Shown: in pieces, positions 1-64,000 of the stretch | How the letters are laid out: each line of letters starts with the position of its first letter | Numbering within the stretch: position 1 is the first letter of the stretch | From: Devosia aquimaris | GTDB taxonomy: Bacteria; Pseudomonadota; Alphaproteobacteria; Rhizobiales; Devosiaceae | Direction: 5' to 3' | Assembly (NCBI RefSeq): GCF_020169335.1 | Contig: NZ_JAIEZN010000001.1 | Coordinates: 1,195,426-1,259,425, forward strand | Length of the DNA: 64,000 nucleotides | Notes under the pieces: model-generated | Database searches by the model: none | What the model saw: only the letters and a program-made list of their open reading frames with translations | Told to the model about the DNA's origin: nothing | Position numbers and translations under genes: made by a program

Positions 1-1335
1 CATGCTCCCGCCATCGACAGGCTAGAGGTGCTCTTCGACACGCTGATCACCATCGATAACGCTGGCAGCATCTCGGGTGTTCTCGGCCCAGATGCACCAG
101 GACGGGCGGAAACGGAGCAGGCACTTGGCGAAGGCGTCGTCCGCCTGCCCAAGCACACCTATTGCATCCCTGGTTTTGTCGATCTGCACGTCCATGCACC
201 GCAGTATCCGCAACTGGGGCTGGCGCTGGACGCGCCGCTCGAAGTCTGGCTGAACACCTACACCTTTCCCCTCGAAGCCCAGTACGCTGACGAGCAACTG
301 GCGGAATCGCGCTATCGGGTGCTCGTGGAGGACCTTTTGGCCAACGGCACCACCACGGCGCTGTACTTCGCCACCCAACATGTCGAGGCCAGCAAGATCC
401 TTGCCGATCTGTGCCTGGAACTGGGGCAGCGGGCGCTGGTGGGCAAGGTTGCCATGGATGATCCGGCAGCCTGTCCGGACAACTACCGCGACGCCGATGC
501 CCAAGCGGCCGTGTCTGGGACCCGCGCCGTGATCGAACACATTCGAGCCCATCCGGACAACGCCGAGGCCCGCGTGCTGCCCGTGGTGACGCCGCGCTTC
601 ACGCCATCCTGTTCCGACGCTGCGCTAGCCGGGCTCGGGGCCCTGGCCGAAGAGTTCGGCTGCCATGTGCAGACCCACTGCTCGGAGAGTGACTGGGCCC
701 ACGCCCATCCCTTGGCGCGATTCGGCGTCACCGACGCCCAGGCTCTGGACGGCTTTGGCCTGCTCACCCGCCGCACGGTGCTGGCGCACTCCAATTTCCT
801 CACCAGCGATGACATGGATCGCCTTGCCCAGCGCGGGTCCGGCGTGGCGCATTGCGCTCTCTCCAATGTCTATTTTGCCAACAGCGTGTTTCCGCTGCGC
901 AAGGCGCTCGAGCGGCAGGTTCGAGTGGGGCTGGGCACCGATATTTCTGGCGGGCCGTCATCCTCCATGTTCGACGCCTGCCTCACCACGGTGCGGTCAT
1001 CGCGCATGTTGGAGGAGGGGGTTGATCCCGACCTGCCCGCCGATCGGCGTGGCCGTCCAAACTCCGCCGTTGATCTGGTTGCGGCCTTTCATCTGGCGAC
1101 CGCGGGCGGCGGCGACGTGCTTGATCTGCCCATCGGGCGGCTCGCAACGGGACAACGCTTCGACGTTGTCGCCATCGATACGGCGGTCCGGGCAGGGGGT
1201 ATTCGCCTCTTCGACACCGTCGAGCCTGTCGCCATTTTCGAGAAGATCATTCACGGCGCCACGCGGGCCAATGTCGCGTCCGTCTGGGTCGACGGCCATC
1301 AGGTCATCGGTTCAACCGGCGCTGAACAGCTTTAG
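1..1335 (+). CDS. guaD: Guanine deaminase (amidohydrolase), 5' end outside window
   Basis: Zinc amidohydrolase that would convert guanine to xanthine in purine catabolism. Visible motifs are the metal-binding HVH in FVDLHVHAPQYP, THCSESDWAH (substrate and metal region), LAHSNFL and the late aspartate in GLGTDISGG followed by SSMFDA, which is the guanine deaminase version of the fold. The frame stays open leftwards to base 1 with a plausible N-terminal sequence, so the gene probably begins before the window; the GTG at 28 is only the first start codon inside it. The gene ends 48 bases before a GMC oxidoreductase on the same strand, so the two may be co-transcribed. A related deaminase specificity (for example cytosine or a pterin) is possible but less likely. 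Confidence 0.82.
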   Translation, partial: HAPAIDRLEVLFDTLITIDNAGSISGVLGPDAPGRAETEQALGEGVVRLPKHTYCIPGFVDLHVHAPQYPQLGLALDAPLEVWLNTYTFPLEAQYADEQLAESRYRVLVEDLLANGTTTALYFATQHVEASKILADLCLELGQRALVGKVAMDDPAACPDNYRDADAQAAVSGTRAVIEHIRAHPDNAEARVLPVVTPRFTPSCSDAALAGLGALAEEFGCHVQTHCSESDWAHAHPLARFGVTDAQALDGFGLLTRRTVLAHSNFLTSDDMDRLAQRGSGVAHCALSNVYFANSVFPLRKALERQVRVGLGTDISGGPSSSMFDACLTTVRSSRMLEEGVDPDLPADRRGRPNSAVDLVAAFHLATAGGGDVLDLPIGRLATGQRFDVVAIDTAVRAGGIRLFDTVEPVAIFEKIIHGATRANVASVWVDGHQVIGSTGAEQL

Positions 1336-1383
1336 CGCCTGCCGGCGCACATATTTTTCATCCAGCAGATTTTTGGAGCGACT

Positions 1384-3036
1384 ATGCCGGATACTCTCTA
1401 CGACGCCCTTATTGTTGGGTCAGGCGCATCCGGCATGTTTGCGGCCCAGGAACTGACGGCGCAGGGCCTGCGGGTCGTGCAGCTTGAAGCTGGGCCTGAG
1501 ATCGGCCCCGGCGATTTTGACCCCTCATCCGTGCGCCGCCAGAGCGACATCAACCTCTGGCAACGCGCCAAGGCGTTTATCGGCGGCCAGGGCATCCAGG
1601 CGCGCGCCGCCTTCTTTGACGCCCGGCAGCGGCACCTTTTTGTCAACGACCGGCAATTGCCCTACACGACACCGGCCGATGCCCCTTTCGTCTGGATCCG
1701 CAGTCGCCAGGCCGGTGGCCGAACCCATGTGTTCGGTCGTGTCCTGCTGCGCTGGACCGACGACGATTTCAAGGTCCACAGCCGGACCGGGCGCGGCGTC
1801 GACTGGCCCATCGGCTATGACGATCTCGTGCCCTATTACGAAGAAGTGGAACGGAGCCTCGCCATCTATGGCGAAGACGACGGCGTGCCCACGCTTCCGG
1901 ACAGCATCTATGGTCACCGCGCCGAGCTGACGCCGGCCGAACGCATCTTCAAGAACGACGTCGAGAGCCGCTGGCCCGACCGTCGGGTGGTGACGTGGCG
2001 CTATATCGGACCAGAGCCGACCCGCGTGCTGCGTCCGTTGCGCGATGCCCTCGCAACCGGGCGTCTCGACATCCGCTACAACAGCATCGTCAGCAAGGTC
2101 TTGACTGACGCAACCGGGCAGCGGGCCACAGGCGTGGAGGTCATCGACCGCGTCACGCGCCAGACGACTACCGTCCGCGCCCGTTCGGTGATCCTGTGTG
2201 CATCGCCCATCGAAAGCGTGAGGCTGCTGCTCAACTCGGCGTCGACCCAGCACCCCCAGGGACTGGCCAATAGCTCGGGCACGCTGGGACGCTACTTCGT
2301 TGACCAATTGCCTTGCGTCGTGGCCGGCACCTATTCCAAGTCCAAGGGCTGGACGACGGCCGATAGCGCCCCCGCCGATAGCTTCTACGGTCCATCCGGT
2401 GGCATCTATCTGCCACGCTTCATCGCCGCCGATGGCCAGTCGGCAGCCAATGACTTTGCGTTCCAGGGCAGCATCGGGCGCTACAGCACACCCGAAAATA
2501 CCGACGCCCGCTTCAGCTTCTTCGGCTACGGCGCCATGGACGCCGTCCCCGACAATCGCATCACCCTTGACCAAAGTCGCCGCGACGCCTGGGGGCTGCC
2601 TGTGCCCCACATCCGCTGCAAGATCGGGGACAGCGATCGGCAGACGCTGCGCAACCAGATCGACGCCATCGTCGAGACGATCGAAAGCTCCGGCGGCAAG
2701 ATCGACTATGTTGGCTCCCCGCTCGGTCTGGAAGAGAAGGGGCGCGGCGCCTATCCCGACGCTGACCCCTTCAGTCGGTTCATCTTCCGAAAGATGTTTC
2801 CGCGCACCATGGTGATGGGGGCCGCCATCCACGAGGCGGGCGGCGCCCGCATGGGCAGCGACGCGACTTCGTCCGTGCTCAATGCCTGGAACCAGAGCTG
2901 GGACCTCCCCAACCTTCTCGTCACCGACGCCAGCGCCTTTGCCGGAAGCGGCGTCTCAGGCACGACCCTGACCATCATGGCCATGACGGTACGGGCCTGC
3001 CGGCGCCTGGCTGCTGACTTGCGGGCCGCGCACTAG
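1384..3036 (+). CDS. GMC-family FAD-dependent oxidoreductase
   Basis: A 550-residue flavoprotein of the glucose-methanol-choline family. The N-terminus carries the FAD-binding Rossmann motif GSGASG (about residues 11-16) followed by an acidic strand end (VVQLEAGP). The C-terminal domain has HEAGGARMG and the family ending with NLLVTDASAF and SGTTLTIMAM; a histidine (HEAG) lies where GMC proteins keep a catalytic base. No signal peptide or Tat motif is seen. A GGAG ribosome site lies just before the ATG. The substrate cannot be read from the sequence; the family covers sugars, polyols and alcohols. The neighbour guaD does not explain its role. Confidence 0.85.
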   Translation: MPDTLYDALIVGSGASGMFAAQELTAQGLRVVQLEAGPEIGPGDFDPSSVRRQSDINLWQRAKAFIGGQGIQARAAFFDARQRHLFVNDRQLPYTTPADAPFVWIRSRQAGGRTHVFGRVLLRWTDDDFKVHSRTGRGVDWPIGYDDLVPYYEEVERSLAIYGEDDGVPTLPDSIYGHRAELTPAERIFKNDVESRWPDRRVVTWRYIGPEPTRVLRPLRDALATGRLDIRYNSIVSKVLTDATGQRATGVEVIDRVTRQTTTVRARSVILCASPIESVRLLLNSASTQHPQGLANSSGTLGRYFVDQLPCVVAGTYSKSKGWTTADSAPADSFYGPSGGIYLPRFIAADGQSAANDFAFQGSIGRYSTPENTDARFSFFGYGAMDAVPDNRITLDQSRRDAWGLPVPHIRCKIGDSDRQTLRNQIDAIVETIESSGGKIDYVGSPLGLEEKGRGAYPDADPFSRFIFRKMFPRTMVMGAAIHEAGGARMGSDATSSVLNAWNQSWDLPNLLVTDASAFAGSGVSGTTLTIMAMTVRACRRLAADLRAAH

Positions 3037-3236
3037 ACGCCCGCACGTCATCGGCTCCATCGCCTCTTGCTGGGTTGGCGCGCGACATGTGCCCAACAGA
3101 GCCCCCGCGCCCTGGTCCAGCCGCACATTCCATGCGGCTGGCCTCCACCATTTCTGGACCAGATGTCGACCGATCCTGCAGGGGGGCGGTGTCTTGTCCT
3201 TTTCGCGACCACTCCCGGTCGAAACAAGGAATGGAA

Positions 3237-3488
3237 ATGAAGACCTACTTTGCTGCGGCTCTCGCCGCCATGCTGTTCGCCACCGCTGCAACCCAGGGCT
3301 TTGCTGCCGACAAGCTCGACAGCGCCGCCAAGAGCGTGATTGCGCAGCGTCTGCAGGCGCAGGGCGTCAAGGTGGTCGGTGTTGAAGAATGGAGTGGGCT
3401 GATCCGCGCCTACGTCGAGGACGAGAACGGGCACCAGACCATGAAGCTCTACACAGCCGGCGACCTGCGTCCTGTCGAACGCCAGTAG
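3237..3488 (+). CDS. Small exported protein, PepSY-like
   Basis: An 83-residue protein starting with a clear Sec signal peptide (MKTYFAAALAAMLFATAATQGFAA), cleaved probably after AFA or FAA. The mature part (about 60 residues) has KSVIAQRLQAQGVKVVGVEEWSGLIRAYV, resembling a small PepSY-type fold with a helix and a strand run. I chose the ATG at 3237 over the in-frame ATG at 3231 because AAGGA at 3226-3230 is six bases from 3237 but touches 3231. Function unknown; it stands alone between the GMC gene and a LuxR regulator. Confidence 0.7.
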   Translation: MKTYFAAALAAMLFATAATQGFAADKLDSAAKSVIAQRLQAQGVKVVGVEEWSGLIRAYVEDENGHQTMKLYTAGDLRPVERQ

Positions 3489-3495
3489 CCGGCAC

Positions 3496-3545
3496 CGTGG
3501 CGCGGAGACCGGTTCCTCCCCGTTCCCGCGCCACGCAAGCCGCCG
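3496..3545 (+). terminator. Long hairpin after the small exported protein
   Basis: Perfect 10-base arms CGTGGCGCGG and CCGCGCCACG enclose a 30-base loop, 8 bases after the stop codon at 3488. There is no T run, so a Rho-independent terminator or mRNA-stabilising structure are both possible. The rest of 3489-3823 holds no gene that I can support and probably includes the luxR promoter. Confidence 0.4.
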
Positions 3546-3823
3546 GGCAGAATTGACAAGCCCAGTCTTGCCCGTGGCAACACTGCCACCCACATGCCCC
3601 GCAGACGCCGGATCTGCAGAGTGCGCTCACCCCCTGGAACTGCCCCGTTCCGAAGCTCTCCATCGCCGATAACCACTGGAATGCATTGCCATTTTATGGC
3701 CTACTCCCCACCGCGGCATGAAACATGGCCATGGCAAGTGCGCTTGGACAGTTCGCATGCGGCATGCCGTACTCCGGCGGTTGGATTGGGTCGACGCTGT
3801 TTGTGTCGATACATGGGCGTGCG

Positions 3824-4909
3824 ATGGACCAGGTTCTTGCGCTGATCGACGACATCTATGAAGCCGGTGCCGATCCATCGCGGTGGCTGTCGACCATGGA
3901 GCGCCTGGCTGACGCGACCGGTGGCTTTGACGCTGTCATTGGCGGCATGAGCGGGGTCAAGGCGCCCGTCTTCATGGCGCCAAGGACGGACCCGGCGATG
4001 GTCGCGCTCTATACGTCGCACTATCACGCCAGCAACCCCATGCAGCTGGGCGCGCGAAAACTGCCAGCCGGACGTGCAGCCTTTGACACCGACCTGGTCG
4101 ACAAGGACACCTTCTACAAGACCGCCTTCTACAACGACTGGTGCGTTCCGCAGGGTCTTCGCCATGGCGTCGCTCTCACGATCGCGACCACCGGCGGCTG
4201 GACTGCCAATTTGATGATTTCGGCCAACACGCCGTTCGAACAAGGCGCCGTGGACTTCCTGCAGGCCCTGTCGCCACATCTGACCCGGGCATTCCGCATC
4301 AACCAGTTGCTGCACGAGAGCCGTTCGGAAAGCCTGGGCACGTTCTCCGCGCTCGCTTTGGCGGACCGCGGCGTCTTTCTGATTGCTGAAACGGGCTTGT
4401 GCATGCCGGCCAACGAAGTCGCCGAGGCCCTGCTGGCCCAGGCTGACGGCATCAGGCTGGTGCAGGGCATGTTGCAGTGCCTGGAGGCGAACGATACGCG
4501 CCAGCTCCAGCGCGCCATCTATCACGCCGCCTCCGGCAAATCGGCCACCGCGAGCGCGCCGGTCCTGGTGCAGCGCGGGGCGTCCCGCCTGCCGCTGCAG
4601 CTTGTGGCCATTCCTATTCCGGCCGAGGGCTGGAGCAAGAATGGGCACCCGCATCGGGTGATGGTGATTGCAACAAACCAGGAAACCCGACTGCAGCAGC
4701 GGACGCAGGAGCTGCGCCAGCGCTATCGACTGACGCCGGCCGAAACTGCCGTGCTCCAGGAGCTGGCCCGTGGTGGCGACCGCGCCGTCATCGCCGACCG
4801 GCTGGGGGTTTCGCTGGCGACCGTCAGGACCCAGCTGACCAGCATCTTTGACAAGACCGGCGTGCGCCGCCAGGCCGACGTCATTCGCCTGGTGATGGAA
4901 CAGGTCTAG
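3824..4909 (+). CDS. LuxR-family transcriptional regulator
   Basis: A 361-residue regulator with a C-terminal LuxR/NarL winged helix-turn-helix at about residues 300-358 (LTPAETAVLQELARGG, then ADRLGVSLATVRTQL and FDKTGVRRQADVIRL). The N-terminal 290 residues look like an unassigned sensor domain; no receiver-domain phosphorylation site and no canonical autoinducer-binding signature are evident. I prefer the ATG at 3824 (MDQVLALIDDIYEAG), since the in-frame upstream stretch from 3725 is low in family-like sequence; no strong ribosome site distinguishes the two. It sits alone and its targets cannot be told. Confidence 0.75.
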   Translation: MDQVLALIDDIYEAGADPSRWLSTMERLADATGGFDAVIGGMSGVKAPVFMAPRTDPAMVALYTSHYHASNPMQLGARKLPAGRAAFDTDLVDKDTFYKTAFYNDWCVPQGLRHGVALTIATTGGWTANLMISANTPFEQGAVDFLQALSPHLTRAFRINQLLHESRSESLGTFSALALADRGVFLIAETGLCMPANEVAEALLAQADGIRLVQGMLQCLEANDTRQLQRAIYHAASGKSATASAPVLVQRGASRLPLQLVAIPIPAEGWSKNGHPHRVMVIATNQETRLQQRTQELRQRYRLTPAETAVLQELARGGDRAVIADRLGVSLATVRTQLTSIFDKTGVRRQADVIRLVMEQV

Positions 4910-5022
4910 GTATTTCCTGTCGTCAGTGGCATCGCCGATATCCCTGTGCCGCGGGGAACATCGCTGTCTGATCCAGCGCGCTAGTCATGGGGCATCGCAA
5001 CGCCAACCCATGGATAGCCAAG

Positions 5023-5247
5023 ATGATCCGCACCGCCTTTGCCATTGCCCTTGTCGCATCCGCCGTCTTTGCAGCCGCAGGCAAGACCCCGCTGCCCACC
5101 AATACCGCCGCAGCACCAACCAGCGCCATTGCCCATTGCGGTCAGGCCGACGCGGCCTGCGAGGACCGAGTTGTCAGCCGCGGCCACGCTGACCTCGATG
5201 CGCGCTTGCGCGGCCCCGACCTCTTCGACCGTGTTGCCACGGCCTGA
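5023..5247 (+). CDS. Small exported protein of unknown function
   Basis: A 74-residue product starting MIRTAFAIALVASAVFAAAG, a plausible Sec signal peptide. The mature part has two cysteines six residues apart (HCGQADAACEDR), which may form a disulfide in the periplasm. The start at 5023 gives the signal peptide directly; an upstream in-frame ATG at 4987 would place a hydrophilic segment before it. The gene is followed after 30 bases by a Sel1-repeat gene whose protein starts with a similar MIRT sequence. No family is recognised. Confidence 0.5.
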   Translation: MIRTAFAIALVASAVFAAAGKTPLPTNTAAAPTSAIAHCGQADAACEDRVVSRGHADLDARLRGPDLFDRVATA

Positions 5248-5277
5248 CGCCACGCACGCGACAAAGAGGAGACGAAA

Positions 5278-6186
5278 GTGATCCGCACCCGTGTTCTTGT
5301 TCTGGGCCTGAGCCTTGTTGGCCTTGCAGCGCCTGCCATTGCCTCCGAAGGGATGCCTGCTCTCAATGCCCTCGAAACCGAATGTGCCATGCAGGCCGCC
5401 AGCAGCTTCGAGCCCGGCTTCGAAACCATTGGTCGCCCGCTATCCATGCTGGACCTCGATGCAACAGTGCAGGCCTGCTGGGCGGCGATGGGGAGCGGCG
5501 ACAACGATTTCCGGATGAACGCCTGGATGGCCCGGGCCTATTACGCCGCCGGACAATATGCCGACGCCTTCTATTTCGCCGATCGCGCCGCAGAGAACGA
5601 CGTCCCCCTCGGCCTCTATCTCGCCGGAGTGCTCTATAGCGCTGGCCAGGGTGTCGATGCCGACACCGGTCGTGGTGCTGAGCTGCTGATGGCGGCGGTG
5701 GAAGCCGGATTTGCGCCCGCGTTCCATGCGCTGGCGATCAGCCTGCTCAATGGAACCGGCGTCAATGTCGACACCGATCTGGCCGTGGACTTCCTGCAAC
5801 TGGCCGCCGACGAGGGTTTTGGTCCAGCGGCAACCACTCTGGGCCGCATGTATCTGGCCGGTGTCGGAGTGCCCAGCGACGAGATGGAGGCCTATCGGCT
5901 GATGCGCCTTGGCGCGCATTATGGGGACGCCCAAGCTTTCTACGAACTGGGTCACTATGCCGAAGTCGGCATTGCCGGTCCCGTTGACCCGCAGACTGCG
6001 GTCTTCAACTATTTCACCGCAGTTGACCTGGGCAACAAGGACGCCCTGTTGCCCCTGGCAAAGCTGCTCCTGACGGGCAAAGGCGTCGACAGGAACCCTG
6101 CCGCTGCACGGGAACTGCTGACCCAGGCCGCGGCCGATGGCAGTAGCGAAGCTGTGCAGTTGCTTGACCAGATGGCGCCCTCCTGA
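5278..6186 (+). CDS. Exported Sel1-repeat protein
   Basis: A 302-residue protein with an N-terminal signal peptide (MIRTRVLVLGLSLVGLAAPAIA) and about five Sel1-like repeats between residues 110 and 295, recognisable from the recurring pattern A-x-x-L-A-G-x-x-Y-x-x-G-x-G-V. Sel1 repeats form alpha-solenoids that bind partner proteins, often in envelope or cell-cycle signalling. The GTG start has a good AGGAG site (AAAGAGGAG). It is convergent with a second solenoid gene at 6277-7272, from which it is separated by a strong hairpin. The partner is not evident. Confidence 0.8.
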   Translation: MIRTRVLVLGLSLVGLAAPAIASEGMPALNALETECAMQAASSFEPGFETIGRPLSMLDLDATVQACWAAMGSGDNDFRMNAWMARAYYAAGQYADAFYFADRAAENDVPLGLYLAGVLYSAGQGVDADTGRGAELLMAAVEAGFAPAFHALAISLLNGTGVNVDTDLAVDFLQLAADEGFGPAATTLGRMYLAGVGVPSDEMEAYRLMRLGAHYGDAQAFYELGHYAEVGIAGPVDPQTAVFNYFTAVDLGNKDALLPLAKLLLTGKGVDRNPAAARELLTQAAADGSSEAVQLLDQMAPS

Positions 6187-6242
6187 GGCGAAGGTGCTGG
6201 CGCAAGCTGCACGGTAACCTCCGTCATCGGCGCGAATGACCA

Positions 6243-6264
6243 GGCGCCCGCCTTTGCGGGCGCC
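6243..6264. terminator. Hairpin between convergent Sel1 genes
   Basis: Perfect 9-base arms GGCGCCCGC and GCGGGCGCC around a CTTT loop, in the 90-base gap between two converging genes. No T tract; likely acts as a bidirectional transcription stop or RNA 3' end. Confidence 0.6.
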
Positions 6265-6276
6265 GAAGCGCAGGCC

Positions 6277-7272
6277 TCAAGGGGTTTGCGCGTAGTAGCG
6301 CCGCAACTGTGCGATATCCGCTTCGCCCATCGTACCAGCAGCAGCCGGTATGCCAATCTCAGCCTTGATCGCCGCAAGGTTGCGCGGCGACAGGCCGCTC
6401 TCGGGCTGTTGCAGGAAGCTGCCGAGCTCCGTGTCGCGCGCCTTCAGCGCGGCGATCACCAACTGCTCGCTTTCATCCTGTTCTGCCGAATTGCCATCCT
6501 GCAACAAGATGCCGAGCTGGAGACCGGCATTTATGTCGCCGTCCTCGGTCGTGGCGCGCCGGAACAGCGCAACAGCCCGATCACGCACTTCAGCGTCAAC
6601 CTCGCCTTCGAGCAGCAAATATCCAAGGTTGATCATCGCCCAATAGTGGTCCTTGGCGATGGCCTGCTCATAATACTGCTTTGCCTTGGCGGCATCGCGC
6701 AACACCAGGCTGCCCTCGTCATAGAGCACGCCAAGGTTGTAGCTGGACCACGCATCGCCCCGCGCCGAGGCCTGCTCATACAAGGCAATGGCCATGCCGG
6801 TATCCTGCGGCACCCCATCGCCTTCGGCATAATCCAGGGCAAGGTTGTACATGGCGTTGAGGCTGCCGGCGTCAGCCGCCTCCTTGAGCAGGGCCGCCGC
6901 GTGGGCGCGTGCCAGTTCCAGCAGCGTCTGCGCCATGCCGACCTTGGCTTCGACATGCCCAGCGGCCGCGGCCTCGCCGAACAGCGCATTGGCTTCTTCG
7001 AGCTTCTGGTCCTGAAACAGCACACGGGCCAGCTGGTATCCAATCCGCGGATCCGCAGTTGCCTCCCACGCCGCGCGGCATGCCGGTTCCGCCGCGGCGA
7101 TATCAATCTCTTCGAAAGCGACCCCGACCACATCGGCGGGCCGGGCAGTATCGAGTGGGCTCGAGGCCAACGCGTCGCAGACCGCCACCGGATCGTCGGC
7201 CAGAACAGGCGCAGCATGGATGGTAGCGGCGAGCAGGAGGGCGGCTGAGCCACATGCAAGTCTGGAGAGCAT
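6277..7272 (-). CDS. Exported Sel1/TPR-repeat protein
   Basis: A 331-residue protein with a signal peptide (MLSRLACGSAALLLAATIHAAPVLA) and several Sel1/TPR-type solenoid repeats over residues 85-260 (AMYNLALDYAEGDGVPQD, SSYNLGVLYDEGSLV, AMINLGYLLLEGEVD). The C-terminal 60 residues are non-repetitive. It lies head to tail before a small exported protein gene at 7319-7714 transcribed in the same direction, so those two may share a transcript. Like the convergent Sel1 protein at 5278-6186, its role is probably scaffolding in the periplasm; function otherwise unknown. Confidence 0.75.
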   Translation of the reverse strand: MLSRLACGSAALLLAATIHAAPVLADDPVAVCDALASSPLDTARPADVVGVAFEEIDIAAAEPACRAAWEATADPRIGYQLARVLFQDQKLEEANALFGEAAAAGHVEAKVGMAQTLLELARAHAAALLKEAADAGSLNAMYNLALDYAEGDGVPQDTGMAIALYEQASARGDAWSSYNLGVLYDEGSLVLRDAAKAKQYYEQAIAKDHYWAMINLGYLLLEGEVDAEVRDRAVALFRRATTEDGDINAGLQLGILLQDGNSAEQDESEQLVIAALKARDTELGSFLQQPESGLSPRNLAAIKAEIGIPAAAGTMGEADIAQLRRYYAQTP

Positions 7273-7318
7273 GGCGAATAACCTTGGCTGATGGGAAGGA
7301 ATGGGTTTTTGTGCGGGG

Positions 7319-7714
7319 TCACTCGCAGGCCAAAAGAACCTGGGCGCGGTGATAGCCGCTATGTGGCGCGAACAGCGTTCCGGTCACGGAAACCTCCTGA
7401 CCGGGCACAAGGGGGGTGTCGGCGCAGGCCAGCTGCACCATGTCGACATCAGTGAGGGCAGGGGTGCCCATCACCGGGTCGGCCACCACACAGATCGGTT
7501 GCGACAAATAGAGAAACTGGGCGGTATAGGCGGCATCGCCTTTGGCCACGCTGGCAAATTCGGGCGGCCCGGGAAACACCCCCTCCACCAGAAAGCCCTT
7601 AAGTGCCACGGGGAGTGACCATCCGGCGCAGGCAGCCTCATCGGCGAAAGTCGGCAGCGTTGGGCCAACCAGTGCCGCCAGGGCGAGGCAAATTGGGGCT
7701 AGGCGGGAGCACAT
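7319..7714 (-). CDS. Small exported protein, DUF4431-like
   Basis: A 131-residue protein beginning with a signal peptide (MCSRLAPICLALAALVGPTLPTFA). The C-terminal half (VSVTGTLFAPHSGYHRAQVLLACE) resembles the DUF4431 pattern, a small beta-rich domain in secreted proteins; this assignment is from memory of the pattern only. Cysteines in the mature part suggest disulfides. It is followed 46 bases downstream by the Sel1/TPR gene on the same strand. No function can be assigned. Confidence 0.6.
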   Translation of the reverse strand: MCSRLAPICLALAALVGPTLPTFADEAACAGWSLPVALKGFLVEGVFPGPPEFASVAKGDAAYTAQFLYLSQPICVVADPVMGTPALTDVDMVQLACADTPLVPGQEVSVTGTLFAPHSGYHRAQVLLACE

Positions 7715-7795
7715 CGGGCAGGCCTCAGCGCAATAGTCAGGGTGAAGTCAGGCAGAAGGCGGTGCCCGAACAGGCCGGACACCGCCGCATCAGGG

Positions 7796-8083
7796 TCAGT
7801 AACCCTTCTTGGTGGTTCCGCCCGAGCAATAGCCGGCGTCGGCGGAAACATAGCGGGCGGCGACCCAGCCCCAGGTGCCGTTCCACTGCACGCGGTACCA
7901 GCCATCGCGAGATTCCGTAATGGTGACCTGGACGCAGCGCGCGATGCTGCCCAGCTTGGTGTAATAGGTGCCCGGACCGTCCCGGAAGTTCACCGACCCG
8001 GTCGTCCAGCCCGTGCTCGCAGCCATCGAAGCCGAGCTCATGGCCGCAAGAAGCGCCAGGGCAATTGTTGCTTTCTTGATCAT
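7796..8083 (-). CDS. Exported SH3-domain protein (copy 1)
   Basis: A 95-residue protein with a signal peptide (MIKKATIALALLAAMSSASMAA) and one bacterial SH3 domain (VNFRDGPGTYYTKLG, then WYRVQWNGTWGWVAARYV). Bacterial SH3 domains often bind peptidoglycan or are delivered to the envelope. The start at 8083 follows a GGAGGG ribosome site (CACTGGAGGGACTGCACA). It is a close paralogue of the gene at 11585-11902; the two bracket the FecR/cyclase/Crp block and point outward. The gap to the divergent fecR-like gene holds a perfect palindrome. Confidence 0.85.
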   Translation of the reverse strand: MIKKATIALALLAAMSSASMAASTGWTTGSVNFRDGPGTYYTKLGSIARCVQVTITESRDGWYRVQWNGTWGWVAARYVSADAGYCSGGTTKKGY

Positions 8084-8180
8084 TGTGCAGTCCCTCCAGT
8101 GTGATGAGGCGACTATAGCGACGCTGCAGCGACCGCCATCGAACACAAGTTCGATGACGTATCGGGCCCCGGGCGCCAAC

Positions 8181-8204
8181 GATATCTGCGTCAACGCAGA
8201 TATC
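8181..8204. promoter_or_regulatory. Perfect palindrome in divergent SH3/FecR promoter
   Basis: Eleven-base arms GATATCTGCGT and ACGCAGATATC separated by CA, ending 13 bases before the FecR ATG and 97 bases upstream of the SH3 start. Size and symmetry fit an operator for a dimeric regulator. The nearby Crp/Fnr-type protein is a candidate, but the core does not match the usual TTGAT-N4-ATCAA site. The position also overlaps the ribosome site region, so an mRNA hairpin controlling translation of the FecR gene is an alternative. Confidence 0.6.
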
Positions 8205-8217
8205 GGAGACGGCTACC

Positions 8218-8871
8218 ATGAGTGTTCAACAACGCCCGCCCTTTGGTCCAGACTGCGGCTGGCGGCCATCGCGTCGCCAGGTCGTGGCTGCACTGGCTCT
8301 GATGGGCGCCGGTGCCCTTGTCCGTCCGGCCTTTGCCAATGTTGCTGTGGGCAAGGTTGTCTCGCTTGAGGGCTCCGTGGCTCTCGAGCGGGCGCGCACA
8401 ACCCTTGGCATTTCTCCGCAGGACCCGTTGCTGATCGATGATCGCGTGATGACACGAGAGGATGGCTTTGCCCTGCTGCTGCTTGATGATCGGACGCAGA
8501 TCAATCTCGGCGCGAGCAGCGACCTGACGATCGATCAGTTCATCGTCGAGCAGGGTGGTGTCATCTCCGTGGGCGGGGCGATGCTGTTTGATCGCCCGAC
8601 AGAATTGCCGCCCACCAACATTTCAATCCTGACCGCTTTTGGCCGGATTGGCGTGCGCGGCACACGCTTCTTTGCCGGCCCGAGCAAGGGCAAGTTCTCC
8701 GTGTTCGTCGACCATGGCTCGGTGTCCGTCACCGCGGCCGGCGTTGAACGCATAGTGTCGGACGGAGAGGGTGTGGAGTTTGCGGCCCCGGGCGACCCGC
8801 CGGGCGAAGTCGTCAAGTGGGGCGATGCTCGCATTGCCGCCGCCTTCGCCAGCGTGAAGGTTGCGCGCTAG
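8218..8871 (+). CDS. FecR-domain exported protein
   Basis: A 217-residue protein with a twin-arginine-like start (PSRRQVVAALALMGAGAL, ending RPAFA), suggesting export by Tat or Sec, followed by a FecR domain (GKVVSLEGSVALERA, DRVMTREDGFALLLLDDRTQINLG, FGRIGVRGTRFF). Stand-alone FecR domains are usually periplasmic and pair with membrane sensors. Here the gene converges on, and overlaps by three bases, the CHASE2 cyclase gene, a common genomic pairing for FecR domains. A direct role as a ligand or partner of the CHASE2 sensor is inference. Confidence 0.8.
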   Translation: MSVQQRPPFGPDCGWRPSRRQVVAALALMGAGALVRPAFANVAVGKVVSLEGSVALERARTTLGISPQDPLLIDDRVMTREDGFALLLLDDRTQINLGASSDLTIDQFIVEQGGVISVGGAMLFDRPTELPPTNISILTAFGRIGVRGTRFFAGPSKGKFSVFVDHGSVSVTAAGVERIVSDGEGVEFAAPGDPPGEVVKWGDARIAAAFASVKVAR

Positions 8872-10730
8872 GTCCTTTGTCCGCCTGCTGTCATGCCGGC
8901 CGGGGTGAACACGGCAACCGGGCCAAAGCTGCGCAGCTCGATTATGCCCAGGCTATCCAACGGGACATTGGCTGCCGCGCCGGCCGTGGGCCCGATGCAG
9001 ATGCTGCTGCCGAGCCTCTTGTTGGCCTCCTCCAGCCGGGCCGCCATGTTGATCGCCGCCCCATGCGCCGTGTAGTCAATCTTGTCGGCGGCGCCGACGT
9101 CACCCAGGATGACCATGCCGGTTTCGATGCCGATCCGCGTTCGCCCAAAGCGTAACGCCTGCATATCCGGTTGCTGCCGGAACGCCTCTCCGAAGGCATG
9201 CATCTCGATCGCGCAGGCGATGGCCTTGTCGACATGGTGGTCAAGATTGGCCGGTGCGTTGAAAAGCGCATGCACGGCGTCGCCCACCAGCTTGTCGATC
9301 ATGCCGCCGTGCTGCAGCACGATGCGGGTCATCCCCGCAAAATAGGCGTCCAGGATCGCCACGAAGGCGCGCGGCTCCACGCCCTGCAGGGACTGTGTGA
9401 ATCCCTCGATGTCGGTGAAGAGCGCCGTCACCTGCCGTTCTTCGCCCTCGAGCCGCAGCAGGTCGGGCTGGCGGACGAGCCGGCTGACCACATCCGCCGG
9501 CAGCAATTGCGCCATGCGCCGGCGCATCGCCGTCTCCGCCCGGCGGGTTTGCGTCGCCTGTGTCACCATGGCCATCATGCCCGCCAACAGCACCAGCGCA
9601 CCCGGCGCAACGGGGTCGAACAGCAAGCCGAATTGCACAGCGGCGCCAATGCTTGCCGTTACCCAGACCAACGCCAGTGCCAGCACCAGCAACCCAGCCA
9701 ATACCGGCGCCACGGCCGCTCCGACGGCGCCGGCGAGCAAGGCGCCCACCATCGCCCCGGTTGCCTCCAGCGCCGCTGCATTGCCCGCGCGCAGCGGCAA
9801 TGTTCCACCCAACAGGGTCGCTGCTACATCGGCATGGATCTGGACTGAAGGATGGACCGGACTGGCCGCCGTCGCGCGGAGAGCGCCACTGCCGGGATCG
9901 CTGCTGCCGATGAAGACGATCTTGCCCTCCAGGGGCCGCGCTGCTGCAGGCAGGGCAAGCAAGGCGGGGGCATCGAGCGTCCTGGCCGCCCATCGTGCCG
10001 GCCCACTGGGATGGAACCGAACATGCGCTGAAGGTCCGATCTCGAGGGGCGCGCTGCTCAGGCGCATCCAGGCCGGGTCACCGCCCAGCAACACGGAGCG
10101 GCGACCTGCGGAGAGCCGAAGCGCGTCGAGCGCCAGCCCCAGATAGGCGTTCTGACCAACCGCGACCAGCGCCGGCACGTCGCGGATGATGGCATCCATC
10201 CCGCCCGCGAGAGCCGTCACAGCGCTGCCCATGGCGGCCTGCTCAAAGATCTGACAGGCATGTTCGGCGCCGGTGGCCTGCCAGATCAGCGGCAGGGCGA
10301 GCCCCTCGCTGGCCGCAATGGTCAGATCGGGCTTGGGTGGCACGTTCTCGCGCGGTGCCAGCAGAAAGCCCAGTGTTGTCGGCACCCGCGCCAGGGCATC
10401 GGCCAGAGACTGGTTGGTGGCCGTTACGGTGCAATCACTGCCCAGCACGATGTCCAGTGCGACGACAGCAGGCCGCGCCGCCGCTATGTTGTTCAGCAAC
10501 CGCGCCGTATCGGCCCGCTGCCACGGCGCACCGGTATCCGAAACGGCACCAATATCAACAACCATGATGGCGCTGTCGTCGGGCATCGGCATCAGGGAAA
10601 CCAGCCGGTCGAAGGCCGGCTCCCGCCAGGGCGCCAGATCCTCGGGCAGGGTGGCAATCACAGCTCCACCGGCAACCGAGAGCGCGACCGCCACGCCGAG
10701 TCCCGCGCGCATGCCTCGCCAATCCACCAT
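8868..10730 (-). CDS. CHASE2-sensor adenylate/guanylate cyclase
   Basis: A 620-residue membrane protein. Order: N-terminal membrane segment (about 7-27), periplasmic CHASE2 sensor (about 30-300), three closely spaced membrane segments (about 320-390) and a class III nucleotide cyclase domain (about 425-600). Both metal-binding aspartates are present (FTDIEGFT and KLVGDAVHALF), as are the DYTAHG and NMAARLEEA motifs, so the enzyme should be active. It would make cAMP or cGMP in response to an extracytoplasmic cue. The ATG at 10730 lies two bases after the stop of the Crp-type gene, with CTGAGG upstream, so sensor-cyclase and putative receptor form an operon. Confidence 0.87.
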   Translation of the reverse strand: MVDWRGMRAGLGVAVALSVAGGAVIATLPEDLAPWREPAFDRLVSLMPMPDDSAIMVVDIGAVSDTGAPWQRADTARLLNNIAAARPAVVALDIVLGSDCTVTATNQSLADALARVPTTLGFLLAPRENVPPKPDLTIAASEGLALPLIWQATGAEHACQIFEQAAMGSAVTALAGGMDAIIRDVPALVAVGQNAYLGLALDALRLSAGRRSVLLGGDPAWMRLSSAPLEIGPSAHVRFHPSGPARWAARTLDAPALLALPAAARPLEGKIVFIGSSDPGSGALRATAASPVHPSVQIHADVAATLLGGTLPLRAGNAAALEATGAMVGALLAGAVGAAVAPVLAGLLVLALALVWVTASIGAAVQFGLLFDPVAPGALVLLAGMMAMVTQATQTRRAETAMRRRMAQLLPADVVSRLVRQPDLLRLEGEERQVTALFTDIEGFTQSLQGVEPRAFVAILDAYFAGMTRIVLQHGGMIDKLVGDAVHALFNAPANLDHHVDKAIACAIEMHAFGEAFRQQPDMQALRFGRTRIGIETGMVILGDVGAADKIDYTAHGAAINMAARLEEANKRLGSSICIGPTAGAAANVPLDSLGIIELRSFGPVAVFTPAGMTAGGQRT

Positions 10731-10732
10731 CC

Positions 10733-11434
10733 TCAGGCGTCCGGGTCGGCAATGAGGGCCAGTTGGTCGACATCGCACCGCAAGACCGGCCCGTCTCGGG
10801 CGATGGCGCCAATATCCTCAAGCGCGAGGATGGCGCGGTTGACCTTCGGTCGGCTGGCGCCGAGCACGCCGGCCAGCTCGCCCTGGCTAAGATCGAGCCG
10901 CAATTGCGGGTCATCGGGAATGTCGTCGCCAAAAACATGGCGCAAGGTCACCAGCAGGAAGCGCGCCAGTCGTGCCTCGATCTCGAACAGGGCAATCGAT
11001 TCCAGCTGCTCGGTCGTATCGCGCAGGCGCTGCACGAGATAGGTGATCAGCGGGCGCGCGGTTTGCGGGCATTGGGCCTGGAGGCGCTCGAAATCCCGCG
11101 CCAGCAGCACGAGGCCCTCGGTTGGCGCGCTTGCGGTGGCATCCGCTGATCGGGTGGCGCCATCCATCAACGCCAGTTCGCCCAGCGTGTCGCCGGGTTC
11201 GGCATAGCGGAGCACCAGTTCGCGCCCGGACGCGGTGAGCAGCGACAGCTTGATGCGGCCCTGGGTGACCACGACCATATAGTCGCCATCGTCGCCCCGC
11301 TGGAAAATGACTTCGCCGACCGACCAGCTGCGTGGGATCGCCATGGCGTCGAGCAGGGCTATGGCAGCCGGATCAAAGCCGTCGAACATGGCGAACGAGC
11401 GCCAGAAGGCCTGGCCAGAAGGATTGGGCTTCAT
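10733..11434 (-). CDS. Crp/Fnr-family transcriptional regulator
   Basis: A 233-residue protein with an N-terminal cyclic nucleotide-binding beta-roll (GEVIFQRGDDGDYMVVVTQG, PGDTLGELALMDGATRSADATA: the GELAL...R-S-A phosphate cassette is intact) and a C-terminal winged helix (LSQGELAGVLGASRPKVNRAILAL). No cysteine cluster typical of Fnr. The cassette predicts cAMP or cGMP binding, matching the cyclase gene two bases downstream. I chose ATG 11434 (MKPNPSGQAF) because AGGGA precedes it and the upstream in-frame extension is not family-like. Its operators may include the palindrome at 8181-8204; this is inference. Confidence 0.85.
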   Translation of the reverse strand: MKPNPSGQAFWRSFAMFDGFDPAAIALLDAMAIPRSWSVGEVIFQRGDDGDYMVVVTQGRIKLSLLTASGRELVLRYAEPGDTLGELALMDGATRSADATASAPTEGLVLLARDFERLQAQCPQTARPLITYLVQRLRDTTEQLESIALFEIEARLARFLLVTLRHVFGDDIPDDPQLRLDLSQGELAGVLGASRPKVNRAILALEDIGAIARDGPVLRCDVDQLALIADPDA

Positions 11435-11584
11435 CGGTGTCCCTGGCGCCGGCCTGGAGTGACGCGCAATCGGCGCATGCTTGCGGGCCTGTTCCGCAGG
11501 GAACTGCGACCCCACCAGCAACCCGGCATTGTGGACCCATCGGATCGCACAGGGTGATCCGCACAGCAAATCGGGAAGACCATC

Positions 11585-11902
11585 ATGTTCAAACGCATCC
11601 TGCTCACCGCCGCCGTTCTCGTCGCCACCACCGCCTCCAGCATGGCCGCCACCGGCTGGACCACTGGTGCGGTCAATTTCCGCGACGGTCCGGGCGCCTA
11701 CTACGCCAAGATCGGCAGCATTGCCCGCTGCGCCAGCGTCCAGCTCGACTACGTGCAGAACGGCTGGTACCGCGTACAGTGGAACGGTCGCTGGGGCTGG
11801 GTTGCCCAGCGCTACATCACCGACAGCGCCGGCTATTGCAGCGGTGGCGGCTACACCAAGCACTCCGGCAGCTATTCCAAGCCCGCCAGCGGCGGCTACT
11901 GA
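11585..11902 (+). CDS. Exported SH3-domain protein (copy 2)
   Basis: A 105-residue protein with signal peptide (MFKRILLTAAVLVATTASSMAA) and a bacterial SH3 domain (VNFRDGPGAYYAKIG, WYRVQWNGRWGWVAQRYI), closely similar to the product of 7796-8083 but with a longer Gly/Ser/Tyr-rich tail. It is divergent from the Crp gene across 150 bases. The pair looks like an old duplication around the signalling block. Confidence 0.85.
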   Translation: MFKRILLTAAVLVATTASSMAATGWTTGAVNFRDGPGAYYAKIGSIARCASVQLDYVQNGWYRVQWNGRWGWVAQRYITDSAGYCSGGGYTKHSGSYSKPASGGY

Positions 11903-11935
11903 TCGCCCGACGTCCACCAGCCATTCGTCAAATGT

Positions 11936-11960
11936 CACCCCGCCAGTCTCTGGCGGGGTG
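11936..11960 (+). terminator. Rho-independent-like terminator after SH3 copy 2
   Basis: Arms CACCCCGCCAG and CTGGCGGGGTG (11 bases, perfect) with loop TCT, 34 bases after the stop codon and followed by GCTTTG. GC-rich stem with a weak T tail. The rest of 11961-12192 holds no gene I can support. Confidence 0.65.
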
Positions 11961-12192
11961 GCTTTGCCATGCCAACCATGCCGCCTGTCGGCGCCCTTGC
12001 CATCAGACAGATGTTCGACGCCGGCCAATCGGGTGGGCGCTAGCATGGCCCCGGTCCGTTGCTCTGCGCCGACCTGTGCCCGCCCGGCCGGAGCGGTGTT
12101 TCCAGCGGAACAGCGGACCACTCCGCCGGCTGGCAATCTGCCTGCATCAGCCGACGCAACCGGCGTCTGGCGCTTCGCTTGAGGATTTTCCC

Positions 12193-12954
12193 ATGTCTGG
12201 CTTCACACCCACCCGCGCCCTGGCCATGCTGATGCTGGCCGCATCGACCTTGGCCCTGTCGGTCTCCCTGGCCGCGCCTGCCCAGGCGCAGACCGCCGTG
12301 GCAGCGCCGCCTGCTGCCGGCCCCAGCCTCACCGAAGCGCAGTTGATGGACGTGGCGCCCGAACTGTTCGCCTTCCTCAAGGGCAATTTCCCCACCGAAT
12401 TTGCCGCCTTCGTGCCACAGGCCCAGGCGGCCGTGGCCGGAGGTGCAACGCTCGACGGCGTCGTGATGGACCTGCTCGGTGGCCTGCGCCAGACCTATGG
12501 CGCCAGCCTCGCCACCGCGCCCGACGAACTGCTGGGCGCCCTGATGACCACGACCATCGATCTGCAAAAGGCGGTTTTCGAGGGCGAGGGCCCGATTGCC
12601 TGCAGCAATTTTGCCATCAACGGCCCAGCCGTGTTTGACGGCACGCCTGCCGCAGCGAAATACCAGGATCTGGTCATGGCCCAGTCCGTGCTGCTGCTGG
12701 CCGCGGCCAAGGCCGGGCACGATGCCCCGGTCTCCCGCGACGACGCCAGCCAGGACGATTGGAAGCGCATCACCGACATGGCCGTCGCCGGCGGCGCCAC
12801 CCAGGCCGGTTTCGAGGCGGTCTCCACCCTCGATGCCACATCGCCCGAACTGTGTCCGACACTGCTTGGCCTGCTGCAATCGATGAACACCGAACAGACC
12901 GGCGTCGGCGCCCGCGTCCGCGCGGCCTATCTGGTGTCGGTGAGCGCGATATAG
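12193..12954 (+). CDS. Exported protein of unknown function
   Basis: A 253-residue protein with a signal peptide (MSGFTPTRALAMLMLAASTLALSVSLAAPAQAQ), followed by an alanine-rich, largely helical mature region with two cysteines (IACSNF and PELCPTLLG) that could be linked. GAGGATTTTCCC before the ATG gives a ribosome site. The frame is open far upstream (from 11332) but that stretch crosses the SH3 gene and is not coding. No family is recognised. It is followed 46 bases later by another exported unknown. Confidence 0.65.
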   Translation: MSGFTPTRALAMLMLAASTLALSVSLAAPAQAQTAVAAPPAAGPSLTEAQLMDVAPELFAFLKGNFPTEFAAFVPQAQAAVAGGATLDGVVMDLLGGLRQTYGASLATAPDELLGALMTTTIDLQKAVFEGEGPIACSNFAINGPAVFDGTPAAAKYQDLVMAQSVLLLAAAKAGHDAPVSRDDASQDDWKRITDMAVAGGATQAGFEAVSTLDATSPELCPTLLGLLQSMNTEQTGVGARVRAAYLVSVSAI

Positions 12955-13000
12955 GCTCACCCCAACGCCCATCTTGCCCCTTGCTCAACAGGAGACCGAA

Positions 13001-13528
13001 ATGATGTTCACCCGCTCCATCGTCCTGGGCACTGCCCTTGCCCTGTCCAGCCTCAGCGTCCTGGCCGGCGAACTGGACGCCTTTGTCGCCGCCAGCGACG
13101 GCGCCTCGGCCTGCTGGTCCCGCCAATATGATGCCGCCCATCTGGCCGCCCATCCGCACCAGCAGGTCACTGCCATGAGCCTGGCCGTCAGCTATTGGGA
13201 TGAAACGGCGATCAACCCGGCCCAATATGTGTTCCGCCTGGAAGCAGACCTGCGCGACGGCACCCATGGCACGGCCATAGGCCCGTGCAGTGCCGAGGGC
13301 GACAAGATGTGGTGCGGCGTCGAATGCGACGGCGGCGGCGTGCTGGTCAGCACCCGCTCGGGCGGCAATGTCCTGGTCGATCTTGAGACCATCGGTAACA
13401 TCGCCATGACCAATGGCTGCGCCGAGGCCATCCTCGACGAGGGTTTTGCGCTGCAGTCGGGGGTCGACGACAAGCAGTTCCTGCTCCACGCCCTGCCACC
13501 GCGCCAGTGCATCCCCGCACAATATTAG
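13001..13528 (+). CDS. Exported cysteine-containing protein, unknown
   Basis: A 175-residue protein with signal peptide (MMFTRSIVLGTALALSSLSVLA). The mature part has cysteines in ASACWSRQY, GPCSAEG, WCGVECDGGG, MTNGCAEA and RQCIPAQY, so several disulfides are likely in the periplasm. AGGAG lies eight bases before the ATG pair at 13001 and 13004. Probably co-transcribed with 12193-12954. No assigned function. Confidence 0.65.
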   Translation: MMFTRSIVLGTALALSSLSVLAGELDAFVAASDGASACWSRQYDAAHLAAHPHQQVTAMSLAVSYWDETAINPAQYVFRLEADLRDGTHGTAIGPCSAEGDKMWCGVECDGGGVLVSTRSGGNVLVDLETIGNIAMTNGCAEAILDEGFALQSGVDDKQFLLHALPPRQCIPAQY

Positions 13529-13882
13529 CCCGGCGGCGGCTGGGGCAGGGCCCCGGCCATCCCTACGGGACGATGGGGCAGGTGCAGCCCCTGGCTTTTC
13601 GGGCCGATAGACGACGGATAGTCCCGACGTGCGGGCAGCGGCGCTTGCCGCGGCCACTGCTGCCTTGCCCATCCCAATGTGGCGTCGTCCGCCTATGGTA
13701 AAGCCGATCGCGAAAGTCTGCCCTCAAAGTAGCATCTTGTTAATTCGACAGTGAAACTGTCGTCGCACTAGCAGTGGAACAGCATGTTCCAATATTTTCA
13801 TTCTGCCACATTGCCTCAGCCGTGGAATTAATTCCGCGCCATCGATTCTTCAGCAGTCCTTTTATGACTATACGGATTTATT
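13529..13882. promoter_or_regulatory. AT-rich promoter region of opgC-like gene with three inverted repeats
   Basis: No gene. The right half is AT-rich against a GC-rich background and carries three perfect inverted repeats in a row: CGACAGT/ACTGTCG around GAA (13746-13762), GGAACA/TGTTCC around GCA (13776-13790), and GGAATTAATTCC (13824-13835). They lie 48 to 137 bases before the GTG start of the acyltransferase gene and look like operator sites. Confidence 0.5.
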
Positions 13883-15061
13883 GTGCGCTATATTTATCTC
13901 GACGGGCTGCGCGGCGTGATGCTGATCAGCATGGTCCTGAGTCATCTGGGCACCAATCTGTCGCTCGGTGTCACGCAGGGCCTGGTGTTCAAGGCCACTC
14001 TCATCAATGACGCTGCCAGCGGCTTTGTGTTTCTCTCCGGCCTGAGCGTGGCGATCGCCTATGCCAATGGCTGGTTCGATCCGGCCAAGGCGGCGCGCAA
14101 GAAGGCCCTGGGCAGCCGCACGCTGCGCGTCTTCACCCATCACGTCTTTCTGGTGGTCCTGGTCACCCTGGCTGCCATGGCAGCCATGGCTCTGGGCCGG
14201 TCGAGCTGGATCACCGCGGCCTATGGCACGGCGCCGGTCCTGTTCGGCGGCCTGTCCGTCGTCTCGCTTGCGGCCGGCTGGTGCATGGACATTTTGCCCA
14301 TGTATGTCCTGTTCCTGCTGCTCACGCCCGCCGCCTTTGCGGCCATGGCCAGCGGCAGGCGCTGGCTGGTCATTGCCCTGGTTGCCGCGACCTGGGGTGT
14401 CGGACAGACCGGGTTTCTCGAAGCCTCCTGGGACGGGCTGGAAACCGCGCTTGGCCTAGAGCAGCATGCCATTGAACTCGGCCTCTACTTCAATCGCCTG
14501 TCCTGGTCGGCGCTCTATTTTGTCGGGCTGATGCTGGGCACCGCCTTCGTGCGCGGCGAGTTGGACCTGTCGGCGCTGACATCGCCGAGATTGCCGCCCC
14601 TGGTGCTGGCCACCATCCTGTTCATCGCGGCGTCCATGCTGCTGCTGACGCTCTATCTGTTCGAGCTGGTCACCGACCACCGGTCGACCTATGCCTGGCT
14701 GATCAGCAAGCGCAGCCTGGGCCTGGTGTCGCTGCTCAATGTCATGGCGACCGCCTTCGTCATCGCCTGGCTTCTGGTGGCCGGCCCGACATCGCACTAT
14801 GGCTCGATGCGCATGGCGAGTGCGGGGCTGGGCCGTCTGCTGCGCGCTCGCCCCCTGGTCCTGCTGGGCCAGCATGCGCTCTCGATCTTCACCTTTCACC
14901 TGGTCGGCATCTATGCCTTCTACCTGCTGGTCGATACGGACGGCATCGAGCCCCTGGGCGCCAATCTGATCCTGCTCGCCGGCCTGGCAACCCTCGCCAT
15001 TCCCGTCGCCTATGGCCGCCACCGCAAGGCCAGGCGCCAGCAGGCGGCTGCGACGGCCTAG
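13883..15061 (+). CDS. OpgC-like membrane acyltransferase/succinyltransferase
   Basis: A 392-residue integral membrane protein with about ten hydrophobic segments. The first, YLDGLRGVMLISMVLSHLG, has the arginine and histidine spacing of OpgC-type membrane acyltransferases, which succinylate periplasmic cyclic or linear glucans. The C-terminal helices (LVLLGQHALSIFTFHLVGIY) also fit that family. An in-frame stop at 13865 leaves GTG 13883 as the only sensible start, and no clear ribosome site precedes it, so translation may be leaderless or weak. Substrate is unproven; other membrane acyltransferases of similar build exist. Confidence 0.75.
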   Translation: MRYIYLDGLRGVMLISMVLSHLGTNLSLGVTQGLVFKATLINDAASGFVFLSGLSVAIAYANGWFDPAKAARKKALGSRTLRVFTHHVFLVVLVTLAAMAAMALGRSSWITAAYGTAPVLFGGLSVVSLAAGWCMDILPMYVLFLLLTPAAFAAMASGRRWLVIALVAATWGVGQTGFLEASWDGLETALGLEQHAIELGLYFNRLSWSALYFVGLMLGTAFVRGELDLSALTSPRLPPLVLATILFIAASMLLLTLYLFELVTDHRSTYAWLISKRSLGLVSLLNVMATAFVIAWLLVAGPTSHYGSMRMASAGLGRLLRARPLVLLGQHALSIFTFHLVGIYAFYLLVDTDGIEPLGANLILLAGLATLAIPVAYGRHRKARRQQAAATA

Positions 15062-15134
15062 CGGGCCGGCCATCGCTTGTCGCCGCCGCGCCCGCATGGT
15101 TTCCTGCGGCGCACCCAGCGGAGGAGCAAGACCC

Positions 15135-15509
15135 ATGGATCAGGTAACCGGCGGCTGCCGCTGTGGCGCGGTGCGCCTCGTGGCACTGGGCGAGCCCGAC
15201 CGCGTGGGCATCTGCCATTGCCTCGACTGCCGCAAGGCGCATGGGGCGCTGTTCTACGCCGCCGCCATCTTTCCGCAGGACAGGGTGGCCATCACCGGCG
15301 ACACAAGCGCCTATCACGGTCGCCATTTCTGTCCCCAATGCGGTTCCCCGGTCTTTGCCCGCTCGGGCGAGGAGGTCGAAGTCCACCTCGGCACGCTGGA
15401 CGCGCCCAACCAGTTCACCCCGACTTATGAGTGCTGGACGGCGCGGCGAGAGCGCTGGCTGCCGGATTTTGCGGGGATGACGGGTTATGTGGGGGATCGG
15501 GAGGGGTAG
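15135..15509 (+). CDS. GFA-family (glutathione-dependent formaldehyde-activating-like) protein
   Basis: A 124-residue zinc-binding protein. Cysteines are arranged as in the GFA fold: GGCRCGAVR, ICHCLDCRKAHG and FCPQCGSPVF. Family members are annotated from a Paracoccus enzyme that combines formaldehyde with glutathione, but most are functionally undefined. Start ATG 15135 has GAGGAG upstream. The 3' end of this gene recurs, degraded, at 16048-16117. Confidence 0.8.
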   Translation: MDQVTGGCRCGAVRLVALGEPDRVGICHCLDCRKAHGALFYAAAIFPQDRVAITGDTSAYHGRHFCPQCGSPVFARSGEEVEVHLGTLDAPNQFTPTYECWTARRERWLPDFAGMTGYVGDREG

Positions 15510-15556
15510 GGGCGGGCCGCTTGCCCACCCGACAGACCATCGCCTTTTCACCGACC

Positions 15557-15640
15557 GTCACCCTGGGGCTTGACCCGAGGGCGTTGCACTTGCTGGACGC
15601 GCCGCCAATGTAGAGCCCTCGGGTCAAGCCCGAGGGTGAC
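15557..15640. repeat. REP-like pair of palindromic elements
   Basis: Two 25-base arms at 15557-15581 and 15616-15640 are inverted copies of each other with one mismatch. Each arm is itself a hairpin built on CCCTCGGG, TCAAG and CCCGAGGG. This kind of GTCACCC-CTTGACCC element is typical of dispersed extragenic palindromes in Hyphomicrobiales. The right arm forms the last codons and stop of the HNH gene. Confidence 0.7.
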
Positions 15641-15965
15641 ATGCGGAGGAGGTGGGAGCCTCAGCGGGTTGACCACCCTTGGGATTGAACCAGTTCCCCC
15701 TGGCGAGCCGCTGCCGGACGTAGTCCTGGAAGGCTTGGGGCGACAGCGGGGTCTTTGACGTGTGCCGCCGCGTATTGCAGAGCCAGCAGGCGGCGACGAT
15801 GTTCTCCGCTACATCCTCGCCACCATCACATTGCGCCAGCAGGTGCTCAGCGGTGCGCCTGCTTGACCGCTTGTCACTCGCAGCGGCCATGGGTCGCCCA
15901 CAATACCAGCACAGCCCGCCCTGGCGGTGAAAAGCCTCGTCCCGGAATTTCTTGACGTTCGACAT
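15624..15965 (-). CDS. HNH endonuclease domain protein
   Basis: A 113-residue protein with an HNH nuclease core: a CxxC zinc pair (CWYCGRP), TAEHLLAQCDGG (first histidine with the acidic residue), NIVAACWLCNTRRH (second CxxC, asparagine and histidine). The ATG at 15965 follows AAGG; a TTG six bases upstream is also possible. The last residues (SACHPRA) and stop codon lie inside a palindromic repeat arm, so the 3' end has been reshaped by repeat insertion. Between the GFA gene and its decayed copy, it looks like inserted accessory DNA. Role could be in mobile-element biology or defence; nothing decides it. Confidence 0.7.
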   Translation of the reverse strand: MSNVKKFRDEAFHRQGGLCWYCGRPMAAASDKRSSRRTAEHLLAQCDGGEDVAENIVAACWLCNTRRHTSKTPLSPQAFQDYVRQRLARGNWFNPKGGQPAEAPTSSACHPRA

Positions 15966-16020
15966 GGGCAACCTTGGGCGACAGACAGGCTAGAAACGGG
16001 GCGGCAGAAAATCCTGTCGG

Positions 16021-16117
16021 TTTGGCGCGGTGCGTCTGGTGCAGTGACTGCCGGATTTTGCGGCTAGGACGGGGTGTGTCGGGGATGACGGCGTATGTGG
16101 GGGATCGGGAGGGGTAG
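16021..16117 (+). pseudogene. Decayed partial copy of the GFA gene
   Basis: Bases 16022-16040 match the start region of the GFA gene (about 15162-15180), then 16048-16063 repeats its 15459-15474 exactly, and 16081-16117 repeats 15473-15509 with two mismatches, ending at the same TAG. The middle of the gene is missing and stops interrupt the frame. The remnant lies beyond the HNH gene, so the HNH segment is flanked by direct repeats. The rest of 15966-16301 shows no gene. Confidence 0.65.
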
Positions 16118-16301
16118 AAGTTTTCACCGAAGCCATCCCCAACTGTTGTGTCGCTACCGTTCGAGGCGACGCCAGATCTATGTCACTGGCGGGCTTTGCT
16201 CGTGCATTGGCAGGGCATTCATACTAGGCCTCGCGATGAGACATGGCCAGAATAGCTTAGCCAACGCCATCAATGCGCTGGGTTTCCGTGCATACCCAAA
16301 A

Positions 16302-18728
16302 TCAAGCGACGGACCTGCTGAATCGGAATGCCATGGGGACTGAAGGAAGGTGGTTCTCAGAGCTGGACATTAATAGCAACCGATTGACGCTGTTGTCCTG
16401 GATACCCCCAAAAGGGAAAAGACCAGTGATCTTGCCAATTGTTACAGGGGGCCTCGATTTCCGGATCGACGCTTGCGCAGAGGCATGCGTCTTCATGAAC
16501 TTTGCTCCAAGGTGCGCCTCAAAATTCTGCCGGCGTGGCTGTCCACCAGCGCTGACTTTGGCAAGGTACGAAGAGGCCTCACGGAAGATGGTCGCATATC
16601 CATGGAAAGTGGGGCTACACATCTGATCCGCCAAGTCTTCAAAGCGGTAGCCTATTGAGAACGTGGACTGATCAAGATTTTCAGACAGCTCAGCAAGCAG
16701 CGGAGGCATCCCCAACATGATCTTTCTAGATGCACGTTTGAGTTCCCTCCAGCGGTGTTCGCTGTCGGTGACAATGTGTGATCCGGTCGCCTGCGCGATA
16801 TACATTGCCATCTCGAAATTTGGCGCCAGCCGTGCCAATTGAAATTGGCCGCCTCGGTCAGCTGTTGGGTCTACGTTTCGCAGTGATGCCAGAGGATCAG
16901 CTTCGCGTTTTTCAGCAAGGTAACGAATTGCGGCGTTCACATCACCTTGCTCAAGTTCGGGCATGATCTCTGCGAGGTCCCTCCGAAGTTTTGATTCTGG
17001 CGTTATCCCTTCGATGCTGCGCCTCATGTCTTGCATCATGATATCCCGGACTGCAGGCTCATCGTCGATGCTCGCCTTCGACTGCTGTGCCCTAATTTCC
17101 GCCATGGCCATCATTTGCTCGCGCAGATGAAAATCAAAATCGCAGGGATCGGGAATGAGGTTGATGAAGCCAGCGTCAACAAAGGGCACCACGTTAATAA
17201 AGAAGACAACTGCCTTCAAAAATTCATCGCGATATTTACTTGGGAATTTTACCGGGTTGAATTCGTCATTCACAATGCCAGGATGAATGAACGGATTTTC
17301 GACGATGATTTGTCCAAAATACGGAGCGGCCCCAAGGGCGAAGTTGGCAATATGGTTTGGGTGAATGAGGCCGGCGTATACCGCCCGTGGTGTGCCATCT
17401 GGCTTAGGCAAAAGTGATAGCAAATCCGTCTCAAGAGGCCAGAGCCCCTCATAGAGGCTATATATTTCTGCAATCTTTTCATCGGTAAGCGAACGCCTTA
17501 CTGAGGCCCAGTCCCGAGTGCCGTCCAACTCGAGAACATTGATGATGCCATTGCACAACATCAGGTTTCTTTCGCGGATGCTCTTCTCTTCCCATGTTGG
17601 CCGCAGATTGACAGGCTTCCGGTCACAACAGTCTCGGAATCGGCGACCAGACCCGCACCCGCACCCGTCCTTTGGCTTCAGCGAAGTAGTCGAAACCTGT
17701 TTCTTGAGAAACTCTCGCTCCTTTTCCGTCCTACCAAACGAGTCCTGGTAGTGCACATGTCCGCTGTCGAACTTGGCGTACATCTCGCCACCAAAGTGCC
17801 AAAGCTGATCCGTCGGCGGAAGAAGTGTTTCCTTGATCTCTGACCAAGACGATGTGACCACTTGCTCGGGGTGCAACCATTCCTTGCGTCCTGCTCCCAC
17901 ATAGCGCTTGGCACTTGCTTTTATGACCAGATTTATCTCGGCCACCTGAAGGTCTGTGAGCTTGCGCTTATGTATGAAGTTGATCGTATTGACCATCGAC
18001 TGCCGGTAGTTGCGAGGAAATGTACGCTTGGTCAACGGCAAGACACTTGGATCTCGGGCGTATTCCAGGTTGGTCAGGATCAGGCAATGGTCGGGACCCA
18101 GAGGGAAGATTGTCTGAGACGCTTTCAGTGCAATTGCCGGGTCGTGGGGACCAAATTTCTCCGGCGGCATTGCGTGGTTGTAAACTGTTACAGGGTGGTC
18201 GCTCACCAAGAACTTTGTGCTGACTTCCTCTGCTGAAACGATCTCGCGAACCCCTTCAGTCCATATCGTACAGTTCATCCTGCGAATGCCTTGCATTTCG
18301 CGCATGAGCTCGTTCTGGCTGAGTTGTGGGTACTGTGCGCGCAGCCATTGCAGGCCTTTAGGAGTGCGGACCTTCTGGATATCCAGATACTCGAAAAAAG
18401 TCAGAAAGTGTGCGTGCCAATTGGTTTCACCGCCTGCGGCGAAGGCCTTAACAGCCACGGCGCCACGCCTGTCGATATCCCCAAAAAGCTTGCGTTCAAT
18501 CTCATCATTCACCGCGGTTCCGAAGAAGGTTGAGTACAGGTCCTCCTCGAAAAAGGCGCTTATGGGCGCCTTGTCCTCGATTGAACGACCCGTCTGAACT
18601 ATGCGGCCGTTGGCGAGAACTCTTGTTGGCGGCGATTTGTCGAGGACACTGAGCTTCGACCGACCGTCGACGAGAAACTGCCTCTGATACCACTGAGGCA
18701 CGAAGTGGTTGTCGCGAGTGATCGGCAT
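16302..18728 (-). CDS. DUF4238 protein with SEC-C motif and large C-terminal extension
   Basis: An 808-residue protein. Residues 5-285 match the DUF4238 pattern (HFVPQWYQRQFL at the start, FLVSDHPVTVYN near 175, FPLGPDHCLIL near 210). A SEC-C zinc motif follows at 354-370 (GCGCGSGRRFRDCCDR). Residues 371-808 are of no recognised family. No signal peptide or membrane segment. Base composition is visibly lower in GC than neighbours, which suggests acquisition. DUF4238 genes are often lone accessory genes of unknown function; a defence or nucleic-acid role is only a guess. The start ATG has a distant GGAG. Confidence 0.7.
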   Translation of the reverse strand: MPITRDNHFVPQWYQRQFLVDGRSKLSVLDKSPPTRVLANGRIVQTGRSIEDKAPISAFFEEDLYSTFFGTAVNDEIERKLFGDIDRRGAVAVKAFAAGGETNWHAHFLTFFEYLDIQKVRTPKGLQWLRAQYPQLSQNELMREMQGIRRMNCTIWTEGVREIVSAEEVSTKFLVSDHPVTVYNHAMPPEKFGPHDPAIALKASQTIFPLGPDHCLILTNLEYARDPSVLPLTKRTFPRNYRQSMVNTINFIHKRKLTDLQVAEINLVIKASAKRYVGAGRKEWLHPEQVVTSSWSEIKETLLPPTDQLWHFGGEMYAKFDSGHVHYQDSFGRTEKEREFLKKQVSTTSLKPKDGCGCGSGRRFRDCCDRKPVNLRPTWEEKSIRERNLMLCNGIINVLELDGTRDWASVRRSLTDEKIAEIYSLYEGLWPLETDLLSLLPKPDGTPRAVYAGLIHPNHIANFALGAAPYFGQIIVENPFIHPGIVNDEFNPVKFPSKYRDEFLKAVVFFINVVPFVDAGFINLIPDPCDFDFHLREQMMAMAEIRAQQSKASIDDEPAVRDIMMQDMRRSIEGITPESKLRRDLAEIMPELEQGDVNAAIRYLAEKREADPLASLRNVDPTADRGGQFQLARLAPNFEMAMYIAQATGSHIVTDSEHRWRELKRASRKIMLGMPPLLAELSENLDQSTFSIGYRFEDLADQMCSPTFHGYATIFREASSYLAKVSAGGQPRRQNFEAHLGAKFMKTHASAQASIRKSRPPVTIGKITGLFPFGGIQDNSVNRLLLMSSSENHLPSVPMAFRFSRSVA

Positions 18729-18787
18729 TTTGTGTGCATTCTCCGCCGCCCACCGGCCAGTTCATGTATTGTTCTCTCGGAGATTGA

Positions 18788-18808
18788 GCGGCGAGAAAAT
18801 CTCGCCGC
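18788..18808. repeat. Hairpin upstream of the DUF4238 gene
   Basis: Arms GCGGCGAGA and TCTCGCCGC (9 bases, perfect) around AAA, 60 bases upstream of the DUF4238 start. On the plus strand it is followed by a T-rich stretch (TCTATTTACTTT). Could be a terminator read on the plus strand or a site in the promoter of the DUF4238 gene. Confidence 0.45.
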
Positions 18809-18897
18809 CGTCTATTTACTTTGAATAACTGCGCTTGATTGTTCGGTTCGTTTAGAGCCTTGCGTCTGAGTTTAAGACTCTAGGCCTCTCACCACAT

Positions 18898-18921
18898 GGA
18901 AGCCCAGAATTCTGGGCTTCC
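18898..18921 (-). terminator. Perfect palindrome after nrdJ
   Basis: Twelve-base arms GGAAGCCCAGAA and TTCTGGGCTTCC with no spacer, 58 bases past the nrdJ stop codon. Placed as expected for the nrdJ terminator, though without a T run; an AAGCCC-GGGCTT stem is common for terminators in this group. Confidence 0.55.
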
Positions 18922-18978
18922 TAGATACGCTCAGGACGTGCTGTCCTACCTTAAGTACTTGCAGCGAAATAGGTAGTC

Positions 18979-21900
18979 TCAGCTACAACCCGTCGTCGTG
19001 CCGCACGTATCGCACTTCAGGCACGTGCCGTTCCGGACCATCGTAAAATTGTGGCACTCGGTGCACTGGTCGCCGGTGTAGCCCTTCATCTGGGCTTCGG
19101 CACGCAGCAGGCCCGTGTCCTTGGACGGCGGCGGGCTGGGGATCGGGTTCAGTTCCGCCGGCGCGAAGGCCGAGGGGCTGAGCTGGGTGTCGGTCTTGAG
19201 GGCTGTCGCCGTCTTGAGGGCCGTCACCGTCGAGGTCTGCATCGCCTGCACCGGATTGAACTGGTGATCGCCCGAGACGATCATCAGGCTCTTGTTGTTG
19301 ACGCGACCGCGGGTCATGCCGCGCGAGACGAAGCGATCGGCCTGCATGGGAGCGACGGGGGCAGGGGCGGTGCGGCCACCCTTGCTCTCGTCATTGCCCT
19401 TGCCCAGCGACGTCGGGCTTTCCGGGTTCACATGGGCCAGGTCGTCGCGGTCCAGATAGGACACGGCCAGCTCGCGGAACACATAGTCGAGGATCGACGT
19501 GGCGTTCTTGATCCGGTCATTGCCCATCACCATGCCGGCGGGCTCGAAGCGGGTGAAGGTGAAGGCCTCCACATACTCGTCCAGCGGCACGCCATATTGC
19601 AGGCCCAGGGAGATGGCGATGGCGAAATTGTTCATCATCGCGCGGAAGGCGGCACCTTCCTTGTGCATGTCGATGAAGATCTCGCCCAGGCGACCATCGT
19701 CATATTCGCCGGTGCGCAGATAGACCTTGTGGCCACCGACAACGGCCTTCTGGGTATAGCCCTTGCGGCGATCGGGCATCTTTTCGCGGTCGCGCACGAC
19801 CGTTTCAACGATGCGCTCGACAATGCGTTCGGCGACATGGGGCACGCGGGCGGCAGCCGACATGGCCGCCAGTTCCTCGGCAGCCTCATCCTCATCGTCA
19901 TCGGCCGCGGCCAGGACGGAGGAATTGAGCGGCTGGCTGAGCTTGGACCCGTCGCGATAGAGGGCGTTGGCCTTCAGAGCCAGGCGCCAGCTCATCATAT
20001 AGGCTTCCTTGGCGTCTTCCACCGTCGCATCATTGGGCATGTTGATGGTCTTGGAGATGGCGCCCGAGATGAACGGCTGAGCCGCCGCCATCATCAGGAT
20101 GTGGCTCTCGATCGAGAGCGAGCGCTTGCCGATCTTGCCGCAGGGGGCGGCGCAGTCGAACACCGGCAGGTGCTCGGCCTTGAGGTGCGGCGCGCCTTCG
20201 AGCGTCATCGCGCCACAGACGTGGATATTGGCGGCCTCGACGTCCTTCTTGGAAAAGCCCAGGAAGCTCAGCAGGTCAAAGCTGAAGTCATTGAGCTGCT
20301 CGTCGGTGACGCCCAGGCTCTTGAGGAAATCAGCACCCAGCGTCCACTGGTTGAAGATGAACTTGATGTCGAACGCCGAGGCGGTCGCGGCATTGAGCGC
20401 GGCGATCTTGTCGTCGGTAAAGCCCTTGGCGCGCAGCGTCGAGGGGTTGATGCCCGGCGCCTGGTTGAGATTGCCATGGCCGACCGCATAGGCCTCCATC
20501 TCGGCAATGTCGCCTTCCGAATAGCCCAGGGTGCGCAGGGCCGGCGGCACGGCGCGGTTGATGATCTTGAAGTAGCCGCCACCGGCCAGCTTCTTGAACT
20601 TGACCAGGGCGAAATCGGGCTCGATGCCGGTGGTGTCGCAATCCATCACCAGGCCGATGGTGCCGGTGGGGGCGATAACCGAAACCTGGGCGTTACGGAA
20701 GCCATGCTTCTCGCCCAGCGCCAGGGCATTGTCCCAAGCCAGCTTGGCGCGTTCGGACAGAGCCGCATCGCTCAGATTGGCATGGTCCAGCGGCACGGGC
20801 GTGATCGAGAGGCCTTCATAGCCCGTCGCATTGCCATGGGCGGCGTTGCGGTGGTTGCGGATGACGCGCAGCATGTGCTTGGCGTTGCGCTTGTAGTCCT
20901 TGAACGGGCCCAGCTCCTTGGCCATTTCGGCCGACGTGGCGTAGCTGACGCCGGTCATGATGGCGGTGACGGCACCGGCAATGGCGCGGCCTTCCACCGA
21001 GTCATAGGGAATGCCCGAGGTCATCAGGAACCCGCCGATATTGGCATAGCCAATGCCCAGCGTGCGATATTCGAACGAGCGCTCGGCAATCGCCTTGGAC
21101 GGGAACTGCGCCATCATCACCGAGATTTCGAGCACGATGGTCCACAGGCGCACCGTGTGCTCATAGGCGGCGGTATCGAAGCTGCCATCGGTATTGCGAT
21201 AGGGCAGCAGGTTCACCGAGGCCAGATTGCAGGCGGTGTCATCCAGGAACATATATTCCGAGCAGGGGTTCGACGCATTGATCGGACCGGCTTCGGGGCT
21301 GGTGTGCCACTCATTGATGGTGGTGTGATACTGGATGCCCGGATCGGCCGAGGCCCAGGCGGCATAGCCCACCTGTTCCCACAGGTCGCGCGCCTTGAGC
21401 GTCTTGGTCACCTTGCCCGAGGAGCGGGCCTTGAGCTGCCATTCCCCGTCGCCTTCAACGGCGCGCAGGAAATCATCGGTGACGCGCACCGAATTGTTCG
21501 AGTTCTGGCCCGAGACGGTGAGGTAGGCTTCGCTGTCCCAATCGGTGTCGTAGACCGGGAATTCGATATCGGTATAGCCCTGCTTGGCGAACTGGATGAC
21601 GCGGAAGATGTAGTTCTCCGGCACCAGGGCCTTCTTGGCGGCGCGCACTTCGCGCTTGAGGGCCGGGTTCTTGGCCACGTCAAAGCAGTCATCGCCCGAA
21701 CCGTCGCAGTTGACAGCGGCCTTCATGATAGCCTTGAGGTGCTTGGAGACCACCTTGGAGCCGGTGACGAGCGCGGCGACCTTCTGCTCTTCCTTGACCT
21801 TCCAGTTGATATATTCCTCGACATCGGGGTGGTCGATGTCCAGCACCACCATCTTGGCGGCGCGACGGGTGGTGCCGCCCGACTTGATGGCGCCGGCAGC

Positions 21901-22689
21901 GCGGTCACCGATCTTGAGGAAGCTCATTAGGCCGCTCGACTTGCCGCCGCCCGACAGGCGTTCGCCGGCGCCGCGCAGGGCCGAGAAATTGGTGCCCGTG
22001 CCCGAACCATATTTGAACAGGCGGGCTTCGCGGACCCACAGGTCCATGATGCCGTTGTCATTGACCAGATCGTCATTGACCGACTGGATGAAGCAGGCAT
22101 GCGGCTGCGGATGCTCGTAGGAGCTCTTAGAGCTCACCAGCTTGTGGGTGAAGGGGTCGACATAGAAGTGGCCCTGGCCGGGGCCATCGATGCCATAGGC
22201 CCAGTGCAGGCCCGTGTTGAACCACTGCGGGCTGTTGGGCGCCACGCGCTGGGTGGCCAGCATATAGGCCAGCTCGTCAAAGAAGGTGCGCGCATCTTCC
22301 TCGCTGTCGAAATAGCCGCCCTTCCAGCCCCAATAGGTCCAGGTGCCGGCCAGGCGATCAAATACCTGGCGGCTGTCCATTTCCGAGCCAAAGCGCTCTG
22401 CTTCGGGCAGCTTGGCGAGCGCTGCCTCATCGGGGACCGAGCGCCACAGCCAGCTGGGGACGGAATTCTCCTCAACCTTCTTGAGCACCTTGGCGACGCC
22501 GGCCTTGCGGAAATATTTCTGCGCAATGATGTCAGCGGCAACCTGGCTCCAGGTCGACGGAATCGCGATGTCTTCGAGCTTGAAGACCACCGAGCCGTCC
22601 GGATTGCGGATCTCGCTGGTGGCCGAGCGGAATTCGATGCCGCTGTAGCGATCCTGGTTGGCTGTCGTGAACCGGCGTTCAATGCGCAT
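18979..22689 (-). CDS. nrdJ: Adenosylcobalamin-dependent class II ribonucleotide reductase
   Basis: A 1236-residue enzyme that reduces ribonucleotides to deoxyribonucleotides using adenosylcobalamin, independent of oxygen. The active-site region [24 protein letters not shown] and the finger-loop area typical of NrdJ are present, as is the cysteine-rich C-terminal tail ([21 protein letters not shown]) that passes electrons. The start at 22689 ([12 protein letters not shown]) matches the usual alphaproteobacterial N-terminus; ten more in-frame residues upstream are not needed. It implies that the cell makes or imports B12, as does metH in this window. Confidence 0.95.
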
Positions 22690-23381
22690 AGTCGTCTTAG
22701 TCCCCAATGTAGCGGGCACACGAAGGCCCGCGAGCCGAAAACCGGCTTCTCATCCAAATCTGTGTTGACGCGTCACCCACCGAACCCGTGGCCGGGTCCG
22801 AAAAACTTGCCTGTGCCCATGCCTGGTGCCGATCTGTTGCCAGCGCTTTCAGCAGGGGTCTTTCGCCCGCAGCGGGAGGCGCCGCGAACTGGCTAAAAAC
22901 ATCTGCCGATTCAAATCCAGCGTCAACGCAAGAAATCACAAGGTGTAGTGGTCGGGCAGGGTCGAGTGACAACGTCTAGTAGGCTCAATATGTGGATTGT
23001 GGGGACAAATGGCAAGGAAAACGGGCTCTTGATTGGCCCGCTTGAGGCGGCATTTCATGTCACCTTTCCGTCACATGAACTTGCCGAAAAACCTCCGCTA
23101 AGCGCCCGCGAATCCTGGTGTTCCCGGTCGCACCTGGCGGCATTAGCGCATCGCTAACCATGCCGATAAAAGACAGAATCGCCGCCCCAAAAAGCTGTCA
23201 AGCGCAGATATTTCGACCCCATCGCGCTTGCCGCCGGCACACAACGGCACACACCAGCGCTTGTGCCTGTCGGTCGCCATGACGCTAAAGGCACTATCTA
23301 TAGCGGCGTCATCGCCAATGCCCGTGCACCGCAAAAACACCATCAAACCAGCCCGGCAACACTAGGCTGTGCCAGCGACCC
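22690..23381. promoter_or_regulatory. Long gene-free promoter region between nrdJ and NDUFA12
   Basis: About 690 bases without a supportable gene between divergent genes. Visible elements: a GCGGGC/GCCCGC hairpin (22713-22733 area) in the presumed nrdJ leader, the palindrome TGACGCGTCA at 22766-22775, and an inverted repeat TTCATGT/ACATGAA with 12-base spacing at 23054-23079. I looked for a cobalamin riboswitch B12 box and for an NrdR box near nrdJ and found no convincing match to either. Confidence 0.45.
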
Positions 23382-23828
23382 ATGGTACACCCGCCCCAGC
23401 GCATCCTCGACGACGACGGAATCGAAGAATTGGCCAAATCCGGTATCAAGCAGTTCCTGACAGAAATCTTCTCCTGGTGGAGCGGCCAGACGTGGGGCAC
23501 ACGCCTGTGGATCTGGCGCTTTGGCGACTACGTCGGCAGCGATGAATTCGGCAACAAATACTATCAGGATCGCAAGGCGGACCGCCGCTATGTGACCTAT
23601 GCCGGCTATGCCGACGCCTCCACCATTGGCGAGGGTTGGCACGGCTGGATGCACCACCGTACCGACGTGGTGCCCACCAAGGCGAACTACGTCGCCAAGC
23701 CCTGGCAGCTGCCGCACGAGCCCAATCTCACCGGCACCGCAGCCGCCTACCGTCCCGATGGCAGCCTGCTTAGCAAGGGCGAGCGCCCGCGCGTGACCGG
23801 CGACTACACCGCCTGGTCGCCCGAATAA
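23382..23828 (+). CDS. NADH:ubiquinone oxidoreductase subunit NDUFA12 (17.2 kDa)
   Basis: A 148-residue accessory subunit of respiratory complex I found in alphaproteobacteria and mitochondria. Diagnostic stretch: FSWWSGQTWGTRLWIWRFGDYVGSDEFGNKYYQ, then WHGWMHHRTDVVPTK and KPWQLPHEPNLTGTAAAY. The first 20 residues (MVHPPQRILDDDGIEELAKS) are an N-terminal extension to the usual start near IKQFL, so a later start is possible but no better codon is seen. Followed closely by the DUF2155 gene, the usual order in this group. Confidence 0.92.
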   Translation: MVHPPQRILDDDGIEELAKSGIKQFLTEIFSWWSGQTWGTRLWIWRFGDYVGSDEFGNKYYQDRKADRRYVTYAGYADASTIGEGWHGWMHHRTDVVPTKANYVAKPWQLPHEPNLTGTAAAYRPDGSLLSKGERPRVTGDYTAWSPE

Positions 23829-23838
23829 GGACGGCGCC

Positions 23839-24264
23839 TTGCGCCACCGACCCATTCTGACCCGCATGCGCACCATGCTGGGGCCGTTGGCGGCCCTGGC
23901 GCTGCTGGCCATGCCCGTTCAGGCGCAGCCGATCGCCAATCCGGTGGCGACCTTCGCCGGGCTCGACAAGATCACCGGTCGAATCACGCGCTTCGACGTC
24001 TATATCGACGAGACGGTGCTGTTCGGCGCACTCGAGATCACGCCGCGCGCCTGCTACAACCGCGCAGCCACTGAAACGCAGCGCACCTCAGCCTTCATCG
24101 AGGTGGACCAGCGCAGCCTCAATGGCGCCTCCAAGCGCATCTTCACCGGCTGGATGTTCGCCGACAGCCCGGCACTGCACGCCATCGACCACGCGATTTA
24201 TGACGTGTGGCTGATCGAGTGCAAAACCAGCACGACCGTGCCGCCGCCCAGCGAGCGGCCATAG
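23839..24264 (+). CDS. DUF2155 exported protein
   Basis: A 141-residue protein with a signal peptide (MLGPLAALALLAMPVQA) and the DUF2155 core (ATFAGLDKITGRITRFDVYIDETVLFGALEITPRACY and FTGWMFADSPALHAIDHAIYDVWLIEC). The family is alphaproteobacterial and of unknown role, typically next to NDUFA12 as here. The TTG at 23839 has an AAGGACGG ribosome site; the ATG at 23866 would give a shorter leader but lacks one. Confidence 0.85.
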   Translation: MRHRPILTRMRTMLGPLAALALLAMPVQAQPIANPVATFAGLDKITGRITRFDVYIDETVLFGALEITPRACYNRAATETQRTSAFIEVDQRSLNGASKRIFTGWMFADSPALHAIDHAIYDVWLIECKTSTTVPPPSERP

Positions 24265-24363
24265 GGCCCACGAATACCGGTCAAGGGCCTGTCGAAACCG
24301 GGCGCCGTGGCTCGTCTTGTCGGCATGACGATGCAGTGCATCATCCAGCCAGAGGAGACCGCC

Positions 24364-24861
24364 GTGCTCACCGTTCCACAAACTCAGCCCAGGCCCGCCC
24401 GGCCTTACGCCTTCATCAGCTATACCGTGCCCATGAGCGCGGTCGCCAAGCCGGCCGACGAAGGCTTCCCGGCCCTGTTCGCCTGGCTGGGTCAGCACGG
24501 CATCGCCCCGGTGGGCGCGCCTTTCTACAACTACCGGCGCATCGACATGGCGGCGACGCTTGAGATCGAGGCCGGCGTGGAAGTGGAAGCGGCCGGGCAG
24601 GGGGATGGACCGGTGCAGTTCGGCACATTGCCCGCAGGCAATTTTGTCAGCACCACCCATACCGGCCCCTACGACCAGCTCTATGACGCCACCGCCATGC
24701 TGATCGGCTGGGCCAAGGAGCGCGGCATTGCATGGGATATGACTCCGGCGGCAGACGGCGACCACTTTGCCTGCCGGCTGGAAATCTACGAAACCGACCC
24801 GTCCGAGGTTCCAGACCCGGCTGATTGGGTGACCCGGCTGGAAATAAAGACGGCAGACTAG
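24364..24861 (+). CDS. GyrI-like small-molecule-binding domain protein
   Basis: A 165-residue stand-alone GyrI/SOUL-type effector-binding domain: PYAFISYTVPMSAV at the start, a central AGVEVEAAGQGDGPVQFGTLPAG and the characteristic TTHTGPYDQLYDATAMLIGWAKERG. Such domains bind hydrophobic small molecules or, in some cases, hydrolyse them. I chose the GTG at 24364 because AGAGGAG lies six bases before it; upstream starts at 24307, 24325 and 24331 are in frame. Plus-strand gene, convergent with the lexA operon. Confidence 0.72.
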   Translation: MLTVPQTQPRPARPYAFISYTVPMSAVAKPADEGFPALFAWLGQHGIAPVGAPFYNYRRIDMAATLEIEAGVEVEAAGQGDGPVQFGTLPAGNFVSTTHTGPYDQLYDATAMLIGWAKERGIAWDMTPAADGDHFACRLEIYETDPSEVPDPADWVTRLEIKTAD

Positions 24862-25030
24862 GGCGTGCCAGTCATTCGCCCCGCCTCTACCCAGGAGAAC
24901 AGGCAAGCCGGACACCAGGGACAAAAAGAGCCGGACGTCGTCACGCCGACGCCCCAGGATCGCACAGACCAGACTGTGACCGCGCCAGCACGCGAGGGAA
25001 GCAGGGCGTGTGCGGCTACGCGCTCACGCC

Positions 25031-25414
25031 TCAAGACCGATCCGGCTCCGGGCTGAGATGCTCATGCACAATCTGCCAGCCATCGGCACCATCGGCCAGC
25101 ACCGACGTGCCCCGGCCAATGCCGGTGGTCGGCACTCCATCGACACTGGCGCGCCAGCAAAAGCGATAGACACAGACCGCCGCACGATCGCCGCGCGCGA
25201 TCCACTCAACATCCTCAAGCCAATAGGTTTCGTCGCTCAACACCCGCCAGGTCGCGGCGAAGGCCCGACTGATGGCAGCATGCCCCCGATGCGAACCATC
25301 GCCGAACCAGAAAACAGCCTCATCGGCAATCAGTGGTGCGACCAGCTCAAAGCGATGCGCATTGATGCGCTCCGCATAAAGTGCCATTGCCGCCTCCGGA
25401 CTGCCGGCGCGCAT
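25031..25414 (-). CDS. NTF2/SnoaL-like domain protein
   Basis: A 127-residue cone-fold protein of the nuclear transport factor 2/SnoaL type: MALYAERINAHRFELVAPLIADEAVFWFGDG, a central RGDRAAVCVYRFCW and a C-terminal DGWQIVHEHLS. Often a small ligand-binding or isomerase-like domain. It begins five bases after the lexA stop codon on the same strand, so it should be co-transcribed and SOS-induced with lexA. No specific substrate can be inferred. Confidence 0.7.
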   Translation of the reverse strand: MRAGSPEAAMALYAERINAHRFELVAPLIADEAVFWFGDGSHRGHAAISRAFAATWRVLSDETYWLEDVEWIARGDRAAVCVYRFCWRASVDGVPTTGIGRGTSVLADGADGWQIVHEHLSPEPDRS

Positions 25415-25419
25415 GGATG

Positions 25420-26133
25420 TCAGTACTTGCGCAGCAAACCCACCAGCCGTCCCTGCACCTTGACGCGATCGGGCGGGAAGATACGGGTTTCATAAGCCGG
25501 ATTGGCGGCCTCGAGCGCAACGGTATTGCCCTTGCGGCGCAGGCGCTTGAGCGTGGCTTCCTCATCATCCACCAGAGCCACGATGATCTCGCCGGTGCTG
25601 GCCTGATCCTGCTTCTTGATGAGCACGGTGTCGCCATCGAAAATGCCGGCATCGATCATGGAGTCGCCGCGCACTTCGAGCGCATAGTGCTCGCCGCTCC
25701 CCAGCATTTCGGGCGGCACCATGATGGTGTGCGAATGGTTCTGGATCGCCTCGATGGGCGTACCGGCCGCGATGCGGCCCATGACCGGAATAGAGATGGG
25801 GCGGGCATAGTCTTCGGCAGCGGACATGCGCGCCGGCGGGCTCGCGACCTTGCCCAAGTTGCCCTCGATCACCGCCGGCTCGAAGCGCGCCTTGCGGCCG
25901 CCAAGCGAGGGGTTCATCGAGTCCGGCAGCTTGACCACTTCGAGCGCCCGGGCCCGATTGGGCAGGCGGCGGATGAAGCCACGCTCCTCCAGCGCCGTGA
26001 TCAGCCGGTGAATGCCCGATTTGGACGCCAGATCGAGGGCATCCTTCATCTCATCGAACGACGGCGGGATGCCGCTTTCCTTCATCCGCTCATGGATGAA
26101 CATCAGCAGCTCGTGTTGTTTGCGCGTGAGCAT
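25420..26133 (-). CDS. lexA: LexA SOS repressor
   Basis: A 237-residue self-cleaving repressor. N-terminal winged helix (residues 1-65, with [18 protein letters not shown]), then an S24 peptidase domain with cleavage bond Ala123-Gly124 ([10 protein letters not shown]), catalytic Ser158 (RGDSMIDAG) and Lys196 ([11 protein letters not shown]). RecA-stimulated autocleavage relieves repression of DNA-repair genes. Two GTTC-N7-GTTC boxes precede the start, fitting autoregulation as in other alphaproteobacteria. Located at the end of the trp-moaC-moeA chain but with its own promoter. Confidence 0.96.
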
Positions 26134-26155
26134 GGGCCCCTCGGGGAGAGAATCG

Positions 26156-26170
26156 GAACATAGACAGAAC
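26156..26170 (-). promoter_or_regulatory. SOS box, lexA-proximal
   Basis: GTTC-N7-GTTC on the minus strand (GTTC TGTCTAT GTTC), 22 bases upstream of the lexA start. Matches the alphaproteobacterial LexA consensus exactly. Confidence 0.85.
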
Positions 26171-26180
26171 GACTATACGT

Positions 26181-26195
26181 GTTCCAGTTATGTTC
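26181..26195 (+). promoter_or_regulatory. SOS box, distal, opposite orientation
   Basis: GTTC CAGTTAT GTTC on the plus strand, 10 bases from the first box. With the first it makes an opposed double operator in the lexA promoter. Confidence 0.75.
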
Positions 26196-26238
26196 TGCAA
26201 TATCCCCGCAAAATCCCAGCTTTGCGCCGTCTGGAGCC

Positions 26239-27441
26239 TCAGAAGGCGTCGATCACCAATGCCTCGACGACTGCGCCGGCCGGCTGGCCGGGATCATGCT
26301 CGGGCTGGACGATCAGCAGGTCTGCCGCGGCGAGCGAGGACGTATGCCCGCTGTCGGTCTGGCTGATCGGCCGGGCCATGGGGCCCGATGGTGTATGCAC
26401 AAGCTCGGCGCGCATGAAGTGGCGCCTTGCGGTGTTGGCCGGCGTCGCGCCGGCCAGCGGCAGATGCCAGACCGGCTGCGGGGCAAGGCCCAGCCAGGCG
26501 CGCAGCGCCGGCTTGATGAAGACTATCGCCGTGACCATGGCCGAGACGGGGTTACCCGGCAGGCCGAAGACCAGCGTCTTGCCGCGGGTGCCGAACATCA
26601 GTGGCTTGCCCGGCCGCATGTTGATGCGCCAGAAATCCAGCGTCACCCCGAGGTCGAGCAGGATCTCCTGCACGATGTCATGCTCGCCGACACTGGCGCC
26701 GCCGGTGGTGATGACCACATCGGGCTCAGTGGCAAAGATGGCTTCGAGCTTGGCCCTGAGCTCGGCGCGATCATCGCGGGCGATGCCGTGGTCGGCGATG
26801 GACTCGGCATAGGGGGCGAGCAGTGGCGCCAGGCCAAAACTGTTCGACGCGATAATCTGGTCGGGCCCCAATACGGCGCCCGGCAGTTCGAGTTCGTCGC
26901 CGGTGGCCAGCAGCGCAATCCGGGGGCGCCGGGCGACCGAGAGTTCAGGCGCATTGGCGGCGGCGGCCACGGCCAGTTGCATGGCGGTGAGGCGAGTGCC
27001 CGGCTCAAGCAGGCGCTGCCCGCGGGCAAAATCACTGCCCAGGGGGCGGACGCTGCGGCCCGGCTGCGGCTGGCTGGAAAAGCGGACCAGATCGCCCTCG
27101 GGCTGAGCCTCTTCCTGCATGATGACGGCATCAGCGCCGGCGGGCAGGGGCGCACCCGTGAAAATGCGCACGGTTTCGCCCGCGCCAACACTGCCGGCAA
27201 AGCCGGCGCCGGCCTGAGCCATGCCGATCCGGCGCAGGGCATGACCCGGGACGATGTCGGCGGCGCGCACGGCATAGCCATCCATGGCGCTGGCGGAAAA
27301 CGGCGGCTGGTCATGCCCGGCCAGCAAGGGCGCAAACAGCACGCGACCGGCGGCCTCGGCCAGGGGCACGGCTTCGCCTCGCGAGGCCGGCACCCGCGCC
27401 AGAATGGCGGCTATGGCGTCCTCGACCGGCAACAGGCTCAT
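26239..27441 (-). CDS. moeA: Molybdopterin molybdenumtransferase MoeA
   Basis: A 400-residue enzyme that inserts molybdate into adenylated molybdopterin. Motifs: [14 protein letters not shown] near the N-terminus, [31 protein letters not shown] and [12 protein letters not shown] near residue 300. The ATG at 27441 overlaps the moaC stop by four bases (ATGA), so it is translationally coupled. Together with moaC it serves molybdenum cofactor synthesis. Confidence 0.95.
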
Positions 27442-27929
27442 GACGCGTCCGCATCGTCGCGATGAAAGTCGCCCGATTTGCCGCCCGATTTTTCCATCAG
27501 GCACACATCGGTCACGACCATGGCGCGGTCGATGGCCTTGGCCATGTCGTAGAGTGTGAGCGCGGCGGTCGAGGCCGCAACCAGCGCTTCCATTTCGACG
27601 CCGGTCTGGCCCGTGGTCTCCGCCGTCGCGGCGATCAGGATGGCGTCGTCGCCCTGTTGGGTCAGCTCGACGCTGACCTTGGTCAGCGCAATGGGGTGGC
27701 ACAGCGGGATCAGCTCGGAAGTCTTCTTGGCGGCCATGATGCCGGCGATGCGGGCAACGGCCAGGGCATCGCCCTTCTTCAGTCCACCGCCCATGATGGT
27801 GGCGATGGTCGCCGGCTGGCCGACGAGGCGCGCCTGGGCTACGGCGCGGCGACGGGTAACCGCCTTGTCACCGATATCGACGATATGGGCCTCGCCCTTG
27901 TCGTTGAGATGGGTCAGTCCACCGGCCAT
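27438..27929 (-). CDS. moaC: Cyclic pyranopterin monophosphate synthase MoaC
   Basis: A 163-residue enzyme of the first step of molybdenum cofactor synthesis, acting with MoaA. Conserved [17 protein letters not shown] and [25 protein letters not shown] and the [15 protein letters not shown] end are present. It overlaps the trpC stop by one base (TGATG) and moeA by four. Confidence 0.96.
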
Positions 27930-28741
27930 CAGCGGGCGGCCTGCGGCGCACCCATGAGCAGCGCGCGGGTCGCAGCGGCCACGTCCTCATGCCGCATCAG
28001 GCTCTCGCCGACCAGGAATGTGCCAATGCCGGCCTCCTGATCGAGCTTGACCAGATCGTCATGACCGCCGATGCCGCTTTCGCTGACCAGCAGCGTGCCC
28101 TTGGGCACGCCGACCGCCAGGTTGATCGAGGTCTGCAGCGTCGTCTCGAACGTGCGCAGATTGCGGTTGTTGATGCCGATGAACCCGGCGCCCAAGGCCA
28201 GAGCCCGGTCGAGCTCGAGCTGGTTGTGCACCTCGACCAGGGCATCCATCTTCCATTCCTCGGCCGCGTCGAGCAGATAGCGCGCCACATCGTCGCCCAC
28301 GGCATCGAGAATAATCAGGATGCAGTCGGCGCCCCAGGCGCGGGCCTCGGCCACCTGATAGGTCTCGAACAGAAAGTCCTTGCGCAGCACGGGGAGCTGC
28401 GTGGCCGCGCGGGCCTCGATCAGATAGCTGGGCGAGCCCTGAAAGCTCGGCCGGTCGGTGAGCACCGAGAGGCACGCGGCGCCAGCCATTTCATAGCTGC
28501 GGGCGATCTCGGCCGGGTTGAAATCGGCGCGGATCAAGCCCTTGGAGGGGCTGGCCTTCTTCACTTCGGCGATCAAGGCATATTGCCCGGCGGCGCGCTT
28601 GGCCTTGATGGCTTTGACGAAGCCGCGCGGGGCGGGCTGGTCATGGGCCTGCGCCACCACCTCGGCCCAGGGCCGCATGGCCTTGGCCGCGGCGATCTCC
28701 TCGCGCTTGTACTGCTCGATCTGCTTGAGAATATCGGTCAT
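27929..28741 (-). CDS. trpC: Indole-3-glycerol phosphate synthase
   Basis: A 270-residue single-domain TrpC barrel, converting carboxyphenylamino-deoxyribulose phosphate to indole glycerol phosphate. Catalytic lysine motif [12 protein letters not shown], phosphate-binding ESGIGG near the C-terminus and the core [11 protein letters not shown] are intact. Overlaps trpD by four bases (ATGA). Confidence 0.96.
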
Positions 28742-29757
28742 GCCTGTCGTCCGTTCGATACCGCCACCAGCCGGGCGAGTGTGTCCTTGGCCTTGCCGCT
28801 GTCGATGACCTCGCGTGCCATGGCAATGCCGTCTTCGATTGTGGTGACCTTGTCCGCCACCAAAAGGGCCGCCGCGCTGTTCAGCAGCACGATGTCGCGG
28901 TAGGCGCTGGGCTTGCCATCGAGCAGGGCGTGCATCGCAACAGCGTTGTCGGCCGGATCGCCGCCGCGCAGATCGTCCAGCGTTGCCCGCGGCAGGCCAA
29001 ACTGCTCGGGCGTGATTTCAAAGGTGGTCAGGCTCCCGCCCTCGATCTGGGCGACATGGGTCGGCCCGGTCGTGGTGATTTCATCCAGCCCGTCGCTACC
29101 ATGCACAACCCAGGCCTTGATGGCGCGATTGGCGAGCAGCGCTGCCGCTACCGGCTCGACCCAGCGCTCATCATAGACGCCCAGCAGATAGCGGCGAACG
29201 CCAGCTGGATTGGACTGAGGGCCAAGGAGGTTGAACAGCGTTCGCGTGCCGAGCTCAGCGCGCGAGGGGCCGACATGGCGCATGGCCGGATGATGGCTGG
29301 GCGCAAACATGAAGCCGATGCCGGCGCTGCCAACGCAGGCGCCGATCTCGGTCGGGGTGAGGTCGAGCTTGACGCCCAGGGCCTCCAGCACCTGTGAGGC
29401 GCCAGACTTGGACGACAGCGCGCGATTGCCATGCTTGGCCACCGGAACCCCTGAGGCGGCAACGACAATGGCGCTGGCCGTGGAAATATTGAGCGTACCA
29501 GCGCCGTCCCCGCCAGTGCCAACGATGTCGATGGCCCCCTCGGGCGCGGTCACCGGCACCATTTGTTCACGCAAGATGGAAACGGCGGCAGCGATCTCCA
29601 CCACAGTCTCGCCCTTGACGCGCATGCCCATCAGGAAGGCGCCGATCTGGCTGGGGGTGGCTTCGCCGGCCATGATGATGCGCATGACGCCGCGCATTTC
29701 CTCGCCGGTCAGATCGCGACCGTCGGCGATCTTGCTCAGGGCTTGCTTGATGTCCAT
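28738..29757 (-). CDS. trpD: Anthranilate phosphoribosyltransferase
   Basis: A 339-residue enzyme attaching phosphoribosyl to anthranilate. The glycine-rich PRPP site [15 protein letters not shown], the [21 protein letters not shown] loop and [13 protein letters not shown] are present. Overlaps trpG by one base and trpC by four, so the four-gene chain is tightly coupled. Confidence 0.96.
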
Positions 29758-30356
29758 CAGGCGGCTCGCTTCTGGTTGAAGTCGCGGGCTATGGTGAGGA
29801 AGTTCTGCAGCAGGGCATGGCCATTCTCGCTGGCAATGCTCTCGGGATGGAACTGCACGCCATGGATGGGCAGCGTCTTGTGCTGCATGCCCATGATCAG
29901 GCCATCATCGGTGGTCGCGGTGACTTCGAGCACATCGGGCAGGCTTTCGCTGCGCACGATCAGCGAGTGATAGCGCGTGGCCTCGAAATCATTGTTGAGG
30001 CCGCGGAACAGGCCCTTGCCGGTATGATGGATCTTGGACGTCTTGCCATGCACCAGGTGGGGCGCGCGGATCACCTCGCCACCCAGGGCCTGGCCCATGG
30101 CCTGATGGCCCAGGCACACGCCAAGCATGGGGATCTCGCCCTTGAACCGCTCGATGGCGGCCAGGCAGATGCCAGCCTCATTGGGTGTACAGGGGCCGGG
30201 CGAGAGCACGATGGCTTCGGGCGCCATGGCGGCGATCTCATCAAGCGTGATCTTGTCGTTGCGCACGACGGTAATGTCGGCGCCCAGCTCGCCCAGGAAA
30301 TGCACGAGATTGTAGGTGAAGCTGTCGTAATTATCGATGACGAGGGTCTTGGTCAT
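29757..30356 (-). CDS. trpG: Anthranilate synthase component II (glutamine amidotransferase)
   Basis: A 199-residue class I amidotransferase supplying ammonia to TrpE. Triad Cys in [15 protein letters not shown] and His-Glu in FHPESIAS; the oxyanion loop [12 protein letters not shown] is intact. It lies 80 bases downstream of trpE; a separate TrpE and TrpG, not a fused TrpEG, is found here. It might also serve para-aminobenzoate synthesis. Confidence 0.95.
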
Positions 30357-30436
30357 TGGGCCTGTCCCTGAAAAGTGGTTCCGGTACTGTGTTCAGAACC
30401 AGCGCCGCCATCGCGATTGAAACCTGCCTGCCGCAC

Positions 30437-31954
30437 TCATTGCCCGATCCTCGCCTCGCCAGCATAGCGTAGCGCTTCCTCGGCGGCGCTGAAAAGGGCG
30501 CGGGCCTTGTTTTCGCATTCCATCTGCTCGAGTTCGGGCACGCTGTCGGCAACAATGCCGGCGCCCGACTGCACATAAAGCTTGCCGTCCTTGAGGATGG
30601 CTGTGCGCAGCACGATGCAGGTGTCCATGGTGCCGTCGGCGCCGAAATAGCCCACGCAGCCGCCATAGATGCCGCGGCGCGACTTTTCGAGCTCGTCGAT
30701 GATCTCCATGGCCCGCACTTTTGGTGCACCCGACACGGTGCCGGCGGGAAAACCGGCCGAGAGGGCGTCGACAAAGTCATATTTGGGATCGAGCACGCCC
30801 ACCACGTTGGAGACGATGTGCATGACGTGGGAATAGTATTCGAGGAAGAACTTGTCGGTGACCTTGACCGTGCCGGTCTTGGCGACACGGCCCACGTCAT
30901 TGCGGCCCAGATCAAGCAGCATCAGATGCTCGGCCAGCTCCTTGGGGTCGCTGAGCAGTTCGGCCGCCAGTTCCTGATCGCGCGTCGGGGTGGCACCGCG
31001 CTTGCGGGTGCCGGCGATCGGCCGGATGGTGACTTCACCATCCTGCACCCGCACCAGGATTTCCGGGCTCGATCCGGCCACGGCAAAGTCGCCGAAATCG
31101 AGGAAATACATGTAGGGGCTGGGATTGGTGCGGCGCAGCGCGCGATAGAGCGCGGTGGGCGGCAGGCTGAAATCGGCCGAGAAGCGCTGGCTCAGCACCA
31201 CCTGGAAGATGTCGCCGGCGGTGATGTAGTCCTTCGCCCGCGCCACCATGGCGAAATACTCGTCCTTGGAGGTGTTGCTGGTAACAGCGATGTTTTCGAG
31301 GTCGGGCAGGGCCGGGGTGGTCGGCATGGCGCGACCCAGCCGGTCAATGGCGTCATCGATCCGGCCCTGGGCGGCCTCATGGGCCTGGCGGGCCGACACG
31401 CCATGCCGCACATAGACGGGTGCAGTCAGATAGAGCTCATCCTTGAGCGTGTCGAAAATGGCCAGCAGCGACGGGCGCATCAGCACCGCCTCGGGCGTAT
31501 CGATGTCCTTGGGATTGCTGTCGGGCAGCACTTCCATATAGCGGACCATCTCATAGCCGAGATAGCCATAGACGCCCGCGGACTGCGGCGGCAGGCCGGG
31601 CGGCACCTCGATGGCACTGTCGGCGACCAGGCCCCGCAAGGCGTCCAGCGGCAGGTCGGGCAGGGGCTCGAAATGGCTGTCGCCGAGCTGGGCCGAACGA
31701 TTGATGCTGGCTGCGCCGTCCTCGACCTTGAGGATGACGTCCGGCATCAGGCCGATGATGGAATAGCGGCCGCGCACGGTGGCGTCCTGCACTGACTCGA
31801 GCAGGAAGGTGTTCTTCCGGCCCTGGGCCAGCTTGAGATAGGTGCCAACGGGCGTTTCCAGATCGGCCACGATGCGACGCCAGACGATCTGCGACTTCCC
31901 GGCATCATATTGCGCGCAGAAGTGCTGAAAATCGACGTCGACCATCGTGTTCAT
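30437..31954 (-). CDS. trpE: Anthranilate synthase component I
   Basis: A 505-residue chorismate-using enzyme. The tryptophan feedback site LLES (FLLESVQD), GTRKRG, LDLGRNDVGRV and the active region PAGTVSGAPKVRAMEII are all present, so it should be feedback regulated. The gene starts 29 bases after the ppiD stop on the same strand, leaving no room for a leader peptide attenuator; expression may therefore be tied to the ppiD transcript. Confidence 0.95.
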   Translation of the reverse strand: MNTMVDVDFQHFCAQYDAGKSQIVWRRIVADLETPVGTYLKLAQGRKNTFLLESVQDATVRGRYSIIGLMPDVILKVEDGAASINRSAQLGDSHFEPLPDLPLDALRGLVADSAIEVPPGLPPQSAGVYGYLGYEMVRYMEVLPDSNPKDIDTPEAVLMRPSLLAIFDTLKDELYLTAPVYVRHGVSARQAHEAAQGRIDDAIDRLGRAMPTTPALPDLENIAVTSNTSKDEYFAMVARAKDYITAGDIFQVVLSQRFSADFSLPPTALYRALRRTNPSPYMYFLDFGDFAVAGSSPEILVRVQDGEVTIRPIAGTRKRGATPTRDQELAAELLSDPKELAEHLMLLDLGRNDVGRVAKTGTVKVTDKFFLEYYSHVMHIVSNVVGVLDPKYDFVDALSAGFPAGTVSGAPKVRAMEIIDELEKSRRGIYGGCVGYFGADGTMDTCIVLRTAILKDGKLYVQSGAGIVADSVPELEQMECENKARALFSAAEEALRYAGEARIGQ

Positions 31955-31983
31955 ATCCGGTTTGGGGTTGGGCCGGCCTGTGC

Positions 31984-33855
31984 TTACAGGCCGGTATTGA
32001 CGGCAAGGATCTGGTTGATCGCCTGCTGGTTGATGCGGAGGCCGGCGTCGTCGCGCACGGCGGTGACGAAATCGCCATAAAGGCCGTTGCGGACTTCGTT
32101 CTCGAGGCTCTGCTTGGCATTGGCCTCCAGCCCGCCATCGGCGGCCACAACGTCCACGACCTGGAAGACGACATATTCGCCCGCCTGGCTGACCGACGAG
32201 CCGTGGTGTTTGGCGTCGCCGGCAAAGGCAGCGGCGGCAACAGTGGCATCGATCGTCCCGTCTTCGGCGCCGAAGCGGGTGAAGGGCGAGCTGAGCTGGG
32301 GGAAGAGGTTGTAGGTCGCGGCGACATCGGCCAGCGGCGTGCCGGCATCGAGCTTGGCCACGGCATCGGCACTGGCCGCCAGCAGAGCATTGTTGCTGCG
32401 CTCGGTGGTGATGGCCGTGACAACATCGTCGCGCACCTCGTCCAGCGTCTGGTCGCGGGCGGGGTCGATGGCGGTCAGATCGAAATAGAGATTGCCGCTG
32501 CCGGCCAGGGGAATGGCTGACGTCAGCTGGCCCTGTTCGGCCTTGAAGATGGCCTGGCTTACGCGCGGCACGTCGGCGCTGTCCAGGTCGGGCACCACGC
32601 TTAGCTCACCGCCGGCGGCTGTGACCTTGGCTTCGTAGATGGGCAGGCCAAAGCGCTGGGCGATCTCGCTCAGCGGGCGGAAAGCGGCGCGCAGTTCCTC
32701 GATCTGGTCCTGCACATCGGCGATCTCGTTGCGGGCCTGCACGCGGGCAAGGTCCTGGGCAATCTGCGGGCCGGCTTCTTCCAGCGTGGGAACGCCGCCA
32801 GCTTCGATGGCCGAGACGTGCACGGCGCGCTTGCCGGCGACGCCATCGATGACGGTGAAGGCACCATCGGCCAGGCCAAAGGCGGCCGTGGCAAGGTTGG
32901 CATCATTGATGTCAGCCTGGGCCAGCGTGCCCAGATCCGTCGCGGTCAGGCCATTGTCGGCCACCAGCGTCTCAAACGGCGTCCCTGCGGCCTGGCCGGC
33001 CTCGAAAGCCGTGACCTGGGCGTCGTTGAGTACGACCTGCTGAATGGTGCGGCGCTCGGCCTTGGTCAGATTGGCCTTTGTGCGCTCGTATTCGGCGGCA
33101 ATGGCCTCGGGCGTAATGACCTTGGTCGCGGCCAGGTCCGCCGGCGACAGGCGCAGCATCTGCACGGTGCGGGTCTCGACGGTGCGGAACTCAGCCTGAT
33201 GATCCTTGAGATAGGTCGCCAGCTCATCTTCGGTCGGCGCCGCAGGCGCCGGCAGGTTCGCATCCGTCAGCACGAAATAGTCGATCGTGCGCTGATCGGC
33301 GGCATAGCGGTTGATCAGGCTCGAGGCGGTGCTGCTGAGCGGGGTATCGCCGAACAGGCTCAGAATCAGCTGCTGGCGACGCGCCGCATCGCGCTGGTCA
33401 TCGAAATACTCGGCCTCGGTAAAGCCGCTGCGCGCCAGCACCTGCTTGAAGGTGGTGGGATCAAAATTGCCCAGCGTGCCCTGGAAAGCGGGGTCTTGCC
33501 GCAGCATTTCGCTGAGCTTCTTGTCAGACGCGCCCAGGCCGAACTGATCGGCCATCTGGTCGAGCGCCGCGTCCTGCGCCAGATCTTGCAGCACCAGGGA
33601 GGGAATGCCGAAATTGACGGCCTGCTCGGTCGTCGGCATCTGGCCGATCTGCTGGGCCACCTGGTTGAGCTGGGCCTGGTAGGCGCGCTGGAAGCTCCGC
33701 AGCGAGATGTCCTGATTGCCCACCTTGCCAACCGAAGTTGTGTTCAGGCCACCAACCACATTGTTGACGCCAAAGCCGGCTATGCCCACCAAAAGGAACG
33801 CACCCATGACTTTGCCGGGCCAGGATTTTGCAAAACCGCGCAAACTATCGAGCAT
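31984..33855 (-). CDS. ppiD: PpiD-like membrane-anchored periplasmic peptidyl-prolyl isomerase
   Basis: A 623-residue protein with a short cytoplasmic start and one membrane anchor (about 15-35, KVMGAFLLVGIAGFGVNNVVGG), then a SurA/PpiD chaperone-like N-domain with long helices and a parvulin-type region in the middle (SLYRTVERRTIQQV analog near 250-270 and following), and a C-terminal helical part. Parvulin active-site residues are not well kept, so chaperone function may dominate, as in E. coli PpiD. It sits divergent from tpiA and heads the trpE chain, an arrangement common in this order. Confidence 0.85.
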   Translation of the reverse strand: MLDSLRGFAKSWPGKVMGAFLLVGIAGFGVNNVVGGLNTTSVGKVGNQDISLRSFQRAYQAQLNQVAQQIGQMPTTEQAVNFGIPSLVLQDLAQDAALDQMADQFGLGASDKKLSEMLRQDPAFQGTLGNFDPTTFKQVLARSGFTEAEYFDDQRDAARRQQLILSLFGDTPLSSTASSLINRYAADQRTIDYFVLTDANLPAPAAPTEDELATYLKDHQAEFRTVETRTVQMLRLSPADLAATKVITPEAIAAEYERTKANLTKAERRTIQQVVLNDAQVTAFEAGQAAGTPFETLVADNGLTATDLGTLAQADINDANLATAAFGLADGAFTVIDGVAGKRAVHVSAIEAGGVPTLEEAGPQIAQDLARVQARNEIADVQDQIEELRAAFRPLSEIAQRFGLPIYEAKVTAAGGELSVVPDLDSADVPRVSQAIFKAEQGQLTSAIPLAGSGNLYFDLTAIDPARDQTLDEVRDDVVTAITTERSNNALLAASADAVAKLDAGTPLADVAATYNLFPQLSSPFTRFGAEDGTIDATVAAAAFAGDAKHHGSSVSQAGEYVVFQVVDVVAADGGLEANAKQSLENEVRNGLYGDFVTAVRDDAGLRINQQAINQILAVNTGL

Positions 33856-33979
33856 ATCGGACGTTCCGTTTCAGAGACTTGAGCCTTTACCACAGCGTGG
33901 GCAGGGCATTAGTAATCCATTTTGACAGCCGGGGTTAGGGCAATCCCAGTTCCGGTGCAAGAGGCAGGAGTAGCAAACA

Positions 33980-34735
33980 GTGACCACGTCAATTTCGCCG
34001 CTGATCGCGGGGAACTGGAAAATGAACGGACTGCGGGGGGCCTTGGACGAGATTTCGACGCTCGCCGGACTACTCACCACCGGTGAATCGCCACGTGCGC
34101 TGGTGGTCATCTGCCCGCCGGCGACGATCCTCTCCGAAGTGTGCCAGCTGGGCGCCACCTCGGGCATTCTGGCCGGTGGCCAGGATTGCCATTCCCAGGC
34201 TGCGGGCGCCCACACCGGCGATATCTCGGCCAGCATGCTCGCTGACGCCGGCGCGCAATATGTGATTGTTGGCCATTCCGAACGCCGCGCCGACCATGGC
34301 GAAACCGACGCATTGGTGCGCGCCAAGGCCGAGCAGGCCATCGGCGCCGGCCTCAAGCCGATCATCTGCGTGGGTGAAACCGAGGCCCAGCGCGACAGCG
34401 GCCAGGCCGAATCCGTGGTGGCCGAACAGCTCACCGGTTCGGTGCCCGACGCCGCCGGCGTTCACGAGGTTATCATCGCCTATGAGCCCATCTGGGCCAT
34501 CGGCACCGGGCGTACACCCACCATTGACGACATTACCCGCATGCATGCCAGCATTCGCCAGCAGCTGGTGTCGCGCTTCCCCGAAACGGGCATGAGCATC
34601 CGCATTCTCTATGGCGGATCGCTCAAGCCGCAGAACGCACGCGAGATCCTGTCGGTGGACAATGTCAACGGCGGCCTGGTCGGTGGCGCCAGCCTCTTGG
34701 CAAAGGACTTCTACACCATTATCTCCGCCGTCTAG
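33980..34735 (+). CDS. tpiA: Triosephosphate isomerase
   Basis: A 251-residue glycolytic barrel. Asn12 and Lys14 (AGNWKMNG), catalytic His in VIVGHSERR and Glu in [14 protein letters not shown], and the phosphate loop [10 protein letters not shown] are all present. The GTG start at 33980 follows CAGGAG. Followed by secG and pyrG on the same strand. Confidence 0.97.
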
Positions 34736-34842
34736 GCAATGACGACCCGAGGCCGGCCGGAAAATCCGCCCGGCCTCTGGCAATTGCGACCTGAGGCGTG
34801 TATGACGCGCCATCTTTTGACAGACCAATAGACTGAGACACG

Positions 34843-35409
34843 ATGGCGAACGTCCTGATTGTGGCCTATCTGCTGATCGTCCTGGCGCTGATTGTGGTGA
34901 TCCTGCTGCAGCGTTCCGAGGGCGGCGCACTGGGCATTGGCGGTGGTGGTGGCGGCGGCGGCTTCATGACCGCGCGCGGCTCGGCGAACCTGCTGACCCG
35001 CACCACGGCGATCCTGGCCACGCTGTTTTTTGCCACGGCCATTGGCCTGACGATTCTGAGCGAACTTGACCGCGGCACCACCAGCATCATCGATGGTGCA
35101 GTGACCACGCCGGACGGCACCGCGCCGGGTAGCGTGCTGGATGCGCTCAATTCCCTGCAGGGCGACAGCACCGCTGACCTGCCTGTACCCGCGTCCAATT
35201 CGACCACCACGACCCCGGCCAGCGATACGCCGGCCGCGCCGACCACCGATGCCACCACGGCGCCGGCGGCCAGCACCGCTGCACCTGCTGCCGACACCGC
35301 GACCCCGGCGCCCGAGGCGCAAGCTGCGCCTGCAGCCGACGCGCCGGCTGCCAGCGGCACCGACGCCGCTCCGGCCCCCGCCGAGACGCCGGCGGCGCCG
35401 ACCAACTAA
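34843..35409 (+). CDS. secG: Preprotein translocase subunit SecG with long Ala/Pro/Thr tail
   Basis: A 188-residue protein: the first 75 residues are SecG proper (two membrane segments, LLQRSEGGALGIGGG between them, then TRTTAILATLFFATAIGLTIL). Residues 80-188 are a low-complexity Ala/Pro/Thr/Ser tail, longer than in E. coli (about 110 residues in total). SecG assists SecYE in protein export. The tail may be disordered on the periplasmic side. Confidence 0.92.
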   Translation: MANVLIVAYLLIVLALIVVILLQRSEGGALGIGGGGGGGGFMTARGSANLLTRTTAILATLFFATAIGLTILSELDRGTTSIIDGAVTTPDGTAPGSVLDALNSLQGDSTADLPVPASNSTTTTPASDTPAAPTTDATTAPAASTAAPAADTATPAPEAQAAPAADAPAASGTDAAPAPAETPAAPTN

Positions 35410-35433
35410 CCGCCGCAAGGCGAGACCAAAGAG

Positions 35434-35462
35434 GGGGATGGAAACATCCCCTTCTTCTTTTT
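35434..35462 (+). terminator. Rho-independent terminator after secG
   Basis: Arms GGGGATG and CATCCCC around a GAAA tetraloop, followed by TTCTTCTTTTT. Classic form. A second inverted repeat GTAGAGC/GCTCTAC follows directly before pyrG (35464-35487 area) and may be part of its leader. Confidence 0.85.
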
Positions 35463-35514
35463 GTGTAGAGCGGCTTGGCGGCTCTACGAATCGATGCTGA
35501 TGTGATTAAGGTGA

Positions 35515-37148
<1,634 letters not shown>

Positions 37149-37149
<1 letters not shown>

Positions 37150-37658
37150 TGCACATCCGCACGGAGCGCCTGCTGCTCCGGCGGCCCAGGGCGGGTGATC
37201 TCGACGCCTTCTTCGAGATCACCGGCAATCCGCTTGCCATGCGCTATTGGTCGACGCTGCCGCATGCCGATGTGTCGGTGACGCGCACCTGGCTGGACAA
37301 TATGCTGGCCCGCGAGGCCACCGGCGGCCAGCACTTTGCCATCGAACTCGATGGCAAAGTGATCGGCGAAGTGGGCGCCGGGCGGTTGCCCGATTTCGGC
37401 TTCATCCTCCACCCCGATGTCTGGGGCAGGGGCTTTGCCACAGAGGCCTCCAGGGCCGCCATCGCCCATATCTTTGCCGTCACCGATACGCCGGACCTGA
37501 GGGCCGATGTCGACCCGCGCAATGCCGCCTCGCTGGCGGTGCTGGCCCGGCTCGGCTTTGTCGAGACCGGCCGGGCCGCGCATACCTTTCTGCTCGGCGA
37601 GGAATGGTGCGACAGCATCTATCTGACGCTGGAGCGGCCCGCTGCGGAGCGCGCCTAG
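37149..37658 (+). CDS. GNAT-family N-acetyltransferase (RimJ/RimL type)
   Basis: A 169-residue GNAT protein: start MHIRTERLLLRRPRAGDLDAFFEI, RimJ-type core FGFILHPDVWGRGFATEASRA and C-terminal VLARLGFVETGRAAHTFLLGEEWCDSIYL. It acts on an amino group with acetyl-CoA; substrate unknown. The GTG start overlaps the pyrG stop (TAGTG). Confidence 0.85.
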
Positions 37659-37661
37659 AGC

Positions 37662-38351
37662 TCAGGCGCCGGCGTCGAGGCGCTTGCGCAAGGCCGTCAT
37701 CGACATCGACAGCGCGCCACCCGGATCCTGCTTGCGCCAATAGCCAATGCCCTGCTTGCCACTGACTTCGTGGTGGCCCAGCACATAGCGGTTGTCGAAG
37801 ACATTGGGCTTGTTGCTCTTGAGCCAGAGCAGCAGCCGGATCAGGGCCTCTTCCTGCTCTTCGGTATAGGCCTTGTACAGGCCCGTGGGGCAGCCATAGT
37901 CCGCCTCGGTCACCTTGCGCGTCTGATCGGCTGGATAGGTCTTGCCGAACCAGCTCTTGCGATTGGAGTCCAGCAGGCCGGCGCCGCACACCTCGATGCC
38001 TACCAGCTTGGAGCTGACACTTGATCCCAGCCCGGGCCAATGCGACTCGCCGGCGTGATAACCCCATTCGTCGAGCGGGAAGGACTGGTAGATCTTGCCG
38101 GTCGGGCCGATGACGAAGAAGCAGTAGCCCTGTTGCCGGCCCCAGGACAGCGTGCCGCGCGCATCGTCCTCGCTCTGGTCATGCCCGGCCGTGTAGTGGA
38201 CGATGGCGCCGACCGGATAGTGATTGGCATATTTGCCCCGGGTCTTCATCAGTGGCGTCACCGCCTCGGCCAGCGGATACCACAGCATTCCCGCGCCGCT
38301 TTCGCGCACGGATGGGCGAATGGGCTCGCCGGCCATAAACTCTTCCGTCAT
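37662..38351 (-). CDS. N-acetylmuramoyl-L-alanine amidase (type 2/PGRP fold)
   Basis: A 229-residue zinc amidase. Zinc-ligand positions are HYTAGH (near 60), WGYHAGES and YVLGHHEVSG; the fold also has FVIGPTGKIYQSFPLDEWG. No signal peptide is seen, so it may be cytoplasmic (peptidoglycan recycling), phage-derived, or exported another way. Start at 38351 (MTEEFMAGEP) has GGGAGAGG upstream. Convergent with the acetyltransferase gene, three bases apart. Confidence 0.8.
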   Translation of the reverse strand: MTEEFMAGEPIRPSVRESGAGMLWYPLAEAVTPLMKTRGKYANHYPVGAIVHYTAGHDQSEDDARGTLSWGRQQGYCFFVIGPTGKIYQSFPLDEWGYHAGESHWPGLGSSVSSKLVGIEVCGAGLLDSNRKSWFGKTYPADQTRKVTEADYGCPTGLYKAYTEEQEEALIRLLLWLKSNKPNVFDNRYVLGHHEVSGKQGIGYWRKQDPGGALSMSMTALRKRLDAGA

Positions 38352-38539
38352 CTCAGCCTCTCCCGGGACACCATGTCCCCCTGAGGCAGTCAAGGCCGGT
38401 CCGGCATGGTCCGCAATTGGTACAACTCCCCGTCAGCACACCGGAAAACTACCGATGTCTTTCCCGGATCGCGGCCGGCGGACTTGGCCGCGACCTGTGC
38501 TGCGTGTTAGCCAGAGAGCACCCCAAGCCGGAGCCAACC

Positions 38540-38746
38540 ATGGCCGAGATCATCAACCTGCGCATGGCGCGCAAGCACAAGGCCCGGGCCGACAAAGAGG
38601 CGCAGGCCGAGCAGAACCGCATCGCGTTTGGCCGCACCAAGGCGGAAAAACAGCAGACGGCGGCTGAAAAGGCACTCGCGCAAAAGCGCATCGACGGCCA
38701 TCGCCGCGACGACACCGATGCACACAAAAAGACGACGGAGGACTAG
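38540..38746 (+). CDS. DUF4169 small protein
   Basis: A 68-residue, highly charged, mostly helical protein starting MAEIINLRMARKHKAR, the DUF4169 signature common in alphaproteobacteria. Function unknown; probable nucleic-acid or ribosome association is only a guess from the charge. Three bases precede the next gene's start. Confidence 0.85.
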   Translation: MAEIINLRMARKHKARADKEAQAEQNRIAFGRTKAEKQQTAAEKALAQKRIDGHRRDDTDAHKKTTED

Positions 38747-38749
38747 GCC

Positions 38750-39715
38750 ATGAGCAAGATCGCCATAATCGGCGCAACCGGACATATTGGCACCTATCTG
38801 GTGCCCCGGCTGATCATGGCCGGGCACGAGGTGATCGCTGTGAGCCGGGGCAGGGCGCAGCCCTATCAGCCCAGTCCGGTCTGGCAACATGCCCGCATGG
38901 TGACCATCGACCGCGAGGCCGAGGAGGCCAAGGGCAACTTCGGCCATGCCATTGCCAATCTGGGCGCCGATATCGTGGTGGACTGCATCTGCTTCACGCT
39001 GGAGAGCCACAACCAGCTCGCCGATGCCCTCCAGGGCCAGGTGAGCCATTTCATCCATGTGGGCACCATCTGGACCCATGGTGTCTCAACCGTCGTGCCG
39101 ACGCCGGAATCGGCAGTGAAATTCCCCTTTGGCGACTATGGAACCGCCAAGGCCGACATCGAGGCCGACCTGCTGCGCCGGGCGGCCTTCGAGCAGTTTC
39201 CCGCCACCATCGTCCACCCCGGCCATATCGTCGGGCCGGGCTGGGCGCCGCTCAACCCGGCCGGCCATTTCAACCCGGCGGTGTTCAGCACCATTGCGCG
39301 TGGCGACGAGCTGGCGCTGGCCAATTTCGGTCTGGAAACCGTGCACCATGTCCATGCCGACGACGTGGCGCAGGTCATCGTGCGCGCCATCGACAACCGT
39401 ACGGCATCGGTCGGCGAGGCCTTCCACGCCGTCTCCGGCGCGGCAGTGACGCTGCGTGGCTATGCCGAGGCCATGTACCGCTGGTTCGGCCATGAGCCGC
39501 GCCTGCGCTTTGCCGGCTTCGAGCAATGGGCCAGCGAGCAGGATCCGGAGGAAGCCAAGGCCACCTGGGAACACATCGCCCGCTCGCCCAATTGCTCGAT
39601 CGAAAAGGGCCGACGCCTCCTCGGCTACGCGCCGCGCTATACCTCGCTTGAGGCCGTGCAGGAGTCGGTGACCTGGCTCATCGGCGCTGGCCAGGTAACC
39701 GCACCGGTGCGCTAG
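38750..39715 (+). CDS. NAD-dependent epimerase/dehydratase (extended SDR)
   Basis: A 321-residue Rossmann protein with IGATGHIGTYLVPRL (nucleotide loop) and a plausible catalytic YGTAK tyrosine-lysine pair (FGDYGTAKADIE). Domain length fits extended short-chain dehydrogenases acting on sugar nucleotides or similar. Starts three bases after DUF4169, so probably co-transcribed; substrate unknown. Confidence 0.8.
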   Translation: MSKIAIIGATGHIGTYLVPRLIMAGHEVIAVSRGRAQPYQPSPVWQHARMVTIDREAEEAKGNFGHAIANLGADIVVDCICFTLESHNQLADALQGQVSHFIHVGTIWTHGVSTVVPTPESAVKFPFGDYGTAKADIEADLLRRAAFEQFPATIVHPGHIVGPGWAPLNPAGHFNPAVFSTIARGDELALANFGLETVHHVHADDVAQVIVRAIDNRTASVGEAFHAVSGAAVTLRGYAEAMYRWFGHEPRLRFAGFEQWASEQDPEEAKATWEHIARSPNCSIEKGRRLLGYAPRYTSLEAVQESVTWLIGAGQVTAPVR

Positions 39716-39718
39716 GGC

Positions 39719-40150
39719 TTACCAGTTCACCTGGCAGACGCCGCCATGCGGCTGAAACTGCCGACTTTCGGGCGTGTACTGGAAGATCTCGATCTTGGCG
39801 CCGTCGGGATCGGCGGTCCAGGCCTGCCAGGTGCCATCCACGCCCAGCTTCTTGTCGGTGATGGCAACGCCCTTGGCCCGCACTTGGGCGAGCAGGCCAT
39901 CGAGGTCCTCGGTCTCAAAGCAGAGATGGTTGATCGGATTGCTGTCGGCGAACTGCACGGCGTCGCGGCGGAACACCTCGACAAAGGTGCGCCCGCCGGT
40001 GGCCAGGTAAAAGCCGATCCAGTCCTCGCCGCGGTTGAAGTCGAAGGCTTTCTCCAGCCCCAGCACATCGACATAGAAGGCTTCGGTCTTGGCCAGGTCC
40101 TGCGCAAAAACGCAGACATGGGCCACCTGCTTGATGAATCGTTCGCTCAT
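39719..40150 (-). CDS. VOC-family (glyoxalase/dioxygenase fold) protein
   Basis: A 143-residue two-repeat VOC protein: first half AHVCVFAQDLAKTEAFYVDVLGLEKAFDF, second half NHLCFETEDLDGLLAQVRAKG with DPDGAKIEIFQYTPES at the end. Metal-ligand His and Glu positions are present. Substrate unknown; glyoxalase I-like chemistry is possible. Divergent from eno across 186 bases that hold the eno promoter. Confidence 0.82.
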   Translation of the reverse strand: MSERFIKQVAHVCVFAQDLAKTEAFYVDVLGLEKAFDFNRGEDWIGFYLATGGRTFVEVFRRDAVQFADSNPINHLCFETEDLDGLLAQVRAKGVAITDKKLGVDGTWQAWTADPDGAKIEIFQYTPESRQFQPHGGVCQVNW

Positions 40151-40291
40151 GGGTCCTCCTCGGGATGGCGTTGGTATTAACGATAATCCAACAGGCGAAC
40201 AACTCCTCCATGCCCCCATCGGGCCCCGATTGCGATGCCAGGCGCATTTTTTCTCGGGTGCCCTCTTTTCTCTGTCATGACCTGCGTCTAA

Positions 40292-41614
<1,323 letters not shown>

Positions 41615-41635
41615 TCGGTTCGACAGACGTTACGC

Positions 41636-41666
41636 AAAAGCCCGGTGGTGACACCGGGCTTTTTTG
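41636..41666 (+). terminator. Rho-independent terminator after eno
   Basis: Arms AAAAGCCCGGTG and CACCGGGCTTTT around GTGA, ending in a T6 run. Strong and probably bidirectional for the convergent small membrane-protein gene. Confidence 0.92.
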
Positions 41667-41684
41667 TTGTTTCAGCGAAGGGCC

Positions 41685-41963
41685 CTAAGCGAGCGATTGG
41701 GCAACTGCAAGCAGGACGATCGCCAGCACGCCAGCGAGCCAGGCCAATCCGGTCATTACCATGTACTTGCGGTATTCAGGCTCCCCAACGCGCGCATAAA
41801 CGGCAAACATAGCATCCGATCGACTTAAGCCCTTGTCGTTCTTGGCATCTTGCAAACCCAGCATCAACAATCGCGCGAGGCCGTAGAAAAACATGCAAAA
41901 CGCCGCGAGTGCGCAGGCTACCCCCAAAACAGTGAGGACTGATGTGACACTCGGCATTTGCAT
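41685..41963 (-). CDS. Small two-helix membrane protein
   Basis: A 92-residue protein with two hydrophobic segments (about 8-38 and 70-90) joined by a charged linker (QDAKNDKGLSRSDAMFAVYARVGEPEYRKY). No recognised family. It starts nine bases after the AMP nucleosidase stop codon and may be its downstream cistron. Confidence 0.6.
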   Translation of the reverse strand: MQMPSVTSVLTVLGVACALAAFCMFFYGLARLLMLGLQDAKNDKGLSRSDAMFAVYARVGEPEYRKYMVMTGLAWLAGVLAIVLLAVAQSLA

Positions 41964-41972
41964 GAGGACGCC

Positions 41973-43448
41973 CTACTGAAACGCCGTCTCGGCAAAGCTC
42001 CTGAGCTTGCGCGAATGCAGCCGCTCGGCCGGCTGGTCGCGCAGGATTTCCATGGCGCGCAGGCCGATCAACAGGTGCCGATTGATCTGCGTGCGGTAGA
42101 AATCCGAGGCCATGCCGGGCAGCTTGAGTTCGCCATGCAGCGGCTTGTCGGAGACGCAGAGCAGCGTGCCGTATGGCACGCGGAAGCGGAACCCATTGGC
42201 GGCAATGGTCGCACTCTCCATATCCAGCGCCACCGCGCGTGATTGGCTGAGCCGCTGGGTGATTTCGGCCTGGTCGCGCAGTTCCCAATTGCGATTGTCA
42301 AACGTCGCCACCGTGCCGGTGCGCATGATCTTCTTGGTCTCGAGCCCTTCGGTCTGGGTGATCTCGTGCACGGCCTGCTCGAGCGCCACCTGGACCTCGG
42401 CCAGCGCCGGGATCGGCACCGACAGCGGCAGGTCGGCATCAAGCACATGGTCCTCGCGCACATAGGCGTGGGCCAGCACATAGTCGCCCAGCTCCTGGGA
42501 ATTGCGCAGGCCCGCACAGTGGCCGAGCATGATCCAGGCATGCGGCCTGAGCACGGCGATATGATCGGTGATGGTCTTGGCGTTGGAGGGACCCACGCCG
42601 ATATTGACCATGGTGATGCCACGGCCATTGGGCGCCGTCAGGTGATAGGCCGGCATCTGCGGCGCGCGGGCGGGGGACGTGCCCGCCACCTTGCCGCCGG
42701 CCAGCGCATTGTCGGTCACCACATTGCCCGGCTCGATGAAGCTCTCGTAATGCGGATGGCCATCGGCCAGGTACTGCTTGGCGACGCGGCAGAACTCGTC
42801 GATGTAAAAGGCGTAGTTGGTGAAGATCACGAAATTCTGGAAGTGGCTGGCGTCTGTGCCGGTGTAGTGGCTGAGCCGGAACAGCGAATAGTCGACGCGC
42901 GGCGCGGTGAACGCAGCCAGCGGATAGGGTCCGCCGCGCGGCGGCACAAAGGTGCCATTGGCGATCTCGTCGTCGGTATTGCCCAGGTCGGGCGCATCGA
43001 ACACATCGCGCAGCGGGATATTGAGCGCATTGAGTGCCTCGCCATCGATCCGCTCATTGGCCGGCACGGCGAAGTGCAGCGGGATGGGCGTGTCGGATTC
43101 CCCGATGTCGATCGTGCCGCCGTGGTTCTTGAGGATGACGGCGAACTGCTCCTGGAAATAGCTGCAGAACAGGTCCGGCGCCGTCACCGTGGTGCGGTAG
43201 ATGCCCGGGGTATGGAGGAACCCATAGGGCAGGGTGCTCTCGCTGCGGCTATAGCTGGTGGAGCGCACCTCGATCTGCGGATAGCAGGCGCGCACCCGGC
43301 CCGCCGGAACGATGCCCTTGGCCAGCGACGCCAGGTGGCCACGGATGAAGCCAGTGTTGCGATGGTAGATCTCGGCCAGATAACGCCAGGCCTCCGCAGG
43401 CTCGGTGAAGGACTTGGTCTCCAGGCGCGGGGGGCTGATGGTCGTCAT
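41973..43448 (-). CDS. amn: AMP nucleosidase
   Basis: A 491-residue enzyme that hydrolyses AMP to adenine and ribose 5-phosphate. Long N-terminal domain with [16 protein letters not shown] and a C-terminal nucleoside phosphorylase-like domain with [33 protein letters not shown] and [18 protein letters not shown]. Start at 43448 ([10 protein letters not shown]) with a purine-rich ribosome site; an in-frame frame extension upstream is not family-like. Confidence 0.94.
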
Positions 43449-43752
43449 CTCTGTTTCTCTTTCATCTCGCGGGTTCCGGATTGAACCCGCCGTCGGCGGA
43501 ATCGCGCTGCACATTTGGCAGGCACTATCCAATCCAAATGACAGCTTCTCGACGCTGCTTCAACTGCGGCCCCGGAATCCCGCCGCCTTCACTTCGCGGT
43601 GATGTGCTCTTTTCTCGCCGCATTTGCACACCATCTTCCTCCTCAGTTCACTGGCACGGCAAGCGACCCATGCAACCGGTGAACCAGGAATGCTGTGTTG
43701 GCCGCTTGTCCCCCAAGCCCTCAACAGCGCGGCGAACCTGCATTCCCACCGG

Positions 43753-43790
43753 CCACCGAAGCAGAGATGCTTCGGTGGTCGTTTCATTTG
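43753..43790 (+). ncRNA. Terminator hairpin of a possible small RNA upstream of folD
   Basis: The 479-base stretch between amn and folD (43449-43927) has no supportable gene but contains a strong hairpin: arms CCACCGAAGCA and TGCTTCGGTGG around GAGA, followed by TCGTTTCATTT. About 110 bases upstream (43635-43644) lies CTTCCTCCTC, an anti-Shine-Dalgarno-like stretch as found in some alphaproteobacterial small RNAs. This is suggestive of a trans-acting RNA; the element could also be the folD leader. Confidence 0.35.
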
Positions 43791-43927
43791 GGCGCAGCGT
43801 CACAACAAAAGCCGCCGCTACGCCAGTAAGCCCATGGACGGGGCGACCAACATTTCCTATTGCATGCCACAACGCCGCCCGGGCCTGCCGCCCGGCGGGC
43901 CCATCGATCCACACTGGAGGCGCCCCC

Positions 43928-44842
43928 ATGACAGCCACGAGCACAGCCACGATCATCGACGGCAAGAGCTTTGCCGAGGGCCTGCGCGGCCGCATCGCCG
44001 ACCATGTCGCCCGGCTCAAGGCCGAGCACGGCATCACGGCGGGCCTGGCCGTCGTCATCGTCGGCCATGATCCGGGCAGCCAGGTCTATGTGGCGCAAAA
44101 GGCCAAGCAGACCGTGGAAGTGGGCATGCACTCGGAAAAATACGAGCTGCCCGAGGACACCAGCGAAGCCGAAGTTCTGGCGCTGGTGCACAAGCTCAAC
44201 GCCGATCCGGCCATCCACGGCATTCTGGTGCAGATGCCGGTGCCCAAGCAGATCGACCCCAACAAGGTCATCGAGGCCATCGACCCGGCCAAGGACGTCG
44301 ACTGCTTCACGCCCGCCAATGTGGGCAAGGTGCAGATCGGCCTGCCGGGCCCGGTCTCCTGCACGCCGCTGGGGTGCCTCATGCTGCTGCGCGATCACCT
44401 CGGCACGCTGGCCGGCAAGCACGCCGTCATCATCGGCCGCTCCAACCTCGTCGGCAAGCCGATGATGCAATTGCTGCTGCGCGACAATTGCACGGTCACC
44501 GTCGCGCATTCGCGCACCGTCGACCTGCCGTCCATCGTGCGCCAGGCCGATATTGTCGTCGCCGCCGTGGGCCGGCCCGAGATGATCAAGGGCGACTGGA
44601 TCAAGCCGGGCGCCACCGTGATCGACGTCGGCATCAACCGCATCGATGCGCCCGAGCGTGGGCCCGGCAAGACCCGCCTTTTGGGTGACGTCGAGTTCGC
44701 CAGCGCCAAGGAAGTGGCCGGCGCCATCACCCCGGTGCCGGGTGGCGTTGGGCCGATGACCATCGCCTGCCTTCTGGCCAACACCGTCACCACGGCGTGC
44801 CTGATCAATGGTCTGGTGCCCCCGAGCGACCTCACCGCATGA
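43928..44842 (+). CDS. folD: Bifunctional methylenetetrahydrofolate dehydrogenase/cyclohydrolase
   Basis: A 304-residue FolD. Core motifs: [23 protein letters not shown] (catalytic tyrosine and lysine), [20 protein letters not shown] and the NADP loop [17 protein letters not shown], then [17 protein letters not shown] precedes the ATG. Supplies one-carbon units as 10-formyl-THF. Overlaps the next gene by four bases. Confidence 0.95.
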
Positions 44843-45390
44843 CCATCGATGCCCATGATCCGGGCGGCAAGGTGCGCCTGGCGCTGATGCCGGGCGTCAA
44901 GGGCGACGCCAGCTTCAGCGCCGATGGCCGCTATCGCCGGCTGATGCGCCGCTGGATCGGCGATGCGTTCCCCTCGCGTTACCTGTTGTTCATCGGCATG
45001 AACCCCAGCACGGCCGATGCCATGGTCAATGACCCGACCTGCGCGCGCGAGTGGACCTTCGCCCGGCGCGAAGGTTTCGAGGCCATGGTCAAGGCCAATG
45101 TCGGCGACTATCGCGCCACCGACCCCAAGATGCTGCTGGCGCCCGGCGTTGCGGCCGTCTCGCCAGAGAACCTGCCAGCCATCCGTGCGGCGGCTTCGGG
45201 CGCGGACCGGGTGATCCTCTGCCACGGCAAGCTCAACAAGGCGCTGGCCCCGGCCGGGCGGGAGCTGGTGGCGGCCCTGAAGGCTGACGGCATCGCCCTC
45301 TGGTGCTTTGGCACCAATGCCGATGGCTCACCCAAGCATCCACTCTATCTCCGCGGCGACACGCCGCTGGTGGAATTCTCCGGGGCATAG
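44839..45390 (+). CDS. DUF1643 domain protein
   Basis: A 183-residue protein with the DUF1643 pattern: [33 protein letters not shown], then [17 protein letters not shown] and [19 protein letters not shown] near the C-terminus. Function unknown. Coupled to folD through an ATGA overlap. Confidence 0.85.
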
Positions 45391-45464
45391 GACGGCGCCT
45401 GTCCTTGCCTGGGCATAGCCAGCACGCCGATATGGAAACGCGAACATACTATAACCGCGATCGC

Positions 45465-45550
45465 CGTCATCACCCGGCTTGTCCGGGTGATCCAATCGAG
45501 ATCAGCCGGTTGAACGATGCTGGATTGCCCGGACAAGCCGGGCAATGACG
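45465..45550. repeat. REP-like pair of palindromic elements
   Basis: Two 30-base arms at 45465-45494 and 45521-45550 in opposite orientation. Each is a hairpin around CCCGGCTTGTCCGGG or its complement, and sequence changes between the arms are compensated (CACCCGG with CCGGGTG, TGCCCGG with CCGGGCA), so the stems are kept. Same class as the pair at 15557-15640. Confidence 0.7.
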
Positions 45551-45619
45551 GGAGACTTGTAGTGGCAGACTCCGCCCCTTCAGGGTGAGGGCGTTGGGGC
45601 TGCAGCGCTGCAGCCACGC

Positions 45620-46579
45620 CTAGCGGGGCGCACGCCCAGCCAGCTTAGCCTCGATGATGGGGATGACCCGCTCGGCGGCCGCGCGGCCTTCGGCGATGGC
45701 CTCCTGGGCGCGATGAAAATCCATGATGGCAATGTCGACCACGCGCGGCAGCACCATCACATGGGGCGGCTCGCCCGCCAGCCGCGAGCGGGTGATGTGG
45801 TCCTGCATGATGTCGATGGCATTGGCCAGCACGTCAAAATAGCCCGGCGTTGACTGGCCGGCTCCAAAGAAATTCATCGTCGACATGCGCGCCTGCACCG
45901 AGGCGGGAATGGCCCGCACCATATCGATGAAGCTGCTGGGCTTGGCTGCGGCCTCCGCGGCCAACTCGGCCTTTGCTGCAGCAGCGGCCTCGTCCGAAAC
46001 CTCCTCGGCAACCAGTCGGCGGCCCAGCAGATCCTCGTTGAGATTGACCGCAATGATGAAGTCGGCGCCCATGGCGCGGGCCAGCGACACCGGCACGGGA
46101 TTGACCAACCCACCGTCGCTGAGCCAGCGGCCGTCGAGCTTGACCGGGCTGAATACCCCCGGCATGCCAATGGAAGCCCGGATCGATTGGGTCAACGGTC
46201 CCGCGCGCATCCAGACTTCGCGGCCGGTGGAAATGTCGGTCGCCACGGCACCGAAGGGCAGCTTGAGGTCTTCGATGTATTCGGCAAGGCCCAGGCCGCC
46301 CAGCCAGTCGACGATGCGCACGCCATCAACCAGGCCGCCGGCGAGCAGCCCCACATCGACCATGGACGCCACCACGCGCCAGTCGGCGCCGACGGCCCAG
46401 TCGCGCAGCTTGTCGAGTTGGCCGCTGGCATAGACGGCTCCCACCAGGGCCCCCATTGAGGTGCCGCAGACGATGTCGGGGGTGATGCCGGCCTCGACCA
46501 GCGCGTCAATGACGCCGATATGGGCCCAGCCACGGGCAGCCCCGCTTCCCAGGGCCAGGGCGACAACGGGTTTGGGCAT
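45620..46579 (-). CDS. Patatin-like phospholipase (RssA type)
   Basis: A 319-residue cytoplasmic patatin-fold hydrolase: oxyanion loop LGSGAARGWAHIGVI, nucleophile GTSMGALVGA and catalytic aspartate DGGLVNPVPVS. Length and lack of a signal peptide fit the RssA/NTE-like group. An alanine-rich linker lies near residues 195-215. Expected activity is acyl ester hydrolysis of membrane lipids; no evident partner. Confidence 0.85.
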   Translation of the reverse strand: MPKPVVALALGSGAARGWAHIGVIDALVEAGITPDIVCGTSMGALVGAVYASGQLDKLRDWAVGADWRVVASMVDVGLLAGGLVDGVRIVDWLGGLGLAEYIEDLKLPFGAVATDISTGREVWMRAGPLTQSIRASIGMPGVFSPVKLDGRWLSDGGLVNPVPVSLARAMGADFIIAVNLNEDLLGRRLVAEEVSDEAAAAAKAELAAEAAAKPSSFIDMVRAIPASVQARMSTMNFFGAGQSTPGYFDVLANAIDIMQDHITRSRLAGEPPHVMVLPRVVDIAIMDFHRAQEAIAEGRAAAERVIPIIEAKLAGRAPR

Positions 46580-46677
46580 GGCTGACTCTCCGTGGGATCG
46601 GCAGCAGAATAGGCACGCGCAGGGGACCTGTCACGCGGCAAGAGCCCGTCGGGGCAATCCGGTCCTGCGACACAATA

Positions 46678-47028
46678 TCAGGCGGCACCAGCCAGATAGA
46701 AGCGCCGGGCGACGCTGTGATCGCGCAGCGCCAGGGCTGGCAGCTTGCCAGTCAGTGCCTCCACGACGACCGACGGATCGGGCAGGGCGCTGGCGTCCAC
46801 CACCACCCTGCTGAACGCCGGACGGCGGCCCAGCTTGACCTCTTCGAGCATGTCGAACAGCAGCGCGCGCACATCGGTGCGCGTCGCGCAGGCAACGCAT
46901 GTGCTGCCGTCGGCATGGCCATGGCCGGAATTGGCGGCCAGGCGGAGCAGTGCCGTCTCGGCATCGAGCGCCAGCATGTGGCCGGGCTCGGTGACCAGGG
47001 TCACGGGAATGGGTTCTGCGTTGGACAT
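46678..47028 (-). CDS. Stand-alone CobW-like central-segment protein
   Basis: A 116-residue protein that resembles only the middle of CobW/COG0523 GTPases: the metal-site GCLCC region appears as STCVACATRTDVRALLFDML, followed by FSRVVVDASALPDPSVVVEAL (the switch region with VVIETTGLADP in CobW proteins) and DHSVARRFYLAG. It lacks the Walker A GTP-binding N-terminus. It starts 28 bases downstream of the metH stop, same strand, so it is likely co-transcribed with the cobalamin-dependent methionine synthase. Could be a conserved small family or a trimmed remnant; the clean frame argues for a working gene. Confidence 0.55.
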   Translation of the reverse strand: MSNAEPIPVTLVTEPGHMLALDAETALLRLAANSGHGHADGSTCVACATRTDVRALLFDMLEEVKLGRRPAFSRVVVDASALPDPSVVVEALTGKLPALALRDHSVARRFYLAGAA

Positions 47029-47055
47029 CGAGATTACCCCAACAAAAGCCAGGCC

Positions 47056-50814
<3,759 letters not shown>

Positions 50815-50852
50815 GGAGGTTCACCTCGGTTCATTCGGACGTCGGATGTGAC

Positions 50853-50868
50853 ATAAAGATATCTTTAT
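50853..50868 (-). promoter_or_regulatory. Palindromic operator upstream of metH
   Basis: Perfect 16-base palindrome, ATAAAGAT followed by ATCTTTAT, 39 bases before the metH start. AT-rich palindromes of this form upstream of metH/metF genes are, as I recall, recognised by ArsR-family methionine-cycle regulators (SahR/SamR) in proteobacteria; that link is inference. No SAM or SAH riboswitch was recognised in 50815-51076. Confidence 0.6.
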
Positions 50869-51076
50869 ATCAACCCTGCTTCAAGGGAAGCCTGCCACAC
50901 CAGGGCGATCAATGCTTCGTGCACCGTGCCATTCAAATGTCACGCAAACGGCTAACGCTTTGTTGTCTTTAACCTCGCTGAAACCAGAAAACTGTTCTCT
51001 GCGCGTCCAAGCCCCTTAGGCGCGCTATGATGGCGCCCGCGCATCTTGATCCGGCCCAAGTTCGAGTACCCTGAGT

Positions 51077-52126
51077 TTGATTACTGTGACGACACCCTGG
51101 CGCCATGCCGTCCGCATCATTGCCCTTGTAGCGCTGATTGCCCCCAGCCTTGCCGCCTGCGGCATCGGCGGATTGGGCGCCACCGTCAAGCGCTCGGCTT
51201 TCTCGTCATCAGAATATGGCGTCGGCGTTTCCCCGCGCGTTACCAGCAATCCCAATCCGCCCAAGGGTGGCGGCCGCTACCAGGTCGGCAAGCCCTACAC
51301 CGTGCGCGGCAAGGTCTATGTCCCCAAGGAAGACCCCACCTATGTCGCCTCGGGTGAGGCCTCCTGGTATGGTTCGGACTTCCATGGCCGCCGCACCGCC
51401 AACGGTGAGATTTTCTCGGCCAATGCCATCACCGGCGCTCATCCCACGCTGCCGCTGCCAAGCTATGTGCGCGTGACCAATCAGGAAAACGGTCGCTCCG
51501 TAATCGTGCGCGTCAACGATCGCGGCCCCTATATGCCGGGCCGCATCATGGACCTCAGCCATCGCGCGGCAGAAATGCTGGGCTATGTGAACTCCGGCCA
51601 CGCCCAGATCACTGCGCAGTATGTCGGCCGCGCCCCGCTCGAAGGCGACGACACCCGCATGCTGGTGGCCAGCTATTCCGGCCCGGCCAATTATGGTGCC
51701 GGCACCACCCGCGTGGCACAGGTGGACAATACCAATAGCCTGGCTGACATGGCCGGCAATTTCTTCGGCAGTCTGTTCTCCTATGCCGACACGACGCCTG
51801 AGGCGCAGGATGCCAATATCGGCACCGCCCACGCCGCTGTCACCGCCATGGCCACGCGCAATCCGGCCCTTCAGGATTGGGCCAAGTCCATGGATGCTGA
51901 CTCCCGCGACATCAAGATGGGGCTGGGCGTCTTCGCTGACCAGAACAATGCCATCGCCTTGGCCGAGGAGTTCGCCATCCTGGGCGCTGTCGACGAAGAG
52001 CCGGTGACCGTCAACGGGCGTGCCGCAACGCGGCTGACCCTGACCCATCTCAAGGCCGGCGTCGCCAAGACCGACGCCCTCGACCTCGCCAGAAAACTTG
52101 GCCTCACCGACATAACGCTCTATTAG
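51077..52126 (+). CDS. rlpA: RlpA-like septal ring lipoprotein with SPOR-like C-terminus
   Basis: A 349-residue lipoprotein: lipobox SLAAC (acylated cysteine near residue 28), double-psi beta-barrel RlpA core (ASWYGSDFHGRRTANGEIFSANAITGAHPTLPL and IVRVNDRGPYMPGRIMDLSHRAAEMLG) with the catalytic-type aspartate in DRGPY, and a C-terminal SPOR-like domain (GLGVFADQNNAIALAEEF to GLTDITLY). RlpA cleaves peptidoglycan strands at division septa. TTG 51077 or GTG 51086 could be the start; neither has a strong ribosome site. It heads a forward operon with the carboxypeptidase. Confidence 0.85.
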   Translation: MITVTTPWRHAVRIIALVALIAPSLAACGIGGLGATVKRSAFSSSEYGVGVSPRVTSNPNPPKGGGRYQVGKPYTVRGKVYVPKEDPTYVASGEASWYGSDFHGRRTANGEIFSANAITGAHPTLPLPSYVRVTNQENGRSVIVRVNDRGPYMPGRIMDLSHRAAEMLGYVNSGHAQITAQYVGRAPLEGDDTRMLVASYSGPANYGAGTTRVAQVDNTNSLADMAGNFFGSLFSYADTTPEAQDANIGTAHAAVTAMATRNPALQDWAKSMDADSRDIKMGLGVFADQNNAIALAEEFAILGAVDEEPVTVNGRAATRLTLTHLKAGVAKTDALDLARKLGLTDITLY

Positions 52127-52173
52127 TCTCAGACACCGGCAGCCCGCCGGTTCACCGGGGGGAAGGCGGAAAC

Positions 52174-53319
52174 GTGAAACGGCTTGGTTACATCCTGGTT
52201 GCGCTTCTGGCGCTGGTCTTTCCCGCCTGGGCACAGGTGAGTTTCGAGACCGCTGCCAAATATGCCATCCTGATGGATGCCGAGACCGGCACGGTGATCT
52301 TCCAGAAGGATGCCGACCTGCCCATGGAACCGGCCAGCATGGCCAAGCTGATGACCATTGCCGTGGTCTTCAACGAGGTGCGGGCAGGGCGGGTGAAACT
52401 GACCGACGAGTTCTTTGTTTCCGAACATGCCTGGCGCACCGGCGGCGCCAGTTCGGGCGGCTCGACAATGTTCGCCGACCTCAATTCCAAAATTCCGGTC
52501 AACGACCTGATCCGCTCGGTCATCATCCAGTCGGGCAATGACGCCGCCATCGTTCTCGCCGAAGGCATTGCCGGCAGCGAGGGCAGCTTTGCCAATATGA
52601 TGAACGAGCTGGCCGACACCATCGGCCTGACATCATCGCATTTCACCAACCCAACCGGCCTGCCGGACCCGGACATGCGCGTCACGGCCCGTGACCTGGC
52701 CAATCTGGCGCGCTATCTGATCCACGATTTCCCCGAATACTACCACTACTTCTCCGAGCCGGAGATGGAGTGGAACGGCATCAAGCAACCCAACCGCAAC
52801 TCGCTGGTCGAAATGGGCATTGGCGTGGATGGGCTCAAGACCGGCCATACGGAAGCTTCGGGTTACGGATCGGTGATCTCGACCGCCGAGGGCGGGCGGC
52901 GGCTGATCGGCGTCGTACATGGCCTAACCTCCATGTCGCAGCGGGCCGAAGAGGGCCGCAAGCTCATCACCTGGGGCGCCCGGGCCTTCGAGCGCTTTGA
53001 CGCCTATCCCGAAGGCGCCGTGGTGGCCTATGCCAAGGTCTATGGTGGGCTGACCGACAGTGTCGCCCTGATCGGCAATGGGCCTATCTCGCTCTACATT
53101 CCGCGCGGCAGCCGCAAGTGCCTCAATGGCGAAGTGACCTATATGTCCCCGCTCATGCCGCCGGTCGTGGCCGGCACCAAGATCGCCGAGCTGCGCGTGC
53201 TGTGCGACGACCAGCTGGTGCAGACCGCGCCGCTCTATGCCGCCAGTGACGTCGGCGAAGGCGACATCGTGCGCAAGGCGACCGATGCGCTCAAGCAACT
53301 GGCTTTCGGCTGGCTCTGA
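52174..53319 (+). CDS. D-alanyl-D-alanine carboxypeptidase (low-molecular-weight PBP)
   Basis: A 381-residue serine peptidase with a signal peptide (LGYILVALLALVFPAWA). Active-site tetrad is complete: SxxK in PASMAKLMT, SGN in QSGNDAAIV and KTG in LKTGHTEASGYG. The C-terminal PBP5-like domain (about residues 285-370) is present. Trims peptidoglycan pentapeptides. GTG start with GGGGGGAAGG. Confidence 0.93.
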   Translation: MKRLGYILVALLALVFPAWAQVSFETAAKYAILMDAETGTVIFQKDADLPMEPASMAKLMTIAVVFNEVRAGRVKLTDEFFVSEHAWRTGGASSGGSTMFADLNSKIPVNDLIRSVIIQSGNDAAIVLAEGIAGSEGSFANMMNELADTIGLTSSHFTNPTGLPDPDMRVTARDLANLARYLIHDFPEYYHYFSEPEMEWNGIKQPNRNSLVEMGIGVDGLKTGHTEASGYGSVISTAEGGRRLIGVVHGLTSMSQRAEEGRKLITWGARAFERFDAYPEGAVVAYAKVYGGLTDSVALIGNGPISLYIPRGSRKCLNGEVTYMSPLMPPVVAGTKIAELRVLCDDQLVQTAPLYAASDVGEGDIVRKATDALKQLAFGWL

Positions 53320-53340
53320 GACTCGGGTACAAGGCTGACC

Positions 53341-54027
53341 ATGCTCGATACGCTTTCCGCCAGACAGGCCCGCTTCATCACCTTTGAGGGTGGCGAAGGC
53401 GTCGGCAAATCCACCCAGGTCAAACGCCTGCAGCAGAACCTGCAACGCCATGCCGTCGAGGTGGTGCGCACGCGCGAACCCGGCGGTACGCCCAAGGCCG
53501 AAGCCATCCGCTCCTTCATCCTGCAGGGGCGATCGGAAAGCTGGGGGGCAGGGGGCGAAGCTGTGCTGTTCGCCGCGGCCCGGCTCGACCATGTCACCCA
53601 GTTGATTGCGCCGAACCTGGCCAATGGCACCTGGGTGCTGTCGGACCGCTTTCATGACTCGACCCGGGCCTATCAGGGCCTGACCGGCGGCGTAGCGCCC
53701 AGGCTGATCGCTGCGCTCGAGGAGCTGGCGCTCAACGGCCATACCCCGGACCTGACGCTGGTGCTCGACATGGATCCTGAAAAGGCCTTCAAGCGCGTGG
53801 CCGAGCGCGCCATCGAGGACGGGCTGGCCCAGACTGGCGACCGCTTTGAAAAGGAAGAGCTGGACTGGCACATGCGGCTTCGCGAAGGCTTCCTGGCCAT
53901 CGCCCGCGACAACCCCGACCGCTGCGTGGTGCTCTCGGCCGATCAGTCGCCGGAGGCGCTGGAAGCCGCCATCTGGGACGTGGTCAGCCAGCGCTTTCCC
54001 GAACTGCTGGGCGGACAGCCGACGTGA
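53341..54027 (+). CDS. tmk: Thymidylate kinase
   Basis: A 228-residue kinase making dTDP from dTMP. P-loop FEGGEGVGKSTQ, the DR(F/Y)H motif SDRFHDSTRAYQG and TREPGGTPKAE are present. Followed by holB with a four-base GTGA overlap, the usual pair. Confidence 0.95.
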   Translation: MLDTLSARQARFITFEGGEGVGKSTQVKRLQQNLQRHAVEVVRTREPGGTPKAEAIRSFILQGRSESWGAGGEAVLFAAARLDHVTQLIAPNLANGTWVLSDRFHDSTRAYQGLTGGVAPRLIAALEELALNGHTPDLTLVLDMDPEKAFKRVAERAIEDGLAQTGDRFEKEELDWHMRLREGFLAIARDNPDRCVVLSADQSPEALEAAIWDVVSQRFPELLGGQPT

Positions 54028-55052
54028 GTGATCCCAACGCCCTGGCCGGCGTGCTGCCGCCCGAACAGCGGCAGCAGGCACGTGGTCATGATGCGGCACG
54101 CACCGCCATCTTTGCGCAGATCAGTGGTCGCCGCCTGCCGGGCGCCATCCTGCTGCACGGGCCGCAGGGCATCGGCAAGGCCACCTTTGCCTTCGAGCTG
54201 GCCGCCGCCATTCTGACAGCGACGGGTGACGAGGATGCCCATCGCGTGCATCAACAGGTCGCCGCGCTCTCCCACCCCAATGTCTTCCTGCTGCGCCGGC
54301 AGCCCAAGGACGCCAAGGGCTACTACACCGTCATCCGCGTCGAGGACGTACGCGACCTGCGCGACAGCCTGCACCATACCCGTGGTCGGGCCGGCCACCG
54401 CGTCGCTATCATCGACAGCATTGATGACTGCAATCCCTCCGCCGCCAATGCGCTGCTCAAGACGCTCGAAGAGCCGCCGGCCGATACCACCTTCCTGCTG
54501 GTGTCACATCGCCCGGGCCAACTGCTGCCCACCATCAAGTCACGCTGCCACAATCTGGCGCTGCGCCCGATTGCCGATGGCGATGTGCGCGACATTCTGC
54601 TTGAGCATGATGCGGCGCTGGGCGCCGAGGCGCTGACCCGCGCCATTGGCCTTGCCGGTGGTCGCCCACGCCGGGCCTTTGAGACATTGGCGCTGGATGC
54701 CGACTCCACCCTGGGGGCGCTGCAGGCCTGGCTGGCCAATCCGGCTGCGCATGCGCCGGCGGTGTCGCTGCAACTGGCCGAGGCGCTGGGCGCCGACAGC
54801 CAGAGCCCCGAGCTGTCTTTCGCCCGCGAAATGCTGGACGACTGGATTGCCGATGAGGCGCGCAACGCCGCCATGCAGCCCGGCGCCAGGATGCGTCTTG
54901 CCTCTGCCAATGAGCTATGGGACAAGGCTCACGCCCTGCTCGCCGACGCCGACAGCATCAATCTGGATATGAAACAGACGCTGGTCGCCATCCTCGATGC
55001 GATCAGAAAGCATGTATCGTCGACCGCCCCTGTTTCCGCTGAGTTCTCATGA
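54024..55052 (+). CDS. holB: DNA polymerase III subunit delta'
   Basis: A 342-residue clamp-loader subunit. [18 protein letters not shown] gives the P-loop position, and the SRC motif lies in [52 protein letters not shown] is typical of delta'. GTG start overlaps tmk and the stop overlaps metG. Confidence 0.92.
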
Positions 55053-56599
55053 CCGCCAAGCCCTTCTACGTCACCACGGCAATCTCCTATCCCAATGGCG
55101 CGCCTCACATCGGGCATGCCTATGAGATGATTGCGACCGACGCGATTGCGCGCTGGAAGCGGCTGGAAGGTCGCGAGGTCTATTTCCTCACCGGCACGGA
55201 CGAGCACGGCATCAAAATGGTGCAGACCGCGGCCGCCCAGGGGGTCACCCCGCGCGAGTTGGCTGATCGCAATGCTGCCGAGTTCCGCCGCCTGGCTGAA
55301 GCGCTCGACATCTCCAATGATGATTTCATCCGTACCACCGAGCCGCGTCACCATGACTCGGCCCAAGCCATCTGGAAGAAGATGGCTGCCAACAACAATG
55401 GCGACATTTTCCAGTCCACCTACAAGGGCTGGTATTCGGTGCGCGACGAGGCCTATTTCGACGAGGAAGAGCTGACCGAAAAGGACGGCAAGAAATTTGC
55501 CCCCACCGGCGCCGAGGTTAATTGGGTGGAAGAGCCCACCTATTTCTTCCGCCTGTCAGCCTATCAGCAGAAACTGCTCGACCTCTACGAGTCCAATCCT
55601 GACTTCATCGCGCCCAAGGAGCGGCGCAATGAGATCATTTCCTTCGTCAAGAGTGGGCTCAAGGACCTGTCGGTCTCCCGTACCACCTTCGACTGGGGCA
55701 TTCCCGTGCCGGACGCACCGGGTCATGTGATGTATGTCTGGGTCGATGCCCTGACCAATTACATCACCGGCGTGGGCTATCCCGACACCGACAATCCGCT
55801 GTTCAAGAAGTTCTGGCCGGCAGACCTGCATGTCATCGGCAAGGACATCATCCGCTTCCATACCGTCTATTGGCCCGCCTTCCTGATGAGCGCCGGCATT
55901 GAAGTGCAGCATCGCGTGTTTGCCCATGGCTTTCTGACCGTGGACGGCCAGAAGATGAGCAAGTCCCTTGGCAATGTCATCGACCCCTTTGCCCTGATCG
56001 AAGAGTTCGGCACTGACGCGGCGCGCTACTTCTTCCTGCGCGAAGTCTCCTTCGGCAATGATGGCGACTACAGCCATGACAAGCTGGTGCTGCGCGTCAA
56101 TGCTGACCTGGCCAATAACCTGGGCAACCTGGCACAGCGCTCGCTGTCGATGATCAACAAGAACTGCGACGCCAAGGTGCCCCAGCCCGGCGCGCTGACC
56201 GAAGCCGACCAGGCCATGATCGCCGAGGTCGACGAAGCCCTGGCCGCCGCACAGAAGGCCATGGACGAACAGCTGGTGCATGAGGCGAGCGGCGCCATCG
56301 TTGCCGCGCTGAGCTCGGCCAATAACTACTTTGCCGGCCAGGAACCCTGGGCGCTCAAGAAGACCGATCCCGATCGCATGGCTACCGTCCTCTATGTGAC
56401 GGCCGACACCGTGCGGCGCCTGACCATCCCGATGCAGGCCTTTGTTCCGGCTTCCGCCGCGCGCCTGCTGGACCAGCTGGCTGTTCCGGCCGATCAGCGC
56501 GGGCTGGGCGACGCTACAGAGGCCAATCGCCTGGTGCCGGGCACCGATCTGCCCGTGCCTCAGGGCGTCTTTGCCCGCCTCGAACGCAAGGCCGAATAG
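55049..56599 (+). CDS. metG: Methionyl-tRNA synthetase
   Basis: A 516-residue class I synthetase: HIGH motif [14 protein letters not shown] motif [13 protein letters not shown]. It lacks the zinc-knuckle CxxC pairs and the C-terminal tRNA-binding (EMAP) extension, so it belongs to the short MetRS1 type. Overlaps holB by four bases. Confidence 0.96.
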
Positions 56600-56601
56600 A
56601 C

Positions 56602-57381
56602 ATGCTGATCGACAGCCACTGCCACCTCGATTTCGAGGCCATGGCCAACGATCTCGACGGTGTGCTGGCCCGCGCAGCGGCCGCCGGCGTCTCCGGCGTG
56701 GTGACGATATCCACACATGTGGACAAGTTTTCCACATATGCCGCCATTGCCGATCGCTATCCCAATGTCTGGTGTTCGGTGGGGACTCATCCGCATCACG
56801 CCGATGCCGAATTGCATATCACTACGGATGATCTTGTCCGCCTAAGTGCCCACCCGCGCTGCGTTGCCATCGGCGAGGCGGGGCTCGACTACTTCTACGA
56901 CAACGCCCCACGCGAGGCGCAGGCGACGGGTCTGCGCCGTCATATTGCTGCCGCGCGCATCACCGGTCTTCCACTGGTTATCCACAGCCGCAAGTGCGAC
57001 GACGACATGGCCGCCATCCTGCGCGAGGAAACCGGGCAGGGGGCTTTCTCCTTCCTGCTGCATTGCTTCACGGCCGGCGTCGACCTGGCCCGCACCGCGC
57101 TGGAACTGGGCGGCTATATCTCCTTCTCCGGCATCATCACCTTCAAGAATGCCGAGGAGATCCGCGAGGTCGCCAAATTCGTGCCGGCCGACCGCTATCT
57201 GGTCGAGACCGATGCGCCCTATCTGGCGCCGATCCCGCATCGCGGCGCCTCCAACGAGCCGGCCTTCGTGCGCCACACCGCCGAAAAGCTCGCCGAAGTG
57301 CGCGGCATCAGCCTGGAGCAGCTCGGCGCCGAGACCACTGCCAATTTCGCCCGCCTCTTTTCCAAGACCGGGCTGGCCTGA
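56602..57381 (+). CDS. tatD: TatD-family metal-dependent deoxyribonuclease
   Basis: A 259-residue amidohydrolase-fold nuclease. Metal ligands: HCHLDF at the N-terminus, GEAGLDYFYDNAPREAQ (glutamate), VIHSRKCDDDM, LHCFTAG and ETDAPYLAPIPHRG near residue 200. Length is usual. Two bases after metG and three before the MBL gene, so operon continues. Confidence 0.93.
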   Translation: MLIDSHCHLDFEAMANDLDGVLARAAAAGVSGVVTISTHVDKFSTYAAIADRYPNVWCSVGTHPHHADAELHITTDDLVRLSAHPRCVAIGEAGLDYFYDNAPREAQATGLRRHIAAARITGLPLVIHSRKCDDDMAAILREETGQGAFSFLLHCFTAGVDLARTALELGGYISFSGIITFKNAEEIREVAKFVPADRYLVETDAPYLAPIPHRGASNEPAFVRHTAEKLAEVRGISLEQLGAETTANFARLFSKTGLA

Positions 57382-57384
57382 GCC

Positions 57385-58221
57385 ATGGCCGTGGCGCAGC
57401 GCATCATCGCCACCATTCTGGGCTGCGGCTCCTCGGGCGGCGTGCCGCGCATCGGCAATGACTGGGGCGCCTGTGATCCGCTCGAACCCCGCAACCGCCG
57501 CCGCCGCTGCGCGCTGCTGATCGAGGGCTGGACCGACGGCGTGGCAGAGCCCACGCGCGTGCTGATCGACACCGGCTGCGACCTGCGCGAACAGCTGCTG
57601 CACGCCGGCGTCGATCGCGTCGATGCCGTGCTCTATACCCATGAGCACGCTGACCACACCCATGGCATTGACGATCTGCGCGTGCTGGCGCTGCACAACC
57701 GGCGCCGCGTCGACGTCTATTTCACCCCGGCCTGTGGCGCGCGCCTGCGCGAGGCTTTTGGCTATTGCTTTGAATCACCGCCCGGCAGCGACTATCCGCC
57801 CATCCTGACCGCGCATGAGATCGCGCCCGGCGCGAAGCTCGAGATCGACGGCCCCGGCGGCACGCTTGAAGTCTCGGCCTTCCGCCAGGAACACGGCAAT
57901 ATAGACTCGCTGGGCTTCCGCATCGGCGGGCTGGCCTATTGCTGCGACCTCTCGGCCTTTCCGCCGGAGTCATTCGCCGACATCGACGGGCTCGACGTCT
58001 GGATCATCGATGCGCTGCGCCAGACGCCACATCCGAGCCATCTGAGCCTGGCCGAAACGTTGGACTGGATCAGCCGCTTCCCACCACGCCAGGCCGTGCT
58101 CACCGACATGCACATTGACCTCGACTATGCCACGCTCGACGCAGAAACGCCGGCGCATGTGACGCCGGCGTTTGATGGCATGCAGATCGATGTGGTGACC
58201 GGAACGATCCTCAACCGCTGA
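57385..58221 (+). CDS. Metallo-beta-lactamase-fold hydrolase (PhnP-like)
   Basis: A 278-residue enzyme with the HxHxDH motif in LYTHEHADHTHGIDDLR, an N-terminal LGCGSSGGVPRIG typical of PhnP/phosphodiesterase-type members and the late LTDMHIDLDY histidine. Likely acts on phosphodiesters of small molecules; substrate not determined. Common as the last gene of the metG-tatD run in this order. Confidence 0.85.
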   Translation: MAVAQRIIATILGCGSSGGVPRIGNDWGACDPLEPRNRRRRCALLIEGWTDGVAEPTRVLIDTGCDLREQLLHAGVDRVDAVLYTHEHADHTHGIDDLRVLALHNRRRVDVYFTPACGARLREAFGYCFESPPGSDYPPILTAHEIAPGAKLEIDGPGGTLEVSAFRQEHGNIDSLGFRIGGLAYCCDLSAFPPESFADIDGLDVWIIDALRQTPHPSHLSLAETLDWISRFPPRQAVLTDMHIDLDYATLDAETPAHVTPAFDGMQIDVVTGTILNR

Positions 58222-58254
58222 GCACTCGCTGCTCCTTGCGGAAGCGAGTGCTCA
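58219..58254. terminator. Bidirectional terminator hairpin
   Basis: Twelve-base perfect arms TGAGCACTCGCT and AGCGAGTGCTCA around a 12-base loop. The first arm includes the MBL stop codon and the hairpin ends 10 bases before the stop of the converging LLM gene. Confidence 0.75.
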
Positions 58255-58264
58255 AAGCCCAGCC

Positions 58265-59266
58265 TTACCGGAACGCCGGGATGACGTGGCGGCCGTAGCC
58301 GGCGATGATTTCTTCTTCGTCGCCGCTGTCGAGATAGATGTTGAACTGGGTGACGCCCGCCGCCTTGAGGGCATGCATCTTGGCGATGTGCTCATCCGGC
58401 TCGCCCAGCACGCAGAAATTCTCCACCACATCTGGCGTGATGAAGTCGAGGAACGGGTTATCCGCCTGGCCGTGCTTGGAGTAATCGTAACCGCGGCGTT
58501 TCTCGATATAGCTGGTCAGGCTCGCCGGCACCTTGTCGCTGTCAGCGCCGTATTTCTCAACAATATCAGCCACATGATTGCCCACCATGGCGGGGAACCA
58601 CTTGGTCGCCTCGATGGCGCGGGCCTTGTCGCCGAAATAGGCGGGCGCGGCGGCCATGGATCGATAGTTGCTCATGTCGCGGCCAGCAGCCTTGCCGGCG
58701 TCAATGCACTGGTCGGTGAACCACTTGCACAGGCCCGGATCGGCCAGCTGCAGCACCACGCCGTCGGCATGTTCGCCAGCGGTCTTGAGCGCCAGCGGGC
58801 CATAGGCGGCGATCCAGCTGGGCATGTCATGGCCAACGGCCCAGGGGAACTTCACCGGCTCGTCGATCTCGCCATAGGTGACTTCCTCGCCGCGCACCAT
58901 GGCGCGGGTCTTGTGGATGAATTCGGCCACCCGGGCCAGGGTCGCCGGCTTCTTGCCCATCACCCGGCGCGAGCTGTCGCCACGGCCGACGGCAAGGTCA
59001 AAGCGGCCGCCACTCTGCTTGGCGAGCGAGCCGAACAGCGAGGCCGCCACCGACCAGTCACGCACGTCCGGATTGGTCACCAGCGGGCCAAAGCGCATGT
59101 CCTTGGTGTGCTCCATGCACATGGCAATGGCCGCGTAGCAGTCGCGCCACAGGATGTGGGAGTCATAGAACCAGCAATAGCTGAAGCCCGCATATTCCGC
59201 CGCGCGCACCAGATAGCGGGCGCGTTCCGCTTCGATAAAGCCCTTGAAGGTGATGCCGAATTCCAT
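58265..59266 (-). CDS. LLM-class flavin/F420-dependent oxidoreductase
   Basis: A 333-residue bacterial-luciferase-like barrel (MEFGITFKGFIEAERARYLVRAAEYAGFSYCWFYDSH, then RFDLAVGRGDSSRRVMG, PVYIAA-type PSWIAAYGPLALKTAGEHADGVVLQ). It resembles the putative F420-using CPS_4043-type group, but some members of that group occur in species without F420, so cofactor is not certain from sequence alone. The neighbouring cofE, fgd and F420-0 transporter make F420 likely. Start 59266 chosen for the typical MEFGITF N-terminus. A palindromic operator 29 bases upstream suggests its own promoter. Confidence 0.8.
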   Translation of the reverse strand: MEFGITFKGFIEAERARYLVRAAEYAGFSYCWFYDSHILWRDCYAAIAMCMEHTKDMRFGPLVTNPDVRDWSVAASLFGSLAKQSGGRFDLAVGRGDSSRRVMGKKPATLARVAEFIHKTRAMVRGEEVTYGEIDEPVKFPWAVGHDMPSWIAAYGPLALKTAGEHADGVVLQLADPGLCKWFTDQCIDAGKAAGRDMSNYRSMAAAPAYFGDKARAIEATKWFPAMVGNHVADIVEKYGADSDKVPASLTSYIEKRRGYDYSKHGQADNPFLDFITPDVVENFCVLGEPDEHIAKMHALKAAGVTQFNIYLDSGDEEEIIAGYGRHVIPAFR

Positions 59267-59294
59267 GATGCGTTCCGTCTCCCCGTGCCGCAGC

Positions 59295-59318
59295 AAATTT
59301 GACCAGTCGATCAAATTT
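59295..59318 (-). promoter_or_regulatory. Palindromic operator before the LLM gene
   Basis: Eight-base arms AAATTTGA and TCAAATTT separated by CCAGTCGA, in the 88-base gap between the ATPase gene and the LLM gene. The pattern TTTGA-CCAGTCGA-TCAAA is of the kind bound by TetR-type repressors. Suggests separate, inducer-controlled expression of the LLM oxidoreductase. Confidence 0.6.
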
Positions 59319-59354
59319 TTGGTCGTGCCCGGCGCCAATGTCAATCGCCTTTGC

Positions 59355-60155
59355 TCAACGCGCGTCGGCCAACACCGGGCCATCATAGGCAATGAGCGGT
59401 CGCCCGCTGGCCGGATGCGTCAGTACGCTGGCGCTGACGCCATAGACCGATCGCAACAGGGCAGGGGTCAGCACGGTTTCGGGCGTCCCCTGGGCCACCA
59501 TCCGACCACCGGCCAGCACGATCAACTCGTCACAAAAGCTGGCCGCCAGATTGAGATCATGGATGGCCAGCAGCACCGTGGCGCCGGCCCGGGCCCGCTG
59601 CCGCAGCAGTTCGAGAATGGCAAACTGGGCATGGATATCGAGGTGATTTGTGGGCTCGTCCAGCAGCAGGAGCTGCGGCTCTTGCGCCAGGGCACGCGCC
59701 ACATGCAGCCGCTGCTGCTCGCCACCGGAGAGGCTTTGATAGGCACGCGCCCCCAGAGGCGCCATGCCGACCGCTGCAAGAGCCGCGTCCACGGCGGCAT
59801 CATCCTCGGGGGAGGGGGCCGACTGCCAGACGGACTGGAAGGGTATGCGCCCCAGCTGCACCACCTCACGGGCGCTGAGATGCACCTCGGCCAGGCCGCT
59901 CTGCTCCACTAGCGCCGAAATCCGCGCCCGCGCCCGCCGCGGCATAGTCGGGAGGTCTACGCTTTTGAAGCGGATAGACCCATGGTCGAGCGGGACCAGC
60001 GCCAGGGCCGCCTTGAGGAGGCTCGACTTGCCGGCGCCATTGGGACCGATGAGCCCTGTCAGCCGCCCGGCTTCGGCGCCACAGTTGACGCCATCGAGCA
60101 GCACAGCCGAACCGGCGCGCACACAAACATCGGAGAAGACAAGGCCCGCGTTCAT
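59355..60155 (-). CDS. Putative F420-0 ABC transporter, ATP-binding protein
   Basis: A 266-residue FecE/BtuD-like ATPase: Walker A GPNGAGKS (37-44), Q-loop Gln85, signature LSGGEQ (142-147) and Walker B with Asp166-Glu167 (LLLLDEPTNHLDIH). By itself it would pass for an iron-siderophore or B12 ATPase. Its overlap (ATGA) with the permease and position after cofE identify the cassette with the actinobacterial set proposed to import F420-0. Specificity is therefore inferred from context. Confidence 0.72.
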   Translation of the reverse strand: MNAGLVFSDVCVRAGSAVLLDGVNCGAEAGRLTGLIGPNGAGKSSLLKAALALVPLDHGSIRFKSVDLPTMPRRARARISALVEQSGLAEVHLSAREVVQLGRIPFQSVWQSAPSPEDDAAVDAALAAVGMAPLGARAYQSLSGGEQQRLHVARALAQEPQLLLLDEPTNHLDIHAQFAILELLRQRARAGATVLLAIHDLNLAASFCDELIVLAGGRMVAQGTPETVLTPALLRSVYGVSASVLTHPASGRPLIAYDGPVLADAR

Positions 60156-61171
60156 GTGACCCGCCGATAGCGCAGGAGGACGAGCAGGAAGATCGGCGCG
60201 CCCAGCAGCGCCGTGATGATGCCGACGGGCAGTTCGCGCGGGGCGAAGAGGCTGCGCGCCGCCGTATCGGTCCACACCATAAAGCTTGCGCCCACCAGCA
60301 TGGCGACGGGCAGCATGACGCGGTGGCGCGAGCCAGTGGCCAGCCGCACCACATGCGGCACGATGAGCCCGACAAAGCCGATGGCCCCGCCGACGGCGAC
60401 CAGCGATCCCGTGAGCAGCGCCGTAGCGCCCAGCAGAAGCCAGCGCAGGCGCGCGACATCGACGCCCAGCGTCGCCGCCGCCGCATCGCCAAAGGCAAAG
60501 GCATCAAGCGCCCGGCCGGCAAAAAGCATGGGCACCCCGAGCACAAGGACAGCCGCCAGCACCACGCCGGCGTCGGCCCATCCGGAGCCGCTGAGCGAGC
60601 CCATCAGCCAGCTCAGGATCTCGCGGTAGGAATCCCCGGTTGCCGACCAGAAGATGAGAAAGGATGTGGCGGCCGACATCAGCGCCGAAATCGCAATGCC
60701 CGAGAGGATCGCCCGCGACGGCGTGGCGCCGCCGAGCAGTCTGGTGATCAGCAGCGTCAGCGCCATGGCCGCTCCGGCACCAGCAAAGGCGCCCAACGGC
60801 ATCAGCAGCGCCGCGCCGATCAGGAGGAAGACAACCGCGCCCAAAGCCGCGCCGGAGGAAAGGCCGAGGAGGTACGGATCAGCCAGCGGATTGCGCGTCA
60901 GCGCCTGCATGATTGCGCCGCAGAGTGCCAGCCCCGCACCAATGCCGGCCGCGACCAGCACGCGCGGCAGGCGCAGATCCCAGATGATGGCGTCGCGCAA
61001 CCGCGTCACCGGCACCTCGCCGGGCAGGCCCAGATGATGGGCAATGGTCTGCCACACCTCGGTGGCAGCGATGTCGGCGGGACCAAGGGTCACCGCCAAC
61101 ACCAGGCTCAGGGCCAGCAGCGCCCACAAGGCGCCATTCAGCGCACGTTGCGGACCCCGGTTCAGGCTCAC
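60152..61171 (-). CDS. Putative F420-0 ABC transporter, permease
   Basis: A 339-residue FecCD/BtuC-type permease with about ten membrane helices (LWALLALSLVLAVTLG first; QALTRNPLADPYLLGLSSGAALG is the family hallmark; FVGLIVPHVVRLATG; MPVGIITALLGAPIFL analogue near the end). GTG start overlaps the binding-protein stop by four bases. It forms a homodimer pore in the inner membrane. Substrate assignment to F420-0 rests on neighbours. Confidence 0.72.
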   Translation of the reverse strand: MSLNRGPQRALNGALWALLALSLVLAVTLGPADIAATEVWQTIAHHLGLPGEVPVTRLRDAIIWDLRLPRVLVAAGIGAGLALCGAIMQALTRNPLADPYLLGLSSGAALGAVVFLLIGAALLMPLGAFAGAGAAMALTLLITRLLGGATPSRAILSGIAISALMSAATSFLIFWSATGDSYREILSWLMGSLSGSGWADAGVVLAAVLVLGVPMLFAGRALDAFAFGDAAAATLGVDVARLRWLLLGATALLTGSLVAVGGAIGFVGLIVPHVVRLATGSRHRVMLPVAMLVGASFMVWTDTAARSLFAPRELPVGIITALLGAPIFLLVLLRYRRVT

Positions 61172-62115
61172 GGCGTAAAGGTCAGCGCGGCCAGCTGCGC
61201 CGCCATGTCGACGGTGGCGGGCACATTGCGCACACCGGCTTCCGAGGCCGGGAAGGGCACCACGAGGTAGCGCTGGTTGACCACGGCATCGAGCTTGCTG
61301 GTGACCGGGTTTTCCGCCAGCAGCTTCTTCTTCTGCGCGGCCGAGTTCCAGGCGGCATCGACCAGCACGATCACATCGGGATTGGCATCGACTATGGCTT
61401 CCCAGCTGCTGGCGAACCAGCCGTCATCGACATCGGCGAAGATATTGGTAAGGCCGAGCGCCTCCATGATCATGGCCGGGGCATTGCTGCCGGCGCCGAC
61501 ATAGGGCGCCTTGGTGCCCGAGGAATACCACACGGCGGTGAGCCCGCGCGTATCGGCGGTGACACCGCCCAGGGCCGTGCGTTGTTCTGCGATCAGGGTG
61601 TCGGCCGCAGCGCTGGCGTCAAAAATGGTGCCGATCTCGGCAATCTCGGCAAAGACGCCATCAAAGGTCAGCTTGGCCGGCTTGATCGAACGGCAAGCGG
61701 CAGGCGCGACATAGCTGGCAACGCCGAGATCCATCAGGCTCTGCCGTTCACCGGCGCCATCGGCGGCAAAATTGCTCTCCCAACCGCCATAGACCAGGTC
61801 GGGCTCGGCCTCGAGCACCACTTCCTGGGATGGCACCTTGTCGGCCAGCACGGGCAAGCCGGCAGCAGTAGCGGTCCAGGGCTCGGGCGCCGGATCGTCC
61901 TGGAAGCCGACGCCGACGATGCGGTCGGCCAGGCCCAGGGCCAGCAGCATTTCGGTGGTGGACGACTTTATCGTCACCACGCGCTTGGGCGCGGCGGCGA
62001 AACTGACCGACACGCCGCAATTGTCGACGGTCAGCGGATAGCTGGTCTCGGCTAATGCGGCTGTGCTCGTCAACGCGGCGAGAGCAAGGGCTAAAAGGGC
62101 ACGGGAGGCGCGCAT
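61168..62115 (-). CDS. Putative F420-0 ABC transporter, periplasmic binding protein
   Basis: A 315-residue class III (BtuF/FhuD-like) binding protein with signal peptide (MRASRALLALALAALTSTAALA). Core: PKRVVTIKSSTTEMLLALGLADRIVGVGF, then VPSQEVVLEAEPDLVYGGWESNF and WYSSGTKAPYVGAGSNAPAMIMEALGLTN. The start ATG lies four bases after the cofE stop, with AGGA inside the cofE end as ribosome site. This protein, permease and ATPase form the three-gene cassette that TIGRFAM describes as a proposed F420-0 transporter in actinobacteria; a B12 or siderophore function is the main alternative. Confidence 0.72.
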   Translation of the reverse strand: MRASRALLALALAALTSTAALAETSYPLTVDNCGVSVSFAAAPKRVVTIKSSTTEMLLALGLADRIVGVGFQDDPAPEPWTATAAGLPVLADKVPSQEVVLEAEPDLVYGGWESNFAADGAGERQSLMDLGVASYVAPAACRSIKPAKLTFDGVFAEIAEIGTIFDASAAADTLIAEQRTALGGVTADTRGLTAVWYSSGTKAPYVGAGSNAPAMIMEALGLTNIFADVDDGWFASSWEAIVDANPDVIVLVDAAWNSAAQKKKLLAENPVTSKLDAVVNQRYLVVPFPASEAGVRNVPATVDMAAQLAALTFTP

Positions 62116-62119
62116 GGAA

Positions 62120-62956
62120 TCAATCCTGATGCTGGGCTTGGGGTGGGGAAACGGCCGGCGCATCGTCGCGCCTCTCTGCCTGGGCGGCGGCATAGCCCAG
62201 GCGATAGGCCTCGGCGGAGCCAAAGCGGAACATGTCATCTTCCACCGAGCGCACCAGCGTGCGGGCGCCGGGCGCGTCGATATCGACCACCAGCCGGTCC
62301 AGCCCGCGCACAATGGCGACCGGAATGCCGCTGGCCTTGCCCTTGACCAGGTCTGCGGCGCCAGCCAGCTCATCGGCCAGCACGGTTATGGTCACCTGCA
62401 GCGGCCTGCCATTGGCATCGACGCCGCCGCGCATGTCGTCGGTGACGATGACACCGGCAGCGCCGATCGCCACATCGGTCTGCCCGACGCGCCAGGGGCG
62501 CCCGAAGGTGTCGGTGATGATGATGCCCAGTCGCAGGCCGAGCGCGTCCCGCAGGCCGGCGCAGAGCTGGCGCGCGGAGAGATCGGGATCCTCAGGCAGG
62601 CGCAGCGCCACGCCGTCGGGCACATTGGAGGTATCGATGCCGGCGGCAGCCATCACCAGGCCCTGGCGGGTCTCGACGATCTGCGTCACGCCACCCGGAT
62701 GCACGCGCTCGGCCACCACGCGCACGGTATCAAGCGCAATGGCCTTATCCCGATCGGCAACCGGCACCTGGCGTCCCTCGGCCTTGGAGACAATCTTGCT
62801 GGTGACCACCAGAATATCGCCGTCGCGCAAGGCGCTCTCGGCATCCTCAAGCGCCTGACGCGCCACAGCATCGGCAATCATCGAGACCAGATCATCGCCG
62901 GCCGCGATTTCGGGCAGTCCGGTCAGGCCCCAGACGGAAAAGCGTGGCAAACTCAT
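62120..62956 (-). CDS. cofE: Coenzyme F420-0:L-glutamate ligase
   Basis: A 278-residue stand-alone CofE, which adds gamma-linked glutamates to F420-0 in the cytoplasm with GTP. Family motifs: [12 protein letters not shown] (51-62), [21 protein letters not shown] (148-168) and [11 protein letters not shown]. Unlike the mycobacterial FbiB, there is no C-terminal nitroreductase domain. I chose the ATG at 62956 ([10 protein letters not shown]); a TTG six bases upstream is possible. Followed at four bases by the transporter binding protein and preceded at 53 bases by fgd. Confidence 0.93.
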
Positions 62957-63009
62957 TGGCAATCGTCCGTGCGTGGCTGGCAGATGGGGCAGGGGGCCTG
63001 TTCCCGGCG

Positions 63010-64000
63010 CTAGAGCGCCTTGAGGCGCGGCAGGATATCGCGCGCGTAAAGCTGGAGGAACCGGCTCTGGTCATCACCGGGCGCATGGAACACCAGGTGA
63101 TCAAAGCCATAATCGATATAGGTCTTGATCGCGGCGACATGCTCGTCCGGGTCGCTCGAGACAATCCAGCGCTTGGCAATGCGCTCGATGGGCAGCGCCG
63201 CAGCCAGCCGTTCCATTTCCTCGGGATCTTCCACCGAGTGCTTTTCCTCGGCCGACAGCGACAGCGCCGCCCAGCCGCGGGTGTTGTTCAGCGCCACTTC
63301 CGGATCAGGATCGTAGGAGACTTTCACTTCGATCATGCGCTCGAACGGCTTGTCCGCCAGCGGGGATTCCTGCCGGCCCAGCGCCACATTGGGCAGCAGC
63401 TGGTCGACATAGAGCTCGGCGCCCTTGCCGGACGTGCAGATGAAGCCGTCGCCGGCGCGACCGGCATATTTGGCATTGAGCGGCCCGCCGGCCGCCAGAT
63501 AGATCGGCACCATCTCGTCGGGCTTGTCATAGATGGTTGCGTTCTGCGTCTTGTAGAACTCGCCCTCGAAGCTGACGCGATCCTCGCTCCACAGCTGGCG
63601 GATCAGCGCCACGGCCTCGCGCAGCCGCGCCGACCGCTCCTTGAGTTCGGGCCAGACCATGCCTGTGGACGGCACTTCATTGAGTGATTCACCCGTACCG
63701 ACGCCCAGTATCACGCGATTGGGGAACATGGCGCCCAACGTGCCGAAGGCATGCGCAACAACCGATGGATGTAACCGAAAGGTCGGCGTCAGAACCGAGG
63801 TGCCCAGCACGACGCGCTCGGTGCGCGCCAGCACGGCAGCCATCCAGGACGGCGCAAATGGCGCATGGCCATCGGTGTGCTTCCAGGGCTGGAAATGGTC
63901 GCTGACGAAGACCGAGTCAAAGCCAGCTTGTTCAGCTTCGACGGCAAAATTGAGCAGTTTGGTGGGCGCGAACTGTTCCGCCGACGCCTTGTATCCGAAG
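63010..64000 (-). CDS. fgd: F420-dependent glucose-6-phosphate dehydrogenase, 5' end outside window
   Basis: The window holds about 330 residues of a protein of about 335; the frame is open at the right edge and the first visible residues [10 protein letters not shown] correspond to about residue 6 of M. tuberculosis Fgd1. All functional residues of that enzyme are kept: His40 and Trp44 ([10 protein letters not shown]), Glu109 (GTGESLNE), Thr195 and Lys198 ([10 protein letters not shown]), Lys259 (EEKHSVED) and Arg283 (AKRWIVSSD). It should oxidise glucose 6-phosphate to 6-phosphogluconolactone and reduce F420. It is the most upstream visible gene of the F420 run. Confidence 0.92.

Follow-up and report, generated by a model that had tools for sequence, protein, structure and literature searches.

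The locus described here raises the question of whether a bacterium with no recognisable genes for the deazaflavin core of the cofactor F420 can live on F420 made elsewhere. The idea of F420 uptake dates from about 2010, when Selengut and Haft reportedly proposed an actinobacterial F420-0 ABC cassette (TIGR03868, TIGR03869 and TIGR03873), and it has stood as a proposal in databases from then on. No work on F420 uptake by this cassette or on F420 in Devosia was found in the open-licence literature, subscription journals being outside the scope of that search, and the open-licence texts naming both Devosia and F420 appear by title to be mostly mycotoxin reviews. Devosia, a group of bacteria from soil and water, makes the proposal testable: the genus includes named species, searches for core synthesis in it came up empty, the genes lie in one operon, and a relative of the binding protein has a solved structure. 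If the salvage reading is true, F420 would join B12 as a traded cofactor and F420-0 would be a public good between producers and consumers. Surveys that count producers through cofH would then overlook users. The importer, for its part, could aid the introduction of F420 into production strains.

Gene arrangement and family assignment

The window is a stretch of 64,000 nucleotides of Devosia aquimaris DNA in which a six-gene unit occupies positions 58265-64000 on the minus strand (Table 1). A gap of 4 bases separates cofE from the binding protein gene, the binding protein/permease and permease/ATPase junctions are each a 4-base overlap, and 88 bases lie between the ATPase and the LLM gene. The gene order, the single direction and the 4-base gaps or overlaps from cofE to the ATPase, all described in the sequence-only reading, are confirmed by the coordinates together with the profile matches. 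A chance arrangement is excluded by the identical order in 50 congeneric loci with cofE.

Table 1. Genes of the unit in order of transcription, with positions in the window and NCBIfam profile scores
Gene product	Position	Strand	Family	Score (bits)	Cut-off (bits)	Remark
fgd, F420-dependent glucose-6-phosphate dehydrogenase	63010..64000	-	TIGR03554	504	420	start codon about 5 bases past the window end
cofE, F420-0:L-glutamate ligase, stand-alone	62120..62956	-	TIGR01916	227.7	180.65	278 aa (280 aa from TTG at 62962); F420_ligase domain PF01996
periplasmic binding protein, F420-0 type	61168..62115	-	TIGR03868	428.4	392.4	
FecCD-family permease	60152..61171	-	TIGR03869, PF01032	445.9 (TIGR03869)	437.35 (TIGR03869)	GTG start
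ABC ATPase	59355..60155	-	TIGR03873	331.6	372.4	best family, below cut-off
LLM-class oxidoreductase, predicted F420-dependent	58265..59266	-	TIGR03842	487.6	295.45	

Families were assigned by comparing NCBIfam profile scores with the curated cut-off of each model, which was exceeded by every protein of the unit except the ATPase. The match to the F420-0 cassette models that had been anticipated for the transporter therefore holds for the binding protein and the permease but not for the ATPase (331.6 against 372.4 bits), though TIGR03873 was its best-scoring family. Two further Devosia ATPases were also observed to lie below this cut-off (334.2 and 333.0 bits), and two actinobacterial cassette ATPases fall on either side of it (372.7 and 350.1 bits). 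Other features expected of an F420-0 cassette, namely three adjacent transporter genes, a cofE in the genome and core synthesis missing by profile, were observed.

The solved structures nearest to Fgd are 3b4y and 5lxe. According to an excerpt of PMC5352752, the phosphate of glucose-6-phosphate is bound in Mtb Fgd by Lys198, Lys259 and Arg283, and the aligned residues of the Devosia Fgd are all identical. This Fgd shares 67-68% identity with the pair of Fgds in genome G064 and 61-64% with those of actinobacteria, and in a tree that sampled 15 of the 49 Devosia Fgds it joined neither group. The CofE of the unit has no FbiB C-terminal domain; CofE is stand-alone in Devosia (266-303 aa in 49 proteins) and likewise at 29 actinobacterial loci (244-350 aa). 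By sequence, the Devosia CofE is akin to the CofE of actinobacterial cassettes; the CofE tree covered 18 of the 49 Devosia and all 29 actinobacterial proteins and carried a long-branch warning for the alphaproteobacterial rows.

The LLM protein is predicted to be F420-dependent, and its nearest solved structures are those of the F420-dependent Mer (e.g. 1z69, 101.6 bits). Complete F420 synthesis operons in Leisingera, Paracoccus and G080 end with the same LLM, although it is a biased marker of such operons, since the loci of Leisingera and Paracoccus came from a search with this LLM. In G064, G074 and G098, which also have the full pathway, it does not adjoin cof genes, nor does a partial copy in Caballeronia; of four genomes with the full pathway in the order to which Devosia belongs, one (G080) has it.

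Core synthesis and distribution of the unit

The proposed absence of core synthesis was upheld. In profile searches, neither CofH nor CofD gave a match over the cut-off in the D. aquimaris assembly or its 60 congeners (0/61), and CofC gave none in 37 Devosia genomes (D. aquimaris and 36 congeners). Elsewhere in the order, CofH and CofD were both over the cut-off in the same four of 40 genomes, and CofC in three of 24.

The unit is not peculiar to one genome and was observed to be genus-wide. Of 61 Devosia genomes, 50 have both cofE and Fgd over the cut-off, and the F420-type binding protein is present in all of these (47 over the cut-off and three at 329-390 bits). The five genes from fgd to the ATPase are collinear at all 50 loci and are adjoined by the LLM gene in 47, the remaining three being cut contigs. 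The other 11 genomes lack cofE, fgd and the F420-type binding protein together, with binding-protein scores of at most 185 bits. These absences may represent few events, and the reduced congener G053 retains only a scar of the whole unit.

In NCBI records, Devosia binding proteins are already named 'putative F420-0 ABC transporter substrate-binding protein'. Among 385 evenly drawn Alphaproteobacteria, the binding protein was found (E 1e-65) in the D. aquimaris genome only and CofH (E 1e-60) in 59; with a single binding-protein genome, a contingency of cassette by CofH cannot be drawn there. A binding protein of a second genus, P0161, named Pelagibacterium sp., is 63% identical. Matches to the binding protein occur in 1327 plasmid records, all below 60% identity, and the 40 matches listed are at 33-37% identity with none F420-linked by label.

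Identity of the transporter and alternative readings

The solved structure closest to the binding protein is 4mlz, from Jonesia denitrificans. In the binding-protein tree, which sampled 18 of the 49 usable proteins from Devosia and 20 of the 80 from actinobacteria, the Devosia and actinobacterial proteins lie on one side of a branch and 15 paralogues on the other. All trees were quick and subsampled, with SH-aLRT support only, and they omit G060 on account of frameshifts in three of its genes. A placement firmly within BtuFCD or siderophore clades, which the sequence-only reading had named as refuting, was not observed: the binding protein is separate from the B12-type and other paralogues tested. 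A role as corrinoid (BtuFCD-type) importer, with an incidental linkage to cofE and fgd, is very unlikely, despite a fold, permease and ATPase of the same broad group as BtuCD and despite a B12-type importer with a cobalamin riboswitch that lies next door, divergent from the unit. The binding protein scores 428 bits with TIGR03868 but only 26.4 with BtuF (cut-off 234), whereas that of the neighbour scores 199 with TIGR03868, and the BtuC (246.8 against 461 and 231.5 against 334) and BtuD (122.2 against 281) cut-offs were not reached. The sole RF00174 match at the locus leads the neighbour, with none ahead of the F420 operon; cobalamin riboswitches were found at nine of 14 scanned paralogue loci and ahead of none of 10 scanned F420-type operons, bearing in mind that the riboswitch is not a strict requirement of the BtuFCD family. 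That the transporter is linked to cofE and fgd at all 50 loci also argues against an incidental association. That the transporter serves siderophore or haem is barely credible: binding proteins for these ligands share the fold and there are weak matches to models such as EitA, but for EitA the score reaches 122.6 bits where the cut-off is 640, and the unit has no iron-uptake gene. Both identities were rejected on the profile scores, the tree and the riboswitch scan.

The core could also be made by enzymes that escape the models for CofH, CofD and CofC, with the importer unrelated or accessory. The absence was judged from profile models and the D. aquimaris assembly is 92.7% complete, but those models do detect these genes in four other genomes of the order. 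CofH and CofD are moreover missing from every one of the 61 Devosia genomes, the majority of which reach a completeness of 98% or more. Taken together, this makes the reading extremely improbable. A substrate other than F420-0 (FO, dehydro-F420-0, 3PG-F420-0 or long-tailed F420) is unlikely but deserves more weight, given that F420-0 is only the predicted ligand of the binding protein. An excerpt of PMC11104420 reports FO in the culture supernatant of M. rhizoxinica, so free FO exists, which supports such a substrate. However, import of FO would need CofC and CofD, neither of which was found by profile search, import of dehydro-F420-0 would need an FbiB-type reductase domain that the stand-alone Devosia CofE does not carry, although a separate reductase may supply this activity, and import of long-tailed F420 would leave CofE superfluous.

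Proposed mechanism

We consider it probable that the Devosia unit serves F420-0 salvage and use and is built of actinobacterial and proteobacterial parts. A type II ABC importer, formed by the periplasmic binding protein, the FecCD permease and the ATPase, would bring in F420-0 or a close short-tailed form supplied by neighbouring cells. F420-0 is about 0.5 kDa, which is porin size, and may cross the outer membrane by this route. The stand-alone CofE would then attach the glutamate tail so that the cofactor is retained in the cell and suited to enzymes. Fgd would use glucose-6-phosphate to reduce F420, and the LLM enzyme, probably alongside others, would consume F420H2. In this way a bacterium unable to build the deazaflavin core would subsist on scavenged cofactor. 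On balance we also favour a broader picture in which F420 is a traded vitamin for which most of this Gram-negative genus is auxotrophic, the importer and CofE having come from Micrococcales-type actinobacteria and been joined to a proteobacterial LLM and an Fgd, with the six genes kept as a unit and lost whole.

Comparison with known systems

Compared with the BtuFCD corrinoid importers that have a cobalamin riboswitch, the Devosia unit has no riboswitch, forms a separate branch and differs in its conserved residues. The actinobacterial F420-0 cassette consists of the same three proteins, and the Devosia binding protein is 54-64% identical to the best 80 actinobacterial ones. In both systems CofE can be found nearby (30 of the 80 actinobacterial loci) and CofH is missing, in actinobacteria from the majority of the 49 genomes examined. 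CofH is over the cut-off in two of these 49 and CofH or a weaker CofH-like match occurs in three, and the cassette is therefore not dependent on loss of synthesis. In one actinobacterial order of 297 genomes, 77 have the cassette, 30 have CofH over the cut-off and one has both, which speaks for salvage; CofH is also missing from 191 of the 220 cassette-free genomes, and this common lack counts against it. The Devosia unit deviates from the cassette model in its low-scoring ATPase, and its host has an outer membrane. Its cofE lies upstream on the same strand in a tight unit with fgd and the LLM gene, whereas at the 30 actinobacterial loci with cofE this gene is on the opposite strand.

The Rhodobacterales synthesis operon cofG-cofH-cofD-cofC-cofE-npdG-LLM of Leisingera and Paracoccus ends in the same LLM, which is 70-71% identical to that of Devosia. 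Relative to this operon, the Devosia unit is without cofG, cofH, cofD and cofC and has the importer, together with a CofE of the actinobacterial type and an Fgd that replaces npdG.

Organization of the F420 unit in D. aquimaris

The six genes of the unit follow one another on the minus strand, and the start of fgd lies about 5 bases beyond the window end. Four bases separate cofE from the binding-protein gene, the binding protein/permease and permease/ATPase junctions each overlap by 4 bases, and 88 bases lie between the ATPase and the LLM gene. These positions bear out the gene order, the single direction, the 4-base gaps and overlaps and the terminal LLM described in the sequence-only reading. 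Five of the six proteins score above the curated cut-offs of their expected NCBIfam families. The proposed match of the transporter to the F420-0 cassette models was observed for the binding protein and the permease but not for the ATPase, whose best family is TIGR03873 at 331.6 bits against a cut-off of 372.4. Two further Devosia ATPases scored 334 and 333, while of two actinobacterial cassette ATPases one exceeded this cut-off by 0.3 bits and the other fell below it at 350. Among the matches listed, binding-protein relatives of at least 70% identity with a species or genus name are all Devosia, and one is named just "Alphaproteobacteria bacterium". For this class of transporter, a binding protein is the mark of an importer and not of an exporter. 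A B12-type importer just beyond the window end diverges from the F420 operon, an arrangement seen at this locus only among the 50 Devosia loci compared.

Locations and contents of the F420 unit and other features
Feature	Location	Strand	Content, in order
F420 unit, D. aquimaris	window 58265-64000	minus	fgd, cofE, binding protein, permease, ATPase, LLM oxidoreductase
B12-type importer, D. aquimaris	L002 (own locus extended past the window end):10189-13391	plus	cobalamin riboswitch (RF00174, 131.8 bits), ATPase, binding protein, permease
Decayed scar of the F420 unit, congener G053	L052:8855-9341		cofE fragment, short binding-protein-like fragment, last 30 residues of LLM (90% identical)
Transporter genes, Paracoccus alcaliphilus plasmid	L104:7202-10453		ABC binding protein, ATPase, permease, annotated adenosylcobinamide amidohydrolase

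Synthesis genes and distribution across Devosia

Synthesis genes were surveyed in 101 genomes, namely the D. aquimaris assembly (3.81 Mb, 3 contigs, 92.7% complete), 60 congeners and 40 genomes from other families of the order. In profile searches neither CofH nor CofD was found over cut-off in any of the 61 Devosia, and both occur in the same four genomes outside the genus; CofC was over cut-off in 0 of 37 Devosia versus 3 of 24 others. The sole CofC match in D. aquimaris scored 21 bits within a 466-residue frame. The suggested lack of core synthesis was supported: no CofH, CofD or CofC over cut-off was found in this assembly.

The unit is present or absent as a whole in Devosia. CofE and Fgd exceed their cut-offs in one and the same set of 50 of the 61 genomes, and neither does so in the remaining 11. 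The F420-0-type binding protein exceeds its cut-off in 47 of the 50, with the remaining three at 390, 388 and 329 bits (the last frameshifted), and the top score among the 11 genomes without cofE was 185 bits. The five genes from fgd to the ATPase are collinear on one strand in 50 loci; a contig end precedes the ATPase in L078, the last three genes are frameshifted in L051 (G060), and in L086 the binding-protein and permease genes are 1.3 kb apart. The LLM gene is immediately downstream in 38 loci and immediately upstream in 9, the remaining three (L058, L059 and L078) being cut by contig ends. In the 2.0 Mb genome of G053 a decayed scar is left and the other genes are gone; its neighbours, judged by eye, are the metallo-hydrolase, TatD-type and metG-type genes of the window. 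Counted without a species tree, the 11 absences may stem from few events.

A nucleoside-hydrolase-like gene (by eye) was observed near the unit in 18 of the 50 loci (for example L069, L074 and L081), divergent and within about 150 bases in 13 of these. Near fgd, L071 (G001) and L080 (G048) carry an open frame of 764-767 residues in which an Fgd-related LLM part is combined with a C-terminal region resembling, by eye, a FAD-linked oxidase; it is a candidate fused F420 enzyme.

The cassette in actinobacteria

A scan over 84,980 species found 385 relatives, and the best 80 of these 385 all carry actinobacterial names. The order of the three-gene cassette is kept at 75 of the 80 loci and interrupted by contig ends at the other 5; cofE is in the flank of 30. 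Matches labelled fgd are mostly LLM paralogues (26-39% identity), with true Fgd (>55% identity) at 9 loci. CofH was over cut-off in two of the 49 cassette genomes searched, both Myceligenerans (G118, L129; G133, L150), so salvage and synthesis can coexist. Agromyces mediolanus has a CofH match of 233 bits, four genomes have weak matches alone (E 3e-5 to 7e-4) and 42 have none. In the order to which Actinotalea belongs (297 genomes), the binding protein is present in 77 at E 1e-90 and CofH exceeds its cut-off in 30, with a single genome holding both (Fisher p = 0.0016, kinship ignored); at E 1e-40, CofH occurs in 54 and both in 2. CofH over cut-off is also missing in 191 of the 220 cassette-free genomes of this order, and its absence is therefore common anyway.

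Probable mixed origin of the unit

Sequence comparison points to an actinobacterial source for the importer and CofE and to a proteobacterial one for the consumer enzyme, the LLM. The CofE tree places Devosia and actinobacterial CofE together against six alphaproteobacterial full-pathway CofEs (support 99, with long alphaproteobacterial branches), Agromyces being nearest to Devosia (support 88). D. aquimaris CofE is 51-64% identical to actinobacterial and 37-44% to alphaproteobacterial CofE. Its LLM is 70-72% identical to the copies in Leisingera, Paracoccus and G080, a full-pathway genome of the same order, versus 42-45% to LLMs near actinobacterial cassettes. In these three the LLM gene ends a cofG-cofH-cofD-cofC-cofE-npdG-LLM operon, the Leisingera and Paracoccus loci having come from a search with the D. 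aquimaris LLM; the link between this enzyme and F420 is therefore based on more than Devosia. In G064, G074 and G098, three more genomes of the order with the full pathway, this LLM does not neighbour the cof genes, and neither does a partial copy of it in Caballeronia.

G064 has two F420 loci (L210 and L211), each with CofC and an Fgd 67-68% identical to that of D. aquimaris. On the P. alcaliphilus plasmid, the transporter genes directly follow the F420 synthesis operon and LLM, and an adenosylcobinamide amidohydrolase is annotated in the same stretch.

Proposed working

The most likely course is import, tailing by CofE, reduction by Fgd and use by LLM. The importer would take up F420-0 or a short-tailed form, presumably supplied by neighbours, and CofE would add the tail to the imported cofactor. 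Fgd would then reduce F420 with glucose-6-phosphate, and LLM would use the reduced cofactor; F420 is presumably present in the cells. The three phosphate-binding residues are kept in this Fgd; their role was examined by mutagenesis in the Rhodococcus enzyme (PMC5352752).

Other imported forms are disfavoured. The one record of release found is that of FO in the culture supernatant of M. rhizoxinica (PMC11104420). Import of FO would call for CofC and CofD and is disfavoured here, as neither was found. Dehydro-F420-0 is disfavoured since CofE is stand-alone, and long-tailed F420 because it would make CofE superfluous.

Comparison with the known cassette

The F420-0 cassette is an existing proposal. 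The suggested novelty of the unit in Devosia-like bacteria stood in part: NCBI already gives Devosia proteins the F420-0 label, but no statement was found in the open-licence literature of one operon running from salvage to use in a group of Gram-negative bacteria, of synthesis being absent across the genus with the parts occurring together, or of whole-unit loss and mixed origin. We consider the Devosia unit a variant and not a plain member of the cassette because its ATPase is below the model cut-off and its architecture differs from the actinobacterial one, where cofE is on the opposite strand in all 30 loci whereas in Devosia it is on the same strand.
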